From Cavenderia fasciculata (taxonomy: Eukaryota; Evosea; Eumycetozoa; Acytosteliales; Cavenderiaceae), in assembly GCF_000203815.1 (NCBI RefSeq), contig NW_004457624.1, positions 2,976,001 through 3,040,000 of the forward strand: a stretch of 64,000 bases of DNA, written 5' to 3'. Positions 1 to 64,000 of the stretch are shown piece after piece; the first letter of the stretch is position 1; every line of letters starts with the position of its first letter. The translations under genes and the position numbers were made by a program. Under the pieces are notes generated by a model. That model searched no databases. It was given only the letters and a program-made list of their open reading frames with translations, and was not told where the DNA came from.

Positions 1-1218
1 GTGCCTGATTGGTCGACTTTTAGATTGGTACCATACACTAAAGGAACGGCTCAAGTATTTGGTCACTTTTACAGGGTCGATCCTGCAACTAAAAAGATCG
101 TACAATGGGATCAATGTCCACGTGTATGTATTGACAAGGCTGAACAAGCACTTGCTCAATGTAAATCACAAGACGACAACGTTGGAGGAGGAGGAGGATT
201 CATTTTAAAGGGATCTTTTGAAGAGGAATTCTTTTTGCTCAAGAAATCGGCACTTGCCAACGAACCACCTGGAACCAAGTGTCCACCACCAGTAGAGAAC
301 TATACATTTGCTAGTGTCTATAGTTTGGATGAAAATGCCGATGTGATGATGGAGATTGTTCAGAATTTGGAAGACCAAAATGTCCCCGTCGAACAGATGC
401 TCAGCGAGTCTGCACCAGGCCAGTTTGAATTGACCGTTCCATACTGCGGTATCCGTGAAGCTTGTGATCGCCACATTATCGTTCGTCAGACCGTCCACGC
501 CATCGCCCACAAGCACGGCTACATCGCATCGTTCCTCCCCAAAGTATACCAATATGCCGCCGGCAGTGGATGTCATCTCCATCTTTCACTCTGGGCGTCG
601 AGATCTCCCACCGACAAAACCCTCGTCAACACCACTCCATTGGCCGGTGGGGTTGCAGGTCTCTCCAAATCATCGGTTCGTGCCATCGCAGGTATTCTCT
701 ACCACACCAAGGCTATGACAGCCATATTCAACGCTAATGAAAACTCGTACGACCGTTTGAAACCAAATAGTTGGAGTGGAGGCTCGATTGCATGGGGTGT
801 CAACAACAAAGAAGCTATTGTTCGTGTACCAACCTCTGCTAGCACACCTGTCAAGGGTAACAGCAACTTTGAGGTCAAATCAATCGACCATACATCCAAC
901 CCATACCTTGTCATCTCTGCTATCATCTATTCGATGATTCATGGTATGACAGACCCAGACCACTCGATTGGAGAGTATCCACCAACCTCGATCAACCCAT
1001 CGGCTCTTACCAACGAGCAACGTGATGCCCATCGCATCCAACCTATTCCATCGTCTCTCTCGCAAGCACTCACTCATCTATCAAATGATAAATACCTTAC
1101 CGACAATCTTGGAAAGAATCTTGTCAATGCCTATATCCAAGTAAAGAAATACGAATCAAAAGAATATCGTGATCAACCCTTTGAATATGCTAGAGATGCT
1201 TTTTTACAAACTTATTAA
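1..1218 (+). CDS. Type-1 glutamine synthetase, C-terminal 405 residues (5' end outside window)
   Basis: This is the catalytic part of a glutamine synthetase of the type I / FluG-lengsin branch, the enzyme that makes glutamine from glutamate, ammonia and ATP. The visible frame is open to the first base of the window, so the GTG at base 1 is an internal codon and not the start. Seen motifs are GSGCHLHLSLW near residue 188, NSYDRLKPNSWSGG near 248 and the WGVNNKEAIVRVP stretch near 264, which match the family's glutamate/ATP-binding blocks (H-x-H-x-SL, and N-x-SY-x-RL followed by an R-x-P loop). The frame ends at TAA 1216-1218. Dictyostelids are known to carry type-1 enzymes beside a type-3 enzyme. 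The N-terminal beta-grasp domain is only partly visible. No intron is seen in this part. Whether it has kept synthetase activity or is a lengsin-like relative cannot be decided from this fragment. Confidence 0.85.
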   Translation: MPDWSTFRLVPYTKGTAQVFGHFYRVDPATKKIVQWDQCPRVCIDKAEQALAQCKSQDDNVGGGGGFILKGSFEEEFFLLKKSALANEPPGTKCPPPVENYTFASVYSLDENADVMMEIVQNLEDQNVPVEQMLSESAPGQFELTVPYCGIREACDRHIIVRQTVHAIAHKHGYIASFLPKVYQYAAGSGCHLHLSLWASRSPTDKTLVNTTPLAGGVAGLSKSSVRAIAGILYHTKAMTAIFNANENSYDRLKPNSWSGGSIAWGVNNKEAIVRVPTSASTPVKGNSNFEVKSIDHTSNPYLVISAIIYSMIHGMTDPDHSIGEYPPTSINPSALTNEQRDAHRIQPIPSSLSQALTHLSNDKYLTDNLGKNLVNAYIQVKKYESKEYRDQPFEYARDAFLQTY

Positions 1219-3221
1219 AATATAAGAAAGAACTATAATAATAATAATAATAATACTTAACAATCATCATAATCATTTTTTACTAATAACTCTAAATAAT
1301 AAATAAATAATATTGTATTTATATCTAACCAACTAAACTAAAATGAATGAATGTCTTACTTTTGGTGCTTAATATTTAAAAATAAAAATGAATATTTATT
1401 TTCTTTGGGGGTTTTGAAAATTTTTGGTTGGGAGTACCGCCTCAGAATCTATTTATTTGTAAAACTTATTTCTCTCTATGGTCTTCTTTATTTTTAATTA
1501 TTCTTTTACCAATCGATAGATCTTTTAATTATCTATCAAATGGTTGACAAAAAAATTTGCGAGAGGTTCACCCTTCTAAAAAGTACTTTCCGTAAAGTCG
1601 CCATTAGCCATGGGCTAAGATGAGGTCTAGAAAGCATTGTTTGGAAAAACAAATGATATAAACAGAAAGAGCACAAAAAGTTGTATCTATTGGTGATATT
1701 GGATCGTCGTTTCAAAGATTATTCAAATAAAAAAAATGCTATTCTTCAAAGCCTATCTCATATAGTAAACATGCAACCATATAAAACTACGTGCTACATG
1801 GATCGGATCACGATTAATCAAATAAAAAGACAAGCGCCAACGCAAGAGGTGTAGGCGCCTTGAATCTTCAACATTATATGCACTGGTGTCGGCAGTGTTC
1901 AATGCATGCCACATCCAGCAACGCTAGACAAGATGGTTAGTATATTTGGAATGGATCAATAATCAAATAATTCAGAAGTGGTCAATCTCAAAACAATTGT
2001 GAACGCTCAAGAGTAATGGTAGCTTAATCTCATATATCGATATCATGGTTATTTATTTGGTACATACTAGTATTATTGTAATTGGCTCTTTTAAAACCCA
2101 TCAAGGCTAGTGGTCATGGACAATTTCGCATTCGGTCTATCAAAACCATCCATTCTAAAAGATAATAAATAATAATTAGTAAACAGTATTTATGACAGTA
2201 ATTTTACAAGATACATATCTTTACAGTTTTTAAAAATGGACCAACTCGTCTCTAATCAATTGATTCTATATTTAAAGTACCAATATATACAGACTTGTTA
2301 TAGATTTAAAATAAAAAACCCATCATCAAGAAAGAAAACACATACAATCTTTATGAAAGAAGAAATTGACGACCAATCAACTTTGCCCTCACGCGGTAAA
2401 CAAATGGCCTTGTTTGGAAACTTATGAATATACCTACCGAAACAAACCCGCACACTCCAAGCACGCCAAATGATCGATCAATTCCCCCAACACTCAAACT
2501 ATACTTGTTTGGTTCCCCAACTTTGAGAATCCCATTTAAATATCTACAACATATCATCTAACAACTGTGTGTATGAAAAAATCTTTCTCTTTTCATTGCG
2601 GTTGTGGAAGAGGAGGATGAAAGAGATGTAGGCCTGGAGGAGATGAAGAGGAGGGAGGAAGGGGCCGAGTTATCATACAAATTTAAAACTATAATGGGTT
2701 GACATAGTTTCAAAATTAGTTGTGAATCATCACAGAGTGATTGTTGGTCTACGTCATGTCCTCTAAAGGCGTCATTCCCATTGTTGATTGACTGATTGAT
2801 GATTGTTTAAAATATCTTGATGAATCTAATCGATCGATGGTTATTGTTGTTGGTGTCATGATGATGATGAATGAAAATTCTCCCTCCAAAATTAATTAAT
2901 TCTCTTCATGACATGATAGTGCTGTGCTGTACTGTGTTCTCATATTTACTACTTGTATTGTATTGCGCGAGACCCATCCTAAAGTTAAATTCATTCATTC
3001 ATTCGAGACAGACATCATCCATTAAATGACGATGATGATTGAGATTTAATTTAACTTGATACCCTATACTACATGTGTTGATGAACCTCTGCTTGTAGTG
3101 CTTCGTCGCCATTTGTATGTCTTCTCAACAGGAATGACGTTTTATTTCTAATGCGTTGCACTTGTCTTAATGGGAATGTTGGTTTAACACGGTCGCCAAT
3201 TAATCGTTGGTAGACTGTTGG

Positions 3222-3268
3222 AGGTGTTGTTGTTGTTGTTGTTGTTGTTGTTGCTGCTGCTGCTGCTG
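3222..3268. repeat. TGT/GCT trinucleotide microsatellite
   Basis: About nine TGT units run into five GCT units and then a short TGATGC-like continuation. It lies in non-coding DNA. Confidence 0.9.
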
Positions 3269-3730
3269 GTGATGCAGAGATTGTTGTTATTGGTACTAAT
3301 GCTACTGATACTGATGCTGCTGCTGATGCAGTGATAGTTTACTCATGATTAATATGCTTAAAATAAAGATAAAAATATATCTATAATATTGATAATTCAT
3401 TAAATAAAGATATTATCAATTTAATTAAATAATTAATTGTTTGTTTATTGATTCTACACTTTTTTTTTTTTTTTTTAAATTTTTTTTTCTCATGAGATAG
3501 TGCGATCTTTATGCGTGCCGTAGGTGACTGACCTGATACATTGCGAGGTTTGAACATTTGTTTCAAAACAACAACAGCAAATAGCCCCTCTCTCTCATTA
3601 ATAAATGGATCCTATCAAAAAGAAGAAACAACAATAGAATCATACCCTGATTTGGTATCATACACCCCCCCTCTCCCTCCTCCTCTTCTCTTCCATTTTA
3701 GATCTTGGTTCATATAATGAGCCTAATCCG

Positions 3731-3893
3731 CACCCCCCATCCTCCTCCTTATCCGCCTCACTCATATAGTGAATCAACACGCCCATAATCTGACGGTTAC
3801 ATCAAAGAATGATCGTGCTTTGGTGATCATATCCAACCATGACTACCACCCCCCTATCCTCCTCCTTATCCCCCTCACTCATATATTCAATCA
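3731..3893. repeat. Pair of ~46 bp direct repeats upstream of the Fanzor gene
   Basis: Two near-identical copies start at 3731 and 3847, 116 bp apart. Each has CACCCCCC, then TCCTCCTCCTTATCC, then CTCACTCATATA. A shorter shared word, ATGATCGTGCT, follows each copy. They lie within 540 bp upstream of the Fanzor start codon, so they could be part of a mobile-element end or a promoter duplication; the sequence alone does not decide. Confidence 0.75.
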
Positions 3894-4265
3894 TAAATGA
3901 TCGTGCTGCTGTGGCTCACCTAGGCATCATGAATGCCCCCATTAAACGGTGGTGATGACACAGTTCGGGTATTAAGAAACCACCATACGATTATGATATC
4001 ATTGGGACACAACCCCATCTGTATATGTATCACCCTCACTTTTTGTTGGTAATCAACAAAGACAAGAAAACATTTGTTTAAAATAAAATATTATTCATCA
4101 AGCTCCAATGTTCTCTATTTAAAGTGTTCTTTTTTCTCATCACATCATTATTCATTTTATCTATCTTTTCTTCAATTCATTATCTTTCTGCTATATTGTA
4201 TTACCTTTATATATTTTTTATATAGGAAGCTTCTAATTGAGGTTCACTATCGCACAGTGGTCATC

Positions 4266-7200
4266 ATGAATGGCCCACTTCCATCCGCAACAGAGACAAG
4301 AACAACTCAATACCCTCTCGATCGTCTCATGGGTAAGAAGTGGAATAACGAACAAAACTTGTTTGTGACACATCTCGGCCAATATGCAAGATACTATCAC
4401 TCTGTTAAGAGGTTAGTAGGCCAATTTTTTTTAATATTTGTATACGACTTTAATAACAGTAAGATATCATCAACCTTTTTTTTTTTTTGAACATGAATCA
4501 TTCAGATAAGTTCATGAACTAATTGATCGATTTCATGTATTTTACCATTTTTAGTGTTTAGTTTGTCCCGACAAGAACTCGAAAAAGTAATACCAAAGTA
4601 TTACGACATGAGTGTTCTTTCAAAGAACAAAACAAATGAATTATATGAAAAAATGGAAAATCGGTTGACTTTGCCGATTCGATGGGATTCTCTAATTGTG
4701 GAGGCCATCATCTCAAAGGTGATGGACATAGACACACGCAAAAGCAGTAATAGTCCAAGAGATTATGTATGTATAACAGTCTGTGACAGTTATGATGTGT
4801 AATAATAAATTAATTTTTATTTTATTCTTTGTTTACTCTTTACAGAATTCTGCACAAGATGTCCAAGCAAAAGAGAAAATCGTCAACAAAATGCTATCGA
4901 GAACATTTGCCAAACTCAAGGTAGACGAGATGGTTGCAAAATATCAAATCCTCCGATATGCACTCCTTGACCCAGATCTGAATCCAATTGGCTGTTGCCA
5001 CTCTTATAAAACCGCCTTTGCCAACTCCATTTGCAATAGTTACTCGGCCGAGGTGGCCGAGACCTGCAAAAGGATGGTGGAGAGTGCTTTAGACCGTCAA
5101 GATGACCGAAACATATTCCACCACGAGTCCAAGTTGGTGTCGGATCTTCTGGAGGATATACTTGCCAAAATAGATGATGGTGATATCGGTGAAGGGTACC
5201 AAGCTCTCAAACTAATATTTTCATCTCAACCATTAAAAGGTATGTCATTGATATTAACACCATCACAGGTTTTTTTTAAATATCTTCTTGCGTCGGTTCA
5301 TGTAACTCGATCTCTCATTTTGTTTATCTTTTTCTCATACACGTCAAAAGGGGCAGTTTGCGGAGTGTCGATCAGATCTTTTTTTTTTTTTAATATTTTC
5401 ATTTTTTTTTTCATCTCAAACAACTCACAGAAACCAAATTTAGAGAATGTATATTAAACTATTAAATAACATCGCACACTCAACACAACATTATCAATAG
5501 ATAGAATACAGCGAGTATTGTTTATAGTTACACTTTTAGTGTAAGAACCCACACATCACTATCATTACTCCTCTTTTACACCATTTCTTTTTGATTATCT
5601 TTTGTTTTCATTGGTTTACCAATCAATGCACCACCCATCTCTTTCCTTTTAACTACTCATTGTTGGCCAAGTTCATCTTTACATATCATTGACCTCTTGT
5701 GTTCACTCATAAATTATATAATCCTTTTTGATCCAAATCAAGTACCAATCTACACTACCACTCTTTATCGCTCTGCATCCTTTTTGTTGTTCGTTTGATC
5801 CACTCTCCTATCCGACAAACTTTCTTTACCACTTAACTTTCCATCAGATACTGCAATCAATCACTACCATTGCTCCTCTTTTACCCTTTCTTGTTTTGAT
5901 TATATTTGTTTTTATTATCGAGATGCACCACCCATCTAACCACTCGCCTCATTGTTGGTCCCAGTCTATTTCATTCTCTTCCTAATTGTGCACCAACCAA
6001 ACACATCGCCCAACTTTTATCATTTGTTTTGTTTGGTCAATGATAAGTGTAATCATCAACACCTTTTTCAAATACCATGCATGGTCTGTTCACCAAGCTA
6101 TACACTACTTGGCCATCTCTTATTTTTTATTTGCTCTTTGTTCAAAATAACCACACCCTTTTGTTTGTTAGTTTGATTCACGGTAACTTTCTTTATCACT
6201 TATCTTTCCATCAGATCGATAATGCAAAACATCACAATCATTGCTTTTACACCATTTCTTTTTTGTTTTCATTATCCAATCAACGCATCCCTATCTCTTT
6301 TGCCTGCTCTCTCTATGCAGTGACAGACCTGTCAAACCTTTTTTTTTTAATTTTAAACCTCTCTAACATTTATTACATTTATCATTATAGATCATAATTT
6401 GGAATGCGAAAAGAAAAGGTCAAAATTAAAAGAGGAAAGAGAGGCCAAGCAAAATCAAGAGCCAGCCATTCCCAAGGAAAAAAAAAAGAAGAAACAGTTT
6501 TTGGGTGACAAAAGGCCTGAAAACTTTGATGAAATCAATTTTGATGCATCTGTTTATTCAATATCAAATTTGGCCACAGATTTAGAGATTGATAGCAAAA
6601 ATGTAAAGAAATTAAAGGTTGAAGAACATATATCTGGTGATTATTTACAATCTGAACTCTCATCAAAGTTGGAAGCGTTGATCCAATCATCAACATCAAT
6701 AAGTGCCTGGAGTGGGTTAAATACCCTCCAATTGAATAGATTGAAAATGCTAAATTTGGAAAATATAATTAATCCGTAACTATTATTATTATTATTTCTT
6801 TTGTTATTTTTTATTATTATTATCATTAAATTAACTAATCAAATGCTTTTTTTGTAATCTTATTTTTTTTTCTATAGAGAGGACAATTCAATCGATTTTT
6901 CAAAGTTGACAAAAGATCAATATCCATCTTTAATGGATTTTTGTGAATCAAATGGATACAAGTTTCCAAAAGGATATGACCCTACAGGATTGAAATCCCT
7001 CATGACGTCCGATTTGGAGACGATAAAAACTACTCCTTTCGCATTGAATAGCTTTGCACCACAAGCAAAGTATGTATAAAACAATTGACCAATATCTTTT
7101 TTTTTATATTTTTAAAACTAATCCTCTTTTTTATCTATAGATTCAACAGTACTTTTATCCCATTCTCGATAGAGTTGTTTGTCAGTATAATCGTCAACTC

Positions 7201-10200
7201 TGGAATAGATATGTCCCTTGGTTTGACCGACAAACACAAAATATTAAGGTATATTTCAAAAATATTACCTAATTTGGAAAAAGAAATTGGTCATCCATTG
7301 GAAAGTGGCTATCCATTGGATAGATTTAAGTTTTTCGACAAGGAAATTGAGATCCTCAAAGCTTCGCACTTGGCTTCTTTTCCTTCATCGTCAGATGTAA
7401 CAATATCACCATCCTCTTCGTCTGATGTAACAACATCACCATCCTCTTTGTCTGATGTAACAATATCACCATCCTCTTCGTCTGATACAACAACATCACC
7501 ATCCTCTTCGTCTGATACAACTACATCTCCATCCCCATCATCAAAAAAAAAAAGAGGTAGACCTCGTAGTGAGATTGTGGATATAAAGTTAGAAAAATTC
7601 CCTGATTTTAAAGATTTTAAATTGGAGGATCTTAATCGACAATTGGAACTTAGAGATATCGAATCCCCAAACATTGATACACGAGTCCAAGAAGAGGAAA
7701 ATATTAAAAGATTGAAATTGGTTTTATGGCAAGACATGGTAAAACGCTTGCAAATAGATTTTAAAGAAGACTTTGACTACAGCAAATCCAGTCAAGTTAG
7801 CATTTTAAAATGGTTATCTTTACCTACTAGCACTATTAAAATCGAATATGATTGGTACTGTTGTTCATTGCCAACACTGAAAGGAACTCTCAAGAAACTA
7901 TTCAATGACAGCCCAAAGGTGAAGAGAAATGAGCCAAGGAAATGGATGCCAAAGTCTCTTGCTTCAACAAAAAAATCGTTTCTTTTTCGTTACTATACGA
8001 TTGGATTTGTTGGAAAATCAGTCCTCTGCGATTATTTGCAATCACCGTATGTAAAAGACAACCCATTCGATTTCAACGGGTCAACAAAAACAATTCACCC
8101 CAACTTTAATGATTACGAAAGAGACAATATTGGTTACATTTATAACCAAAAAATGTCGGTCCTAATCAATCAAAGGGCGATGATGGTGACAACCAACGTT
8201 CCCAGCCATATCTGGTTCCAAACAAAAAGTAAATGTCATTGTTTTAAAGCATTATTATCTTTTACGACCCATTCATTTTACTAATATTTAATTTTAATCT
8301 TTATATAGGTGCAAATGAAAAAGTAGTTTCTGATGTGCAAATATCCATGAATAGCCGTCTCTTGCCATACCATTTGAAAAAGAGACAAAAACTAGAAGAA
8401 TCTTTTCCAGAGCAAAGTTTGGTCTCTCAAAAAAACGGTCAAGATGGCACACCCATGGATGATTCCGATGACGACGACGATGATGATGATGAATCATGGA
8501 AATGTAAACAAGTAGAAGAAATGGAAAAGAACCATTCATATTCATACAACCATCCCCACTATGCTTGTTTTGTGGCAAAACAAGTTGGGTTGAAACCAAA
8601 CATTCCCAAAGTCAAGGATAGAGATATTATCTGTGCCAATTGTTTGTCATCCCACTCACTTAAAGATTTGCCTATGGTGTGCGAACAATGTGATGCGACC
8701 ATTCCTATTCTATCGGAACATGAAAAAAGATTGGATTTATGTGGTGACCTGATGGATCTGTACTCGGTTGATATTCAACTAAAAAGGAATGCATTTGAAA
8801 AAATGCCACCCTTTGATTCAAAGGATGATCAATTCCCTCCACCAGTACCATTAATTGCCGAAATCAATCATCGACTCGTCAAATTTGACCAACCTGAGTC
8901 ACCCCACGTGGAGATTTTTCTACACGAGGCTCTCAACACCACCTCGATAGCACTCAACAGTAACAGGTCAGGAATTGCACCCTCCATGCGGAACCTATTC
9001 AATCTTATTAAAACTACATCCGATCCCTCGATGCAATTTAGAATTCGTGATGCATATCCCTTTGTCCACGACTCGTCTACTGGCGGATTTGAAAATGAAA
9101 TCAAACATGAAATCATGGTGAAGGAATTAATGAACCATTTTTCAATGACAACGTCCAAGCTCATTATTGTTTGTGGACAATTCCCTTGCAAGGCAGCCAA
9201 AGAGGCTTTTAATGCCAATCCTTTGGATTACGAAATGGTTGACTATAGTCAAGAATCTTATCACACCATTTTAGATAAAGCCAAAGGCACAACCGAGGAC
9301 AAAGAGGTGGATGTAAGTAGGATAGTTCCTAAAAGGCTCATTGCTATCGCTCCGCATCCATCAGTCATGTTTGCGTTGCACATAACAGCAGCCTATATTT
9401 TGATTGCTCATGATATCTACAAAATGGCTCCAAAGGTATCTCAATTTGACCCAGTTCAAACATTTAAATCGAATTCCCCCTCGTCTGCCTCGTCCTCCTT
9501 CTCCTCCACGTCCTTATCATCCACGTCATCTTCATCATCTGCCTCGTCTTCCTCGTCTGCCTTGCCCCCGTCCTCCTCGTCCTCCTCCACGTCCTTATCA
9601 TCCACGTCATCCTCATCATCTGCCTCGTCTTCCTCGTCGTCCTTATCATCCACCTCATCTTCATCATCCTCCTCTTCGTCCTCCAATCAAAAGACCACCA
9701 AACGCCCAAATCTAAGTAACAAAACAAAAGATTTTCCTTCACTTAAACAATGGACGTTGGAACATCTAGTTGAAGAGGCCACATCCCGCAAAATCGACGT
9801 AGAGAATATCAAAGAAGATCGTCTTCAAGTTGAATGTGTTTTGTTGAAATCGGTCCTTGGGTTTCAAATATGGTCAGAACAAAAAATTGAACAGTTTGAT
9901 CTAGAGGAATCAAAATCGAAAAAAGATATACTGGCCTATGCGAGAGAAAAAAAAATCCCTTTGACAGACTATTGGTTCTTCATGACGTTGGAAACCCTCA
10001 AAAAAGCCGTGCAAAGGTGTCTCGCTTCCACCTCGTCCCCATCTCCGTCCTCCTACTTGCCCACCCCTTCCTCACCCTTGACCGATATCTCACTCCCCTC
10101 TTCCCCATCCTTGACCGATGCCCCACCCACTTCATCCTCATCCGATACCTCAACTCCACCCTCTTCCACCGATACCTCATCCTTGACCGATACCTCAACC

Positions 10201-12174
10201 ACCTCATCCGATACCTCAACTCCACCCTCTTCCACCGATACCTCATCCTTGACCTATACCTCACTCCCCTCACACTCATTCTCCTACTCCTCCTACTCTA
10301 AACCTTTTGTAAAAAATGAAAAGTGCGTTTACAAAGATGAAGAGAAACATATAAGAGCAAAGAGAGATTTTTATCACTCTGGAATGTGTAGAAGGCGCCG
10401 AAGCAAATGGAAAGTTATGAGGGAAAACAACCGTGGCAATTATCTTTATATCGGAATTGATCCTGGAAGGTCAAAATGCACGATTGTAGACTCTATGAAT
10501 CGTGCTCGAGTGGTTTCAGTGGCATCTTATTACAACCTCATGGGCACTGACCGTCTTCTGGCAAGACAACAAAACTACAAAAAGAACCCGGTCCTGTCCA
10601 AATTTGAAAGTGGATTGCCAACCTATAATACCTTTGGTAAGTGTTATTTTAAATATTCATTGTCTATACCACCTATATATTATAATATTAATATTTATAA
10701 ACTAACTTTTTTTTTAATTCCTAGATACTTTATTCAATGTAGAATCTGTATTGAGACGAATAGAGTATGAAAGAATTACCCATAGGGATCAATGTCGTCT
10801 TTATTCCCATGTAGTGACGTCCTATACGTTTCAGACCATGGACAAGAACAGGAACATTGACAAGAAGCGCGCCCAATATGCCTATGCAAAGAGCTTTGTA
10901 CCACCAACAACAATCCCGAAAAATAGAATAGTGATTTGTATGTTTTTTTTATTTCTTCAAACCATTTATTATTATTTGTTATTAATCTTCTTTCTTTTTA
11001 TAGATATTGGAGGGTCTGATTTTTTCCGTGGATCCCGAGGTGGTGGTAGAACTGGTTGTACATCAAAGACACTACTCAGACTGTTTTTGAATATGGGTTA
11101 CAAGGCACGTCTTGTCAATGAATTTAATACCTCCAAAGTATGTGTGTTTTAATAATTGAATTTTTAGATCAACCCTCGAAATGGCTATTCATTAATATTT
11201 TTTTTTCCAAGATTCATAATGCATGTGCCTCCAAAATTCATTCTACCAACAACAACAAGTTCCTAGAAAAAGCTAAACACCAAAAGGTTAAAAATGTGTT
11301 GCCAGAATCTTTTGAAAAGACCCATGTTGTTGGTGCACCCATATCCTCCACGTTTTCAGACAATGGTGTTCGTTGGCAAGGAAAGGATTCCAAGTTATGT
11401 GATGGTTGCAAATTGACTGATTACAATTGTCAATGCTCCAAGGCTCAATTGGCGGACAAAGAGAATGATTCAACTCTGAAAGTGTCTCAATTGGCAGATG
11501 ATATGAATGAAACTCTAAAAGTATTCATATCACTTGAAAATACTTCACCTTCTCCAACTATGCTATTGGAATCCCTTTTCTCTTTAAGCAAAAAGACTGT
11601 CAAGGAGTTGATAGAGTTTTGCAATCTAAACTCTATCAAATACAATCAACAAGAAGAGCCAACCAAAGGGAAAAACAAAAGAGGTTCTCACAAGGATAGT
11701 AAGGGTGGTGCTACCAACAGCAAAAAGGACCAACTTATCAACGCTATCATCAAGTTTAATTTTGAAAAACAAAAAAGGGATGCTAGCAAAAATAAGAAAA
11801 AGAGGTCAAAATCGTCATCAACTACTAATGATCGTTGTAAGGACCAAGATCAAAGCAATAGTCAAAAGGATGGGAACAAGTCTACAAGCAACTCTGTTTC
11901 GACCCACGATTATGGTTTTGGTAAGTCTCTTTGTGATAGTCAGATCAAAGATCTCTGGAAGTCAAAGAACCCAAATGCGACAGAAATGCCATTTAAAACT
12001 AAATGGCAATGGCTATATTGTCCAGTTTGTGATCATTTCTTCAACAGAGACTCGAGCGCTGCAAAGAATATTCTCTTATTGGGAATCTTACACCAAACCG
12101 CAGATTACAGGCCATGGATTTATCGTCCTTTACCTGCCGATATCGTGCATATTGGGAGGGTAGACACGACCTAG
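4266..12174 (+). CDS. Fanzor-type (TnpB-related) RuvC nuclease, 2015 aa, ten exons
   Basis: Exons are 4266-4411, 4562-4766, 4846-5239, 6391-6775, 6878-7069, 7141-8228, 8309-10636, 10725-10937, 11004-11137 and 11212-12174. All nine introns are GT-AG, all phases match, and the sum is 6048 nt with no internal stop. The C-terminal third has the Fanzor/TnpB order: RuvC-I GIDPG with D1521; a conserved central block including GGSDFF; NEFNTSK with E1690, the alternative RuvC-II glutamate position typical of Fanzors; a zinc ribbon with C1758/C1761 and C1965/C1968; and RuvC-III NRDSSAAKNI with D1975. Fanzors are RNA-guided DNA nucleases, often carried by transposons. The protein is far longer than usual, because of Ser/Thr/Pro-rich linkers and extra N-terminal domains. 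The ATG at 4266 is the first good one, but an acceptor at 4225 leaves an upstream exon possible. Guide RNA partner and activity are inference. Confidence 0.85.
5552..6300 (+). repeat. Three diverged copies of a ~300-370 bp repeat inside the 1151-bp third intron of the Fanzor gene
   Basis: The intron 5240-6390 is over seven times the size of any other in this gene. It contains a pyrimidine-rich unit three times. Copies of the word CATTRCTCYTTTTACMCTTTCTT-like start near 5552, 5858 and 6231, each followed by TTTTGATTAT/TTTTCATTAT and a CCAATCAAYGCA or GATGCACCACCCATCT segment. A second shared block, CTTTMCCACTTAWCTTTCCATC, occurs near 5823 and 6190. Spacing is 306 and about 373 bp. Confidence 0.7.
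7383..7542 (+). repeat. 30-bp coding minisatellite, five units, in Fanzor exon 6
   Basis: The unit encodes the ten-residue motif SPSSSSDVTT with variants DVTI and DTTT, five times in a row, followed by a KKKRGRPR basic patch that looks like an AT-hook or nuclear localisation signal. It forms a flexible linker between two folded segments. Confidence 0.9.
9475..9690 (+). repeat. Serine-rich simple sequence in Fanzor exon 7
   Basis: Imperfect TCC/TCA/TCG repeats encode a Ser-rich linker of about 70 residues. A second Ser/Thr/Pro/Asp linker with units such as STDTSSLTDTS follows at 10030-10300. The opposite strand shows long artefact frames over both, which are not genes. Confidence 0.9.
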
Positions 12175-12477
12175 TTAACCTTAACAGGGCCTTCCTGCAT
12201 AAATATGAAAGTCCCCCCCCCCAGCTGTAAGTTATTAGATAGAAAATATAATGTTGATCTCAATTTACTGATTTTCCCCTTTTTTTCTGTACTTTGTCTT
12301 TTTTTTTTACTTTGTCTGTTTTTTTTTTCTTTCCTCAATTCAAAATAAAAGTTCAAATAGTTTAGAGTTCTGATGCTTGAATCGTCGGAAATTAGTAGTA
12401 TTATTTATTAAAGAGAGAAAGAAAGAGATAACATGTATATATAAAATAACAAAAGAGAATAACAATACTACGAAAGA
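12175..12477. other. Spacer after the Fanzor stop codon; C9 run and possible RNA region
   Basis: It holds a run of nine C at about 12213-12222, a short hairpin-like AGGGCCTTCCT at 12187-12197, and T-rich runs near 12285-12335. In TnpB and Fanzor loci the guide RNA usually overlaps or follows the 3' end of the gene, so this is where it would be looked for; I see no conclusive structure. Confidence 0.4.
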
Positions 12478-14307
12478 ATGAAACAATATTATTATGTATT
12501 GATAATATTGTCATTATTGTTTATAACGACGATAGATGCTTCACAGTATATCTATTCATATCAAATAACTAGATATGATCCTAATCCATTAGTTGTATGT
12601 TTTGACAAAAGTTAATATAACATCATCATCATCACTTCTCTTTACTTACTTTTGTCTATCTATTATTACTTTTGCAGCAATTTGTTTATCTTGAAGGAGG
12701 AACATTCTCTATATCTATTAATGCAAAACCTCAGAATCATCCTTTATTCTTTTTACTTTGTTCAGATGATGATTGGAAGAATGTAACTAAACTATATAAT
12801 GATACATTACATACTATGTTGATGATTAATAGTTTTATCTTTCTTATTCTCTTTTTAGATATTTGGATATAAGATACCAGAACCAACATGTAATTTATTA
12901 GAAAACCCAGAAATGTTAAAGATATGTGATGTTGGAGTCAATTTTACAGATACATTGTCAGTGTACAAGGTCATTACAAAATACAACAAATATTTGGTCA
13001 ATATATTGGATTGTCAAGATAGTGTGGTGCAAGAGAAACCAGTCAACATCACGCTGGACCTAAAGATGATCAATCCAGACAATAACAATCTATCGGCAGA
13101 ATTGATACCTGCACCATTCATGTATACTATCATGGGTATACTGTGGTGCATCGTATTACTGTTCTGGCTCTACAACAATATCAAACACGTTCAAAGAATA
13201 TCAAAGATTCATTTCTTTATGACACTCTATCCTCTGCTAAAACTAGTCATTTGCTTTTACAATGCATCCCTCATTAGAGACTTATCACATCTCGATACTT
13301 CACCAACACAAATCTTTTTCCGTAAATTCTTGGACATCTTTTTTAATCTTTACATTCAAGTACTCTTATTGTTACTTGGTACCGGTTGGTACGTCACTCA
13401 AAATACAATCAAAGGTGATAGATATAATATGATGGCTTTGGTTGGTGGTTTATCAGTTGCTATGATTCTTGATGAATTATATGTTTCTGATAGTATTTCT
13501 TATGTAAGCTAAAAAAAAAAAAAGAAAAGAAAATCAAATCAAACAAAAATATTAATTTTATTTCTATTTTAGTTATTTGTAGAATTATTTATATTATCAA
13601 TTAGAGTATTTTTATTATTCTATGTATTTATAGCAATTAATATAAATTCAAGACAATTAGAATATCATATTCTACAATACAATCCTTCACAAGAATCTCA
13701 AACAACACTTAGTCAAGAGGAAATTGTTTTATTTATTAAAAAGTTTAAATTATTTGTGTATGTAAAAAACTAAACTAATGTAATAGTTAATAATAATATA
13801 TATTAATATTTTTTCATTTATTTATTTCTTTGTAGAATGTTTAAATTAATATTATTATTTTGGGTTGCACTTATAACTTTAAAATTCTTTACCTCTTTAT
13901 TATTGTATGGAGGAATCATTAATAATTGGGTATCAATGATGAATAGTGAAAATATAGATTTAATTTTATTTATTTGTATTGGGTAAATATATAGATATAA
14001 TCAAAATTACAATTATATTTATAAATAATATATATTAATCCCTTTCTTTTTCTATAGGTACAATTATAGGGCAAGAAGTGAAAATATATTTAAAATCATT
14101 AGAATAAGACCACCTGAATTGGATTCAAGAGTTAATCGTGAACATATGCATCATAACCTTGTTAGAAATCAACAACAAAATCAAAATAATAATAATAACC
14201 AAAGTGACGAAGACGATAATAATAATGATAATTATGATGATGATGAAGATCATGGTATTGAAATGCGTGATTTATCAAATAATAATAATCGTCATAATAA
14301 TATTTAA
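12478..14307 (+). CDS. Seven-transmembrane receptor-like membrane protein (GOST / lung 7-TM type), 482 aa
   Basis: Exons are 12478-12594, 12678-12782, 12859-13503, 13573-13757, 13836-13982 and 14058-14307. All introns are GT-AG and phase-consistent, and the sum is 1449 nt. The protein starts with a signal peptide (MKQYYYVLIILSLLFITT), followed by a lumenal domain of about 170 residues with several Cys and Asn-glycosylation sites. Seven hydrophobic spans follow: FMYTIMGILWCIVLLFWLY, HFFMTLYPLLKLVICFY, a leucine-rich span before GTGWYV, MMALVGGLSVAMI, LFVELFILSIRVFLLFYVF, MFKLILLFWVALITLKFF and IDLILFICIG. The cytosolic tail is rich in Asn and Asp. A signal peptide, a beta-rich lumenal domain, seven TMs and the RISKIHFF segment after TM1 fit the GOST superfamily (TMEM87, GPR107/108, TMEM145), which acts in Golgi and endosomal membranes. 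The subfamily is uncertain. Confidence 0.65.
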
Positions 14308-14789
14308 TATTAATATTTAAAATATACTATATTATTAATAAAACCTAAAAAAGTAGATACCATGTACCAAAATTGAATCAATTAATCTGTTTCAAGTGTC
14401 TCAAGGCTTTTTATGATAAAATTGAAAATATTTCAAAGGAATGAGGGTTGTTGTATGTTTTTGGGATACCCCTAAAAAAGGTCATAAAGTATGCAATCAC
14501 AATAGTATATAGAGAGTCGGTTGATATCATCACCGATCATGTGTGTTCACAAAAACGCGACCCTTTATTATAACGATTGATGGTGTGAAAACAGAACCAA
14601 TAAAACACACTTTTTGATAACCAAAAATTCAACGAATCTCAATCCAGTCAAATTAGTTGAGTACCTAAGTTATAAAAAGGCATCACAAAAGAGTCCAATG
14701 TATTTCGTTGTGTATTCAAATACAAAATATCTTTTATACAATATTTATTATTTATTATCTTGTCACACTCTTCACAATTATTCCAAAAA
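14308..14789. other. Spacer without visible gene
   Basis: AT-rich sequence without an open frame of interest. One near-palindrome centred on TGATATCA (about 14521-14537) is flanked by CGGT and ACCG. It presumably contains the terminator of the upstream receptor gene and the promoter of the secreted-protein gene. Confidence 0.5.
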
Positions 14790-16130
14790 ATGAATAAATT
14801 GTATTTATTATCAGCAGTATTACTTTTATGCTTTTTATCAACTGTCCATGCTAAAAGATTTAAACCTATTAAATGTAAATATTCAATATTTATATATTAC
14901 ATCATTTCCAAAAAATTATGTATACTTATGTTTTTTTTTCTCTCTTTTAGTTGATGATGACCACGATTGTTTAAGAAATTATCAAATGGATTTTGAAGGA
15001 AATGCATTTAGATTAACTGGTAAATCAATTTATGGTGTAAGTAAAAACTTTTGTAGATAGATAAACAAAACATTTCTTTTTTAAATATTAATTTTCTTTT
15101 CTTTTCTTATCTATTTCTATTCCTTCAGTCATTATTTAATTGGAAGAAAAACAAAAATGATACAAACAAATTCTTTGCAGATTTGAATAGCTTTTCCTTT
15201 TCAGTATTTAAAAAGGCTGTTATCTTTAGACATTCTTATAGTAGTATCAATGTGACCGATGTTCCAGACTCGAAAAAAGATAATGTGACTGCCAATTTCT
15301 TCACTTCAGACTATAGATTATACGCCATTGCCGAGTATGAAGAAACCAATGGTGTAGAGGGTTTCCAATACGATGAAGATAAGCTAGAAGGATGGTATTT
15401 CTTTGGATCCGACTCTTACAAATTTACAAGCAACAAAACCACTTTTAATACAACACTAAATAATGGAACATCGGTAGAGTTTAATGCCTATGATATTGTC
15501 GCCAACTCATCCAATGGAATGGTATCACTTCGTTTCACCATCTCTGATGCTCCCATCACCATTGACTCTGTCGACTTTAATTCCGAGACTGTCAAGATTG
15601 ATGTAGAGATTAACAACTATTTCAACGAGTCTATCAACAAACCATCAGATGACGACTGTGGAAAGAAACGTCCATTTGATTGTCTGTCAACCGGTCCATC
15701 TACCAACAACAACACTCGTCTTGCCCTCTTTACCAGCTTCCTCGTTGCTGGAGGTACTGCTGAATTCCAAACACGTGGTTTAGGTGGTAGATTCAAGATG
15801 CACGGCCCTATTGCACCAACCTTTGATTTTGTGGCCCAAGCTGTTGTCAATGGTAACCAGACCATTGATATTGTCACCAACAAGTCTTCGTTTAATCCAA
15901 AGCACATTCCATCATTCTACCATCTCCTCGATGAAACCTTTGATGATCATACCAACTTTACAGGGTTACTTATGGTCCATTCATTCGATCAAGTACGACC
16001 GGACTCTGTCTTTTGGGATCCTTCCATTGGTGCTGAAAATGATGATGTCTCATTTGCCACTAGTGATCTTCGTGTTCACCTACCATCATTCATTTTAATC
16101 TCTTTCATTATTTCTTTCTTATTATTCTAA
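14790..16130 (+). CDS. Secreted, probably GPI-anchored glycoprotein of unknown function, 390 aa
   Basis: Exons are 14790-14874, 14951-15036 and 15129-16130, with matching phases (1173 nt). The ATG at 14790 follows an A-rich context and starts a signal peptide ending near STVHA. The mature part has many N-x-S/T sites, few cysteines and beta-strand-like alternation. It ends in a hydrophobic tail (FILISFIISFLLF) directly before the stop, as in GPI-anchored dictyostelid surface proteins. I do not recognise the family. Intron positions after the signal peptide are common in amoebal surface proteins. A role at the cell surface is inferred only from the targeting signals. Confidence 0.75.
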
Positions 16131-16351
16131 GAGAGAGAGAGAGATGAAAGAAAGAGACCTTTGTTTTATTTGTAACTAAACCACAACTATTATTATATGT
16201 ATATATACACGCAAAAAATAAATAAATAAATAAAATTGTTTTTAAAATGACTGTTTGTGTGATGAGACTTGTTCAAGTTGAAAAAAAATATTAATTAAAT
16301 TTAATATACATATACATATACAACTCTACAGATAGATATAGATATATATAT

Positions 16352-17207
16352 ATGTCTACTATACCAAAACCATTATCGACATCTTCTTCATCATCTACTA
16401 CTATTCGATCAGACAACAACAACAACAATGGTATCAATTTAAATGAGTTGATTGTTGATGACAATGAAGATATCGATAAGGTGTTGCAACTAAAACACTC
16501 GATGGTTACAAATAGATTACTACCTCTACTAGTAGTTGGTATACGTGATCAACTTCCTTCTACCGCTACAGAGATAAAAGTAGAAGAAGAAGAAGAAAAG
16601 AAGGATGAACCATCATCATCATCATCATCATCAATAACGGTACCAATGAACATTGAAAGATCGGCATTCTCTACATTGGATAAATACGATGAATCATTTT
16701 CAAAGTTACATCAATCAAATTTAGTTAGAGGCTATACTACATTACCTAGAAACTATAACTATAACGAAAACACTACCAATACCTTGTCATCATCTACTTG
16801 TTCAACTTTGGTTCATCAACCTTTGATAAAGAGTTTAAAAGATACAAGATTAAAAGAGTTGGAAATCTATATTGAACAAACTATCATTAATGGTCCATTA
16901 TTCCAGTCCGATCTAGATGATCTAGTTTCAAGTTCCTATCAACCATCTACTCCAAAGAGAACTTCCTCGACACTTGATTTGGAATATCAATATGTAAGTT
17001 CATCCACTCATTGTCGATTCGGCACAATTGATCGAGCCCCCCTTTGATTTACAGACCGATCATCTAACTAACCCCCTTTGCCCCCACCATATTCTTTTCA
17101 TTCATTATTAGTCACAAACAGATTATTTTAGTATGCTTGCAACACAACAAAGTGGGGGTGGATCACAGATTTTCGGTAATAACAACAATAGACCAAACAT
17201 GTTTTAA
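16352..17207 (+). CDS. Low-complexity protein of unknown function, 245 aa, two exons
   Basis: Exons are 16352-16993 and 17112-17207, joined in phase 0 by a GT-AG intron of 118 bp. The second exon adds 31 residues ending NNNNRPNMF before TAA. The protein has Ser, Asn and Glu/Lys runs. A short predicted helical segment near residues 35-65 (LNELIVDDNEDIDKVLQLKH) and another near 160-180 (RLKELEIYIEQTIINGPLF) are the only ordered-looking parts. There is no signal peptide or TM segment. No family is recognised. Confidence 0.6.
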
Positions 17208-18564
17208 TTGTGCATGGTGGATGTCTTATCGATATCAAATATCAATCCAATAATGCAATAATAATGCAAATATGGAATGAGACCATCAATCGTCTCCCTC
17301 TCTTCTCCTCTCTTTTGGGTAATGTTGTTGCAACAAGAAGGAAGGGATCTTATTCTCTCGTCAACACCCTTGCGGGCGTTTGCAGGCTTGCATTCATTCA
17401 CCGGATATCTACCCATCCCCACACCAAAAACGAAGATGGTCGATTCTTTTTATTGTGCGGTTAGTTTTGATCAAAACAGTACGCTGATCATTCATTGATA
17501 ATCACCGGATAATAATAAAAGATCTTCTGGTGCTTTTGCTTTGCTTGCAACAACCCTCCCTATGCAATGTGGTGGCCATCCGCAGTTGTTGGCGGTTGTT
17601 TTTGTTTTTTTTTTCTTTTTGCAACAAAAATAAAATTGAATCAATAATCGAGATTCAAAAATATCTCAACTAGTGTTTGTGGGTCTTGTCTTTCTTTTCC
17701 TCTCCAGTGGATTCTACAATCTCTCATTGCAATAAACAAATAATAATAATACTAGTAAACAAATACATAACAACAACAATAATATAACAGTAGTAACAAC
17801 AAGCAACAAACAAGTGATTCTAAATATACCTCAAAAGACAACATTATACCCTTACATACCACAACATCATCATAGCGATAGCAATCGATCGAAAAGTACC
17901 ATTTTAGAACAACAACGCGATTAATTAATAGCCAATCACCACATATCACATCAACACCACCACATTAAAATAGGATCGATCGAATAAAAAAGTAAGAAGA
18001 ACAAGAAGAATAAGAAGTTTAGTTTAGTTCATTGGATTGTGTAGAATTGAAAAGATTGATCCTCCCTCTCTCATCCTCCCTCCAACACACGAGTGGATAG
18101 TTTGATTGATGGATACCTCTACCCCCCTTCACCCTATCATTTTCACAATAATCAATCAATCAATCAATCAAACACACGACGAATCAAATAATAGTATCAA
18201 TTTATTTTGATATTGATATTGAATCGATTGTCTCTCACTCTCTCTCGGGCTATCATTATATTTCCCTCCCTTTTGTTTTATTTTGTAGTAACGCCAAACC
18301 ACCCACCTTACTTTCACCACCTCAACACGTTCATTCACTCACACCCCTACCACCCGCACCCCAGCAGCAGCAGCATGTCAATAGGTAGATCTATTTATGT
18401 GTTGTTGAATGGTCTGTCTCTTTTCTCACCCAATTTATTAAATAATCTATTCGATTTATGATTTGTTTACTCTTTTTCCATCATTCACTCCATTTCAACT
18501 ACTACTATATTTCATATGTTGTTATTGTTGTTGTTTGTTTGTTGAATCATATCTGTTATATCGA

Positions 18565-18596
<32 letters not shown>

Positions 18597-19708
18597 TTCT
18601 CAAGCAAGCTCGCTGCCTACTCAAACTCTTAGTGACAACTAGTACACTGTTTGTATTCTCAATGGTTCATTTAAAACAAACAAACAAAAAAAAAAGTCAG
18701 ACTGTGTTGTGTGTGTGTGATCAGTATCGGGAGACTGACTGGCTGTCTGTCTGTCTGACTGACATTGCCCCACCACATCATCATCATCATCAAATCAAAT
18801 CAAATCACCTGATATGATATTATAAAATTAAAAAACACAACTACTATCTTTTTAGCCAACCAATCCAACACCTAGATATATAGTTGTTAGTGAGTGGTGG
18901 TGGGTGTGGTTGATCAATCAATTAATATTTAGTGTTTAAAACAGTTTAAACTAAACTGGAGGGAGGAACAAGGAAGGAAGGAAGGAAATTAAAAAAAAAG
19001 GTAGAAAGGAAACCATTCAACCATTCGTCCATTCGACCATTCACCATACTACTTTGTTGTTGATTGTGTAAATGCATGTGGTAAATAGTGGAAAGTAGAC
19101 AGCAGATGTATTGGGAACTGTTTGGACATATAGACTGAATGAGAGTTTATACTAGTTATCTCTTCTCTCTCTCTCTCTCTTTTTTCTCGTTGTATATATT
19201 GTCTCTCCTCTCTATGCAGTTGGTTGCTCAATCATCAATTTATCAATCCGTCCATCTTTTTAATTTCCTTGCAATATTTGTAAACCGTGTATGATTTCAA
19301 ATTATTATTATTATTATTATTGTTTATACATTTTATTTTATACAAGGGTAAAGTAACTTTTAAAAACATATATATCTCACCCTTTTTACTTTTACACTTT
19401 TTCCGTTTTATTCCTTCTTCCGAAATTGTTTATTATATCATTATCATATTTTCCAGTCGAATCATTATTATCATTATTATTTTTTTTTGATATGTGATCA
19501 AGTTAGTTTTCAATAATATTAACCTTTTTCTTTCTTGTTAATCATAGATAGATAAATAGATAAATAGATAAATAGATAAATAGATATATATATAGTCATT
19601 GTTCTTCAACAAATTTGGAATTAATTTAAAAAACACAAAATATTCTCATCAATTATATTGATTTAGTCGGTTTACATCTATATATACACCCTTTAATTTG
19701 GAAAAAAT
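17208..19708. other. 2.5 kb spacer rich in simple repeats
   Basis: No supported gene. Visible are AATC repeats (18152-18172), a TC run (18568-18597), CTGT repeats (about 18742-18758), CCATTC-type repeats (19012-19045), another TC run (about 19160-19180) and GATAAATA repeats (19547-19585). Short frames such as 18207-18461 and 18458-18817 consist of these repeats. The region probably serves as a long upstream control region and 5' leader for the gene at 19709. Confidence 0.6.
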
Positions 19709-20758
19709 ATGACAGTTCTTGTCGATAATAATAGTGGAGCTGGCAGCGCCACCTCTTCAACTTCTACACAAAATCCGGAATTGGAACAAAAGGTATTCAA
19801 AGTGTTGGTCGCCTTTTCACAGAGCTTGGAAAAATCGTTGATCACAAGCAGCTCCAATTTGGAGGAGTTGTCCAAGCAGGTCGGCGCACCCATATCGCCT
19901 TCGACCTCGTCCATCAAGCAAATCAATCAGATCACGATCGACAATGGCAACGTGGGACTGTACACGGTGCAGATGGTCAGATGCATCATCCAACGTGCTG
20001 ACGAACTCTCCAAACAAATAGAAATCCTCACCCAAAATAACTCGAGACGATCTCAAAACAACAACAAACAACCATCAGAATATGAAAAAGAAATTGAATC
20101 TCTAAAGGAACAAATCAAACAATTGAAATCAAACAATAACGCTACAACCAATATCCAACTCCCTTCTTCTTCTTCTTCTTCCGAAACTGTCAAAAGTGAA
20201 CAATCACCACCACTTCAACAACCCGCGCCACAACAACAACAACAACAAACAACTAAATCAGAATTACAAGAAAGTAAGGCTGATTGGGATACAAAGTATC
20301 AGACTGAATTACAATTAAATGAAATGTTGTCAGAATTTCTTAAAGAGGATTTCGAGTTGTCCAATAGTTTGGGCGAACCCATCAACGAGACGGAACCAAT
20401 AGATATTCCCTCATCGTCTTCTACGACCACTACATCGCGATCCACTCCAATGTATACATCAGCCAACAATCTCCGCGAATCATATACCTCTGCCTCTTCT
20501 ACACCCAACGTTCTCAGTTCCTCTGGCACCTTTTCCAACAGTCCTCTCAACCAATCCGTCAATGGCGGAAGTCCAAGTGCAAGCTATGGATCCCTCTCAT
20601 CGGCTGCCGACTCTCCATCACGACACTCTACCAAAGAACCCAAAAAGGCAATGCTAACCGATCTCCTTGACCAAATCGATCTCGAAAGCAATAATACCAC
20701 TTCTTCTCCATCCTCCAAAGAAAAAGATAAAAAGAAAGGAAAATTCAAATTCTTCTAG
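19709..20758 (+). CDS. Coiled-coil, Ser/Gln-rich protein of unknown function, 349 aa
   Basis: Single-exon frame with an A-rich start context. Residues 25-115 form helices with heptad character (VFKVLVAFSQSLEKSL, then YTVQMVRCIIQRADELSKQI), followed by a clear coiled-coil KEIESLKEQIKQLKSNNN around 125-145. Residues 150-190 are Ser/Gln/Pro-rich, and a second short helical part (TELQLNEMLSEFLKED) lies near 205-220. The C-terminus has a helix MLTDLLDQIDL and a basic end KKKGKFKFF, which might contact membrane or nucleic acid. Looks like a cytosolic adaptor or scaffold; no family is recognised. Confidence 0.7.
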   Translation: MTVLVDNNSGAGSATSSTSTQNPELEQKVFKVLVAFSQSLEKSLITSSSNLEELSKQVGAPISPSTSSIKQINQITIDNGNVGLYTVQMVRCIIQRADELSKQIEILTQNNSRRSQNNNKQPSEYEKEIESLKEQIKQLKSNNNATTNIQLPSSSSSSETVKSEQSPPLQQPAPQQQQQQTTKSELQESKADWDTKYQTELQLNEMLSEFLKEDFELSNSLGEPINETEPIDIPSSSSTTTTSRSTPMYTSANNLRESYTSASSTPNVLSSSGTFSNSPLNQSVNGGSPSASYGSLSSAADSPSRHSTKEPKKAMLTDLLDQIDLESNNTTSSPSSKEKDKKKGKFKFF

Positions 20759-21209
20759 AACAATTATAAAATATCAAATAATAATAATAATAATAATCCG
20801 AACAATAATTAATTAATTAATAATTAATCTCTTCTCCATCCAACGATTCCTTTTTTTTTCCCCCCACACTGTATACGATAAACATATTTCAAATATTCTA
20901 TTTCCTAATTTTGAAATAGGATAATCACAACAAACAAACAAACAACTACAAGTAGAAACGAATATTTAAATCTCTACACCAACAACAATAACTATAACAA
21001 CAAAGATCTGTATTTTTGAATAATAAAATCAATATTATTGGTTGAAAATATAATAACTTTGTTGTTGGTTTAAAAAATATTTATTTAATATTTATTGATT
21101 AAATTGATGATTTGATTCTTGGTTTTTAATATGAAAATAAACTTAATTGTTTCCAAAAAGAAGAAACCCAGTTTCTAAAACAAACACCTATAGTGTTTGG
21201 TATTTGAAT
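20759..21209. other. Intergenic region between convergent genes
   Basis: AT-rich DNA with ATA/TAATTAAT repeats just after the stop of the coiled-coil gene. No open frame. It should contain the polyadenylation sites of both convergent genes (AATAAA at about 21020 and, on the minus strand, near 21080). Confidence 0.5.
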
Positions 21210-24200
21210 TTAGATCCATTTCTTTTCCTTTTTCAACTTTTCAAGTACATCATTGCAAGTTGGATTACTACAAACTTTACCGTGACCGTGACCACAACTT
21301 AATTTGAATTCTTTGGATTTGGTTACTGTTGCCATAGTTGTCGTTGTTGTCTTTTTAATTTGTTGTTGTTGTGATTGTTGTGGTTTGGCAATTACTTTTT
21401 CCTTTTTAATTATTGGTTTAATTGGTTTTAATGTTTTGGTTACCTTGTCCTTGTTGGTGGTGTTGGTTACTGGTTTGGTTGTTGTGGTGGAAGTACCAGC
21501 AGTTGCAGCAATAGTTTTCTTTCTATGAACCAATTCATGGATAGTGAGTCTTTTTTGTTTCTCTTCTGGTTTGTTTTTGAAATGTTGTAGTTGTGATAAT
21601 CTATTTTGTAAATCAGAGTCTTCATCCTTTCTAACTTGTGATCTATCGGTTGTATGGAACCGGAATTCATGTGGAACTGTCAATAGATGTGATGATGTAG
21701 TTGCTGTTGATGTCAATGATGGTTTGACAATAGTACTATTTGTTGTTGTTGTTGTTGAGCCAATGTTGTTGGTGAAAATAGAATTATTCTGTACAATAGT
21801 TGGAGGATTGGTAACAACCTTGGGTTTGTTGGTATCAACAACTTGTTTTCCTAATTTCAAATTGGTTTCCTTGACCTTGTTGTTAGTGTTGATCTTTGTA
21901 ACAACTGGTTTGATGGTTGTTGTTGTTGTCTTTTTTGGCAAAGTTGTATTGAGTGTCTTGGCAGTACCAGTACTAGTTGAGGTATTGGTATTGTTATTGG
22001 AAAGGGATGGGAATACAATCGGAGTGGTGGTTGTTGTTGTAGTGGACACTGGTTTGGGATCAGTGACAATTCCAACTCTTCTGTCAACTCCAAAACTGAA
22101 TGGTTCAACCTTTGTCAATCTTCTACGCTTACGAGCTTCAACCACTGTGGATGGGGTAGAGGTGGTAGTCGAGGTGGTGGTAGTATCTACACCACCATTC
22201 TCAACATTTGATTGAGGTTGTTGTTGTTCTGGAATATTCATGACAATGGTGACTGGGAATTTAGGTGAGATCTCTGCTGCCGCTGTTGGTTGAGTAACAG
22301 GTACATTTGGAAAGACAAGTCCATTGGTAGTAGTTGGAGTGACCAATGGTGTTACGACAGCTGGCTTAACTTCCATAAATGAACTTCTTCTTCCTTGTTG
22401 AACCTTTTGAACATTTTGTAAAAAGTTATCAACATTGAATGATGGGAATATAGTTGGGGTTGGAGCTGGTTGGACTGGTGCAGGTGGTGGAGCTGAAAGT
22501 GTTGACATGGACAATGGTTGTACACCAAAGATACTACCGCTGCTATTAATATTATCAATATCATTAAAATTGAAATTAAAACTTGAAGAGGTGATGGATG
22601 GTTCTGGATCTTTTCTCTTTTTGATGGCAGATGTTGGAACAAAGCTAGCGGTTGGCAAGACCGATGAGTTGGAAATAGGTTGGTGTTGGACAAACTCTTG
22701 AACAGAGAATATTGGTAACTCGGCAAAAGTAGCTCTACGACGTGGTGTAACAACTGGTATAGAAGAGGCAGCAGCAGTTGCTGTAGTAGAAGCAGTAGAA
22801 GTAGAGTATCTTTGTGGTGTGGTAATCACAGTACTTGTACTTGGTGGAGGAGGAGTTGGAGTAGATGGAAGAGTGACGGAAATGACCTTTGATATGGAAG
22901 GTGTCACATGAATTGAAGCAGAGATAACCTTGTTATTGTTGGGTGGTGTTTGCTGTTGCTGTTGGGAAATAGTAGATACCTTTGAACTCTTTGGAGTGTT
23001 CCATACCATATGACTGGCCAATGGAGATGTTGAAAGTCCATTGGCAGCTGGTGACTCGGATGCAACCAAAGATGATCTAGAAATAGATGATCGGATTGGA
23101 GTCTTGACTGGTGTTCTCAACGTGGTGGTAGTAGTTGGAGTAGTGGTAGTTGCAACAGAAATTGGAGTTGGTTTGGCTTGAGCAACTGAAGGAAGAGGTG
23201 TTGGAGTTACTACAGTAGTAGTAGTCTCAACAGTTGCAACCGCAGCAGCAGTAGTATCCTTTTTCTTTTTTACAACCTTTTTTTTCTTTTTCTTTTTTTG
23301 TGCTTCTAGTGATGCAACAACATCATTTGGAGCACCCAATATAGTTGGAGCTTTGGGTGGTTCTTTAGGTGGATCATTTGCAGGGGCAACAATAGTACCT
23401 GCCGTTGCCAATTTTTTGTTTGTTGTTGGTGCAGTTGCAGCAGCTGTCTTTTTCTTTTTTTTACTTGTTGTTGTTGTAGTTTCAGCAGTTGTAGTTGTTG
23501 TTGAAGAAGAAGAAGAGTCATCAACTGGAACCTTTGTACTTAATCTCTTTGCCTTTTGTGACATCTTTTCAAGTTGATCCATTTGGAATGGATTTGGAAT
23601 AGGTACATTCAAAGACTTTCTAGAAGGTGTTACTAAAATAGCTGATCCAAAAAGATTACTATTTATCTTGTTCTCCTTATCTTGACCATTAATGTCCAAG
23701 GAAGTAGTAGATGGTAACTCTGTTGTTGTTGTTGTCTTGCCAGCAGCCATTGAAGCTCTTCTAGTAACCTTTCCAGTGGTAGTAGTGGGAAGGGATGGAT
23801 AGAGAACTGGTGTATCGGGAACAGAAGGTTTATATTGTGATTTAATGGCGGCACTACTGCTACTTGTTGGTTGTAATGGAGTCTTTACACGTGGTGGTGG
23901 AGTTGAGAAACTAGTGTTGGCACTACCACTACTACTGGTGGTCGATGGAGTATCAGGTGTATTTAAAACCAACGATGGATATAGAATAGGTGATTTTGCT
24001 TGTAATGGTGTCTTATTATTATTGTTGTTGATAACAGTGAGTGGTTTTGGTGGTGGTGTTGCAGATGACTTTAAAATGTTATCGTGCAACTTTAAAGGTA
24101 TCTTTTGTGGTGTACCAAACAATGGTTTTAAAATAGATGAAGATGAGGAGGAGTTGGAAAGTGATGAATTGTTTTCTTGATTCTCGTTGTTGACACTGAC

Positions 24201-24472
24201 TCTATTATTATTATTATTATTCTTTGTATCAAATGATGTTTCCATTGATTTTCTAAATGATGTTGGGCATGATGGATGTCCCTTTCTTCCAGCTGAATAG
24301 AATAGGAGGTTAATATGATGATGATGATGATGATTACTATTACTTCAAACTTTCAAGTGTACATACCAAACCAACGATCATCATTTTGAGAGGTTGCAGT
24401 AAAGTCTACAAACTGAGGTGCCTCAAATTCAAAGTGAGGATCTACGAATTTGTCCTTTTTAGGCGTTGTCAT
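21210..24472 (-). CDS. tpx2: TPX2-like spindle assembly protein, 1062 aa, two exons
   Basis: Exons on the minus strand are 24472-24367 and 24292-21210, joined by a 74-bp GT-AG intron in phase 1 (3189 nt). The N-terminus reads HFEFEAPQFVDF and then DDRWF, which matches the Aurora-A-binding pattern of TPX2 (Y-x-YDAP, F-x-NF, then WF). Near the C-terminus VPHEFRFHTTDRSQVR and KRLTIHELVHRK resemble the TPX2 repeat region that contacts microtubules and importin. Most of the middle is low-complexity Thr, Ser, Pro and Lys with many basic KKKKK patches. Known TPX2 proteins nucleate microtubules and activate Aurora A under Ran control. The last 30 residues have a Cys/His pattern (SCGHGHGKVCSNPTC) not typical for TPX2. 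The opposite strand's long frames are shadows of the repeats. Confidence 0.7.
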
Positions 24473-24473
24473 A

Positions 24474-24475
<2 letters not shown>

Positions 24476-24530
<55 letters not shown>
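24476..24530 (-). repeat. (CAGA)n microsatellite in the 5' leader of the TPX2-like gene
   Basis: About thirteen perfect TCTG units on the plus strand lie directly upstream of the start codon (24470-24472) of the minus-strand gene, separated by three bases or fewer. The repeat would be transcribed as CAGA units in the leader. Confidence 0.95.
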
Positions 24531-24562
24531 GTCAATATATAGTATAATATAATATAAACAAA

Positions 24563-25792
24563 CTAACAAACTCTAAACAACAATATTGTATGTGAGGATG
24601 AAATAAAATCGAGAGACATGTCATAGGTGTTTGGAAATTGGCGCCACAACCCTGCTTCATCTTTTTTCAAAACTATTTCAAAAATTTGAACTTCACATGA
24701 ACGAATCATATTTTCCTCACTCCTCCAACAACCTTTCGGTTGTAGTTGCTGACCTTTGAATTCGTCAGGGTAAAGCTGGGCGATGGCATAAAGATCATCG
24801 TTGAACTTTTCTTGACCACCATTGCTAGTTGAACCATTTTGGAATGATGACATGTGCATCGTTGGAGGGTAGTGGCACATTTTGGATGATAGTGCTCATC
24901 GCAGAGATGACATATTCCGTGATATCCTGGTCGTTGATAGTGTCGAGAGCAACTAACGCATCCATAGCCCATGGAGAGAATTTATCTTTGGCAATCTTTG
25001 ACGCCTCTATGAGTGCCTTGACTGCATTCTGTCTCACATCGCTATCAGGTATCTCTAGACACCCGATAATAGTTGGAATGAAGTGTGAGAATACTTTGAT
25101 GACCGACTTTCCACCACCACAATACCGAAAGTACTGAGTCATAAAAGTTAGGATTCCTTCGGCACTATCCCCTTCTTCTTGCAGAAACTCGCAAGCTCTT
25201 TTCAATATATCCGAGGTGATGAGAGGCATCATGACTGTGCTGTTTATCTTGACCATCTCTCCAAGCATCGAGTAAAACTTGTTAATCACATCGACAAGTA
25301 CATCGAGATCTTCATCAAATTCTTGATGGTCCATTTCATCTTGGTTGTCGTCGTCGTCGTCTTCGTCGTAATCAACCACTACTCGATTTTTTGCAAATAT
25401 TTTCTCCAACTTTAAAAATATGTCCATCGTCGACTTGGTCTGACCAAATGTCATTAAATTTCCACTTGCCATCTCTGTGATGAGATCGGTTGCAAGGAAA
25501 ATTCGGTGGTCCAACATAATCCAATCAGTCTCTAGCGTACACGACAAGAGTACGACATTGTATATCTTTCCAAACACGTTGAGTGCCTTTTCACTTGTAG
25601 CACCATCATGCAGCTTGACGAGTCGCATGCAGCCAGGCAAGGCAGCTAAGGAGTTCGATTCCTTTGAATACTTTCGATCACTGGACTCTTAGCCAACTTG
25701 ATCAGTGGACCAACCAATGTATGCACATATGGAACCAACGGTTCATAGGGAACAACAACAGCACTTACTCTTAATTTTAATTTATTAACCAT
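24563..25792 (-). pseudogene. Decayed importin-5-like (karyopherin beta) HEAT-repeat gene
   Basis: The minus strand reads a HEAT-repeat protein in at least three successive frames. A start at 25792 gives LVPYVHTLVGPLIKLAKSP and then a stop. A second frame (25640-24825, 271 codons) continues with an acidic loop DYDEDDDDDNQDE and importin-5-like blocks such as FIPTIIGCLEIPDSDVRQNA. A third frame (from 24880) continues with FNDDLYAIAQLYPDEF to about 24563. Importin-5 family members have this order: HEAT repeats, acidic loop, then VRQ-A repeat. The breaks do not carry convincing splice sites, and the N-terminal half of a normal importin (over 1000 aa) is missing. I therefore call it a pseudogene; sequencing error or unusual introns are less likely alternatives. 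Confidence 0.6.
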
Positions 25793-25859
25793 TTTCATTT
25801 CACAAAATAATTTTTTTTTCCTTCCTTCCTTTTCTTATATTAGATTAGAGACAAAAGAG

Positions 25860-26042
25860 ATGAAGAGTAGAACATTAATAATTCTCGCTTTGGCTGTCGT
25901 TTCGATAGCAGCCATTGTTATGGTTGCTTCGGCCACCGAAACCAAAAAAAAAGTGAACTTTTTTAAAATTTTTTTTACATCCCGTCTATCAATTCCCGTC
26001 CCTTCGACCTTTTGTAGTGTCAAGATCTTATGGCCATTATGA
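25860..26042 (+). CDS. Possible short secreted peptide precursor (60 aa)
   Basis: The frame begins with an excellent signal peptide: MKSR, then LIILALAVVSIAAIVMV, then ASATETKKK. The part after it is undistinguished, and a GT-AG intron (25953 to about 26013) could replace it with another open C-terminus. The overlap with a minus-strand frame is a shadow. Kept as a candidate because signal-peptide-led small genes are common in these genomes. Confidence 0.35.
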   Translation: MKSRTLIILALAVVSIAAIVMVASATETKKKVNFFKIFFTSRLSIPVPSTFCSVKILWPL

Positions 26043-26484
26043 TAGAGAGAGAGAGAGAAAAAAAAAAAAGCGGCAGCAGCTACTATATGTCGAGGAAAAA
26101 ATTCTTGCGTTCTCATGCTAGCATTTACATAAAACATCAATCATCAATATAATAATAGATATCCATCGATATTTTCCATTATAACTTTCATCGAATACCG
26201 TATTCAGAAAAATGACATGGCGGGCATCCAAAATCATTATTTAAATAATTTATAATTTATGAGGCTTCCCTAAATGTTAAAAATCAAAACACTCTGTACG
26301 AGAGAATTTTGCGGTCTCTCACAAATTTATATGAGTTTTGAAAAAAACCCAGCGTTTTGAAAAACAGCAAACTGTCAAATTTGACGATGTGAAATATCTT
26401 CACTTTTTCCTTGTCAACAAAGGCTTTAACAGTGGTGAATTTTTTCTTCCTTCATTGTTTAAAAGATAGAAAGAGAAAAGAGAA
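26043..26484. other. Spacer upstream of the GIY-YIG gene
   Basis: No gene is seen. It starts with a GA run and ends with an A-rich leader (AAAAGATAGAAAGAGAAAAG) immediately before the ATG at 26485. Confidence 0.5.
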
Positions 26485-27463
26485 ATGACGCTAAGACTTA
26501 ATCTAAAAAATAGGAACCTTAATTATACAGATGTGATGATTGATAAGATTGAACAATCAAAATATTGTGGATTGTTGGAAAGGATGTGTGAAAATGGTGC
26601 AACACCAGAGGATATTAAAGAGATCATTGGTCTTTTTAAACCAGATTGTATGTAACATTTGACTCCATCCTTGGATTGTCGTCATATTAATAGTTTTTTC
26701 TTTATAATGTCATAACTCAAAAGTATTTAAAGATGAAATTCATTTCAATATGAATAGTTCACTTCGACAACTGAGACAATATGTATACAAAAATCTAGCC
26801 TATCTGATCAGTGTCGATGTGATAGATGAAAAGTATAAATTGACCATCCCTAGATTTGTATTGGAACGCTATAAAATTGATCAAGAATGTTATCAATGTG
26901 GTCTTTACTTTCATATCCATTCTTTCCGGGATAGTCACGTCGTCAAGTACATTGGTGAAACATCAAGATTCATTGGTACGAGACAACATGAACATTTTAC
27001 ACTCAAAAAGGACAAAGCCACAATGAAAAAGATAGAGGCCATTTTCGAACCAGGATTCGCTGTAGCCTTTAACTATGAAAATGATACCTTCAAATGCGTT
27101 GAAGGAAAGACCCAAGTGTTAATCTTGTGTTTGCCATGCGACCACGCTCTAGCAAGATTTTTGGAATCTTGGTTCCTACAAAGATTCTACTTTGAACATA
27201 ACTCATCTTTGGCTGATCAGAGCAAAGGAGCCATAGGTTTGGGCGAACTACTTTTCATTCTGCTCTCCAATCCAATGGGCAGAAACTTACCAATTGAAAA
27301 TAACCATTTTCTCGTCTTTGGAGAAAACCACCACCTCCATTGCCAAGCTCTTTCACCTCCAATTGATCACTTAAAAGTCACCTTGGTGTCTCATACCGAT
27401 TCTATCAGTGATCTAAGGGAAAAGGTCCTCAAGTCAGAATTTGCTCCCAAAAATAAACAGTAG
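26485..27463 (+). CDS. GIY-YIG nuclease-domain protein, 300 aa, two exons
   Basis: Exons are 26485-26647 and 26724-27463. The intron starts GTATGT and ends AAAAG; phases match and the sum is 903 nt. The N-terminal 100 residues are helical and unrecognised. The GIY-YIG fold signature follows: GLYFHI at 114 replaces GIY, YIGET is at 130-134, then R136, R141 and H143/H145, in the spacing of the family's YIG-x-T-x-x-x-x-R-x-x-x-H helix. GIY-YIG enzymes cut DNA with a Tyr, Arg and Glu active site; E144 or later glutamates could be the metal ligand. C-terminal residues 180-300 are not recognised. It sits between a pseudogene and a LINE. It could be a host gene or a relic of a selfish element; catalytic activity is not proven because the first motif is altered. 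Confidence 0.6.
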
Positions 27464-27940
27464 AGTGCAATATGCTTTTTAAACATCCAAAAGCCTGTAG
27501 CTCTGGTGCAATATATATATATATATATATATTTTCGCGAGTTTTATTAATTGATCTTTTCAGTAGAATGAATGGTAGTAGACTATCAAAGGAGTAAAGA
27601 TACTCAACTAATTTGAATTTAGCTATGTTTTCTGATGATTTTTAAAGGTCATTTGTAGAGATCATGATGATAGGCTGCGCCGCGATTGTTTTGGATGCAG
27701 AGTTGAATACAAGTGTGTTTGGTGGCTGATTATTCTACAAGTGTTCCTCTATAGAATCTATAGATAGTATACTGTACAGTTGCTTTGGTGTATAGAGCTA
27801 TGTTGTTTGCCTGTTGATTGATGACAAGAAAAAACAAAAACCCCAAAGATTATTATTTTAAATACATTTGTAATAAACAAAACAATCAAAATACTAGTGT
27901 ACACTAGGTAGTAGAAAACATTAAAAAATGGTCAGAATAA
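27464..27940. other. Spacer with a TA run
   Basis: No gene. A (TA)n run is at about 27510-27532. The rest is AT-rich, with no frame of interest. Confidence 0.5.
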
Positions 27941-28288
27941 ATAGCGCACAATATTCTTTTTTCAACATCCAAATCGTTGGTCGATTGGGTGCGACTTGAC
28001 GAGTGGCAGACACTTGTTGAGGTATCTCCAAGTGAGGTCTCTACCTTTGGGCAGTATGATCGTGTTGAGCTTGCCGAGTGCCTCTTGGACTTTGACCATC
28101 TCGTTTTCCAATATTTCTTGGCCTGGGGTTGGTTTGAAAGTATTCCAGTCCTCGTTGGCGGTCGTTAGTCTTTTTAGATACACTGATTTCAGTGACACTC
28201 GTCCTCTTGCGTCTGATGTCATCGCTGAGTATCAAAAAACGGGTATAAATAGCGCGCAATGTCTTTTTTCCAACATCCAATCGGAGGG
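27941..28288 (-). repeat. LINE-like remnant flanked by two ~45 bp direct repeats
   Basis: Two copies of a word like GATGTTGRAAAAAAGA, then TTGYGCGCTATTTAT, occur at about 27941-27980 and 28246-28290 on the minus strand, 306 bp apart and in the same orientation. Between them, on the minus strand, an 86-codon frame (28222-27962) contains DLTWRYLNKCLPL. This resembles the tail region of dictyostelid LINE proteins that precedes their C-terminal Cys motif. It lies directly 3' of the larger LINE below. Confidence 0.5.
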
Positions 28289-28517
28289 TTTTTTTTTGGA
28301 ATCTCACCATTTAAGGTGGTTTTTATTAATTAATCTGTGATAAAGTTGGTGTTTGAGCCAGAGGCTTTGTTACTTGTTTTAGCCACATAGGCATGTGTGG
28401 TAACGGGAAGAGTATAGCTGGAACCAAAATTACCCTATAAGAAGGGAAGAGTAAGGAATTATCTCGAATCGTGGGTTACGTGCTCAAGCAAGCTTTTGTT
28501 TTGTAGTAGGGATAGGG

Positions 28518-30485
28518 TTAGGAATAGGGAGGGGGAGGAGGATAGGGAGGAGAGGATGGAGGAGACATTTGATCTGCATCCTGGGGGGGTAGGTCGGGTA
28601 TCTCCAATGTGTCTAGTAGGGCAGCATTGGTGATCTTGTCATATTGAATAGATTTCCTCATCCTTTCAATGATATAGGATTGGATAGTTGATACAAGACT
28701 GGTGAATAATTGTTGGCATAGACTATGGTACATAACTGTATTTTTACAGCGATAGAAATAGGTGTTGAATATTGATGAAAAGGTAGTTGGAGGAGTGCCC
28801 ATTAACATTAGGTAGGCTGTGTTGGTGTTATTGTCTGTAAAGTGTGATAGCCAGGACTCGGTCGGGCTGATCCTGAAGCGTTGCTTTTCAAATGCCTTGT
28901 TAAAGCATTCTTGAATTGGATCGATGAGAGACCATGCTTGGGGACATTCAAAAAGCGTGTGGAATGGGGAGTCCATGGGAGGATCTTCTGGGTTGATGTT
29001 GTTGTCCATACAATATAGACAATGGCCAGAGGTGATCTGTTTCATTATAAATATTGAGTGCCTCCATGGCCCAGTTGTGATATAGAGTTGACGTTGGAAT
29101 TTAAATAAATAGTTGGGCATTTTTTTAATTATGATTCTGTATAGTTGTTTATCGAAGTTTGTTGATAGCATTTTGTTTTGTGTACTTTTCTTGCTCCATT
29201 CGATATGATTAGAATTTTGATCTACCATTCTGACATATCTTTTGATATTTGGGATAAATCGTTCATGCTCGGTCTCTGGAGTGAAGTTGGTGGTGAAGAA
29301 AAAGGGAAGAGGATTTGTGTTTGGTGTTGGGTCATCAAGGTTAAGTGATGCTTTGGCAAGAGCATCTGCTTGGTCGTTACCAAAGATGTTTTGCCTATCC
29401 TCTAGTGACGACTCGTCGTTAACCTTTAAGTGGGCTTTAATTTTTTCCAATTTGGTTGTTGCGTTGTTGATGTTCCTGGTGTTGATAATGTTTAGAATAT
29501 CTAGCGCTACTGGCGCAAAAGGTTGGCCTAAAATTGGTGTGATTGAATTTGCTTGTGTAACTATACGGGTGACGTCTATCGAGACTTGGCTGTCTGTCTT
29601 GATGGTGAGGTGGTGATTTGGGGGGACTGATCTTAGTGCTTTGTTGATGGCTGATAGTTCAGCATTGTTGATTGTCTGAGTGTTGTTTACTCTAAATGAA
29701 AAACTATTGCAAGAGGCAGTTGGGTTGGTCGATAAAAAAGTTGCCTCGTCAATGACTAGAGTCGTGTTGTTGTCGTTGGGTTGTGGTGGTGGTGGTGGAG
29801 GAATATAGACACCGCACCCAGCTTTGATACGATTGGGTGATTTGGGAAGTAGCGTTTCCAGTGATGGTGAGAGGTGGGTTGTAGGCGCTTGGCAAGAGCC
29901 ATCTGTGAATATTGTCCAGGTGAGAGCATTTTCCTCTTCATTGATTAGATTGTTGTTTTGTTGTTGTTGTTGTTGTTTTTGTTGTAAGTGGTCTAGCAAT
30001 TCCTCAATGTCACTACGGAGCTTGTAAGGTCTGCTACCAGAGCAGATATGCTTTCTTACATTTTCTAGTTCAGACTCTCCTAGCTCTAAATTTAGTTGTC
30101 GTGCTTTCCTGCGCGAAATAAATGTATTGTCTTGTTCAAGGAGGGTCTGTATTGTTGTTGAGTGATAGCAAGTCTTGAGTCGATCAAGAGTTTTCGACAA
30201 GTAAAATGCTGGGTATAACGCTCTCTCGCTATAATCTATTTGTTGTATATTAGTGTTGAGGGAGCAGTTGTACTTTTTTAGGAGGGTATTGATGTGTTTG
30301 AGGTATGGGTTGTCTGGTTGGATGTATAAACAGTGATTGTTGTCTTTGCTGTATGATTGCTTTGCCAGCCAGTCTTCTGCTATAATGCTTGTTGTGGTTT
30401 TAACTTTAGAATTAAGAATTCTAAAAAGACTGTTTAGCTTGAGAGCATTGAGCTCTGTTTCTACATTACGAAGCCCCAATCCCAT
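28518..30485 (-). pseudogene. LINE ORF2, RNase H and C-terminal part (655 codons)
   Basis: This is the downstream half of the same protein. The true frame extends upstream of this ATG to about 30580 (SFYEQLNIQKEYLNC), where it meets the RT frame after a one-base shift. The RNase H signature is complete: FTDGSC (first Asp, near 29900), NAELSAI (Glu), KTDSQ (second Asp) and GNDQADALAKAS (last Asp). A poly-Gln tract precedes it. The C-terminal 200 residues contain CLYCMD and FHTLFECPQAW, a typical LINE Cys/His motif. It ends in a Pro-rich tail (PPYPPPPPYS). Confidence 0.85.
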
Positions 30486-30756
30486 GTGCTCTATGTTTGC
30501 ATAGTATATGTTGTTGTTGGTGCAGTTTAGGTATTCTTTTTGAATATTTAACTGCTCGTAGAATGATTGTGTTGAGTTGGTTTATCTGGTATTTAGCAAA
30601 TATTATTATTGATGCTGCATAAGTGATTTGAGCTATTGTTATAGAGTTGATGAGTGTGATTGTTTGTTGAGTGATTAATCTTCTCGCAATGTGGTCTAAA
30701 AAGGGAGCTATTTTTTTGATGATATAATTAAAATGGTTTTTAAATTTGAGGTCGAG

Positions 30757-32049
30757 TTATAGTAAAACACCAAGGTATTTGTATGGTTGGTGTTTTAAAA
30801 GTAGAGGAAGAGGAATATTATTGATATGAATACGAGAGTCAGGTACAGATGAAGAGTTGATTGCGTATGCACTTTTGTTGCTATTTATCTCCATTAAACA
30901 GTAAGTAAAGTAGTTATCTGTAATGGTGACAAGGTTTTGTAGTTTTGGAGTGCTGTATGCGATTAGCGCAATGTCGTCAGCAAATGCGAGATTGCTGTAG
31001 CTGTTGGTAGATGAAGGAGACATAAAGTAACCATCTTGCGATGAGAGATGATGTAGAAGGGGATCTAGAAATACGTCGAATAGAAGAGGTGAGAGCGGGC
31101 AACCCTGCTTGACTCCAATAGTATCAATAGGATTGGTTAAACCATAGGGAGTGATTATTTGTACTGTAGAGTGACTCATGATAGAAGAAATGATATCTAT
31201 AAAATCCTGACCTATACCTTTCAGTTCTAATCCTTCTATTAGGTTGACGAGACGTACCGAGTCAAACGCCTTTTTGACGTCGATGTATGCAATGTGTAGT
31301 GGACTTTTTTTGGTATTACTATTTAGAATGATGGAGTTGATGGCGTGGAGCGCATGGTCTGTGGATCTAAACGGCCTAAAGCCAAATTGCGTGTCCGAGA
31401 ATTGATGTAGAGGGTGGTTTGGGTCGTTGCTCGACTCGATAACTTTGGAAAGACGTTTGGATAAAAGTGAAGTGAATGTCTTGTAGAGGCTCGACAGCAA
31501 GGTTATTGGTCTATAGTTGGAGGGGTCAGTGGAACTGCCACCTTTATGGATTGTATAGACAGTGCCTCTTCTCCAAGAGGCGGGAATTGTTCTCAACAAC
31601 AAGCAGCCATTGTAAAGGTGGAGTAGAGCAGCATCCAGGTTGGTTGGACCGTTTTTCAGAAACTCATTGTAAACTTTGTCCAAGCCTGGCGATTTACCAT
31701 TCTTCAAGTTTGAAATGGTTGTGGACAGTTCGTCTATAGTGATGGGGTTGGTGATGGTAGCTGCATTTGGATTTGGTGATTTTACCATTTCAGTCAACCA
31801 GATTGGTTTTGGTGGTTGTACAGGTGGAGGTAGTGGTGCCAGTAAGTTGGTGTAAAAGTGTTCAATCTCCTCTCGCACCTCGTCTGGTTTCGAGATTGAA
31901 ATTGGTGCATTGGTTAGAGGGTCGATCTTTGTCACCGTGGTCAGTTGTTGGTTGAGAATGCTATTACAACCCTCCTTGGCGATATTAAAAAAGTTATTAA
32001 TATCAAAAAAAATCAGGTATTCATAAAACGTTGACATATTAACCTCCAA
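30757..32049 (-). pseudogene. LINE ORF2, reverse-transcriptase part (430 codons)
   Basis: This is the reverse transcriptase core. Seen in order are the SPGLDKVYNEFLK block, the NYRPITLLSSLYK block, QFGFRPFRSTDHAL, the motif A region YIDVKKAFDSV, motif B KQGCPLSPLLF and motif C LAFADDIAL (about 30970-30990), ending KYLGVLL. Motif C is FADD, as in many non-LTR elements. The first 19 residues are unlike the rest and may be flanking DNA. The frame stops at TAA but the same frame remains open and LINE-like for about 65 more codons (LDLKFKNHF, then ARRLITQQT), so the stop is a nonsense mutation. Confidence 0.85.
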
Positions 32050-32984
32050 GTCACTTTTGAGCTGTATCGACTAGAGATATTAAAATGAAGCATTTTAAAG
32101 TATATATTGTTAAATTAGACTATTAAATGACCATATGGTCAAGTTATCCATATATTTTCATTAAAATTATGATATCCAAAAAAATGAAATGAATTTTCTT
32201 CATTGACCACTAAATCTTTGAAATCAGGATTGTAAAAATTAGTATGATTATTGATTTAATCAATAATAATGATACAACTATGTTAATATATCATAGTTAT
32301 AATATATAAATAATAAAAAGAATGATAAAATTAAATTTAAAATTTTAGAGTAGTGAGCTGTAGCCTTAGATTTTTTACGAAAGAAAGGAATGTCTCACAC
32401 TATGGAAAATGATGGTGGTGGTTTCTGTTGTCAGATATTTTGTCAGTGTTTGATGGTCGGGGGGCGGAGGCAGCAGCAGATATGTAGTCCGGCGGCGGCT
32501 TAGTTGGCTCTGGGCAAGTATATTTTTTAAATTAATATTTCCTGTATTTTGATATTTAAAATATGATATATAGTTAGATTATCAGTTAAATATATATTAT
32601 AATTGAATTTTATTGATTTATAATTAATTTCAGGATTAAAAATTGAATTTTAAAAATTAGTGATTAAAAAACGGGAAATTAAAAATAGGGTAGAATAATT
32701 GATAGGTTTTTATAATATTATTTTGAGCTAGAGTTGTAAGAGCCAATGTGCATCTTGTTGTGATGTAAACCCACAAATAGCACAGGCACTGAATAATATC
32801 AACAATACATTGGGGACAATGAACAATTCAATGGTCGAATTGGCAAACAGCGTAGATGTCCTCAACCAACCCAAAACATGGTGACCACGAGAAATATATC
32901 TTATCACTATAAACAATTAAAATGGAAGGAATGATTTAATAAATATTAATTTTAATTTGATTTAATTTTATTTAGAAAAAGGTT
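32050..32984. other. Spacer with a possible coding relic at 32732-32884
   Basis: Mostly AT-rich. On the plus strand a 50-codon frame (32732-32884) starts without a Met, after a stop, and reads CKSQCASCCDV, then IAQALNNINNTLGTMNNSM, then TGG TGA. Its composition and heptad pattern look protein-coding, but no gene model is possible. A CAG-rich and GGC-rich patch at 32460-32510 is unlike its AT-rich surroundings. Confidence 0.35.
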
Positions 32985-33813
32985 TTACTCTAAAGCAATA
33001 GCTTCAATTTCAACAAGAGCCTATGTACATAAAAACAAAGTAATATTAGTATATATTGATAAAATAGTTGGTTGTTCATGTGTGACTTGTTGGTTTTTTG
33101 TTTTAAACTTACAGCCTTTGGAAGGTCACGGACGGCAAAGGTTGATCTGGCGGGTGGTTCAGCTGGGAAGACTAAAATGAAGAGAGAGAGAGAGAGAGGA
33201 GGGTAAGTTGATGATGATGAGGAATATCAATAAATTATATATATATATATGGGCGTGTATAATATAATATAAAACATACAAGAAGCATAAACCTTGTTAA
33301 CCTTTACAAAATCATTGATATCCTTGAGCAAGATGGTAGTCTTGACAACCTTGTTCATAGATGAACCAGCAGCTTCCAAGATAGCCTTCATGTTTTCCAA
33401 AGCCTTGTGAGTTTGGAGTTCAACATCATCCTTTGATACAAAATCCATGGTCTGAGTGGAGGAGGAGGAGGAGGAGGAAGAGTTGTTCATAATAATAACA
33501 ACAACAACAAACAAGACAACTGCGTCAGTTATACATATTCAAAAGATGATGATTCATTCTACATTCTACATATGTTCAAACATACATCCTTATCAAGACC
33601 TAAACAACCTGAAACCCAAACTTGACCGTTGGCTTTGATAGCTTGACTGTATGGGCCGATGGCAGCTGGAGCATTTGGAGTTGAGACGACTACTCTTGAC
33701 ATGTTTCTAGTTGTTGTTGTATATGTGTTGGTAGGGGAATATAAAAAAGATGAGGAGGAGGAGGAAGATGATATCTGTTGATTGGTTATAGTTCGAATGA
33801 CACTTCTAAACAT
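32985..33813 (-). CDS. ridA: RidA / YjgF / UK114 family imine deaminase, 164 aa, four exons
   Basis: Minus-strand exons are 33813-33586, 33451-33280, 33171-33113 and 33020-32985 (495 nt), all GT-AG and in phase. RidA removes reactive enamine/imine intermediates made by PLP enzymes such as threonine dehydratase. Seen are [22 protein letters not shown], the core helix [25 protein letters not shown] followed by [12 protein letters not shown] with the conserved Arg, and the end [10 protein letters not shown]. This is full-length for the family. A 37-residue leader before [12 protein letters not shown] is rich in Ser, Thr and basic residues (MFRSVIRTI) and resembles a mitochondrial targeting sequence. 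The internal Met at the start of the core could give a cytosolic form. A GGA/TCC-type repeat at about 33460 lies in an intron. Confidence 0.92.
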
Positions 33814-34860
33814 ATATGATGGATGTGAGGTTCAATATACTTGTATTAGGGTGGGACAATGTTTGTGTCAAAGCTGATCGATTCATGAAAAAATTAAAAT
33901 TAAAAATAATATTATTTTTATTATTCAAACTTTTGAAAGGTTTGAAGTTTTTGCAAGATTATATATACCTCAAAACTTTGCCGAGCTTACGCGGACATAT
34001 TCAATAGAAAGAGAGAAGAGCCCTTATTAAAGAGAATAAATACTTAATAATAATAACATCTTCTTTAGATTAAAGACCTATCACAAAAAAAAAAGAAGTC
34101 TGCTCATTTAATTTGGTTCAACTCACACACTGCTGCACTAAAATTAATCTAGTTTGAAGAAAGAAAGAAAGAGAGAGAGAAGAGTTTGTTTAGTTTTAGT
34201 TTTTTGGTTATTTGTATAACCAATATATCTATCATGCAACAACAACAATAGAGTCTAGGCAACAACCTTTGAAAGACAAGACAACACTGATTGTATATAA
34301 CCCTAAAAACACAGTTATCAATAATAATAACAACAACAACAGAGTAGTAGTAACGGACACTCAAAAGAAAGAGATAGAATTCTCAACAATAACCACAACA
34401 AATTTAAAGAGACATACATTTCTTTTCTTTTCTTTTCACAATCAACCAACATAACCTACTAGACAAACATAACAACAAATAATAACAATCGTTGTTATCA
34501 AACCAATCTACTTTTGGTCATTATTTTAGAGATATCATAACGACCACTTATTATATACAACCTTATACTATACTACTACTACTACTATCACTACAACACC
34601 ATCATTTATTTATTTATCATTTTGTATAATAATAATAATAATAATAATAATAGCAACGGCAGTTAAAAGTAATCAAATCATTGTTGACTGACTGAATCAC
34701 TCACCAACCACCCTCACAAACAATACAATAATAATAATAATAATAATAACTATAATAGCCGATATTGAGGATCGTCATAAACTGTCTGACATTTCTATAT
34801 TACAGTATCAATAACAACAACATAAACAACAACAACATATATATATATTTACAGTAAAAA
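33814..34860. other. Spacer upstream of the ammonium transporter
   Basis: Divergent promoter region of RidA and the transporter. It is AT-rich with TAA/AAT triplet repeats at about 34629-34652 and 34729-34748 and an A-rich segment. No gene is seen; short frames are repeat-based. Confidence 0.5.
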
Positions 34861-36303
34861 ATGGAATACCTTGAATTAAATGCAACATCGGATTCCTTTG
34901 TAGCTGCTGTAGATGATATGTGGGTATTGAATGCCACATATCTTGTATTTTGTAAGTTCTATTGATACAAATAATACTTTTATAGATTTTGACCTTTTTT
35001 TTCCTTCTTTTTCTCTTTTTTTTTTTAGATACACAAGCGGGCTTTTGTATGTTAGAAGCAGGTGTGGTCCGTGCAAAGAATGCAAAGAGTATTATTATAA
35101 AAAGCATTATCGATACGGCGATAGGATCGCTGATATTTTGGGCGATTGGATTCGCCATTTCGTTTGGGGCAAATGGAAATTTCTTTATGGGGTTAAGTCA
35201 ATTCTTTTTAATTGGATATACAAATCTTACTTTTTTTGCCTATCAAGTAAGAAAAACTAAAAAAAAACTTACATCTAAATAGAACTAGTTCTAATTTTTT
35301 ATTTTCTATTTTTAAGTGGGCATTTTCAGCTACAAGTATTACTATAGTTAGTGGTAGCTTGGCAGAACGAGTTCATATAAATAGTTGTTTAATATATACG
35401 GTGGTCATGTCGGCGATTATATATCCGTTTGCGGCACACTGGGTATGGGCGCAAAGCGGATGGCTAAGAAAGATTGGAACCAACGGCATTATAGATTTTT
35501 CAGGGGGGATTGTTGTGCATATGGTTGGCGGTGCCGTCGGCCTAGTTGGCACCTATATAGTGGGTCCGCGTATCGGACGTTTCGACAGTGAGAGCGGGAA
35601 ACCCAAGCCACTGCCGGGACACAGCATCACTCTATCGACATTGGGAGCATTTATTATATGGTACGGATCCTATGGATTCAACACTGGTTCAACGTTGGGT
35701 ATTTCAGGCGGTAGAATCGAGGTGGCCTCGAGATCGGCCGTCACCATGACCATCACAGCTACTGCATCGTGTGCAACGACATTGTTGGCAATCAAAGTGT
35801 ACAGCGGCAAATACGACGTGGCAAAAAGCGTCAACGGGTTGTTGGGCGGTCTGGTTGCCTCTAGCGCTAGCTGCTCGATGATCGAACCGTGGGGCGCCTT
35901 TGTCATTGGCTGTGTTGCCGCGTTTGTCTATTTGGGGTCTTCACATTTACTGCTTAAAAAACGAATCGATGATCCGCTCGACAATGGTCCCATTCACTAC
36001 TCATGTGGTGTATGGGGTGCGCTGGCAGTGGGACTGTTTGCGACGGAAAAAGATGTCAACAAAATCCTAATACTTCGGAACCCCACGCACACGTATGGGT
36101 TGTTTACCGGCGGTGGTATCGAACAGCTTGGAGTACAGCTGCTAGGTGTTGCCGTCGTTACCCTTTGGTGTGTCGTCACTGCTACCATTTTGTTTTATCT
36201 TATGCGAAAGTTTAACGTTCTCCGAATAGACCCTACAAGAGAATTGATGGGTATTGATATGGATGCTGGTGGACCTGCATATCCAAATTTCCAAAATATC
36301 TAA
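34861..36303 (+). CDS. Ammonium transporter (Amt/Rh family), 431 aa, three exons
   Basis: Exons are 34861-34951, 35029-35246 and 35317-36303, phases matching. This is a plasma-membrane or vesicle-membrane ammonium channel. The core signatures are present: [17 protein letters not shown] at the start of the transport domain, [19 protein letters not shown] (family signature), [12 protein letters not shown], the [11 protein letters not shown] helix and [16 protein letters not shown], each with conserved His/Asp/Phe positions of the pore. About eleven hydrophobic spans are expected and seen. The N-terminus is short and Asn-glycosylation-like (LNATSDSF). Dictyostelids are known to have several Amt paralogs that control ammonia signalling in development; which one this is cannot be assigned. 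Codon third positions are richer in G and C than in the neighbours. Confidence 0.93.
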
Positions 36304-36854
36304 ACAAACAAATTTGGAGAAATTTTTTTGTGAATCACATATAAATAACTTGTATCACATGCAACACTATCCAATCAATCAATCCTCCATCCCTCTATAC
36401 AATGATATAAAATATTTATTTTCAAAAAAATCTTTTGAAATTTAAATCACACAACATTGGAATAATATTTTTGGTGAAGGAAAACATGAATATATTATTT
36501 TTTTTTCAACAACAAACAACAATACCACCAGCTTCTTCACCAAGACCATCGATTCAAATTAAATGGTTTATAAAACTTGTTCAAAATACATTCATTCCCA
36601 ACTATATTATTAAAAATTGGACAACAAACAATCAAATAGACCATGTGTTGCTCCAATGTTAGTGACTCTATCATTGGTAAACTAACAAAAAAAAAAAGAT
36701 TCCATTGGAAACAATGTAATCTTTTACACCAATAAAAAGACAGAACCCAGAAATGGTTACTGTCTATAAAAAAAAAACTTTTAAAACAAACCAAAAAATA
36801 ATATTAATTATTATTATATAAATTTTGTTTTCTATTATTCTATCTATCTCTTCC
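36304..36854. other. Spacer between convergent transporter and phospholipase genes
   Basis: AT-rich with poly(A)/poly(T) runs (for example 36687-36698). Short frames on both strands are not supported. It should hold two polyadenylation sites. Confidence 0.5.
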
Positions 36855-39800
36855 TTAGGTCAAGACATCAAAATTATTTATTCCTTTTGTATTTGAAGAG
36901 GTTGATATTGGTGATTCACTGTTGCCTGCAGGGGCTGTAATATTGACTGGTGGTGGAGGAGTGTTGGTAGTTCTAACATTCTCCATTGATTTACTCATGC
37001 CAAGAGGTACATTTTCAGGTGTTGATGCTGTCTTTTTACTTCTTAGACGAGGATCGTTGAGTGTTGACTTTTTGGTTTCATTCTGGACAAAGTATTGACC
37101 ACCACTGTCATCCTTTTTCTCTTGCCATCCAGATGGTAACTCTCCTTGACAAGATTGATAGATTCTTTCAAAAAATGATTCAACATCTTCTCCATCAAAT
37201 AATCTATTATGTTTTGGTCCAAATAATGTTGATCCTGCAATATGATAACCAAGACTTCTATATGCTAAATAAATTAAATAAAAAAATGTAAATATTATAA
37301 ATATAAATAATGATTATAAATTTCTTTTTACCTTCAAATTGAGATTCAGTAAAGAATTGATCAGTAGTTGATTCATGTGGAAAAGAAGGATGTTGTGAAT
37401 GATATTCTTTGATAACTTCATCTTCATCACCTGTCAATGAAGATTTAATATAGAGAATGTATCCTACTTCACCTCTAGGTGGAACATCCGATGAATCACC
37501 ACTATCTTGATAGTTGTTGCTAGTAGAGAGATTAGAGAATTGTTTTTTCTTTTGATAGATAATTTTTCCAACTGTCCAATGTTTTGAACTATATCCATTT
37601 TCCGATCTTCTAATATCATCCAAATTAATTTGAATATTAATTCCAAAATCAATTCTAACTAATCTCATTAATTGTGCCATACTAAATAAAATAAAAAGTA
37701 TTAATAAATTATTTTATATACTCTCTATCTCTCTTTTTCTTTCTCTCTCTTTCTATTTTGTTTACCTTGGAAAAGTCATATCAGGATCAGCTTCTGAATC
37801 ACTCATAATAACATATTTACATCTTCTTTTAATTAATTCATAAGCACCAAGGTTTTCAATGTGACCACCATCTGATAGATTAATACACCAATCCTTGCTA
37901 GTCATATGAGTCCAACCAAATTCCTTGACAAGATGATAACAAGCAAAACCACCATAAAAGAGACGACCAAGATGAGGATGACGGAGGAAAATACCCAAAG
38001 GATTGGGTAACCAATAACCAAGACGAATGTTGAGGATACCAAGAGATAGGACGAGTGTTGGAATGGTAGCAGTTCCCATTTTTGTTCCTACAGCTGCACC
38101 CGAGATGGAGACTGCTGTGGCGAGATCAAGACGACGATCAAGCTTTTCCATTTGTTCGGTTGAACGATATCCACAACTCTCTGACCCGACATAGTGCTGC
38201 GAAAAGATGAAAAAGTCGGATCCTCGAGTATCGGTTGGCATGCCAATATCAGTCTTGTCATCAGTCTCGCTGGTCGTATAGTTGAGTGTCGTGTTGATGA
38301 TGAGGTAGGGTGCGATCGATCGACGGTTGATACGTGATACCTTTTCGCCACCGTATGGTCTGAATCTGCCGTTTCGAATGCTAAACATGTAGGCCTTGGA
38401 AAGACGGTCTCTGTAGTACTTGTGCATTGACGTTTCGTTGATATCCATTGTAAAAAAGGAGAGCATCGAGACAAAGAAACAAATACCGTTTCCCAGGCCA
38501 AAAACAGGTGCGTTTGGATCGAGCCAGACACCCAGCTCCAAGTAGGTCAAGATGAGGAGGATGGGACCAATGACAGAGACGATAATGTGGAATACGAGAC
38601 GTTTGACGGGTGAGATCTTGGGATTGGTGAGCAATGTAAATGCCAACGAATCGGCTAGAATGAGCGCAAAAAGGGAGATGAGAGGATACACTCGGAACGA
38701 TTGATCGTTGCTGCCGAAATAGTAAAGATAGTGACGTTCAATGATTGGGAGCGACTCGACAAACCCCATCGAGATGAGGAGGATGAATAGCCAACCAAAC
38801 GATCGATCATACCATACCTTGCTGTCCTCTTTGCGTAATAACCAAGGGTGGTTGAGGTAGAGATGTAGTACGAGCGAGATGATCATCTCAATGTTTCTAA
38901 CACCCGAAAAGTACTGTGAAATGTCCGAGTGGTAGATGGTCAAAAAGAAGACGATCGCCGGTATCGTCACCTTGGGTCTAGATATTAGTGGGAAAATAAC
39001 AATGTGAACCAGTAGATTCCAGGCGATTCGCAGAGTGAGGTAATAACTACCACGAGCTTGAATGATGGGTACATAACGCTCAAAGAGTAAAAGCGCCCAT
39101 ACAAAAGGGAATATCGAGATGAGATTTAAAACGATACCACGTAAAATGAGTACTGGAAACAGCATAAATTCAAATATACCATTGGCCAAGTAGTTGGCAG
39201 AGTTTCGAAGATGTTTGAGTGGTACACCCTCCTTCATTCCACGGCTATAGTGGAATGGAAAGTTACTCCATTCCGAAGTATGCGTACCTTCACTGAGAAG
39301 TGATATCAAACACGATCCAATAAATCCACCACCGCTAACCGTCGAAAGATAATCCACCTTTCTAAAAAACTTGTGTTTTGCCAATGCCTGAAGGAGACCC
39401 AAATTAAAGGTTGCCGAACGAATACCTCCACCTGACAATGCCAACCCAACCAATCCAAAATCAACAGATGGTTGTATTTTTGGTGATGTAGTTGATCCAG
39501 AATATGATGAATGATTAAAATAATGATGACGACTATTATTATTATTACTATTCTTTTCAACATTTATATTATGAAATGATGATGATGATGATTCCTCTTC
39601 AAAATCTTCATCACTACTACTACTACTACTACTATCAAATTCGTATGGTTCAATCTTTGGTTTATCTTCATCATTATTATTCTGTTGTTGTGGTTGTTGT
39701 TGATTTTTAGATTGATTGATTTCCTTTTCAGTTATAAAATTTGGAATGATTACATTATCGGGAGCACTACTATTATTATCATTGATTGGATTATTTAAAT

Positions 39801-40476
39801 TGATTGGGTCGACCAATACACCCGCACCGACAGGAGAGGCTGGTAGCACGGTTGGTGGTGAAAGTGCAAGTGGTGACGGTTCTTTTTGAAGCATTTGGCT
39901 TCCTCTAAGAGTTTGGGGTGTTCTAAACATGGTCACCTTTTTCTTGTTGAGACTGTTGCTGCCGGGGTGGTCGAGTCCTGGTGGCGTCGAAATCCCTCTT
40001 GATGTGGACAGTGCCGATGACGTACTGGATCGTCGCATCAAGGGGAACAAACTAGAAATCTTGAATGGATCCTTTTCGTGTAATACATTGACACGACGTT
40101 TGGCCAACTCTTTAAGTTCCTCGGGGAATATATCGGCAAATCGTTTTGGCTTGGTGTTGATCATCTGTTTGATGAGAAGTATCGGGTCGACTATACTATC
40201 CTTTCGACGTGACTGATAGATCCCGCCGCCACCACTACCACTTCCACCGCCTGTTGACAGTGTACCACCGCTACTCTGACGCATCAAACGTTGTTGTTTG
40301 AGTCTTGACTGGAGATGATGTGTTCTCCAAACATACACCCTAAACACGCCCAAGATGATAAACACACCGATCGTCATTGCCATCCATGGTTGCAGCAACA
40401 CTGGTCCTAAACTCAACCAATCCAAGTATACCAATACTCTCCCCTTTGCATCAAATCCAAATAATGTCCAAGTCAT
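36855..40476 (-). CDS. Membrane patatin-like phospholipase with degenerate WW domain, 1156 aa, three exons
   Basis: Minus-strand exons are 40476-37766, 37681-37332 and 37264-36855 (3471 nt), all in phase. The N-terminus has a hydrophobic segment (LLQPWMAMTIGVFIILGVF) and a long low-complexity part. The patatin domain starts near 340: LSGGGIRSATF at 347-357 (oxyanion loop), then STVSGGGFIGS with the candidate nucleophile S381. After several hydrophobic spans (residues 430-690) comes LSDGGHIENLGAYE with D869 as second catalytic residue. Bacterial relatives share this STVSGGG-DGGH form. The C-terminal exon adds a WW-like segment at 1063-1093 (LPSGWQEK, GGQYFV, DPRL) in which the second Trp is Leu1089. 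Family members hydrolyse acyl esters of phospholipids. Membrane spans inside the catalytic domain are unusual. The catalytic dyad assignment is by alignment of motifs. Confidence 0.8.
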
Positions 40477-41287
40477 TGAGACACTACTACTATTAACTAA
40501 ACTAAACTAAACTATTATATATTCTATTATTACTATTATTCTATAATTAAAAAACAAATATAAATATAAACAAATTAATAAAAAGTAAGGTTTATAAATA
40601 AACAATTTAATTCAAAATACATACATTTCTTTCTTTCTTTGTTATCTATCTGACTAGAGGTAGGTAGTGATTATTGGTTGAATGAAAAGTGTGTTCTTCC
40701 AAAGCGAGTGTGTGGTTTTATACTTTACTTTTGTGATGATGAATGATAAAAATATTATTATTATTATTATTTTAAATATGATGAATATGAATATTCATTC
40801 ATTCATCGTTCATTCATTCTGACAAATACGATTATCATAAAAAGATAAAGATTAAAAGATAATAATAATTTAAAATTTGAATGAAATGAAAGCATCGCGA
40901 TCATTCTATTAATTAAACCTGATCGAGTAGCGGAATAGATAAAACAGGAAGGTCATCACGCGCGCGAAAAAACCACACTCTACTCTCTTTCATAGTCAAG
41001 TTTGATCATACTACTACTACTATTGCTAACTGATACTACACACTTGTTTGTGTGTTTCTATTGATTATCGAATCGACATTATATAAATATCTAGCCAACA
41101 ACTACGTGTAAGTTAAATAACAAATTAAACCCTAAAATTAGAAAGAGCCGATGATGCTCTTTTGCAAAAACTGACAATGATCATTATATATTTGGACACA
41201 TATCATCAAATTAGGTTTAATATATCGACAAGAGAGAGATAATAATAAGAGAGAGAGAGTAAAGAGACAGAGAAAGAGTAGAGAGAG
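40477..41287. other. Divergent promoter region
   Basis: No gene. It separates the divergently transcribed phospholipase and TADA1-like genes. It contains ATT/CATT repeats (40754-40815) and GAGA-type runs near 41228-41286 immediately before the TADA1-like ATG. Confidence 0.5.
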
Positions 41288-42579
41288 ATGGCAAAAGAAG
41301 GTAGCCAACAGTTGGTTGCAACAACAACACCAACTAAACCTGTAGCACCACCAATCAATGGAATTGAAATGGAGCGTATAGACTATATACCTCTCAAGAA
41401 ACAACTAAACAATGTATTAAAAGATAAAGCTGATATGTATTGGGACACACTCAAACAATTCTTTACTGGAAGAATGACAAAGAGAGAATTGGATCATTTC
41501 GTATTACTCTATCTTACTGAATCACATTGTATGTTCAATATGAAAAGAGAATAATGTCTTATCCTATTATATACTTACCGTGTTTATAAATAACTTTACA
41601 GTAAAGTTACATAATGCATTTATTAGAGCACTATTACAAAATTCATTGTATGCAAATACTCCACCAACCCAAACTCTAGACCCACCAAAACCAATACCAA
41701 AGAAGAAAATACTTACCTATCAACAACCTGTTCAACCTGCTCAATCCAAAGACAAGGAGCCGAGTGGTAAAGGACACAGATCAAAGGACAAGAAGGGTCG
41801 ATCTTCATCGTCGTTGTCATCGGCAGATACAGCCGCTACCACCACCACAACAAGCAAGTCGAAAAAACCAAAGGCACCATCCTCCTCATCCTCTTCATTA
41901 TCATCTTCAACCTCTTCGAGAAGAGTATCAAAGGCTGGAAATAACAATACAACAACCACTGAAACTTCACTTCAAACAAAGGAAAAGAGAACTCATCCAA
42001 AATGTAAACTATTACAAAGCAGAGAATATAATATAATATATATATATATATTCTATACTTTTACTTACTTTTTTACCTATTTCTATTTTATAGATTCATT
42101 ATTATATTCACCTGAAGTTCAATCATTAAAGGATAGAATGGAAACGATTGCATGTGAATCTGGATTGAATGGAGTATCGAGACAATCAGTGATATATATG
42201 ATGTTGGCATTGGAACGACACATCAAAGATATATTGTATAATAGTAATCCTCAATTAACAGACAAACAAGATAAACATCATTATTTCTATCATACCCCCA
42301 TCCCCACAGACTTTGACGACGAGGATGATTATAGTTCTGATGATGAATTCCTGCCACCCAATCAAAGACCACCTCCACAATATTTGGCATATCAATATGA
42401 TTCTATACGTAATGAATTATTTAATCAAAAACAAGAAAAAGAACAACAAAAAAGAATTGATAATCATCCTACTACATCTGGTCTAACTTTGAAATCTTAT
42501 AATCAACAAGAAAATGAAGATATTCAACTTGACAATAATAATGATGAAACATCTACTACAAATACTACCGATCAAACAA

Positions 42580-42618
<39 letters not shown>

Positions 42619-43154
42619 GGGACAATGATGGTGAAAAACAACCTGACAAAATGAATATAGAAAATAATAATAATAATAATAATACAACTAATAATAATAA
42701 TGAAACCAAAATGGAAATTGATTCTACTAAAACAATAGATACACCAAATAATAATAATAATATAAATAATAATAATGCTACTACTAATACTTCTACTACT
42801 ACTACTACAACAACAAATGTAATTGAACCAAATAATAATAATAACAATAATACGCAACAACAATTATTGGCAACCAAACCAAATCCAAACTATTTTATAT
42901 CAAAGAATCCATTGTTGTCGTTTAGTATACCAGTTTATAAAATACCAACTGATCTATTCAATAATAATATTTGTGATGAAATAGATGATGACAATACTAG
43001 TGGTGGGGAATACTCCTCTACCACTACAACAAAGAAGAAAAGTAATCCAATTTTATCAACTCAAGATGTTTACAGCACCATAGAAATGAACCCATACATA
43101 TTAGGAGAAGATACACTAAACTTTGAAAGAATTAATCTTAATAGGTATAAATAA
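41288..43154 (+). CDS. SAGA complex subunit Tada1/Hfi1-like, 567 aa, three exons
   Basis: Exons are 41288-41528, 41602-42003 and 42094-43154, phases 1 and 1, sum 1704 nt. The first 95 residues match the SAGA-Tad1 domain: LKKQLNNVLKDKADMYWDTL, FFTGRMTKRELD, and across the first intron LKLHNAFIRALLQNSLY. Tada1/Hfi1 holds the core of the SAGA histone acetyltransferase complex with histone-fold subunits. A second ordered segment at about 215-265 (LKDRMETIACESGLNGVS, then VIYMMLALERHIKDIL) fits the histone-fold-like C-terminal part of the family. Between and after them are basic/Ser-rich and poly-Asn/Thr regions that are dictyostelid-typical and probably disordered. The poly-Asn DNA repeats give long minus-strand shadow frames. 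Confidence 0.75.
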
Positions 43155-43980
43155 ATAATAATAAATAATAATAATTTCTGGTTCTTTTTTTTTTCTAAAA
43201 ATATCTTTGTGGTCATTGTCCCTTTTTTTTAGTTTTTTGAATTTTCTACAGGACCACCCAAAAAGCTTAAATAGAAGCATTGAGGCTATTTTCAAGTATA
43301 TTTTTTAGAGCAGGAGAGAGATGATCATAAAGGTCTCTTTTCAGTGAGTGGCAACGCTCATTTCTACTTGTTGGCTACACTACCTTGTAGATATCCAAAA
43401 GCAGATGCTCTCAATTTTTGTTTGTTGAGGGTATGATCAGTGTGCTTTAGCGCAACATCCCTTCTCCACCCACACTATACTTAATTTAAAAGACAAAAAA
43501 CAAAGAATAATTGTTATTGAGACTATACTCTAGAGTATTTAATATATTACTAGTTTTGTTTAAATATTATTTGTTTGTTTGTAATTTTAATTTATAAAAA
43601 TTAAAAAGGAGTGATCGATTTATTTATTTCTTCTTTTAAAATAGAAATATTTGTTTGTTGTGATTAATTATATGTGTGAGTGAGTGAGTGTGAGTAAGGC
43701 GAGATGGTTGGTTGGTTATGGATTATACAGTATTGTTATTTGGATTATTATCATGTTATGGTTATTGTTGATTGACTATTTATACATGCTGGAATTGCTG
43801 TGGTTGGATTTTGGGAATGAGGGAGGGGGGTGATTATTATATGTATTATTTTATAATATCTGTGAATTTTGGCTTGTTGTTATTAATTATTAATTAGTAT
43901 TATTATTATTATTATTATCTATGTCTATCTATGTCTATCTTCTATTGGTATATATTGTTATTTGTTATTTGATTATTTGA
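43155..43980. other. Spacer between convergent genes
   Basis: No open frame of interest. A stretch at 43250-43460 is less AT-rich than its surroundings and might be a small RNA or a relic, but I see no known motif. The rest is AT-rich, with ATT repeats at 43896-43918. Confidence 0.45.
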
Positions 43981-45648
43981 TTATTTCTTATGTTGATGAC
44001 TTAATTCAATTTTAGTTGGATGACTATTAATTTCATGTCTTAATAAACGAGGATGTTGACCACCAAAACAATCAAATTCACTGAGTTGTCCTGGATCGAT
44101 AGCCGAAGCCTTTTGATTGGCCTCTTCCGATGTAAGGGCATTGGCATTGAAAAGGATTTGAGCAACCAGTTCCGAGCAGAAAAAGGCACGCTTTCCTTCG
44201 AAAATGAGGTTGTTGAAACCCATGGCAATAAAACTGGAATTGAGTACATCAAAACTGACACGTCTTCCATGGTACTCCCAAACACTCATCATGAATGCTT
44301 CCTTTTGGTCTTCGGTAAATGGAACCTTTTGTTTGAGACTCCAGATACTTGGACCTTCATAGTCGAGCAATCGTTTCTTGAGTGGATAGATATTGACACC
44401 GGCCAAGACATCGTATTCACGGAATGGATCCTTTCCATCGTATCCTAGTACCGACTCGATCACAAACAACTCCTTTTCAGTGGGTGCAGGCTCACCCTTT
44501 TGTCGTTGGGGAAATGTCTTTACAACCAAGCCACAATGTGAATACGGTCTACATGTTCTCTTTTTAATCCATTTACTAATAAGTGATTCTCCACCATCAT
44601 AAAATATAACATCTCCATTATCCAATGAATCAATTGCATCTTGAAAAACAATTGATTTTGATTTACCTTTACTTGTCTAAAATAAATAAAAAATAAATAA
44701 AGACATTTAGGATAGGATAGTTAGAACAAAGGTTATATATATATTATATATATATACTTATATATTGTCTCTCATTTGTATCTACTTACAGATTTAACAA
44801 TATCTAATTCATCTAAATCATCTTTTGAAAATAATAAACTGACAGTTGTATCATCTTTGAATTTTGAATTGGTAGTATCCAACTTGATGGAATGTAATTG
44901 ATTGGGTTGGTATTGGTCGAGTGGAATGGTGGCAGATCCAATTCTGTCACCATCACAAGACTCTATATCAATTCGTATGTTTTTTTCCAACTCGTTGAAT
45001 GGGAATTGGACATACCCCTTTTCCCAACTTGGTCTCTTTATAAATGGTGCTTGTAATATTGATTCATCATTATTTCCATATGATATCTTTGCTTTTAATT
45101 TTTTATCTAAATAAATAATAGAAAATAGAAATAAATAAATAAGTATTATGATCACCTATGATTATCATCTTGGGACAGGTTTGTAAGTGTATACTTACTC
45201 ATATATGACTTGACATCTTTATTAGAGTAATGTGGAGCATTGTCACAATCAAATACTATAGTATAGAAGTACAAAAAGAAGAAGGTGATGGGTTAGGGTT
45301 AGCCTTTACAAGATGTTCATTCGTCATATCTCATCGCAATCACAATCCAAACGTCGACTTTTTCATTGTTGTCCAAAAACCATCCAAAACCAAGATTCGA
45401 TTATTTGAATTTAAACGAACGGCTCGGTGGTTTTTGAAAAAAAAAAGAAAACCTTGTGACGTGGAATGGATATATATATAAATAATCAAGTAGTACTACT
45501 ATGGATACTTACAAAATACAGATAATAGGTCTTTACCTCCAACACTTATATTTTCATTCTTGGTGACAGAGTTATTATGATGATAATTTCTAATCACTTG
45601 TTTGGCAATGATCGAATTGGATATTGTCTTTGAATTGATCCCTCCCAT
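43981..45648 (-). CDS. C2-like domain plus permuted papain-fold (NlpC/P60-like) protein, 402 aa, four exons
   Basis: Minus-strand exons are 45648-45513, 45255-45199, 45109-44790 and 44676-43981 (1209 nt), all GT-AG and phase-matched. The start MGGINSK fits an N-myristoylation site (G2, S6). Residues 65-165 have C2-type beta-strand pattern (LKAKISYG, VQFPFNELEKNIRIDIESCDG, IGSATIPLDQYQPNQLHSI). Residues 189-380 have the permuted papain-like layout: NGDVIFYDGG, YSHCGLVV with H218 and, 120 residues later, FFCSELVAQIL with C338. In that superfamily (YiiX and NlpC/P60-like, LRAT-related) the His precedes the Cys, as here, and the enzymes cleave amide or ester bonds. A membrane-attached hydrolase is the likely role. 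Substrate is unknown. The whole gene has no frameshift or stop. Confidence 0.65.
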
Positions 45649-48600
45649 TTATCTCTTTTTTGTTGTAACTATAGTTGTTATTGTTGTTGTTGTTGTCTTG
45701 TTTCTCTGTTTTTGTTGACCTTTTTAAAGTAATTGAATTGAAATTTGAAAAGTTGATTGACTATTATTATTACTAGCCACTACTCTATTATTATTAATTG
45801 GTACTGAACCTTGAATACACTAAAACCGGCTGATGTGTGTGTGTGTGTTTGTTTGTGGTGAATTCAGTATCAGAGTGTGTGTGTGTGTCTAAGACGAGAT
45901 GATGAATAATAATTATATATCTTATGTTTAAGATGTATATATATGTATATATAATATTATTTGTGTGTATGTTTGTATATGTATTAAATAATAAATAAAT
46001 AAAGTTTTATAAATATAAATTAATTGTTGTAATAAAAGATAGGATAGGATAGGAGAGAGAAGAAAAAAAGTGTAGTATGATCTGTTTTTTGTTTGTTTAG
46101 CTATGAGATCATGGATGGTTTTGTGGGCGGTGATATCAAAAGGGTGGTTAGGAAAGAAATGTTCTTGTCCCTTTCTAAAAATCTAGACTCTTTGAATATC
46201 GGCATCATCGAGAAAGAAAGAGACATTTGCCCTCCCTCTCTGCACACACAAACGCAATCATAATGAATGACAAGGACAGAGAGAGAGGAAAAGTTTTTGT
46301 AAAAACCAAGATACTCTTGGATGGTTGGATGATGTCAAGTTTGAAGAAACTAAAAAACAAAGTTAAAAAAGGGGCATCGTGTCTGTCTTGTCGCCCCCCT
46401 TTCTACTATCTTTTTGTCAATCGAAAAATACAAAATCAGATGATTTTTACAAGTCCGTGCAAATATCGGAGAATGTTCGAGAAAAGCTTCAAAAATAAGG
46501 TAGTACAGACATTGAGCTTAAGAGTAACCTCTATGGCCTCAGATAGGGGGTTGTCAGAGTAAAAAGGAAAAATGGAAAAGACTTTTATCGAGCCCGTGAT
46601 CCTCAATCACAACCATACAGAGATTTCATTGTCTTGTGTGAATTATATTTTTATTATTAAAAAGTGGAAATATCGCAGCATTCATTTTTTGCAAACAAGA
46701 AGCAGCAGCTGTAAAACCGAGTAGAAGGGAAGTGGAGTCGGAGCTCAAACTTATCATCTTCTTTTTACTTTTTATTTAAATTTGCAGATACAGAATAGTT
46801 AAATGCCAAATACAAATAATAATGGGTCAATCAATGAATGGTAGTTGAAAAAGAAGAAATGAAATGAAATGAAAATTCGATCAATCAATCAATCACATGG
46901 TGACCTATCATCACACACTTCAATCGATGAACTGCTACAGTAGAAAATGATGATGATGATGATGGTACTCTGCTGCTGTTGACTGCAGACTTTTGTACTA
47001 CTACTTTGGAGATCGTGACAGATAGATGGATGGATCCAATTGACACAACAAACACGTGTTGCTATGATGTGAAGATGAACATACATTTTGAAAATAAGTA
47101 AAGTATTGAACTTATGTTGACCTACACTCTCTATAGTGTGTGTGTCAAGAAAAATAATTGAATGTTTAGCATACACACAAACCCTCACACCACCCACCAC
47201 AATTGTTACAATGGAGGATTTAACTTGAATTTCTCCCACCACACCCACACAACGGTTGTATATAGAGTGAGCGGACAACATCTGTTGGTGGATTTTGCAA
47301 CTGGATGAATGGCTGACACGACCCTTTTCAAACATATGGTGAATATTTATTTATTATTATTATTATTATCAAGACCACCAACACCACCACCCCCCACTCC
47401 TCACCATTTTGGTGAATAATATTAAAAATTCATCCATCCATCCTTCCATCCATCAACCAATCTATTATCAAACTAGAGAAACAAACAATAGGAAACCAAA
47501 ACAACAATAATAACATAGCAACAACAAATTATTTATTTACTTATATTCAAGAAGAACAAGAAGAAGAAGAAGAAGAAGAAGAGATAACAACAATTGTCTT
47601 TGTCATAGTATAGTTCCAACCAACTCCAACAACAACAACAACACCAAACCAGTAACATTAAATTAATAACATACCAAGTACCGCCGAAACCAAAAAAGTA
47701 TTATCAACAATCATATGGAACACTCTCTCTTTTCCATTTGTTTTCTTCTTCTATTTCCCAATCAATCACACACATTCCTTATCTTTTAGATAGATAAACT
47801 CTATCTTTTTTATATTCCAACACCCTTATCACGTATACGTATACTTTTGTGTGTTAGAGAGAGTGGTTGTAAATTATATTATTATTATTCCATTAACCTC
47901 CACCAAAACAAAACCATTACCATCATTATCATCACTTGCAATAATCTGCTCTGCCTTGCACAAACAATCAAACAATCATACAATCAAATCAAATCAGCAG
48001 AAACAAACACAGCTGGTAGTGGTCAACAGTCAACTTTGTTCACCCTCATGTCAATCGAACAACCACACCCACCATCATTTAGGTTAGTTATATACATATA
48101 ATTCGTCATCACACTCTCTCTCCACTCTCTCTTTTTTTTTTAAATTGGTGATGATTTAAATATTATTATTATTATTATTATTATTATTTAAAATAATCAA
48201 TCTTTTATGTTTTGTTGAACAGAACAATAATTTAATTTAATATTATATTATTATTCCATCCAGTCATCATTTATATATATTCTTTTTTCAATTAATCTAA
48301 AAGTCTATCTATAAACCAAAAGGTAATCATTTATTTGTTTGTTTTTATATATATGGTATAAAATTATTTCCATTTGTTTCAGACAAGATTAATCCCCTAT
48401 CGAGCTATCGTCTCTCACTCTCTCTCTCTCTCTAATTTAATAATTTATAGTTGGGTAACTTCCTTCTTATTCTTCTCTTATTATTATTGTTTGTTGTGAT
48501 CAATCAATCACACCTTGTATAACTTTATCCAATACCATTCATACCTCAAACAAACTAATCGCCAATTCATACCCTCTACACACCTATAAAATAACAACAA

Positions 48601-48820
48601 ACGTTCAATCAAAAACTAACAAAAACTATTCTTTTTTTTTTTCTTTCTTTCTTTAAAATATATATTCATTTATATATTATTATTTGTAAATATTCACTCA
48701 CTCTTTAAAAACAACTTAGGTTCTTAACAAATAATAATTCATTATTATTATTATCCAAACAAATATTAAATATTAAATAGTCATCATCAACAAATAATAT
48801 ATCATACACAAAAGTAGAAA
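45649..48820. other. 3.2 kb spacer with simple repeats and a weak small ORF
   Basis: Contains TG runs (45835-45850, 45876-45887), GAA repeats (47556-47582), TC runs (48110-48135, 48414-48432) and TTA repeats (48160-48187). A plus-strand frame 46263-46562 (99 codons, starting MNDKDRERGKVF) is open but has no recognisable family. Splice-like pairs in the region before the gene at 48821 (donor at about 48082, GTTAGT, acceptor ending GAACAG near 48222; donor GTAATC at about 48322, acceptor TTTCAG near 48383) suggest a spliced 5' leader with a small upstream frame beginning ATGTCAATCGAACAACC at 48049. Confidence 0.5.
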
Positions 48821-50983
48821 ATGAGGATAAAAAGGATATTATTCCCCATTTTGGTGCTTTTAATAATATTATCTATACATATGATTAATGGTCAGACTAC
48901 TACTGATGCATTAACGACAGCGACCAGTTCAACTGGTACTACTGGTACTACTACAACCAAACCAACTACATCATCATCATCATCAACAACGACATCTGGT
49001 ACTACAACAACCAAACCAACTACTTCATCATCGACATCATCGACCACCAAGAGTTCGACCACCAAGAGCCCAACCACTGCAGTACCAACCGATTCATCAG
49101 ATGATACCCCAGCCACCACTACGGGAGCCAGCACCTCTGGAACTACCAAACCATCAGACTCGTCAGTTGACAGTACCGAACCTGAAAAGGTAGACTGTCT
49201 TCCCGAGGTCGTTGGTCTGTCAGGTGCCATCCCAATGAAAGAATCCACCGATTACAAGCCATTCCCAGGTTGTGAGGTTTCTATTGATAACCTTGACGAT
49301 GCAGCTGATGGTGGCAAAGAACTACGAATTGATCCATGTGAAACATGCACCAAGAAATACTTTTGTTCAGCCCTCACTGTTGGCTCTGAAGTTAGTTTTG
49401 GAACACATCAATTTATGGTACGTGGCACCAAGAGCAAGTACACCAGCACCAAGATTTCCTTGGTCTCGGGTAGCGGTGTTTCGGCCTATGAAATGTTCTT
49501 TATGATCAATAACTCAACCGACTTGAGAATGGGATACGTCTATCCCAACGCCAACAGCGAGCAACAGCAGCAGGTGGTGCGCAAGACCATGACAACCGAT
49601 CTCACCTCGTACATGACCAACTACACGATTGAGTGGGCCGAGAACCAGGTCGACTTTTTCGTCAACAACCTGTTGGTGCACCGCGTCGGCTATACTCGCA
49701 AGTTTGGTGACTCACCCGTCTTTGCAGCCCAGGTCAGTGCCTTTGTCACCGAAAATAAATTCACGGTCGCACCGACCGAGGCGATTGTCAGCTTTTACAA
49801 CTACACACCCAACTGCAACATCACCAAGAACAAGGACCCCATCTACCAGTACGTCGGCACACCACTCTACTACTTTATGGAGAACTGCTCCAACTACCGT
49901 GCCGAGTGGGTCTACAACGACACATTCGACGAGAACTGGACCGACAAGTCGACCAGTCTCCGTTACGTCAACTACACCAAAGCATACCACCGTGGTCAGA
50001 ACGGCTTCTTTTTCAACCTCGACAAGGACACGATCATCTACTTTGAGAGAGACGGTGGCTTTGCCAAGAAGCAGTTCAAGTACCTCAGTTTCTGGATGAA
50101 CGGGCTGACCTTTGCCTCGTCGCAGCAGATGACCGTCTACCTGATCGCCAACCGTACCAAGGTGGCCAGTGCCAACGTCGGCGAGTATCTCAGAGGTACG
50201 CGTCAGCCAAATTCGTGGTACAAGGTCAACATACCGATGAGCAAGTTTATCATCAACCCGTCCAACATTACCAGGCTCCATGGTATCGCGTTTGGGTCGA
50301 CCACTGGCCAGTTTGCGGGTTCTGTAGTACTCGACGACATTCAATTCAACAATGGATCGATTTGTATGGACGAGCGAGAGGGTGTGCCCATCTACTCTAA
50401 CGGATCGCTGGCCGATGGTCTGGCCGTCTATTCACAAGGTTCCAACTTTGAATCTACCGTCGTTCAATACACCTCTCATCGTACCGTTCAGTGGTACCTC
50501 AACAATCAATATGATATTTCCGTAGGATTCGAAGCTGGTGCATTGGACACTGTCGAAAACAATGGTCTCATCATCTCTGTCTACTTTGTACCCAATGCCG
50601 ATACATACACGGATCCCAACGACGTTTCACAGACGCCTATTCAACCAAAGATCAGGTTTTCGCTTACCAACCAGGGAACTGATATCCAACCTCTGGGTAT
50701 CGCCGAGTATCTTGGAGGTGAAATTCCTCCCAACAGATGGCTCTCGTTCACCATTCCATTTGAAGATTTTGGCCTTTGGGAGAGTGCCACTGTCGATGGT
50801 TTCAAGCTAAAGACCGACGGTTGGGACTCTTCAGTCACTCAAGGCACTCTTTACATTGGAAAGATCAAGGCTGCCAAATTTGTTCCTCCACCATCTGAAG
50901 AATCTTCAGCCTTTATTCTTAAATCTTCTTCATTGTTTACCTATGTTACCATTACCTTGATTTCCTTTATTCTTTATTTTTGA
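48821..50983 (+). CDS. Mucin-stalk surface protein with GH16/concanavalin-like fold, GPI-anchor signal, 720 aa
   Basis: Single exon. The signal peptide (residues 1-24, ending NG before QTTTD) is followed by about 95 residues of Thr/Ser-rich stalk with TTKPTTSS units. Residues 125-325 look like a laminarinase (GH16) or concanavalin-type beta-sandwich: TIEWAENQVDFFVNNLLVHRV resembles the family strand pair after the catalytic strand, but the usual E-x-D-x-x-E catalytic motif is not seen. Residues 335-700 hold two more beta-sandwich-like modules with conserved pattern (FDENWTDKSTSLRY, then VVLDDIQFNNGSIC), similar to carbohydrate-binding modules. The C-terminus ends in a hydrophobic tail (LFTYVTITLISFILYF), typical of GPI-anchored proteins. 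Many N-glycosylation sites. Function as lectin-like wall or adhesion protein is inference. The second half has many C-ending codons, suggesting high expression. Confidence 0.7.
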   Translation: MRIKRILFPILVLLIILSIHMINGQTTTDALTTATSSTGTTGTTTTKPTTSSSSSTTTSGTTTTKPTTSSSTSSTTKSSTTKSPTTAVPTDSSDDTPATTTGASTSGTTKPSDSSVDSTEPEKVDCLPEVVGLSGAIPMKESTDYKPFPGCEVSIDNLDDAADGGKELRIDPCETCTKKYFCSALTVGSEVSFGTHQFMVRGTKSKYTSTKISLVSGSGVSAYEMFFMINNSTDLRMGYVYPNANSEQQQQVVRKTMTTDLTSYMTNYTIEWAENQVDFFVNNLLVHRVGYTRKFGDSPVFAAQVSAFVTENKFTVAPTEAIVSFYNYTPNCNITKNKDPIYQYVGTPLYYFMENCSNYRAEWVYNDTFDENWTDKSTSLRYVNYTKAYHRGQNGFFFNLDKDTIIYFERDGGFAKKQFKYLSFWMNGLTFASSQQMTVYLIANRTKVASANVGEYLRGTRQPNSWYKVNIPMSKFIINPSNITRLHGIAFGSTTGQFAGSVVLDDIQFNNGSICMDEREGVPIYSNGSLADGLAVYSQGSNFESTVVQYTSHRTVQWYLNNQYDISVGFEAGALDTVENNGLIISVYFVPNADTYTDPNDVSQTPIQPKIRFSLTNQGTDIQPLGIAEYLGGEIPPNRWLSFTIPFEDFGLWESATVDGFKLKTDGWDSSVTQGTLYIGKIKAAKFVPPPSEESSAFILKSSSLFTYVTITLISFILYF

Positions 50984-51247
50984 AATCACCCCAAAAACAA
51001 TATATAAAACTCAATTATTAATAATATAACAACAATAATTTAATATACAATTAAATATAATAATTAATTTAATTAAATTTGTGTAAAACCCTTTTTTTTA
51101 GAAATACATATAAAATAAATAATATATTTTAAAAACAAATAATTCTTTTTTCTTTTATTATAATTAATAAATCGTAATTACTATTGTCCAGGTGGAATAT
51201 TATATATATATCTTTATAAATATATAGATAGAGTTGTCTATTTTTGT
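50984..51247. other. Spacer between convergent secreted-protein genes
   Basis: AT-rich and without frames of interest. It carries AATAAA-type signals after the first gene and a TATATA run at about 51201-51211. Confidence 0.5.
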
Positions 51248-53187
51248 TTAAATTGTAGACATGAATGCAAATTTGCCTGGAATAAGGTTAGTTTTACCTT
51301 CAATGATCGAACCACTATTATGTGATACGAGTGGGAATGAAGTGCATTGCCATTGATTGGCAGAGTTGACATAGGCTAGACAAGCATTTGACAAGTTGAG
51401 TGATGGATTTGGATTCTTGAAATAAATTGAACTAGTAGTTGAAACTGTTAGAATATTCACTAGAAAAAAAAGAAATAAATAATTAGTATCAAACTTAATA
51501 TTATTAATATATATTATTTTTGGCTTACTTTGAGAATCTCTAAGAGTAAGTTTAAATGGTGGAGATAAGAGGTTTGAATAATAATCAAAGGTTGAAGAAA
51601 TTAATGAACTGGAAACCTTGGTAGCATAGGAATCGGCGTATGGGGCAATCTTGAGATGATCACTGGTGGCTGGAAGATTGGAGCCAAGATCCAAGAAAAT
51701 GTTAGAGCCGATGGTGAATGGTGTGGCGGGTGAGACGTATCTTTGCAAGATGGATGCAGTGGCACGAGTTTGTTGATAGACAAGGGTGGCTGTGACCATG
51801 ACACGGTTGGAAGATGGGACTTTAGTGGTACCATAGTTGCTGCATTGTGAGGGACTAGAGACACATGCATAGTTGTCTGGACACTGGTATTGGAATGCAT
51901 CACATCCTTGGTATGGTTGGACGGGTGCGCCGGCGGCAAGACATCCAAATGGAGTTGGGTTGGTGCCGGCTGGACATGGGTCGCAGGTTGCGGTGGCTGC
52001 CTTGCATCCGTCGGTGCATCTTAATGGGAGGCTTGGAGGACACGATGGCAATGGTGGACATGTTTCGTACGAGACGGTGCATTGACCGGTCCAACAAAAG
52101 AGTGATCCGCCTACTGGCTCGGTACGCATGCAATACATGTCGAGAAGACAGTCGCCGGCGTTAATACTGGCTTGAGAAAGACAAGAGAACGATGCACCGC
52201 AACGAGACTCGCCAGCTGGACAGTCGGCAGCCAAGATATTGTCGGCTTCATAGGGATTGTCGGTAGTGTAGATGTAAAAGGAGACAGAGCCTGCAGCGCA
52301 CTTGGTGAAGCCTTGAGCTTTTTTAAAGGTGACTGCCGAGCCCGAGGTGTAGATGATGTTGGGGTTGATGAGACCGGGTGTGCGGAAACGGGTGGTCGAG
52401 GTGGCGCCGTTGCAGTTGATGTTTCCGTCGGCCGAGTGGATCAAGTTGAAATGGACAGAAGTGTAGTTGTTGACACTACCGACGACGAGTGGGGGGTATG
52501 CGAGTGTAAAGTTGGCGGTGGCCGGGTCGTTAAAGTTGACAAAGCTGTTGGCACCCAATACAATCGATCCAAAAGTCTCCCTTTGGACGGTAGAGTAGGT
52601 GGCAAGGACATTCGTGTAGGCGTTAAAGTTGAGAGTGGTCGATACAACGTTGGCAATATAGTTACCGAGGTTCCAGGTAGACGATAGGAAATTGACCGAT
52701 CCACCATTCATGTTGACGGCAACCATCGACACACTACAATAGGAAAAGTTGAGTGAACCGGCGCCAGAGATGGGTGCTTGGAATTGGTAGTTGCAAAACT
52801 GTCCTCCCATGAGCTTGGATCCGTCAACAACCAATGGCACGTTGGACAAGAAGTTCTTGGCATTGAAAATGGTTGAAGTACCCAAATTGACGGTTGGTGG
52901 TGATGTCTGACTTGTAGACACTTGGAAACCGGCAGCAATGGCAGCAGTGGCACCTGGAACAACTACAAGTTTACCTCCAGTGAATAAATTGGTACTGGAT
53001 GCAGTCAAAGCAGAGGTATAAGCAAAATAACCAGTTGCAATCTTGGCAACCAATAAACTAGTACTATCAAGTTCTAAAATAGTATCACTAAATGTTGATG
53101 TTGATGTAAATGATAAATCAACACTAAAAAAGAGAGAGAGAAAAAAAAAGATAAAGAGAAAAGAGAGAAGGTTAATGTTTGTTTTTC

Positions 53188-53219
<32 letters not shown>

Positions 53220-53561
53220 CCCTTCATACTTTGATAATTTTAAAGTTGAAATTGTACTACTAGCTGAAGATGATTGAATAGAGACTGGAGTAAGGATGGC
53301 CAAGGTTTGGAGGGATTGGATATGGCAATTGAGAGAGAATTGGAATTGGACGTTGAGACCGACGGTGATGGAGAGAGTGTCGAGGATGAGTGTAGCATTG
53401 GTCATACTCAAGACTTCATTGTCTGCCAAGGTAAAGGGTGTGGAGACGGTTAACACTGTATCTACAATGTTGAGTGAGAGGGCAACTGGCATAAAGCAGA
53501 GACCCAAGATTACAGCCGTGGCAAGTATCATTCGAATTAGAGGAGAGGAGGAGGAATTCAT
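51248..53561 (-). CDS. Secreted Cys-rich protein of unknown function, 712 aa, three exons
   Basis: Minus-strand exons are 53561-53230, 53123-51529 and 51459-51248 (2139 nt), phases consistent. The start MNSSSSPLIRMILATAVILG is a signal peptide. Residues 25-370 are Thr/Ser/Val-rich with strand-like repeats (for example GSIVLGANSFVNF and GSLNFSYCSV), like right-handed beta-helix surface proteins. Residues 375-480 contain Cys-rich modules (CGASFSCLSQ, CPPSLPLRCTDGCKAATATC, CPDNYACVSS), resembling small extracellular EGF-like repeats, and are followed by another beta part. No catalytic motif or family is recognised. The first intron carries a run of 29 A on the coding strand close to its donor. 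It faces the mucin-stalk gene, and both encode secreted proteins. Confidence 0.72.
53191..53219 (-). repeat. 29-bp poly(A) run in the first intron of the secreted Cys-rich gene
   Basis: The plus strand has 29 consecutive T and the minus (coding) strand the same number of A, starting about 11 bp after the donor site (53229). It is the longest homopolymer noted in the window. Confidence 0.95.
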
Positions 53562-55406
53562 TTTTTTAAAAAAAGATAGAGAGTTGTGGAAAATAGTCTG
53601 GAATTTGTTTTTGTTTTTTTTTTAGACAAGGGAGAGGCTGGAATGTGAAAAAGAGAAAAGGGAAAAGGAAAGAAATAATATTAGAAAGAGATAATATTTC
53701 TTTTAGAGGGAGATCCGCATCAAAACCAAGTCAAATGTGCAGGCTATAAGTACCTTACCTTTTGGTGATCTTTGGAATAATTAAAAAGAAAATCTTTAAA
53801 TTTGATGATTGGTGGTCAAACGAGTGGTGGTCAAAGTCAAAGAGGAGGGGGGGGCAATAAGAGGCTTTGCACAAGCGAGCAGTTGTCGTGTCGGTCGGTA
53901 GGCAAGGCAAGGCTAGATAGATATTAATAATGAATGTTTCTTTCGGTTTCTTGTATTGACGAGGAGGTAATTGGTCCGTTGTCTGGTAAAAGGGCAAACA
54001 AACGAGTAGAGGAGGGCTGGATAATGTAATTGGAGGGATGGCCAGAGCTCTGATTTTAAGAGAAAATCGACGACACACTTGGGAAAGGGATCTCTTTGTG
54101 TTGTATCAACAGGCTAGGCTGGCTGGCTGGCTGGCGGCTCTCTTCGTTTTTTATTGGCAACAAATGAAGTGGTGTTGGGGAGGAGGATGAGGGCGGTCAG
54201 TCGACTTTTGTTTGTTTCGGGATGTGGGAAGATCTGATTTTTGTTTTTTTTGTTTTCAAGACTTCTTAGTGTGTTGTTGCAAAAGTAGAGAAGTGTAAAG
54301 TGGGTAGTAGGGTAGTTGTTAATGTTTGTTGTTCTTACTGAAGAGTAGTGAAATATTTGCGAGTGTATAAATACTCTTGTTAAAGTGACTCTTTGTTAAA
54401 ATCTCGGTTTACCTCGAGTGCCAGAGATTACTGTTTTGGGTCACTTATGCTAGCACATGATGACTATGATCATCAAAATGGAACGGGTGCCTAGCAAGCA
54501 CTGTAATTGGAAAAACCAGCTTGGCGTTGTTGGGCAACACAAACAAGAGTCGAGATCAAAAACGGGAACTTTGCAGGTTTTGCCCAATCAAGTAAAACTT
54601 GAGCCTGCAGCTTGATTCCATTAAAGGAAACAAAAAGTTTGAAATCCAATTGAAACGATACTACTCCAGTATGCAACCAAGGGTACCTTTGGCAAGACGA
54701 AACTTTCGAAATGATTGATGTTTGATGCATGCTGATTGGGTGATTCTTTCGACTATAATAGTGTGTATCTTTCCTTCTCCTCCCTCGCCTTATGATTTTT
54801 AAATACCACATATGATCTCTTCTCTCTCTCTCTCTTTTGGAGCCAACACCAATCCATCCATCCATCCATCCACATCCTAATCAAATTGATTGATTGATTC
54901 CTCTCTCGATCGTGGTTAAACTTGCATCGCAACCAAGTTACACCAATCCTTTTCGTCTTTAGATTCTATTGTTAGGTTGTTGTTTGTTTTGATTGATTGA
55001 TTTACTGATTTAACCTCTTAAACACCTATATACGATGTAATCACATTTGAGATGGTTGTGGGTGATGGGAGAGGCATGGGTTGGGCTGCCCAACTTGTCG
55101 ATATCAAATGTGATCATCCATCCCCGTCTTTTGATCAATTGTGTCATCATGACTAAAAACAGTTGTTACTATATCTAGTGTGTGTGATCTAATATTAAAC
55201 TATCTCTTCTCTTCTCTCTATCTCTTCTTAATGATATGACATGTCTTGGGTATTAGCTTTTGGAATCTCTCTCTTCATGTGATGTTCAAAAAAAATCAAT
55301 TTTTTTAATTTTTTGAACCCTCTATCATCTTGTTGGTAGGCTTTACAACCAAGATTCCTTCATCACTTTATATATATATATCAAAGAGACAGGAGAATAT
55401 ATAACC
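53562..55406. other. 1.8 kb spacer upstream of OST5
   Basis: No supported gene. A minus-strand frame of 124 codons (54865-54491) lacks any family resemblance. Palindrome-like words (for example CATGATGACTATGATCATC near 54456) and GGCTGGCT repeats (54118-54132) are seen. Confidence 0.5.
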
Positions 55407-56097
55407 ATGGTAAGATAACTCTATATGTCAATCACACAAGTTATCATTCATTGCATTGTTGGTATATGGTGTGTGGACAGGTTCGATCACCGAGCTAGGA
55501 GTAAAGATACTACAACACATGCCATCATACGTAACCACCACAATAATAGAAATAGATATCTTACAAGAGGAGGAGCATGCATGCAAGAGAGGAGTGTAGT
55601 AAACACAATCTATTAATGATGTTGGACAGTTAACAAGGAATAAAACATGATGATAACCAATTCGATAGGTAGATTGATGTAACCCCCACTAACTCGACTC
55701 AATACACAACACCTTACCTTATATAGGCATTAGTAGCATATGAAAGTCTAATTGACCCATCAGCATACCCATTCTTTGCTTTCCTTTTTGTAGTCATTGG
55801 TTTGTTTGCCTTTTCAACCTTTGCTGTGTAGGTATAATAGATAATAATAGAATAGTAATAATAATGGACGGATGGATGAATGGCTTCAACAAAATCACAC
55901 ACATTTAGAGATTTACTTCTTCTTCTTGTCAAGAACACAGTTTATTAATAATCCATTTGATCAATTCAAACTATAGTTCTGAACTTACCTCAACCAAAAA
56001 GAACATTTTCAAGGGATTAACTTTAGCTACTATTGCATCGGCTACTTTGGGATTGGGTATTTTCTTTGTATTCTTGGCTGGTGGTATCTATGTTTAA
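55407..56097 (+). CDS. tmem258: Oligosaccharyltransferase subunit OST5 / TMEM258, 74 aa, three exons
   Basis: Exons are 55407-55409, 55727-55827 and 55977-56097. The first coding exon is only the ATG, followed by GTAAGA; the second intron starts GTAGGT. The sum is 225 nt with matching phases. Reading gives two TM spans: AYPFFAFLFVVIGLFAFSTF and the second, LGLGIFFVFLAGGIYV, with a VSELTSTKKNIFKGLTL loop. This matches TMEM258/OST5 in order and detail (a YE-x-x-x-xP-x-x-YP start, EVTSTK-type loop, final GIYV), and the length is close to the family's 79 aa. The protein is a small subunit of the ER oligosaccharyltransferase that adds N-glycans to nascent proteins. No single long frame shows it, because the first exon is one codon. 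Confidence 0.88.
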
Positions 56098-56412
56098 AAG
56101 AGATGGAGATTGGTTAAAGATTAAAAAAAAAATAGATATAATAATAATCATGTATACAACAAACAAACAACATAAATCACAAGTACTTGCTCATTTCAAA
56201 CAAAAATAGAGAGAAGAGGAGGGTTTTATATATTAATAATAATTTGTATAAACAGCAGTATCGAATAAACTCTCTCTTTTATCCCTCCCCCATCCCAATC
56301 AATTAATAATAATTAATAATAATGATAATTAATGGTCTAGCTATTCTATGGATTTATCAATTATTTGGATTATTATTATTATTACAAATTTGGAATTTGA
56401 TTTATTTATTAT
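56098..56412. other. Spacer between convergent genes
   Basis: AT-rich with AAC/AAAC and TAA repeats (56161-56172, 56230-56330). No gene. Confidence 0.5.
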
Positions 56413-57516
56413 TTATTCCTTTCCATCACCAAACAAACGATCCAATTTTTGTTCAAATTTATGATAGTCTAAGAATTTGTAGAGGTCTTCTCTAGACTGC
56501 ATAATGGGAACAACATTCTTTTGTGTACCATCCTTTTTAATGGATTCATACACTTGGAGTGTAGCAGCACTGGCAGCACGGAATGCACTGAGTGGATATA
56601 AAACCAAAGATACTCCATGATTGTACAATTCCTCTGCTCCAAATAATTCAGTCTTTCCAAATTCTGTTATATTTGCTAAAACTAAAATGAGATAGATAGG
56701 GGGTGAGTTAGGGATTAATAAGGTTGTTGGATAATTTACATACTTGGTACATTTGGTAATGCCTTTTTAAAAGCAGCATATTGTGATAATTCAGTTAAAG
56801 CTTCTGGGAATAACATATCGGCACCAGCTTCGATATAGGCCTTTGATCTTTCAATAGCCTTTTCCAAACCTTCGTTGGCAAGTGCATCGGTACGTGCCAT
56901 AATAACAAAGTTTGGATCTTTACGTGCACTAACTGCTGTCTTGATTCTATCTACCATTTCTTCCAAACTTACAATTTTCTTTAAATCAAAAAAAAAAAAA
57001 GAGATTACATTAGTATGTTTGATTGATTGATTGATTGATTGATCACAGTTTAGTATTTATACCTTGCCTGGACGATGACCACATCTTTTAGCTTGAACTT
57101 GATCTTCAATGTGACAACCAGCAGCACCAGCTCTTTCAAACTCTTCAACAGTACGAGCAATATTGAATGAACTACCAAAACCAGTATCAGCATCCACAAG
57201 CAATGGTAACTTGGTTACTCTAAAAAACAAAAGAGAGAGAGGTATGAGTAACGTAAACATATATATATATATATAGTGACTGATATGTAGTTATGTACCT
57301 TGTAATTCTTCTAATATCTTCAACTACATCATTGATTGTAGTGATACCTAAATCAGGTAGACCATAACTAGCAGCAGCAACACCTCCACCAGAGAGATAC
57401 AAAGCTTGATAACCAGTCTTTTCAGCCAAGATGGCAGAGTAGGCATTGATGGCACCTACCACTTGAAGTGGTTTACCATTAGCTACTGCATTTCTAAATA
57501 ATAATCCTGCGCTCAT
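56413..57516 (-). CDS. prpB: 2-Methylisocitrate lyase (PrpB), 292 aa, four exons
   Basis: Minus-strand exons are 57516-57299, 57219-57063, 56978-56744 and 56681-56413 (879 nt), all GT-AG and in phase. The enzyme splits 2-methylisocitrate into pyruvate and succinate in propionate breakdown. It belongs to the isocitrate lyase / PEP mutase superfamily. Seen are [37 protein letters not shown], the active-site loop KRCGHRPGK with catalytic C119, [25 protein letters not shown], and [10 protein letters not shown]-like [11 protein letters not shown]. It is close to full bacterial length and strikingly similar in motif wording to enterobacterial PrpB. No N-terminal mitochondrial leader is evident; the start at 57516 is directly aligned to the bacterial N-terminus. 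Confidence 0.93.
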
Positions 57517-58013
57517 TATATATATATATAACAGTTATAAAAGATAAATAGATAAATAGATAGTTATCTAACAACTAAAGAGAAATGAATGTATTTTGCA
57601 CTTTGATCATCTTTGGTTGCCTGGTAAAAGATTTTTAAATAAAAAGATAAAATTTTTAAAGATAAAAAACAAGAAAGAGCAAGATAGAAAAAGTACACCA
57701 TCAATATTATTATTCTTACTTATTATTTTTAACACATAGTACTATCATTTATCTATCTATCTATCTTTACATAGATAAAGTTAGAAACGGTCTTAAACTC
57801 GTTTGAAACTTAATGGAAAATAACTTGATAACCTGAGACAGAGGTTATCTCTTATAAATTTCCAAAAGATTTTTGGTGTAGATCTTTTGTTTTGGTCTAC
57901 TATAAACAAGTAACTTCTCTGCTGTAGTGGTAGATAGATACCAGTAACAAATGCATTTAGTTTAATGCTTCTAGTATATTCTATTTCCGTGACAGATATA
58001 TGATCATTTAAAA
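57517..58013. other. Divergent promoter region with a hairpin
   Basis: Separates the minus-strand lyase gene from the plus-strand ankyrin gene. A perfect 8-bp inverted repeat, GATAACCT (57827-57834) and AGGTTATC (57842-57849), has a seven-base loop. A TATC repeat is at 57754-57768. No open frame. Confidence 0.5.
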
Positions 58014-61000
58014 AGTATGTATAGTACTACATTACATACTACTTGGGGTTGTTTGTACTAATATAATATATTATCATCTTTCTCTCTCTCTCTCTCTCTT
58101 TAAATAGTGAAAGAAGATTTGGAATATAAATGTTTATTATTCAAGAGATTATTAAACAATGATAGAGTGTCAAAGGTGATTTGGTTGAATGTACACAAGA
58201 TATTGGTTCAATATACAAGGAGTTTTAAAAGTGAATATCATCAGATCACTGCATACACTCATTATCCGAGGGCAATGCTATTTAAATATCGTGACTATGC
58301 TAGTGTTAGATGTCTATCTACACTACTCAATCGGTTTGGATGGGAGCAGATTGACAAGTTGTTTGTCAATGATTCAACTCATTTCTTGGATGATACAATG
58401 ATTGAGGAATTGTCGTATCTGCGACCCGACTATATATACCATCACAGTAATCGTAATAGTGAATGGGGAAAACAAGTCTACGGGATTATACAATGTGAAG
58501 AAGAGGTTCAAAAGGATTATCAAGCATACGTGGACAACCCAAACAATTGGAAACATCCAGATACCCTAGAACAAGAGCATCCAACCCAATACTTGATTGA
58601 TCAAATAAGACAATGTACATTTACCACAAAGTACACCTCAACACAAAAGAAACAATACATAACTCAAATACTCAACAACTTTAAAACACCTACAATATCT
58701 CAACAACAAAAACAACAATGGACAAAAAGATTTGGTTCAATTGAAACTAAAAGATCTCAATCAATTTGTGAACAATTAATAGAATTTTATACAAATCAAA
58801 TTAATCAAAATAATAATAATAATAATAATAATTTGGATGATACATTGGAAGGAATAGGATTATTAAATTTATTTAGATATTATAGTTCACAACATGATAA
58901 TTTATTGGTAGAGAATACTATAAAGAATTATCCACAATCAGTGGAAGTGTTGGTAGATGGTTTGGTCGAGTACGAAGACCACTTTTTCTGTCATTTCCAT
59001 ATGTTTGACGTACTTTGTAAAGTGGGTACACTACAACAAGTACAATATCTTGATAAAAAGATATCATTGTCACCCACAGACGGCGTACGACAATCAAAGG
59101 CATCACACAAAGCAATGGATTGGGCAGCATCTCGACCAGATTCAAAGGCTGCATTTGAAATTACAAGATTCCTACACCTAAATCGTGATGAACAATGTAC
59201 ACACCACGCAATACAAGACAACAAAAACACAGAAGTGGTTTTATACCTTATCAAACACAAACCAGTCCTCCAACACTACTATAGTATCCAGAGTGCCATC
59301 ATGTCGCTGGATCTGTCGTTGATCAAATTTATGCAAGATCATTATCAATACGTAGATATAAAGGGACATAGAAACAGCCGACCAGTTGTGATATCTCGTT
59401 ATCTTGTTGACGAGATGACATCAAGTCTCTCTGATGACAGCCTGTGCTCTATGATTACCTATCTCTTTCAACACTTTCAGGAAGAGATTTCTATCTACAC
59501 CATGTTTGCCTCTGCATGCTGTAATGCTAGAATGTCGGCTGTCAAACTACTCCATTCTCTATTTCCTCCCAGTCAAAGCAGTGGTACAGCTCTTGTCAGT
59601 GAAAGAGCACGAACTACTATTCTAGATGATGCGTTCTTGGTTGGTGTGGATGATGAAATAGTTGATTTTCTCATCCAGAATAGACCAGACGTTCAATTTG
59701 GAGAGGATACATGGACCTATATTGGATCAAAAGGTACAATCAACCAATTGGAAATGGTTATAAAAGAACATGCAAGTAGGAATAATATTGGATTGGCGGT
59801 GGTGGTGGACTTGGATCAAGTTCATCGTATCATATTGACAAATGCAATCAAATATGGTAATATTGATATGATTCAATGGTATCATCAATACCAACGCACC
59901 ATTTATGATCAATTGATGTTAAAACCCAATATTATTGCACATACTCTATTAAATGATAGACCAGATTGGATTGTTGATTTTTATTTAAAAGAAAATCAAC
60001 CAACTCTCAATACTCTTCATTATCTGTACTATCGATCATTGGTTTCAGGTCGTGTAGATATTGCCAAAGCTATTGGTGAGCGTTTAGTAGAAGACACTCA
60101 ACACTTGCAATTATCAGATCGAGAATTGAATCATATATTCATCTCAAGAAAATTGGTTTCATTACAATACCTTGCACAAATTGGGTCAATCACTCAATCC
60201 ATTTTAGAATCTCAACCTTTTATTCTTGCCAATTTTGATTCCATTCAATCAAATACAATTAAATTATTTCAACAATTTAATTTAATATTTCCAAGACAAA
60301 CTATTCATTATAGAGATCAAGATGAAGAAAAAGAAGAAAAAGAAGAAAAAGAAAATAAGATTCCACCTTTATCAATATCTCAACCAAATCCAACATTATT
60401 TTTAAAAATATTTAAAAATAGTTATTTAATTTCAAAAATAATGTCATTTACACATTTACCAAATCAAGAAAGATTGAATTGGAGTAGAATAGAAGAAGCT
60501 ATTGATATTTTCAATTTATCACCAAAATACTTTAAATTGGTGTACAACAACATGTCAACTGGAAAGATTAAAAATATTGATTCAGCATTTATAGAACGTG
60601 TCATTACTTGTCGAGACTTGGAAATATACCGATTGTTGTTAGATGACCATCTAGATACTTTTACATTTGACCATATCGTCACACTGGCAGGATGCTATGA
60701 CATTCAAATGTTGGATATGCTAATGTTGGCACTTGACCGTCAAAAGAAACATTTAGAAAGATCAAAAGGAACGAGACAATTTGGTTGGATATCATATGAC
60801 GCACAGGTGTTTACATACATGATATTCGCTCGATACAAGTACTGTGACATATCGGATTTATTTTCTGGATGCACTATCACCAAAAAGTACACTCCAAAAC
60901 CTGTCATTGCCAAGAACAAAATACTACGCGAGTTTGATCAGTCGAGTTTTAACCAGTGTCGAGCAAGTTTGGAAATAGGAGAGATGTTTAAATCGGCACT

Positions 61001-62373
61001 GCCTATGCTCAGCCTCGAGGAACTCATCATAGTGGCACACGATCCTCGCTTAAATACACTCATGACCACCCGAAACAACCATCAAATGAAGAGTTTTGAT
61101 AGTTCTCGCAATCAAAACAAAAAAAGAGTTGATTCGATTCTATCACCTCAACATCAAAGACATTCGTTATGCACTGAAATTTTTAGATAAATCATCGTTC
61201 CCGTCGATACACGCCAAAACGATCCTCCACCTAGTCAGCAATCAAATACCACCCGCTGCTCAGCATCTATTGACTCCTCCGTATTCCCACCTAGTCAATT
61301 CTCATAAATGGAATGAACCAGATCTCAGTGTATACATTGATACATATGGTCTTCCAGACCCCGACACTCCACTCTTGATCGATCACACAGAGCTCACTGA
61401 AAACATGCGTCAAGTCGAGCCGTCATACTATGAACTAAACATACACGTGGATTGGAGCAACTACTCTCACGACTTGTTCTTTTCCAATAATATCGCTCCC
61501 TTTTACGCATATACTGGTATGACTTGGCATAAATTGGTCATGTCATCTCCCTATTGTGATGGGTTTGAAAGAATATTTTCTTATTTGTACCCAATCCATT
61601 ATCAAGACAAGGTCGACAAGTTATTACAACAATTCAACAACAATCAGAATGTGGAATTGACAGAGGAGGATAAAAAGTTTATCTTTACTCTGCCAAGAGT
61701 AGACCCAAGTTTAAATGTCGATCAAATGTACAATTTCACAAAGTTGGTATTACTCTACACAAATCAATCACTTCAACAAGAAGAATTGGAGATTGATGAG
61801 GGTAGTACTGAGGAGTTTTGGGGGTCTTTGGCCCATGACGCTGGTAACAGATATATTCAGCCAATGGGGTTCTATTTCCCAACCTATGCCATTTTCCTCT
61901 TGGAGACTATTAAATCGGATTGTCCAGTAATAGCAGACTATCTATTTAACCAGAGAGAAGATGTTGAAGCCCAAGTAAGAGTACAGATTGAAAATATTAG
62001 AGGTCATATCAACCAAGTTTTCAAAATCATTCTATATATTGGTACACCCGATCAATTTGAAGTGATTAGACAAGCATCATTGGAAGGTGCACAACTATTA
62101 AAAGCATTTTTCAACAAATCAACAACTCCCAACTGCATAGATATGGAACCTTCAATGTTGGAATATGTCATTTCCAAGATGGACAAGATTAATTTAGCCA
62201 CTTATTTACTATCCGTTACCAATGCCACTCCCATTCAATATTCAACTCTTAAAAATCTTTGGATATCAACTTTTCCCAATGGAGCCCACTCTGGTTTCTT
62301 GCCTAAATTTAAACCTATCAATTATTCTTTAATTCAAATTTATAAACAAGATAAAGAATTTTATAATAAATAA
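58014..62373 (+). pseudogene. Ankyrin-type dictyostelid protein gene with one frameshift, about 1,420 codons
   Basis: The start codon is probably split: A at 58014, intron 58015-58107 (GTATGT to AAATAG), then TG at 58108, giving the context AAAAATGAAAG. The first frame runs to TAA at 61190. In an A-rich tract (about 61115-61125, ACAAAAAAAGAG) a one-base excess shifts the frame, and the +1 frame from about 61096 continues to 62373. Both sides read the same protein: LSLEELIIVAHDPRLNTL before, ELIRFYHLNIKDIRYALKF after. Repeats follow the dictyostelid ankyrin-like pattern (AMDWAA, FLHLNRDEQCTHHAIQDN, VVLYLIKHK). N-terminal residues resemble other family members that begin with helical repeats. 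Alternatives are sequencing error in the homopolymer or a true pseudogene; a spliced join at this point has no good signals. Confidence 0.6.
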
Positions 62374-62448
62374 AATAAATAAAATAAATAGATAAATATT
62401 TTGAAAAAATGAATAAATAAATAATATTATTTATTTTGTTTGCCTCTT

Positions 62449-64000
62449 TTATTTTCTTGATTTCTTTAAATTTGATCCTTCTATTTGTTGTTTTTGTTTC
62501 TTTTTATTCTTTCTAGTCTGATATTGTTGTTGTTCAATATTAATATTATCATTTTCAGTTAATCCCAATTCTTTTTCTTTTTTTAATTTATATTGATTTT
62601 TAACAAATAGGAATAATCTATTATAGGTTGAATCTGATTTAATATTTTTCCAAGTACCAACCAATTTAACGTCTATTTGGTAACCAGAATGATAGAGATA
62701 TAAAAACATCTCCATGTGAAATCCATTAATTAATCTTTCCATAAATGATTTTTGGTCAATGGCAAGATAATATTTTTTTAAACTTGTCGTGGAAACTAGT
62801 TGCCCTTGTTGATTTAGGAAATAGTGGAGCATGTCTACTTGTCCTGATTTGATCATCTCGGGCAGCATTTGTTTGAGTGAATATTGTTTGGGGTACTCTG
62901 TCATCATATATTTGATGATTTGAATACTTCCACTCTTGAGGGCACTGTCTAGATTATATACTATCCATTTTGGATGCCTAGAGTGAACGTATTTGAGATA
63001 ATCCAGTCCTGTGCATCCATTGGTCATGACTAGTTTTTGAATCCTTTGACTTTCCTTTTCCTCTTTGATGTAGAGGTTGTAAAGTAGTCTTGACTGACAC
63101 CTAGCAATCACTTCAATATCCGTTGACCATGTCACAGGTCTCAATTGATTGATTCCGGTTTCGTGGCCCAAGAAACCAAGTTGTTGGGCGAGTTGGATGA
63201 CTGGTTGGACGAATCGATGATTCCAGTTGTTTGATACAATAGATACTGCCGATTCGACCGAGGTCAAATGTGGTTTGATCATGTTGATATCCTCTTCTTG
63301 AAATGCAAATTACAGTGGGTTGAATGTCGGGACTTTGGTTGGAGGACAAAAGTCAAAGCGTTCTGCGAGTTGTACGGGTGTAACAACTTGAGATAGATAA
63401 ATATACACTTGTTCACTTTTGATGGTGTATGGCGTAAAACTATTGAGAGGGATGGGATAGTCGTTGTCACGCATCAACATGATGACAGATACCGCATCAC
63501 TGTCCTCTCTCATCATTGCATACTCCATTGCCTGCTCTCTCTCGCCGCTAAACATTTGAATGACGGTTGGCAAGTCCTCCAACCTGACATGCTTGAATAT
63601 CCTATACGAAGTGAATGCATTGGTACCTGTATTCATCGCATCCATTGTCTTTTCAATATGAATCTGTTGATCTTCCATTTCCAACTCTAGCATTTCAGTT
63701 ATACCCAATCCTTGTAACATCATCTTTCCTTTTAGGTATCTATTAATATACGACAAATTGTTTAGTTGGTGAGGATGTCTAACTAGGAAATCATCCAAAG
63801 CTAATTCCAACGAATCAAGGTATTGATTATACTCGATGCTGGTCGATCGATAATTTGCCTTTAACCATTTAGCAGCTTTAATCATTCCAAATGATATTGG
63901 TACCAATTTAAACTGACTTGTCATTTCATCAATTGGAAACATGATACGATGATCAATTAGAAATTGTAGTACATGTTGATGTCCGTGTTTGAGTGCCGAT
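62449..64000 (-). pseudogene. Ankyrin-type dictyostelid protein, 5' end outside window, interrupted by in-frame stop
   Basis: The minus-strand frame is open from the window edge (64000) to TAA at 63312-63310, then continues in the same frame (FAFQEEDINMIKPHLTS) to 62449. The stop is a single TAA after KVPTFNPL. Residues before and after look like one protein: helical repeats such as LRLEDLPTVIQMF-type VRLEDLPTVIQMFSGEREQ, and NLDSALKSGSIQIIKYMMTEYP after the stop. The family is the ankyrin-like one of the convergent neighbour, with the same relaxed repeat spacing. The C-terminus is basic (KKSRK). A nonsense mutation, sequencing error or read-through are all possible. The Met at 63942 is internal. 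Confidence 0.55.

Follow-up and report, generated by a model that had tools for sequence, protein, structure and literature searches.

Four Fanzor1 families were reported from D. fasciculatum by Bao and Jurka in 2013 (PMC3627910). As described there, DFa-1, DFa-2 and DFa-3 are Sola2-type elements with 12–13-bp inverted repeats and AWWT duplications, and share nearly identical 5' parts of 2.5–3 kb; DFa-2 encodes an 888-residue transposase, most of which has been lost in DFa-1 and DFa-3. The same paper gives the Fanzor1 pattern D-X(125,275)-[TS][TS]-XX-C4-X(5,50)-RD, while Yoon et al. 2023 mark Fanzors by DPG at RuvC-I and by a glutamate six residues ahead of the zinc finger (PMC10711439). Most Fz1 proteins have 600–700 residues (PMC11423790) and some Fanzor1 proteins reach about 800 (PMC10711439); the length of the DFa Fanzor1 proteins was not found in the sections of PMC3627910 consulted. 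Literature searches for Fanzor in Dictyostelium, amoebozoa or slime moulds found only the 2013 description, and none under Cavenderia.

The window, i.e., the whole stretch of 64,000 bp analysed here (contig 21, 2976001–3040000), belongs to a genome that was searched as 31.0 Mb in 21 contigs. It contains a Fanzor-type gene, the features of which are given in Table 1. When the gene was rebuilt from the sequence, the joined exons comprised 6048 nt and encoded 2015 residues, with a single, terminal stop; all nine introns had GT-AG borders and the exon junctions were in phase. The intact ten-exon gene of 2015 codons proposed in the sequence-only reading was thereby confirmed at the level of sequence, as was its unusual length, which is far above the Fanzor1 sizes given in PMC11423790 and PMC10711439.

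Table 1. Positions of the transposon, gene and protein features within the window.
Feature	Position	Strand	Evidence
Left AAAT target-site duplication	1386..1389	.	copy comparison
Left 13-bp terminal inverted repeat, element start	1390..1402	+	11/13 bases match right end
Transposase-beginning remnant	3084..3215 (pieces 3215-3141, 3128-3084)	-	tblastn with L051 frames
Fanzor-type gene	4266..12174	+	ten exons, 2015 codons; second family, other copies
Exons 1-5	4266-4411, 4562-4766, 4846-5239, 6391-6775, 6878-7069	+	in phase
Exons 6-10	7141-8228, 8309-10636, 10725-10937, 11004-11137, 11212-12174	+	in phase
110-residue module copy 1 (residues 585-698)	7571..7912	+	also in second family
Conserved domain (residues 980-1178)	8836..9432	+	63% identical between families over 980-1180
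110-residue module copy 2 (residues 1270-1378)	9706..10032	+	also in second family
RuvC-I aspartate D1521 in IGIDPG	10459..10461	+	sequence
RuvC-II glutamate E1690 in NEFNTSK	11120..11122	+	sequence; kept in 5/5 families aligned
First zinc pair H1697-x2-C1700	11215..11226	+	sequence
264-residue insertion between zinc pairs (residues 1701-1964)	11227..12018	+	sequence
Second zinc pair C1965, C1968 and RuvC-III aspartate D1975	12019..12051	+	sequence
Right 13-bp terminal inverted repeat, element end	12342..12354	-	copy comparison
Right AAAT target-site duplication	12355..12358	.	copy comparison

That the gene model reflects more than chance was evident from a second family in the same genome, consisting of two copies that were 99.7% alike (L022 on C18 and L023 on C4), which matched the window protein piecewise from residue 4 to residue 2011. 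Introns of the second family occurred at corresponding places, and similarity stopped and restarted at the intron borders, intron 6 included; exons 1 and 2 of the second family were placed approximately, and residues 54–123 (mostly exon 2) had no match in it. Intron 3 measured 1151 bp in the window gene compared with about 89 bp in the second family, which supports the otherwise doubtful joint between exons 3 and 4. Across 1702 aligned codon pairs, the two families showed 51% protein identity, with pS = 0.69 and pN = 0.32, and differed 649, 485 and 909 times at the first, second and third codon positions respectively; in most stretches dS was saturated or nearly so. Identity was 43% over residues 1–460, 63% over residues 980–1180, 63% over the RuvC stretch (residues 1465–1715) and 76% over residues 1926–2011. 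The layout of the window protein was kept in the second family and, as judged from this alignment, conservation of the long gene between the two families extends over the greater part of it. Scans of IMG/VR for relatives confirmed none.

Comparison of copies showed that the gene is carried by a transposon of 10,965 bp at 1390–12354, these limits being the points where agreement between copies begins and ends. The terminal inverted repeats, with 11 matching positions, fell within the 12–13-bp range of the DFa group. Eight insertions (the window, six other copies and one chimera) could be read at both ends, and seven of these had AAAT on both sides, which fits the 4-bp AWWT duplication of the DFa group; the eighth (C1:108.7k) had AAAT plus an extra T at left. 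Where the left end only was read (n = 4), AAAT was present in three insertions and ATTT in one, while at loci L035 and L036 no left end was found. The right end was followed by AAAT in all nine fetched copies, and it is this reading that tests the right end, since the search pattern for both ends itself demanded AAAT there.

A relative, L051, had the same left end as the window element and about 4.7 kb of additional sequence that was absent from the window. Two frames of L051, 411 and 385 residues long, run antisense to the Fanzor gene. The transposase remnant in Table 1 was identified through these frames by tblastn (E = 2.9e-11 and 2.9e-5). The 411-residue frame matched no Pfam family, and the name Sola2 was therefore taken from Bao and Jurka (PMC3627910). 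Set against this fuller relative, the window element is without most of its transposase, as are DFa-1 and DFa-3 in the published account, and no difference of kind from these two was seen. In common with all three DFa elements it has 4-bp AWWT duplications, 12–13-bp repeats, the shared 5' part and a Fanzor1 in its 3' part. By its sequence features, therefore, the window element fits DFa-1 or DFa-3, a kind that has been known since 2013.

Probes from the element detected many further copies, all counts being lower bounds. A 211-base RuvC-I probe identified at least 12 places, comprising ten at 98–100% identity, one of which is the window, and two more at 72%; a 3' probe (window 11900–12420) identified at least 17, of which 12 were 98–100% identical over at least 457 bases, the others being three shorter pieces and the same two distant places, here at 75%. 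The suggestion that this was a single, possibly domesticated gene was thus not supported: the gene is one of ten nearly identical copies belonging to a mobile element, and Sola2-type Fanzor1 elements of this slime mould had been published in 2013. The reading frame was checked in nine copies, i.e., the window and eight that were fetched, and was open throughout in five (the window, L013, L015, L016 and L021). Another, L019, was open from base 11 onwards, its first ten bases lying outside the fetched sequence, which brings the open copies to six of nine. The remaining three (L014, L018 and L020) shared a frame-breaking length change of 4 nt in exon 3, and L020 had an additional frame change in exon 7. 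The partial copies C2:1005k and C10:243k were left out of this check, as was L017 (C1), because it lacks window 2450–5539 and hence exons 1–3. Among the 15 pairs of open copies, dS ranged from 0.0008 to 0.0105 and dN/dS from 0.34 to 1.37; by this measure the open copies are young, with changes too few to reveal selection among them. Copy comparison showed that the element was mobile in the recent past.

The C-terminal motifs followed the order seen in Fanzor, with DPG (D1521), NEFNTSK (E1690) and CPVC-x5-RD (D1975). Both marks of Yoon et al. 2023 were present, in that RuvC-I read IGIDPG and the alternative glutamate, E1690, was followed by six residues and then by the zinc ligand H1697. CxxC and NRD were retained in all five families aligned, while the first zinc pair read HNAC (1697–1700) in the window; the two other families in which it was readable had HNAC or HNTC. 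Compared with the Fanzor1 C4 pattern, the spacings from D to TS (171) and from the last C to RD (5) fitted, but the four zinc ligands were H, C, C and C, interrupted by 264 residues. The Fanzor layout claimed in the sequence-only reading was therefore upheld for the order of the motifs but not for the zinc ribbon, which is nonstandard. A weak Pfam match to Rho_N (0.0068) lay inside the zinc-ribbon insertion.

Profile searches agreed in part with the TnpB-type similarity expected of residues 1450–2015: the zinc/RuvC-III segment matched weakly, while RuvC-I and RuvC-II profiles gave no relevant profile or PDB match. PF07282 matched each of the five related families, at 7.4e-6 for the best and 6.3e-3 for the window; across the genome it identified 23 places, one above the cut-off, with the window family under the curated cut-off. 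NCBIfam TnpB models matched the last 87 residues of the window protein weakly (0.044–0.05) and a longer piece of 546 residues not at all. With an E limit of 10, the five-family profile matched 11 PDB sequences, including LaTranC (0.0011), TnpB-like L79 (0.0064) and Cas12m (0.037), with a designed C2H2 finger, Aart (0.0046), ranking between LaTranC and L79. When the zinc part of one related family was run against PDB, C2H2 zinc fingers ranked first, so that this search alone is no argument for Fanzor; the RuvC-II piece of the same family had no match. The whole window protein had no informative match in Pfam, and spliced residues 1470–2015 had only two weak, irrelevant matches in PDB. Two related families of the same genome (D and E) had a smaller zinc part and better matches to TnpB profiles. 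Since no strong profile match extended over the whole nuclease, the Fanzor assignment is based on the motif order, the TNB segment, the better-matching families of the same genome and the published elements.

Additional domains in front of the nuclease, another feature claimed from the sequence, proved real, and these parts are conserved between the two families, although profile searches could assign no known domain to them. Residues 980–1178 were, with the nuclease, the best conserved parts, and a genome search with them up to E = 10 recovered only the two families, at 12 places. The 110-residue modules cross-matched between families (E = 1.6e-5), an independent sign of relation, whereas the scores of a module profile built from the same four pieces follow by construction; against Pfam the modules gave weak unrelated matches only. 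A uracil-DNA-glycosylase-like fold, seen by eye in residues 980–1178, was dropped. There was no Pfam UDG match, the UDG profile identified four other places in the genome and not these residues, and BLASTP produced only two short weak pieces; the profile of residues 980–1178 scored 10.6 against two host UNGs, inside the range of 30 shuffled controls (10.1–20.7). A structure prediction for these residues from the window sequence alone had a mean pLDDT of 34.9 and was set aside.

Among characterized proteins, SpuFz1 (638 residues, PMC10432273) has the same D-E-D order in RuvC and a zinc ribbon before RuvC-III; the window protein differs in its 2015 residues, the HxxC first pair, the 264-residue zinc insertion and the long N-terminal part. 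PpFz1 (PMC11423790) is a Fanzor1 enlarged by an FRI insertion of about 100 residues in the nuclease part, whereas the insertion in the window protein lies between the zinc-ribbon halves and most of its extra length is ahead of RuvC. The TNB/RuvC-III segment is held in common with bacterial TnpB, from which the window protein is separated by its Fanzor-like DPG and alternative glutamate, by introns, and by its eukaryotic transposon. In the passages and sections of published papers searched, no description was found of a layout of about 2000 residues, of residues 980–1180, of a repeated 110-residue module or of a split HxxC ribbon. What is most likely new, therefore, is the size (about 2000 compared with 600–800 residues) and the split zinc ribbon, within a published kind of element.

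Taken together, the locus is probably a Fanzor1-type gene in a Sola2-type DNA transposon whose own transposase is largely gone (the DFa-1/DFa-3 type), and this assessment includes a guided-nuclease mechanism. The type is supported by the element ends, the AAAT duplications, the inverted repeats and the loss of most of the transposase, and the Fanzor1 assignment by the order of D1521, E1690 and D1975, PF07282 in all five families and the matches to LaTranC and L79; the excess of pS over pN between families and the six open copies of nine also count in favour. Against it count RuvC-I and RuvC-II being without relevant match, the window's PF07282 match lying under the curated cut-off, the zinc fingers in PDB searches, the first zinc ligand being H rather than C, and a dN/dS among copies that shows no selection at that depth. 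Also counting against it is the right end, where the sequence-only reading had proposed to look for a guide RNA: 12100–12354 showed no fold above shuffled sequences (z = -0.03) and 1300–12600 had no Rfam match at the gathering threshold, so that a structured RNA was unsupported, a result that is still compatible with a guide RNA. The protein is most likely an RNA-guided nuclease, with predicted nuclease activity and a putative guide RNA, that helps the transposon to persist. The element would be moved in trans, via the shared inverted repeats, by the transposase of a more complete relative, e.g., L051; the protein would bind a guide RNA running from the right end of the element into flanking DNA, and a guided cut at the emptied donor site or empty allele, beside an AAAT-like motif, would lead repair to restore the element by copying. 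Nucleic-acid or partner binding may be the contribution of the long N-terminal part.

Some of the same observations could be accommodated by a RuvC-like nuclease that has been kept but acts in transposition without a guide RNA, e.g., as an end-binding or nicking partner of a Sola2-type transposase. About 1450 residues of extra conserved protein, the unusual zinc ribbon, the right end without structured RNA and the near loss of the transposase from the window element would suit such a role; it is nonetheless rather unlikely, given that the catalytic motifs come in the same order as in RNA-guided Fanzors and that families D and E, smaller in the zinc part, match TnpB profiles better. If exons 1–6 and 7–10 were two genes, the Fanzor protein would have about 1200 residues or less, and exons 1–3 were indeed found apart from the Fanzor gene in chimera L049. 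However, the nine GT-AG junctions are all in phase, similarity to the second family breaks at corresponding intron borders, that of intron 6 among them, and exon 7 by itself links residues 980–1178 to RuvC-I with no intron between; such a division seems improbable. A domesticated host gene, for which the long conserved open frame might speak, is scarcely credible beside ten copies that are nearly identical and have the ends and AAAT duplications of a transposon.

A further, tentative possibility goes beyond the Fanzor1 transposon gene preferred here: that this is the largest known Fanzor, in which an RNA-guided nuclease is combined with some 1450 residues of selected accessory parts (a conserved domain of about 200 residues and the paired 110-residue modules) and a split HC/CC ribbon, with functions beyond cutting, such as holding transposon ends or replacing lost parts of the transposase. 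If true, a Fanzor roughly threefold longer than usual, conserved between two families over most of its sequence, would illustrate how a compact RNA-guided nuclease can grow in a eukaryotic setting. With this many young open copies in a single slime-mould genome, its expression, any guide RNA and its effect on transposon retention can be tested directly.

As a separate observation, a short block 3' of the stop codon was partly kept between families.

Three near-identical genomic copies of the window element (L014, L018 and L020) shared an identical 4-nt length change in exon 3 of the Fanzor gene. Because the same change affected all three, it seems that copies already out of frame were themselves spread, or that one of them gave rise to another.

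The third intron of the window gene was 1151 bp long and contained direct repeats of about 50 bases, whereas its counterpart in the second family measured approximately 89 bp; the extra length is probably inserted sequence. Upstream, the element began 171 bp beyond the end of a neighbouring glutamine synthetase gene.

Positions of the intron and the neighbouring gene within the window
Feature	Window position	Length	Profile match
Intron 3 of Fanzor gene	5240-6390	1151 bp	
Glutamine synthetase gene, end only	1-1218		PF00120, 1.5e-76

Several further Fanzor-type families were observed in the same genome, on contigs C2, C3, C5, C14, C18 and C21. One was represented at six places with identical score, and one passed the cut-off of PF07282, the Pfam profile for the TnpB-type zinc/RuvC-III segment. 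The locus L049 (C3:1827200-1835300) was a chimeric element, carrying exons 1-3 of the window Fanzor gene (exon 3 being 98% identical), followed downstream by different sequence and by another, smaller Fanzor-type end. Immediately 3' of their stop codons, L049 and L048, which belong to two other Fanzor families, shared a well-conserved noncoding block, with 24 of 25 bases kept in one stretch; the block is perhaps a better guide-RNA candidate than any observed in the window.
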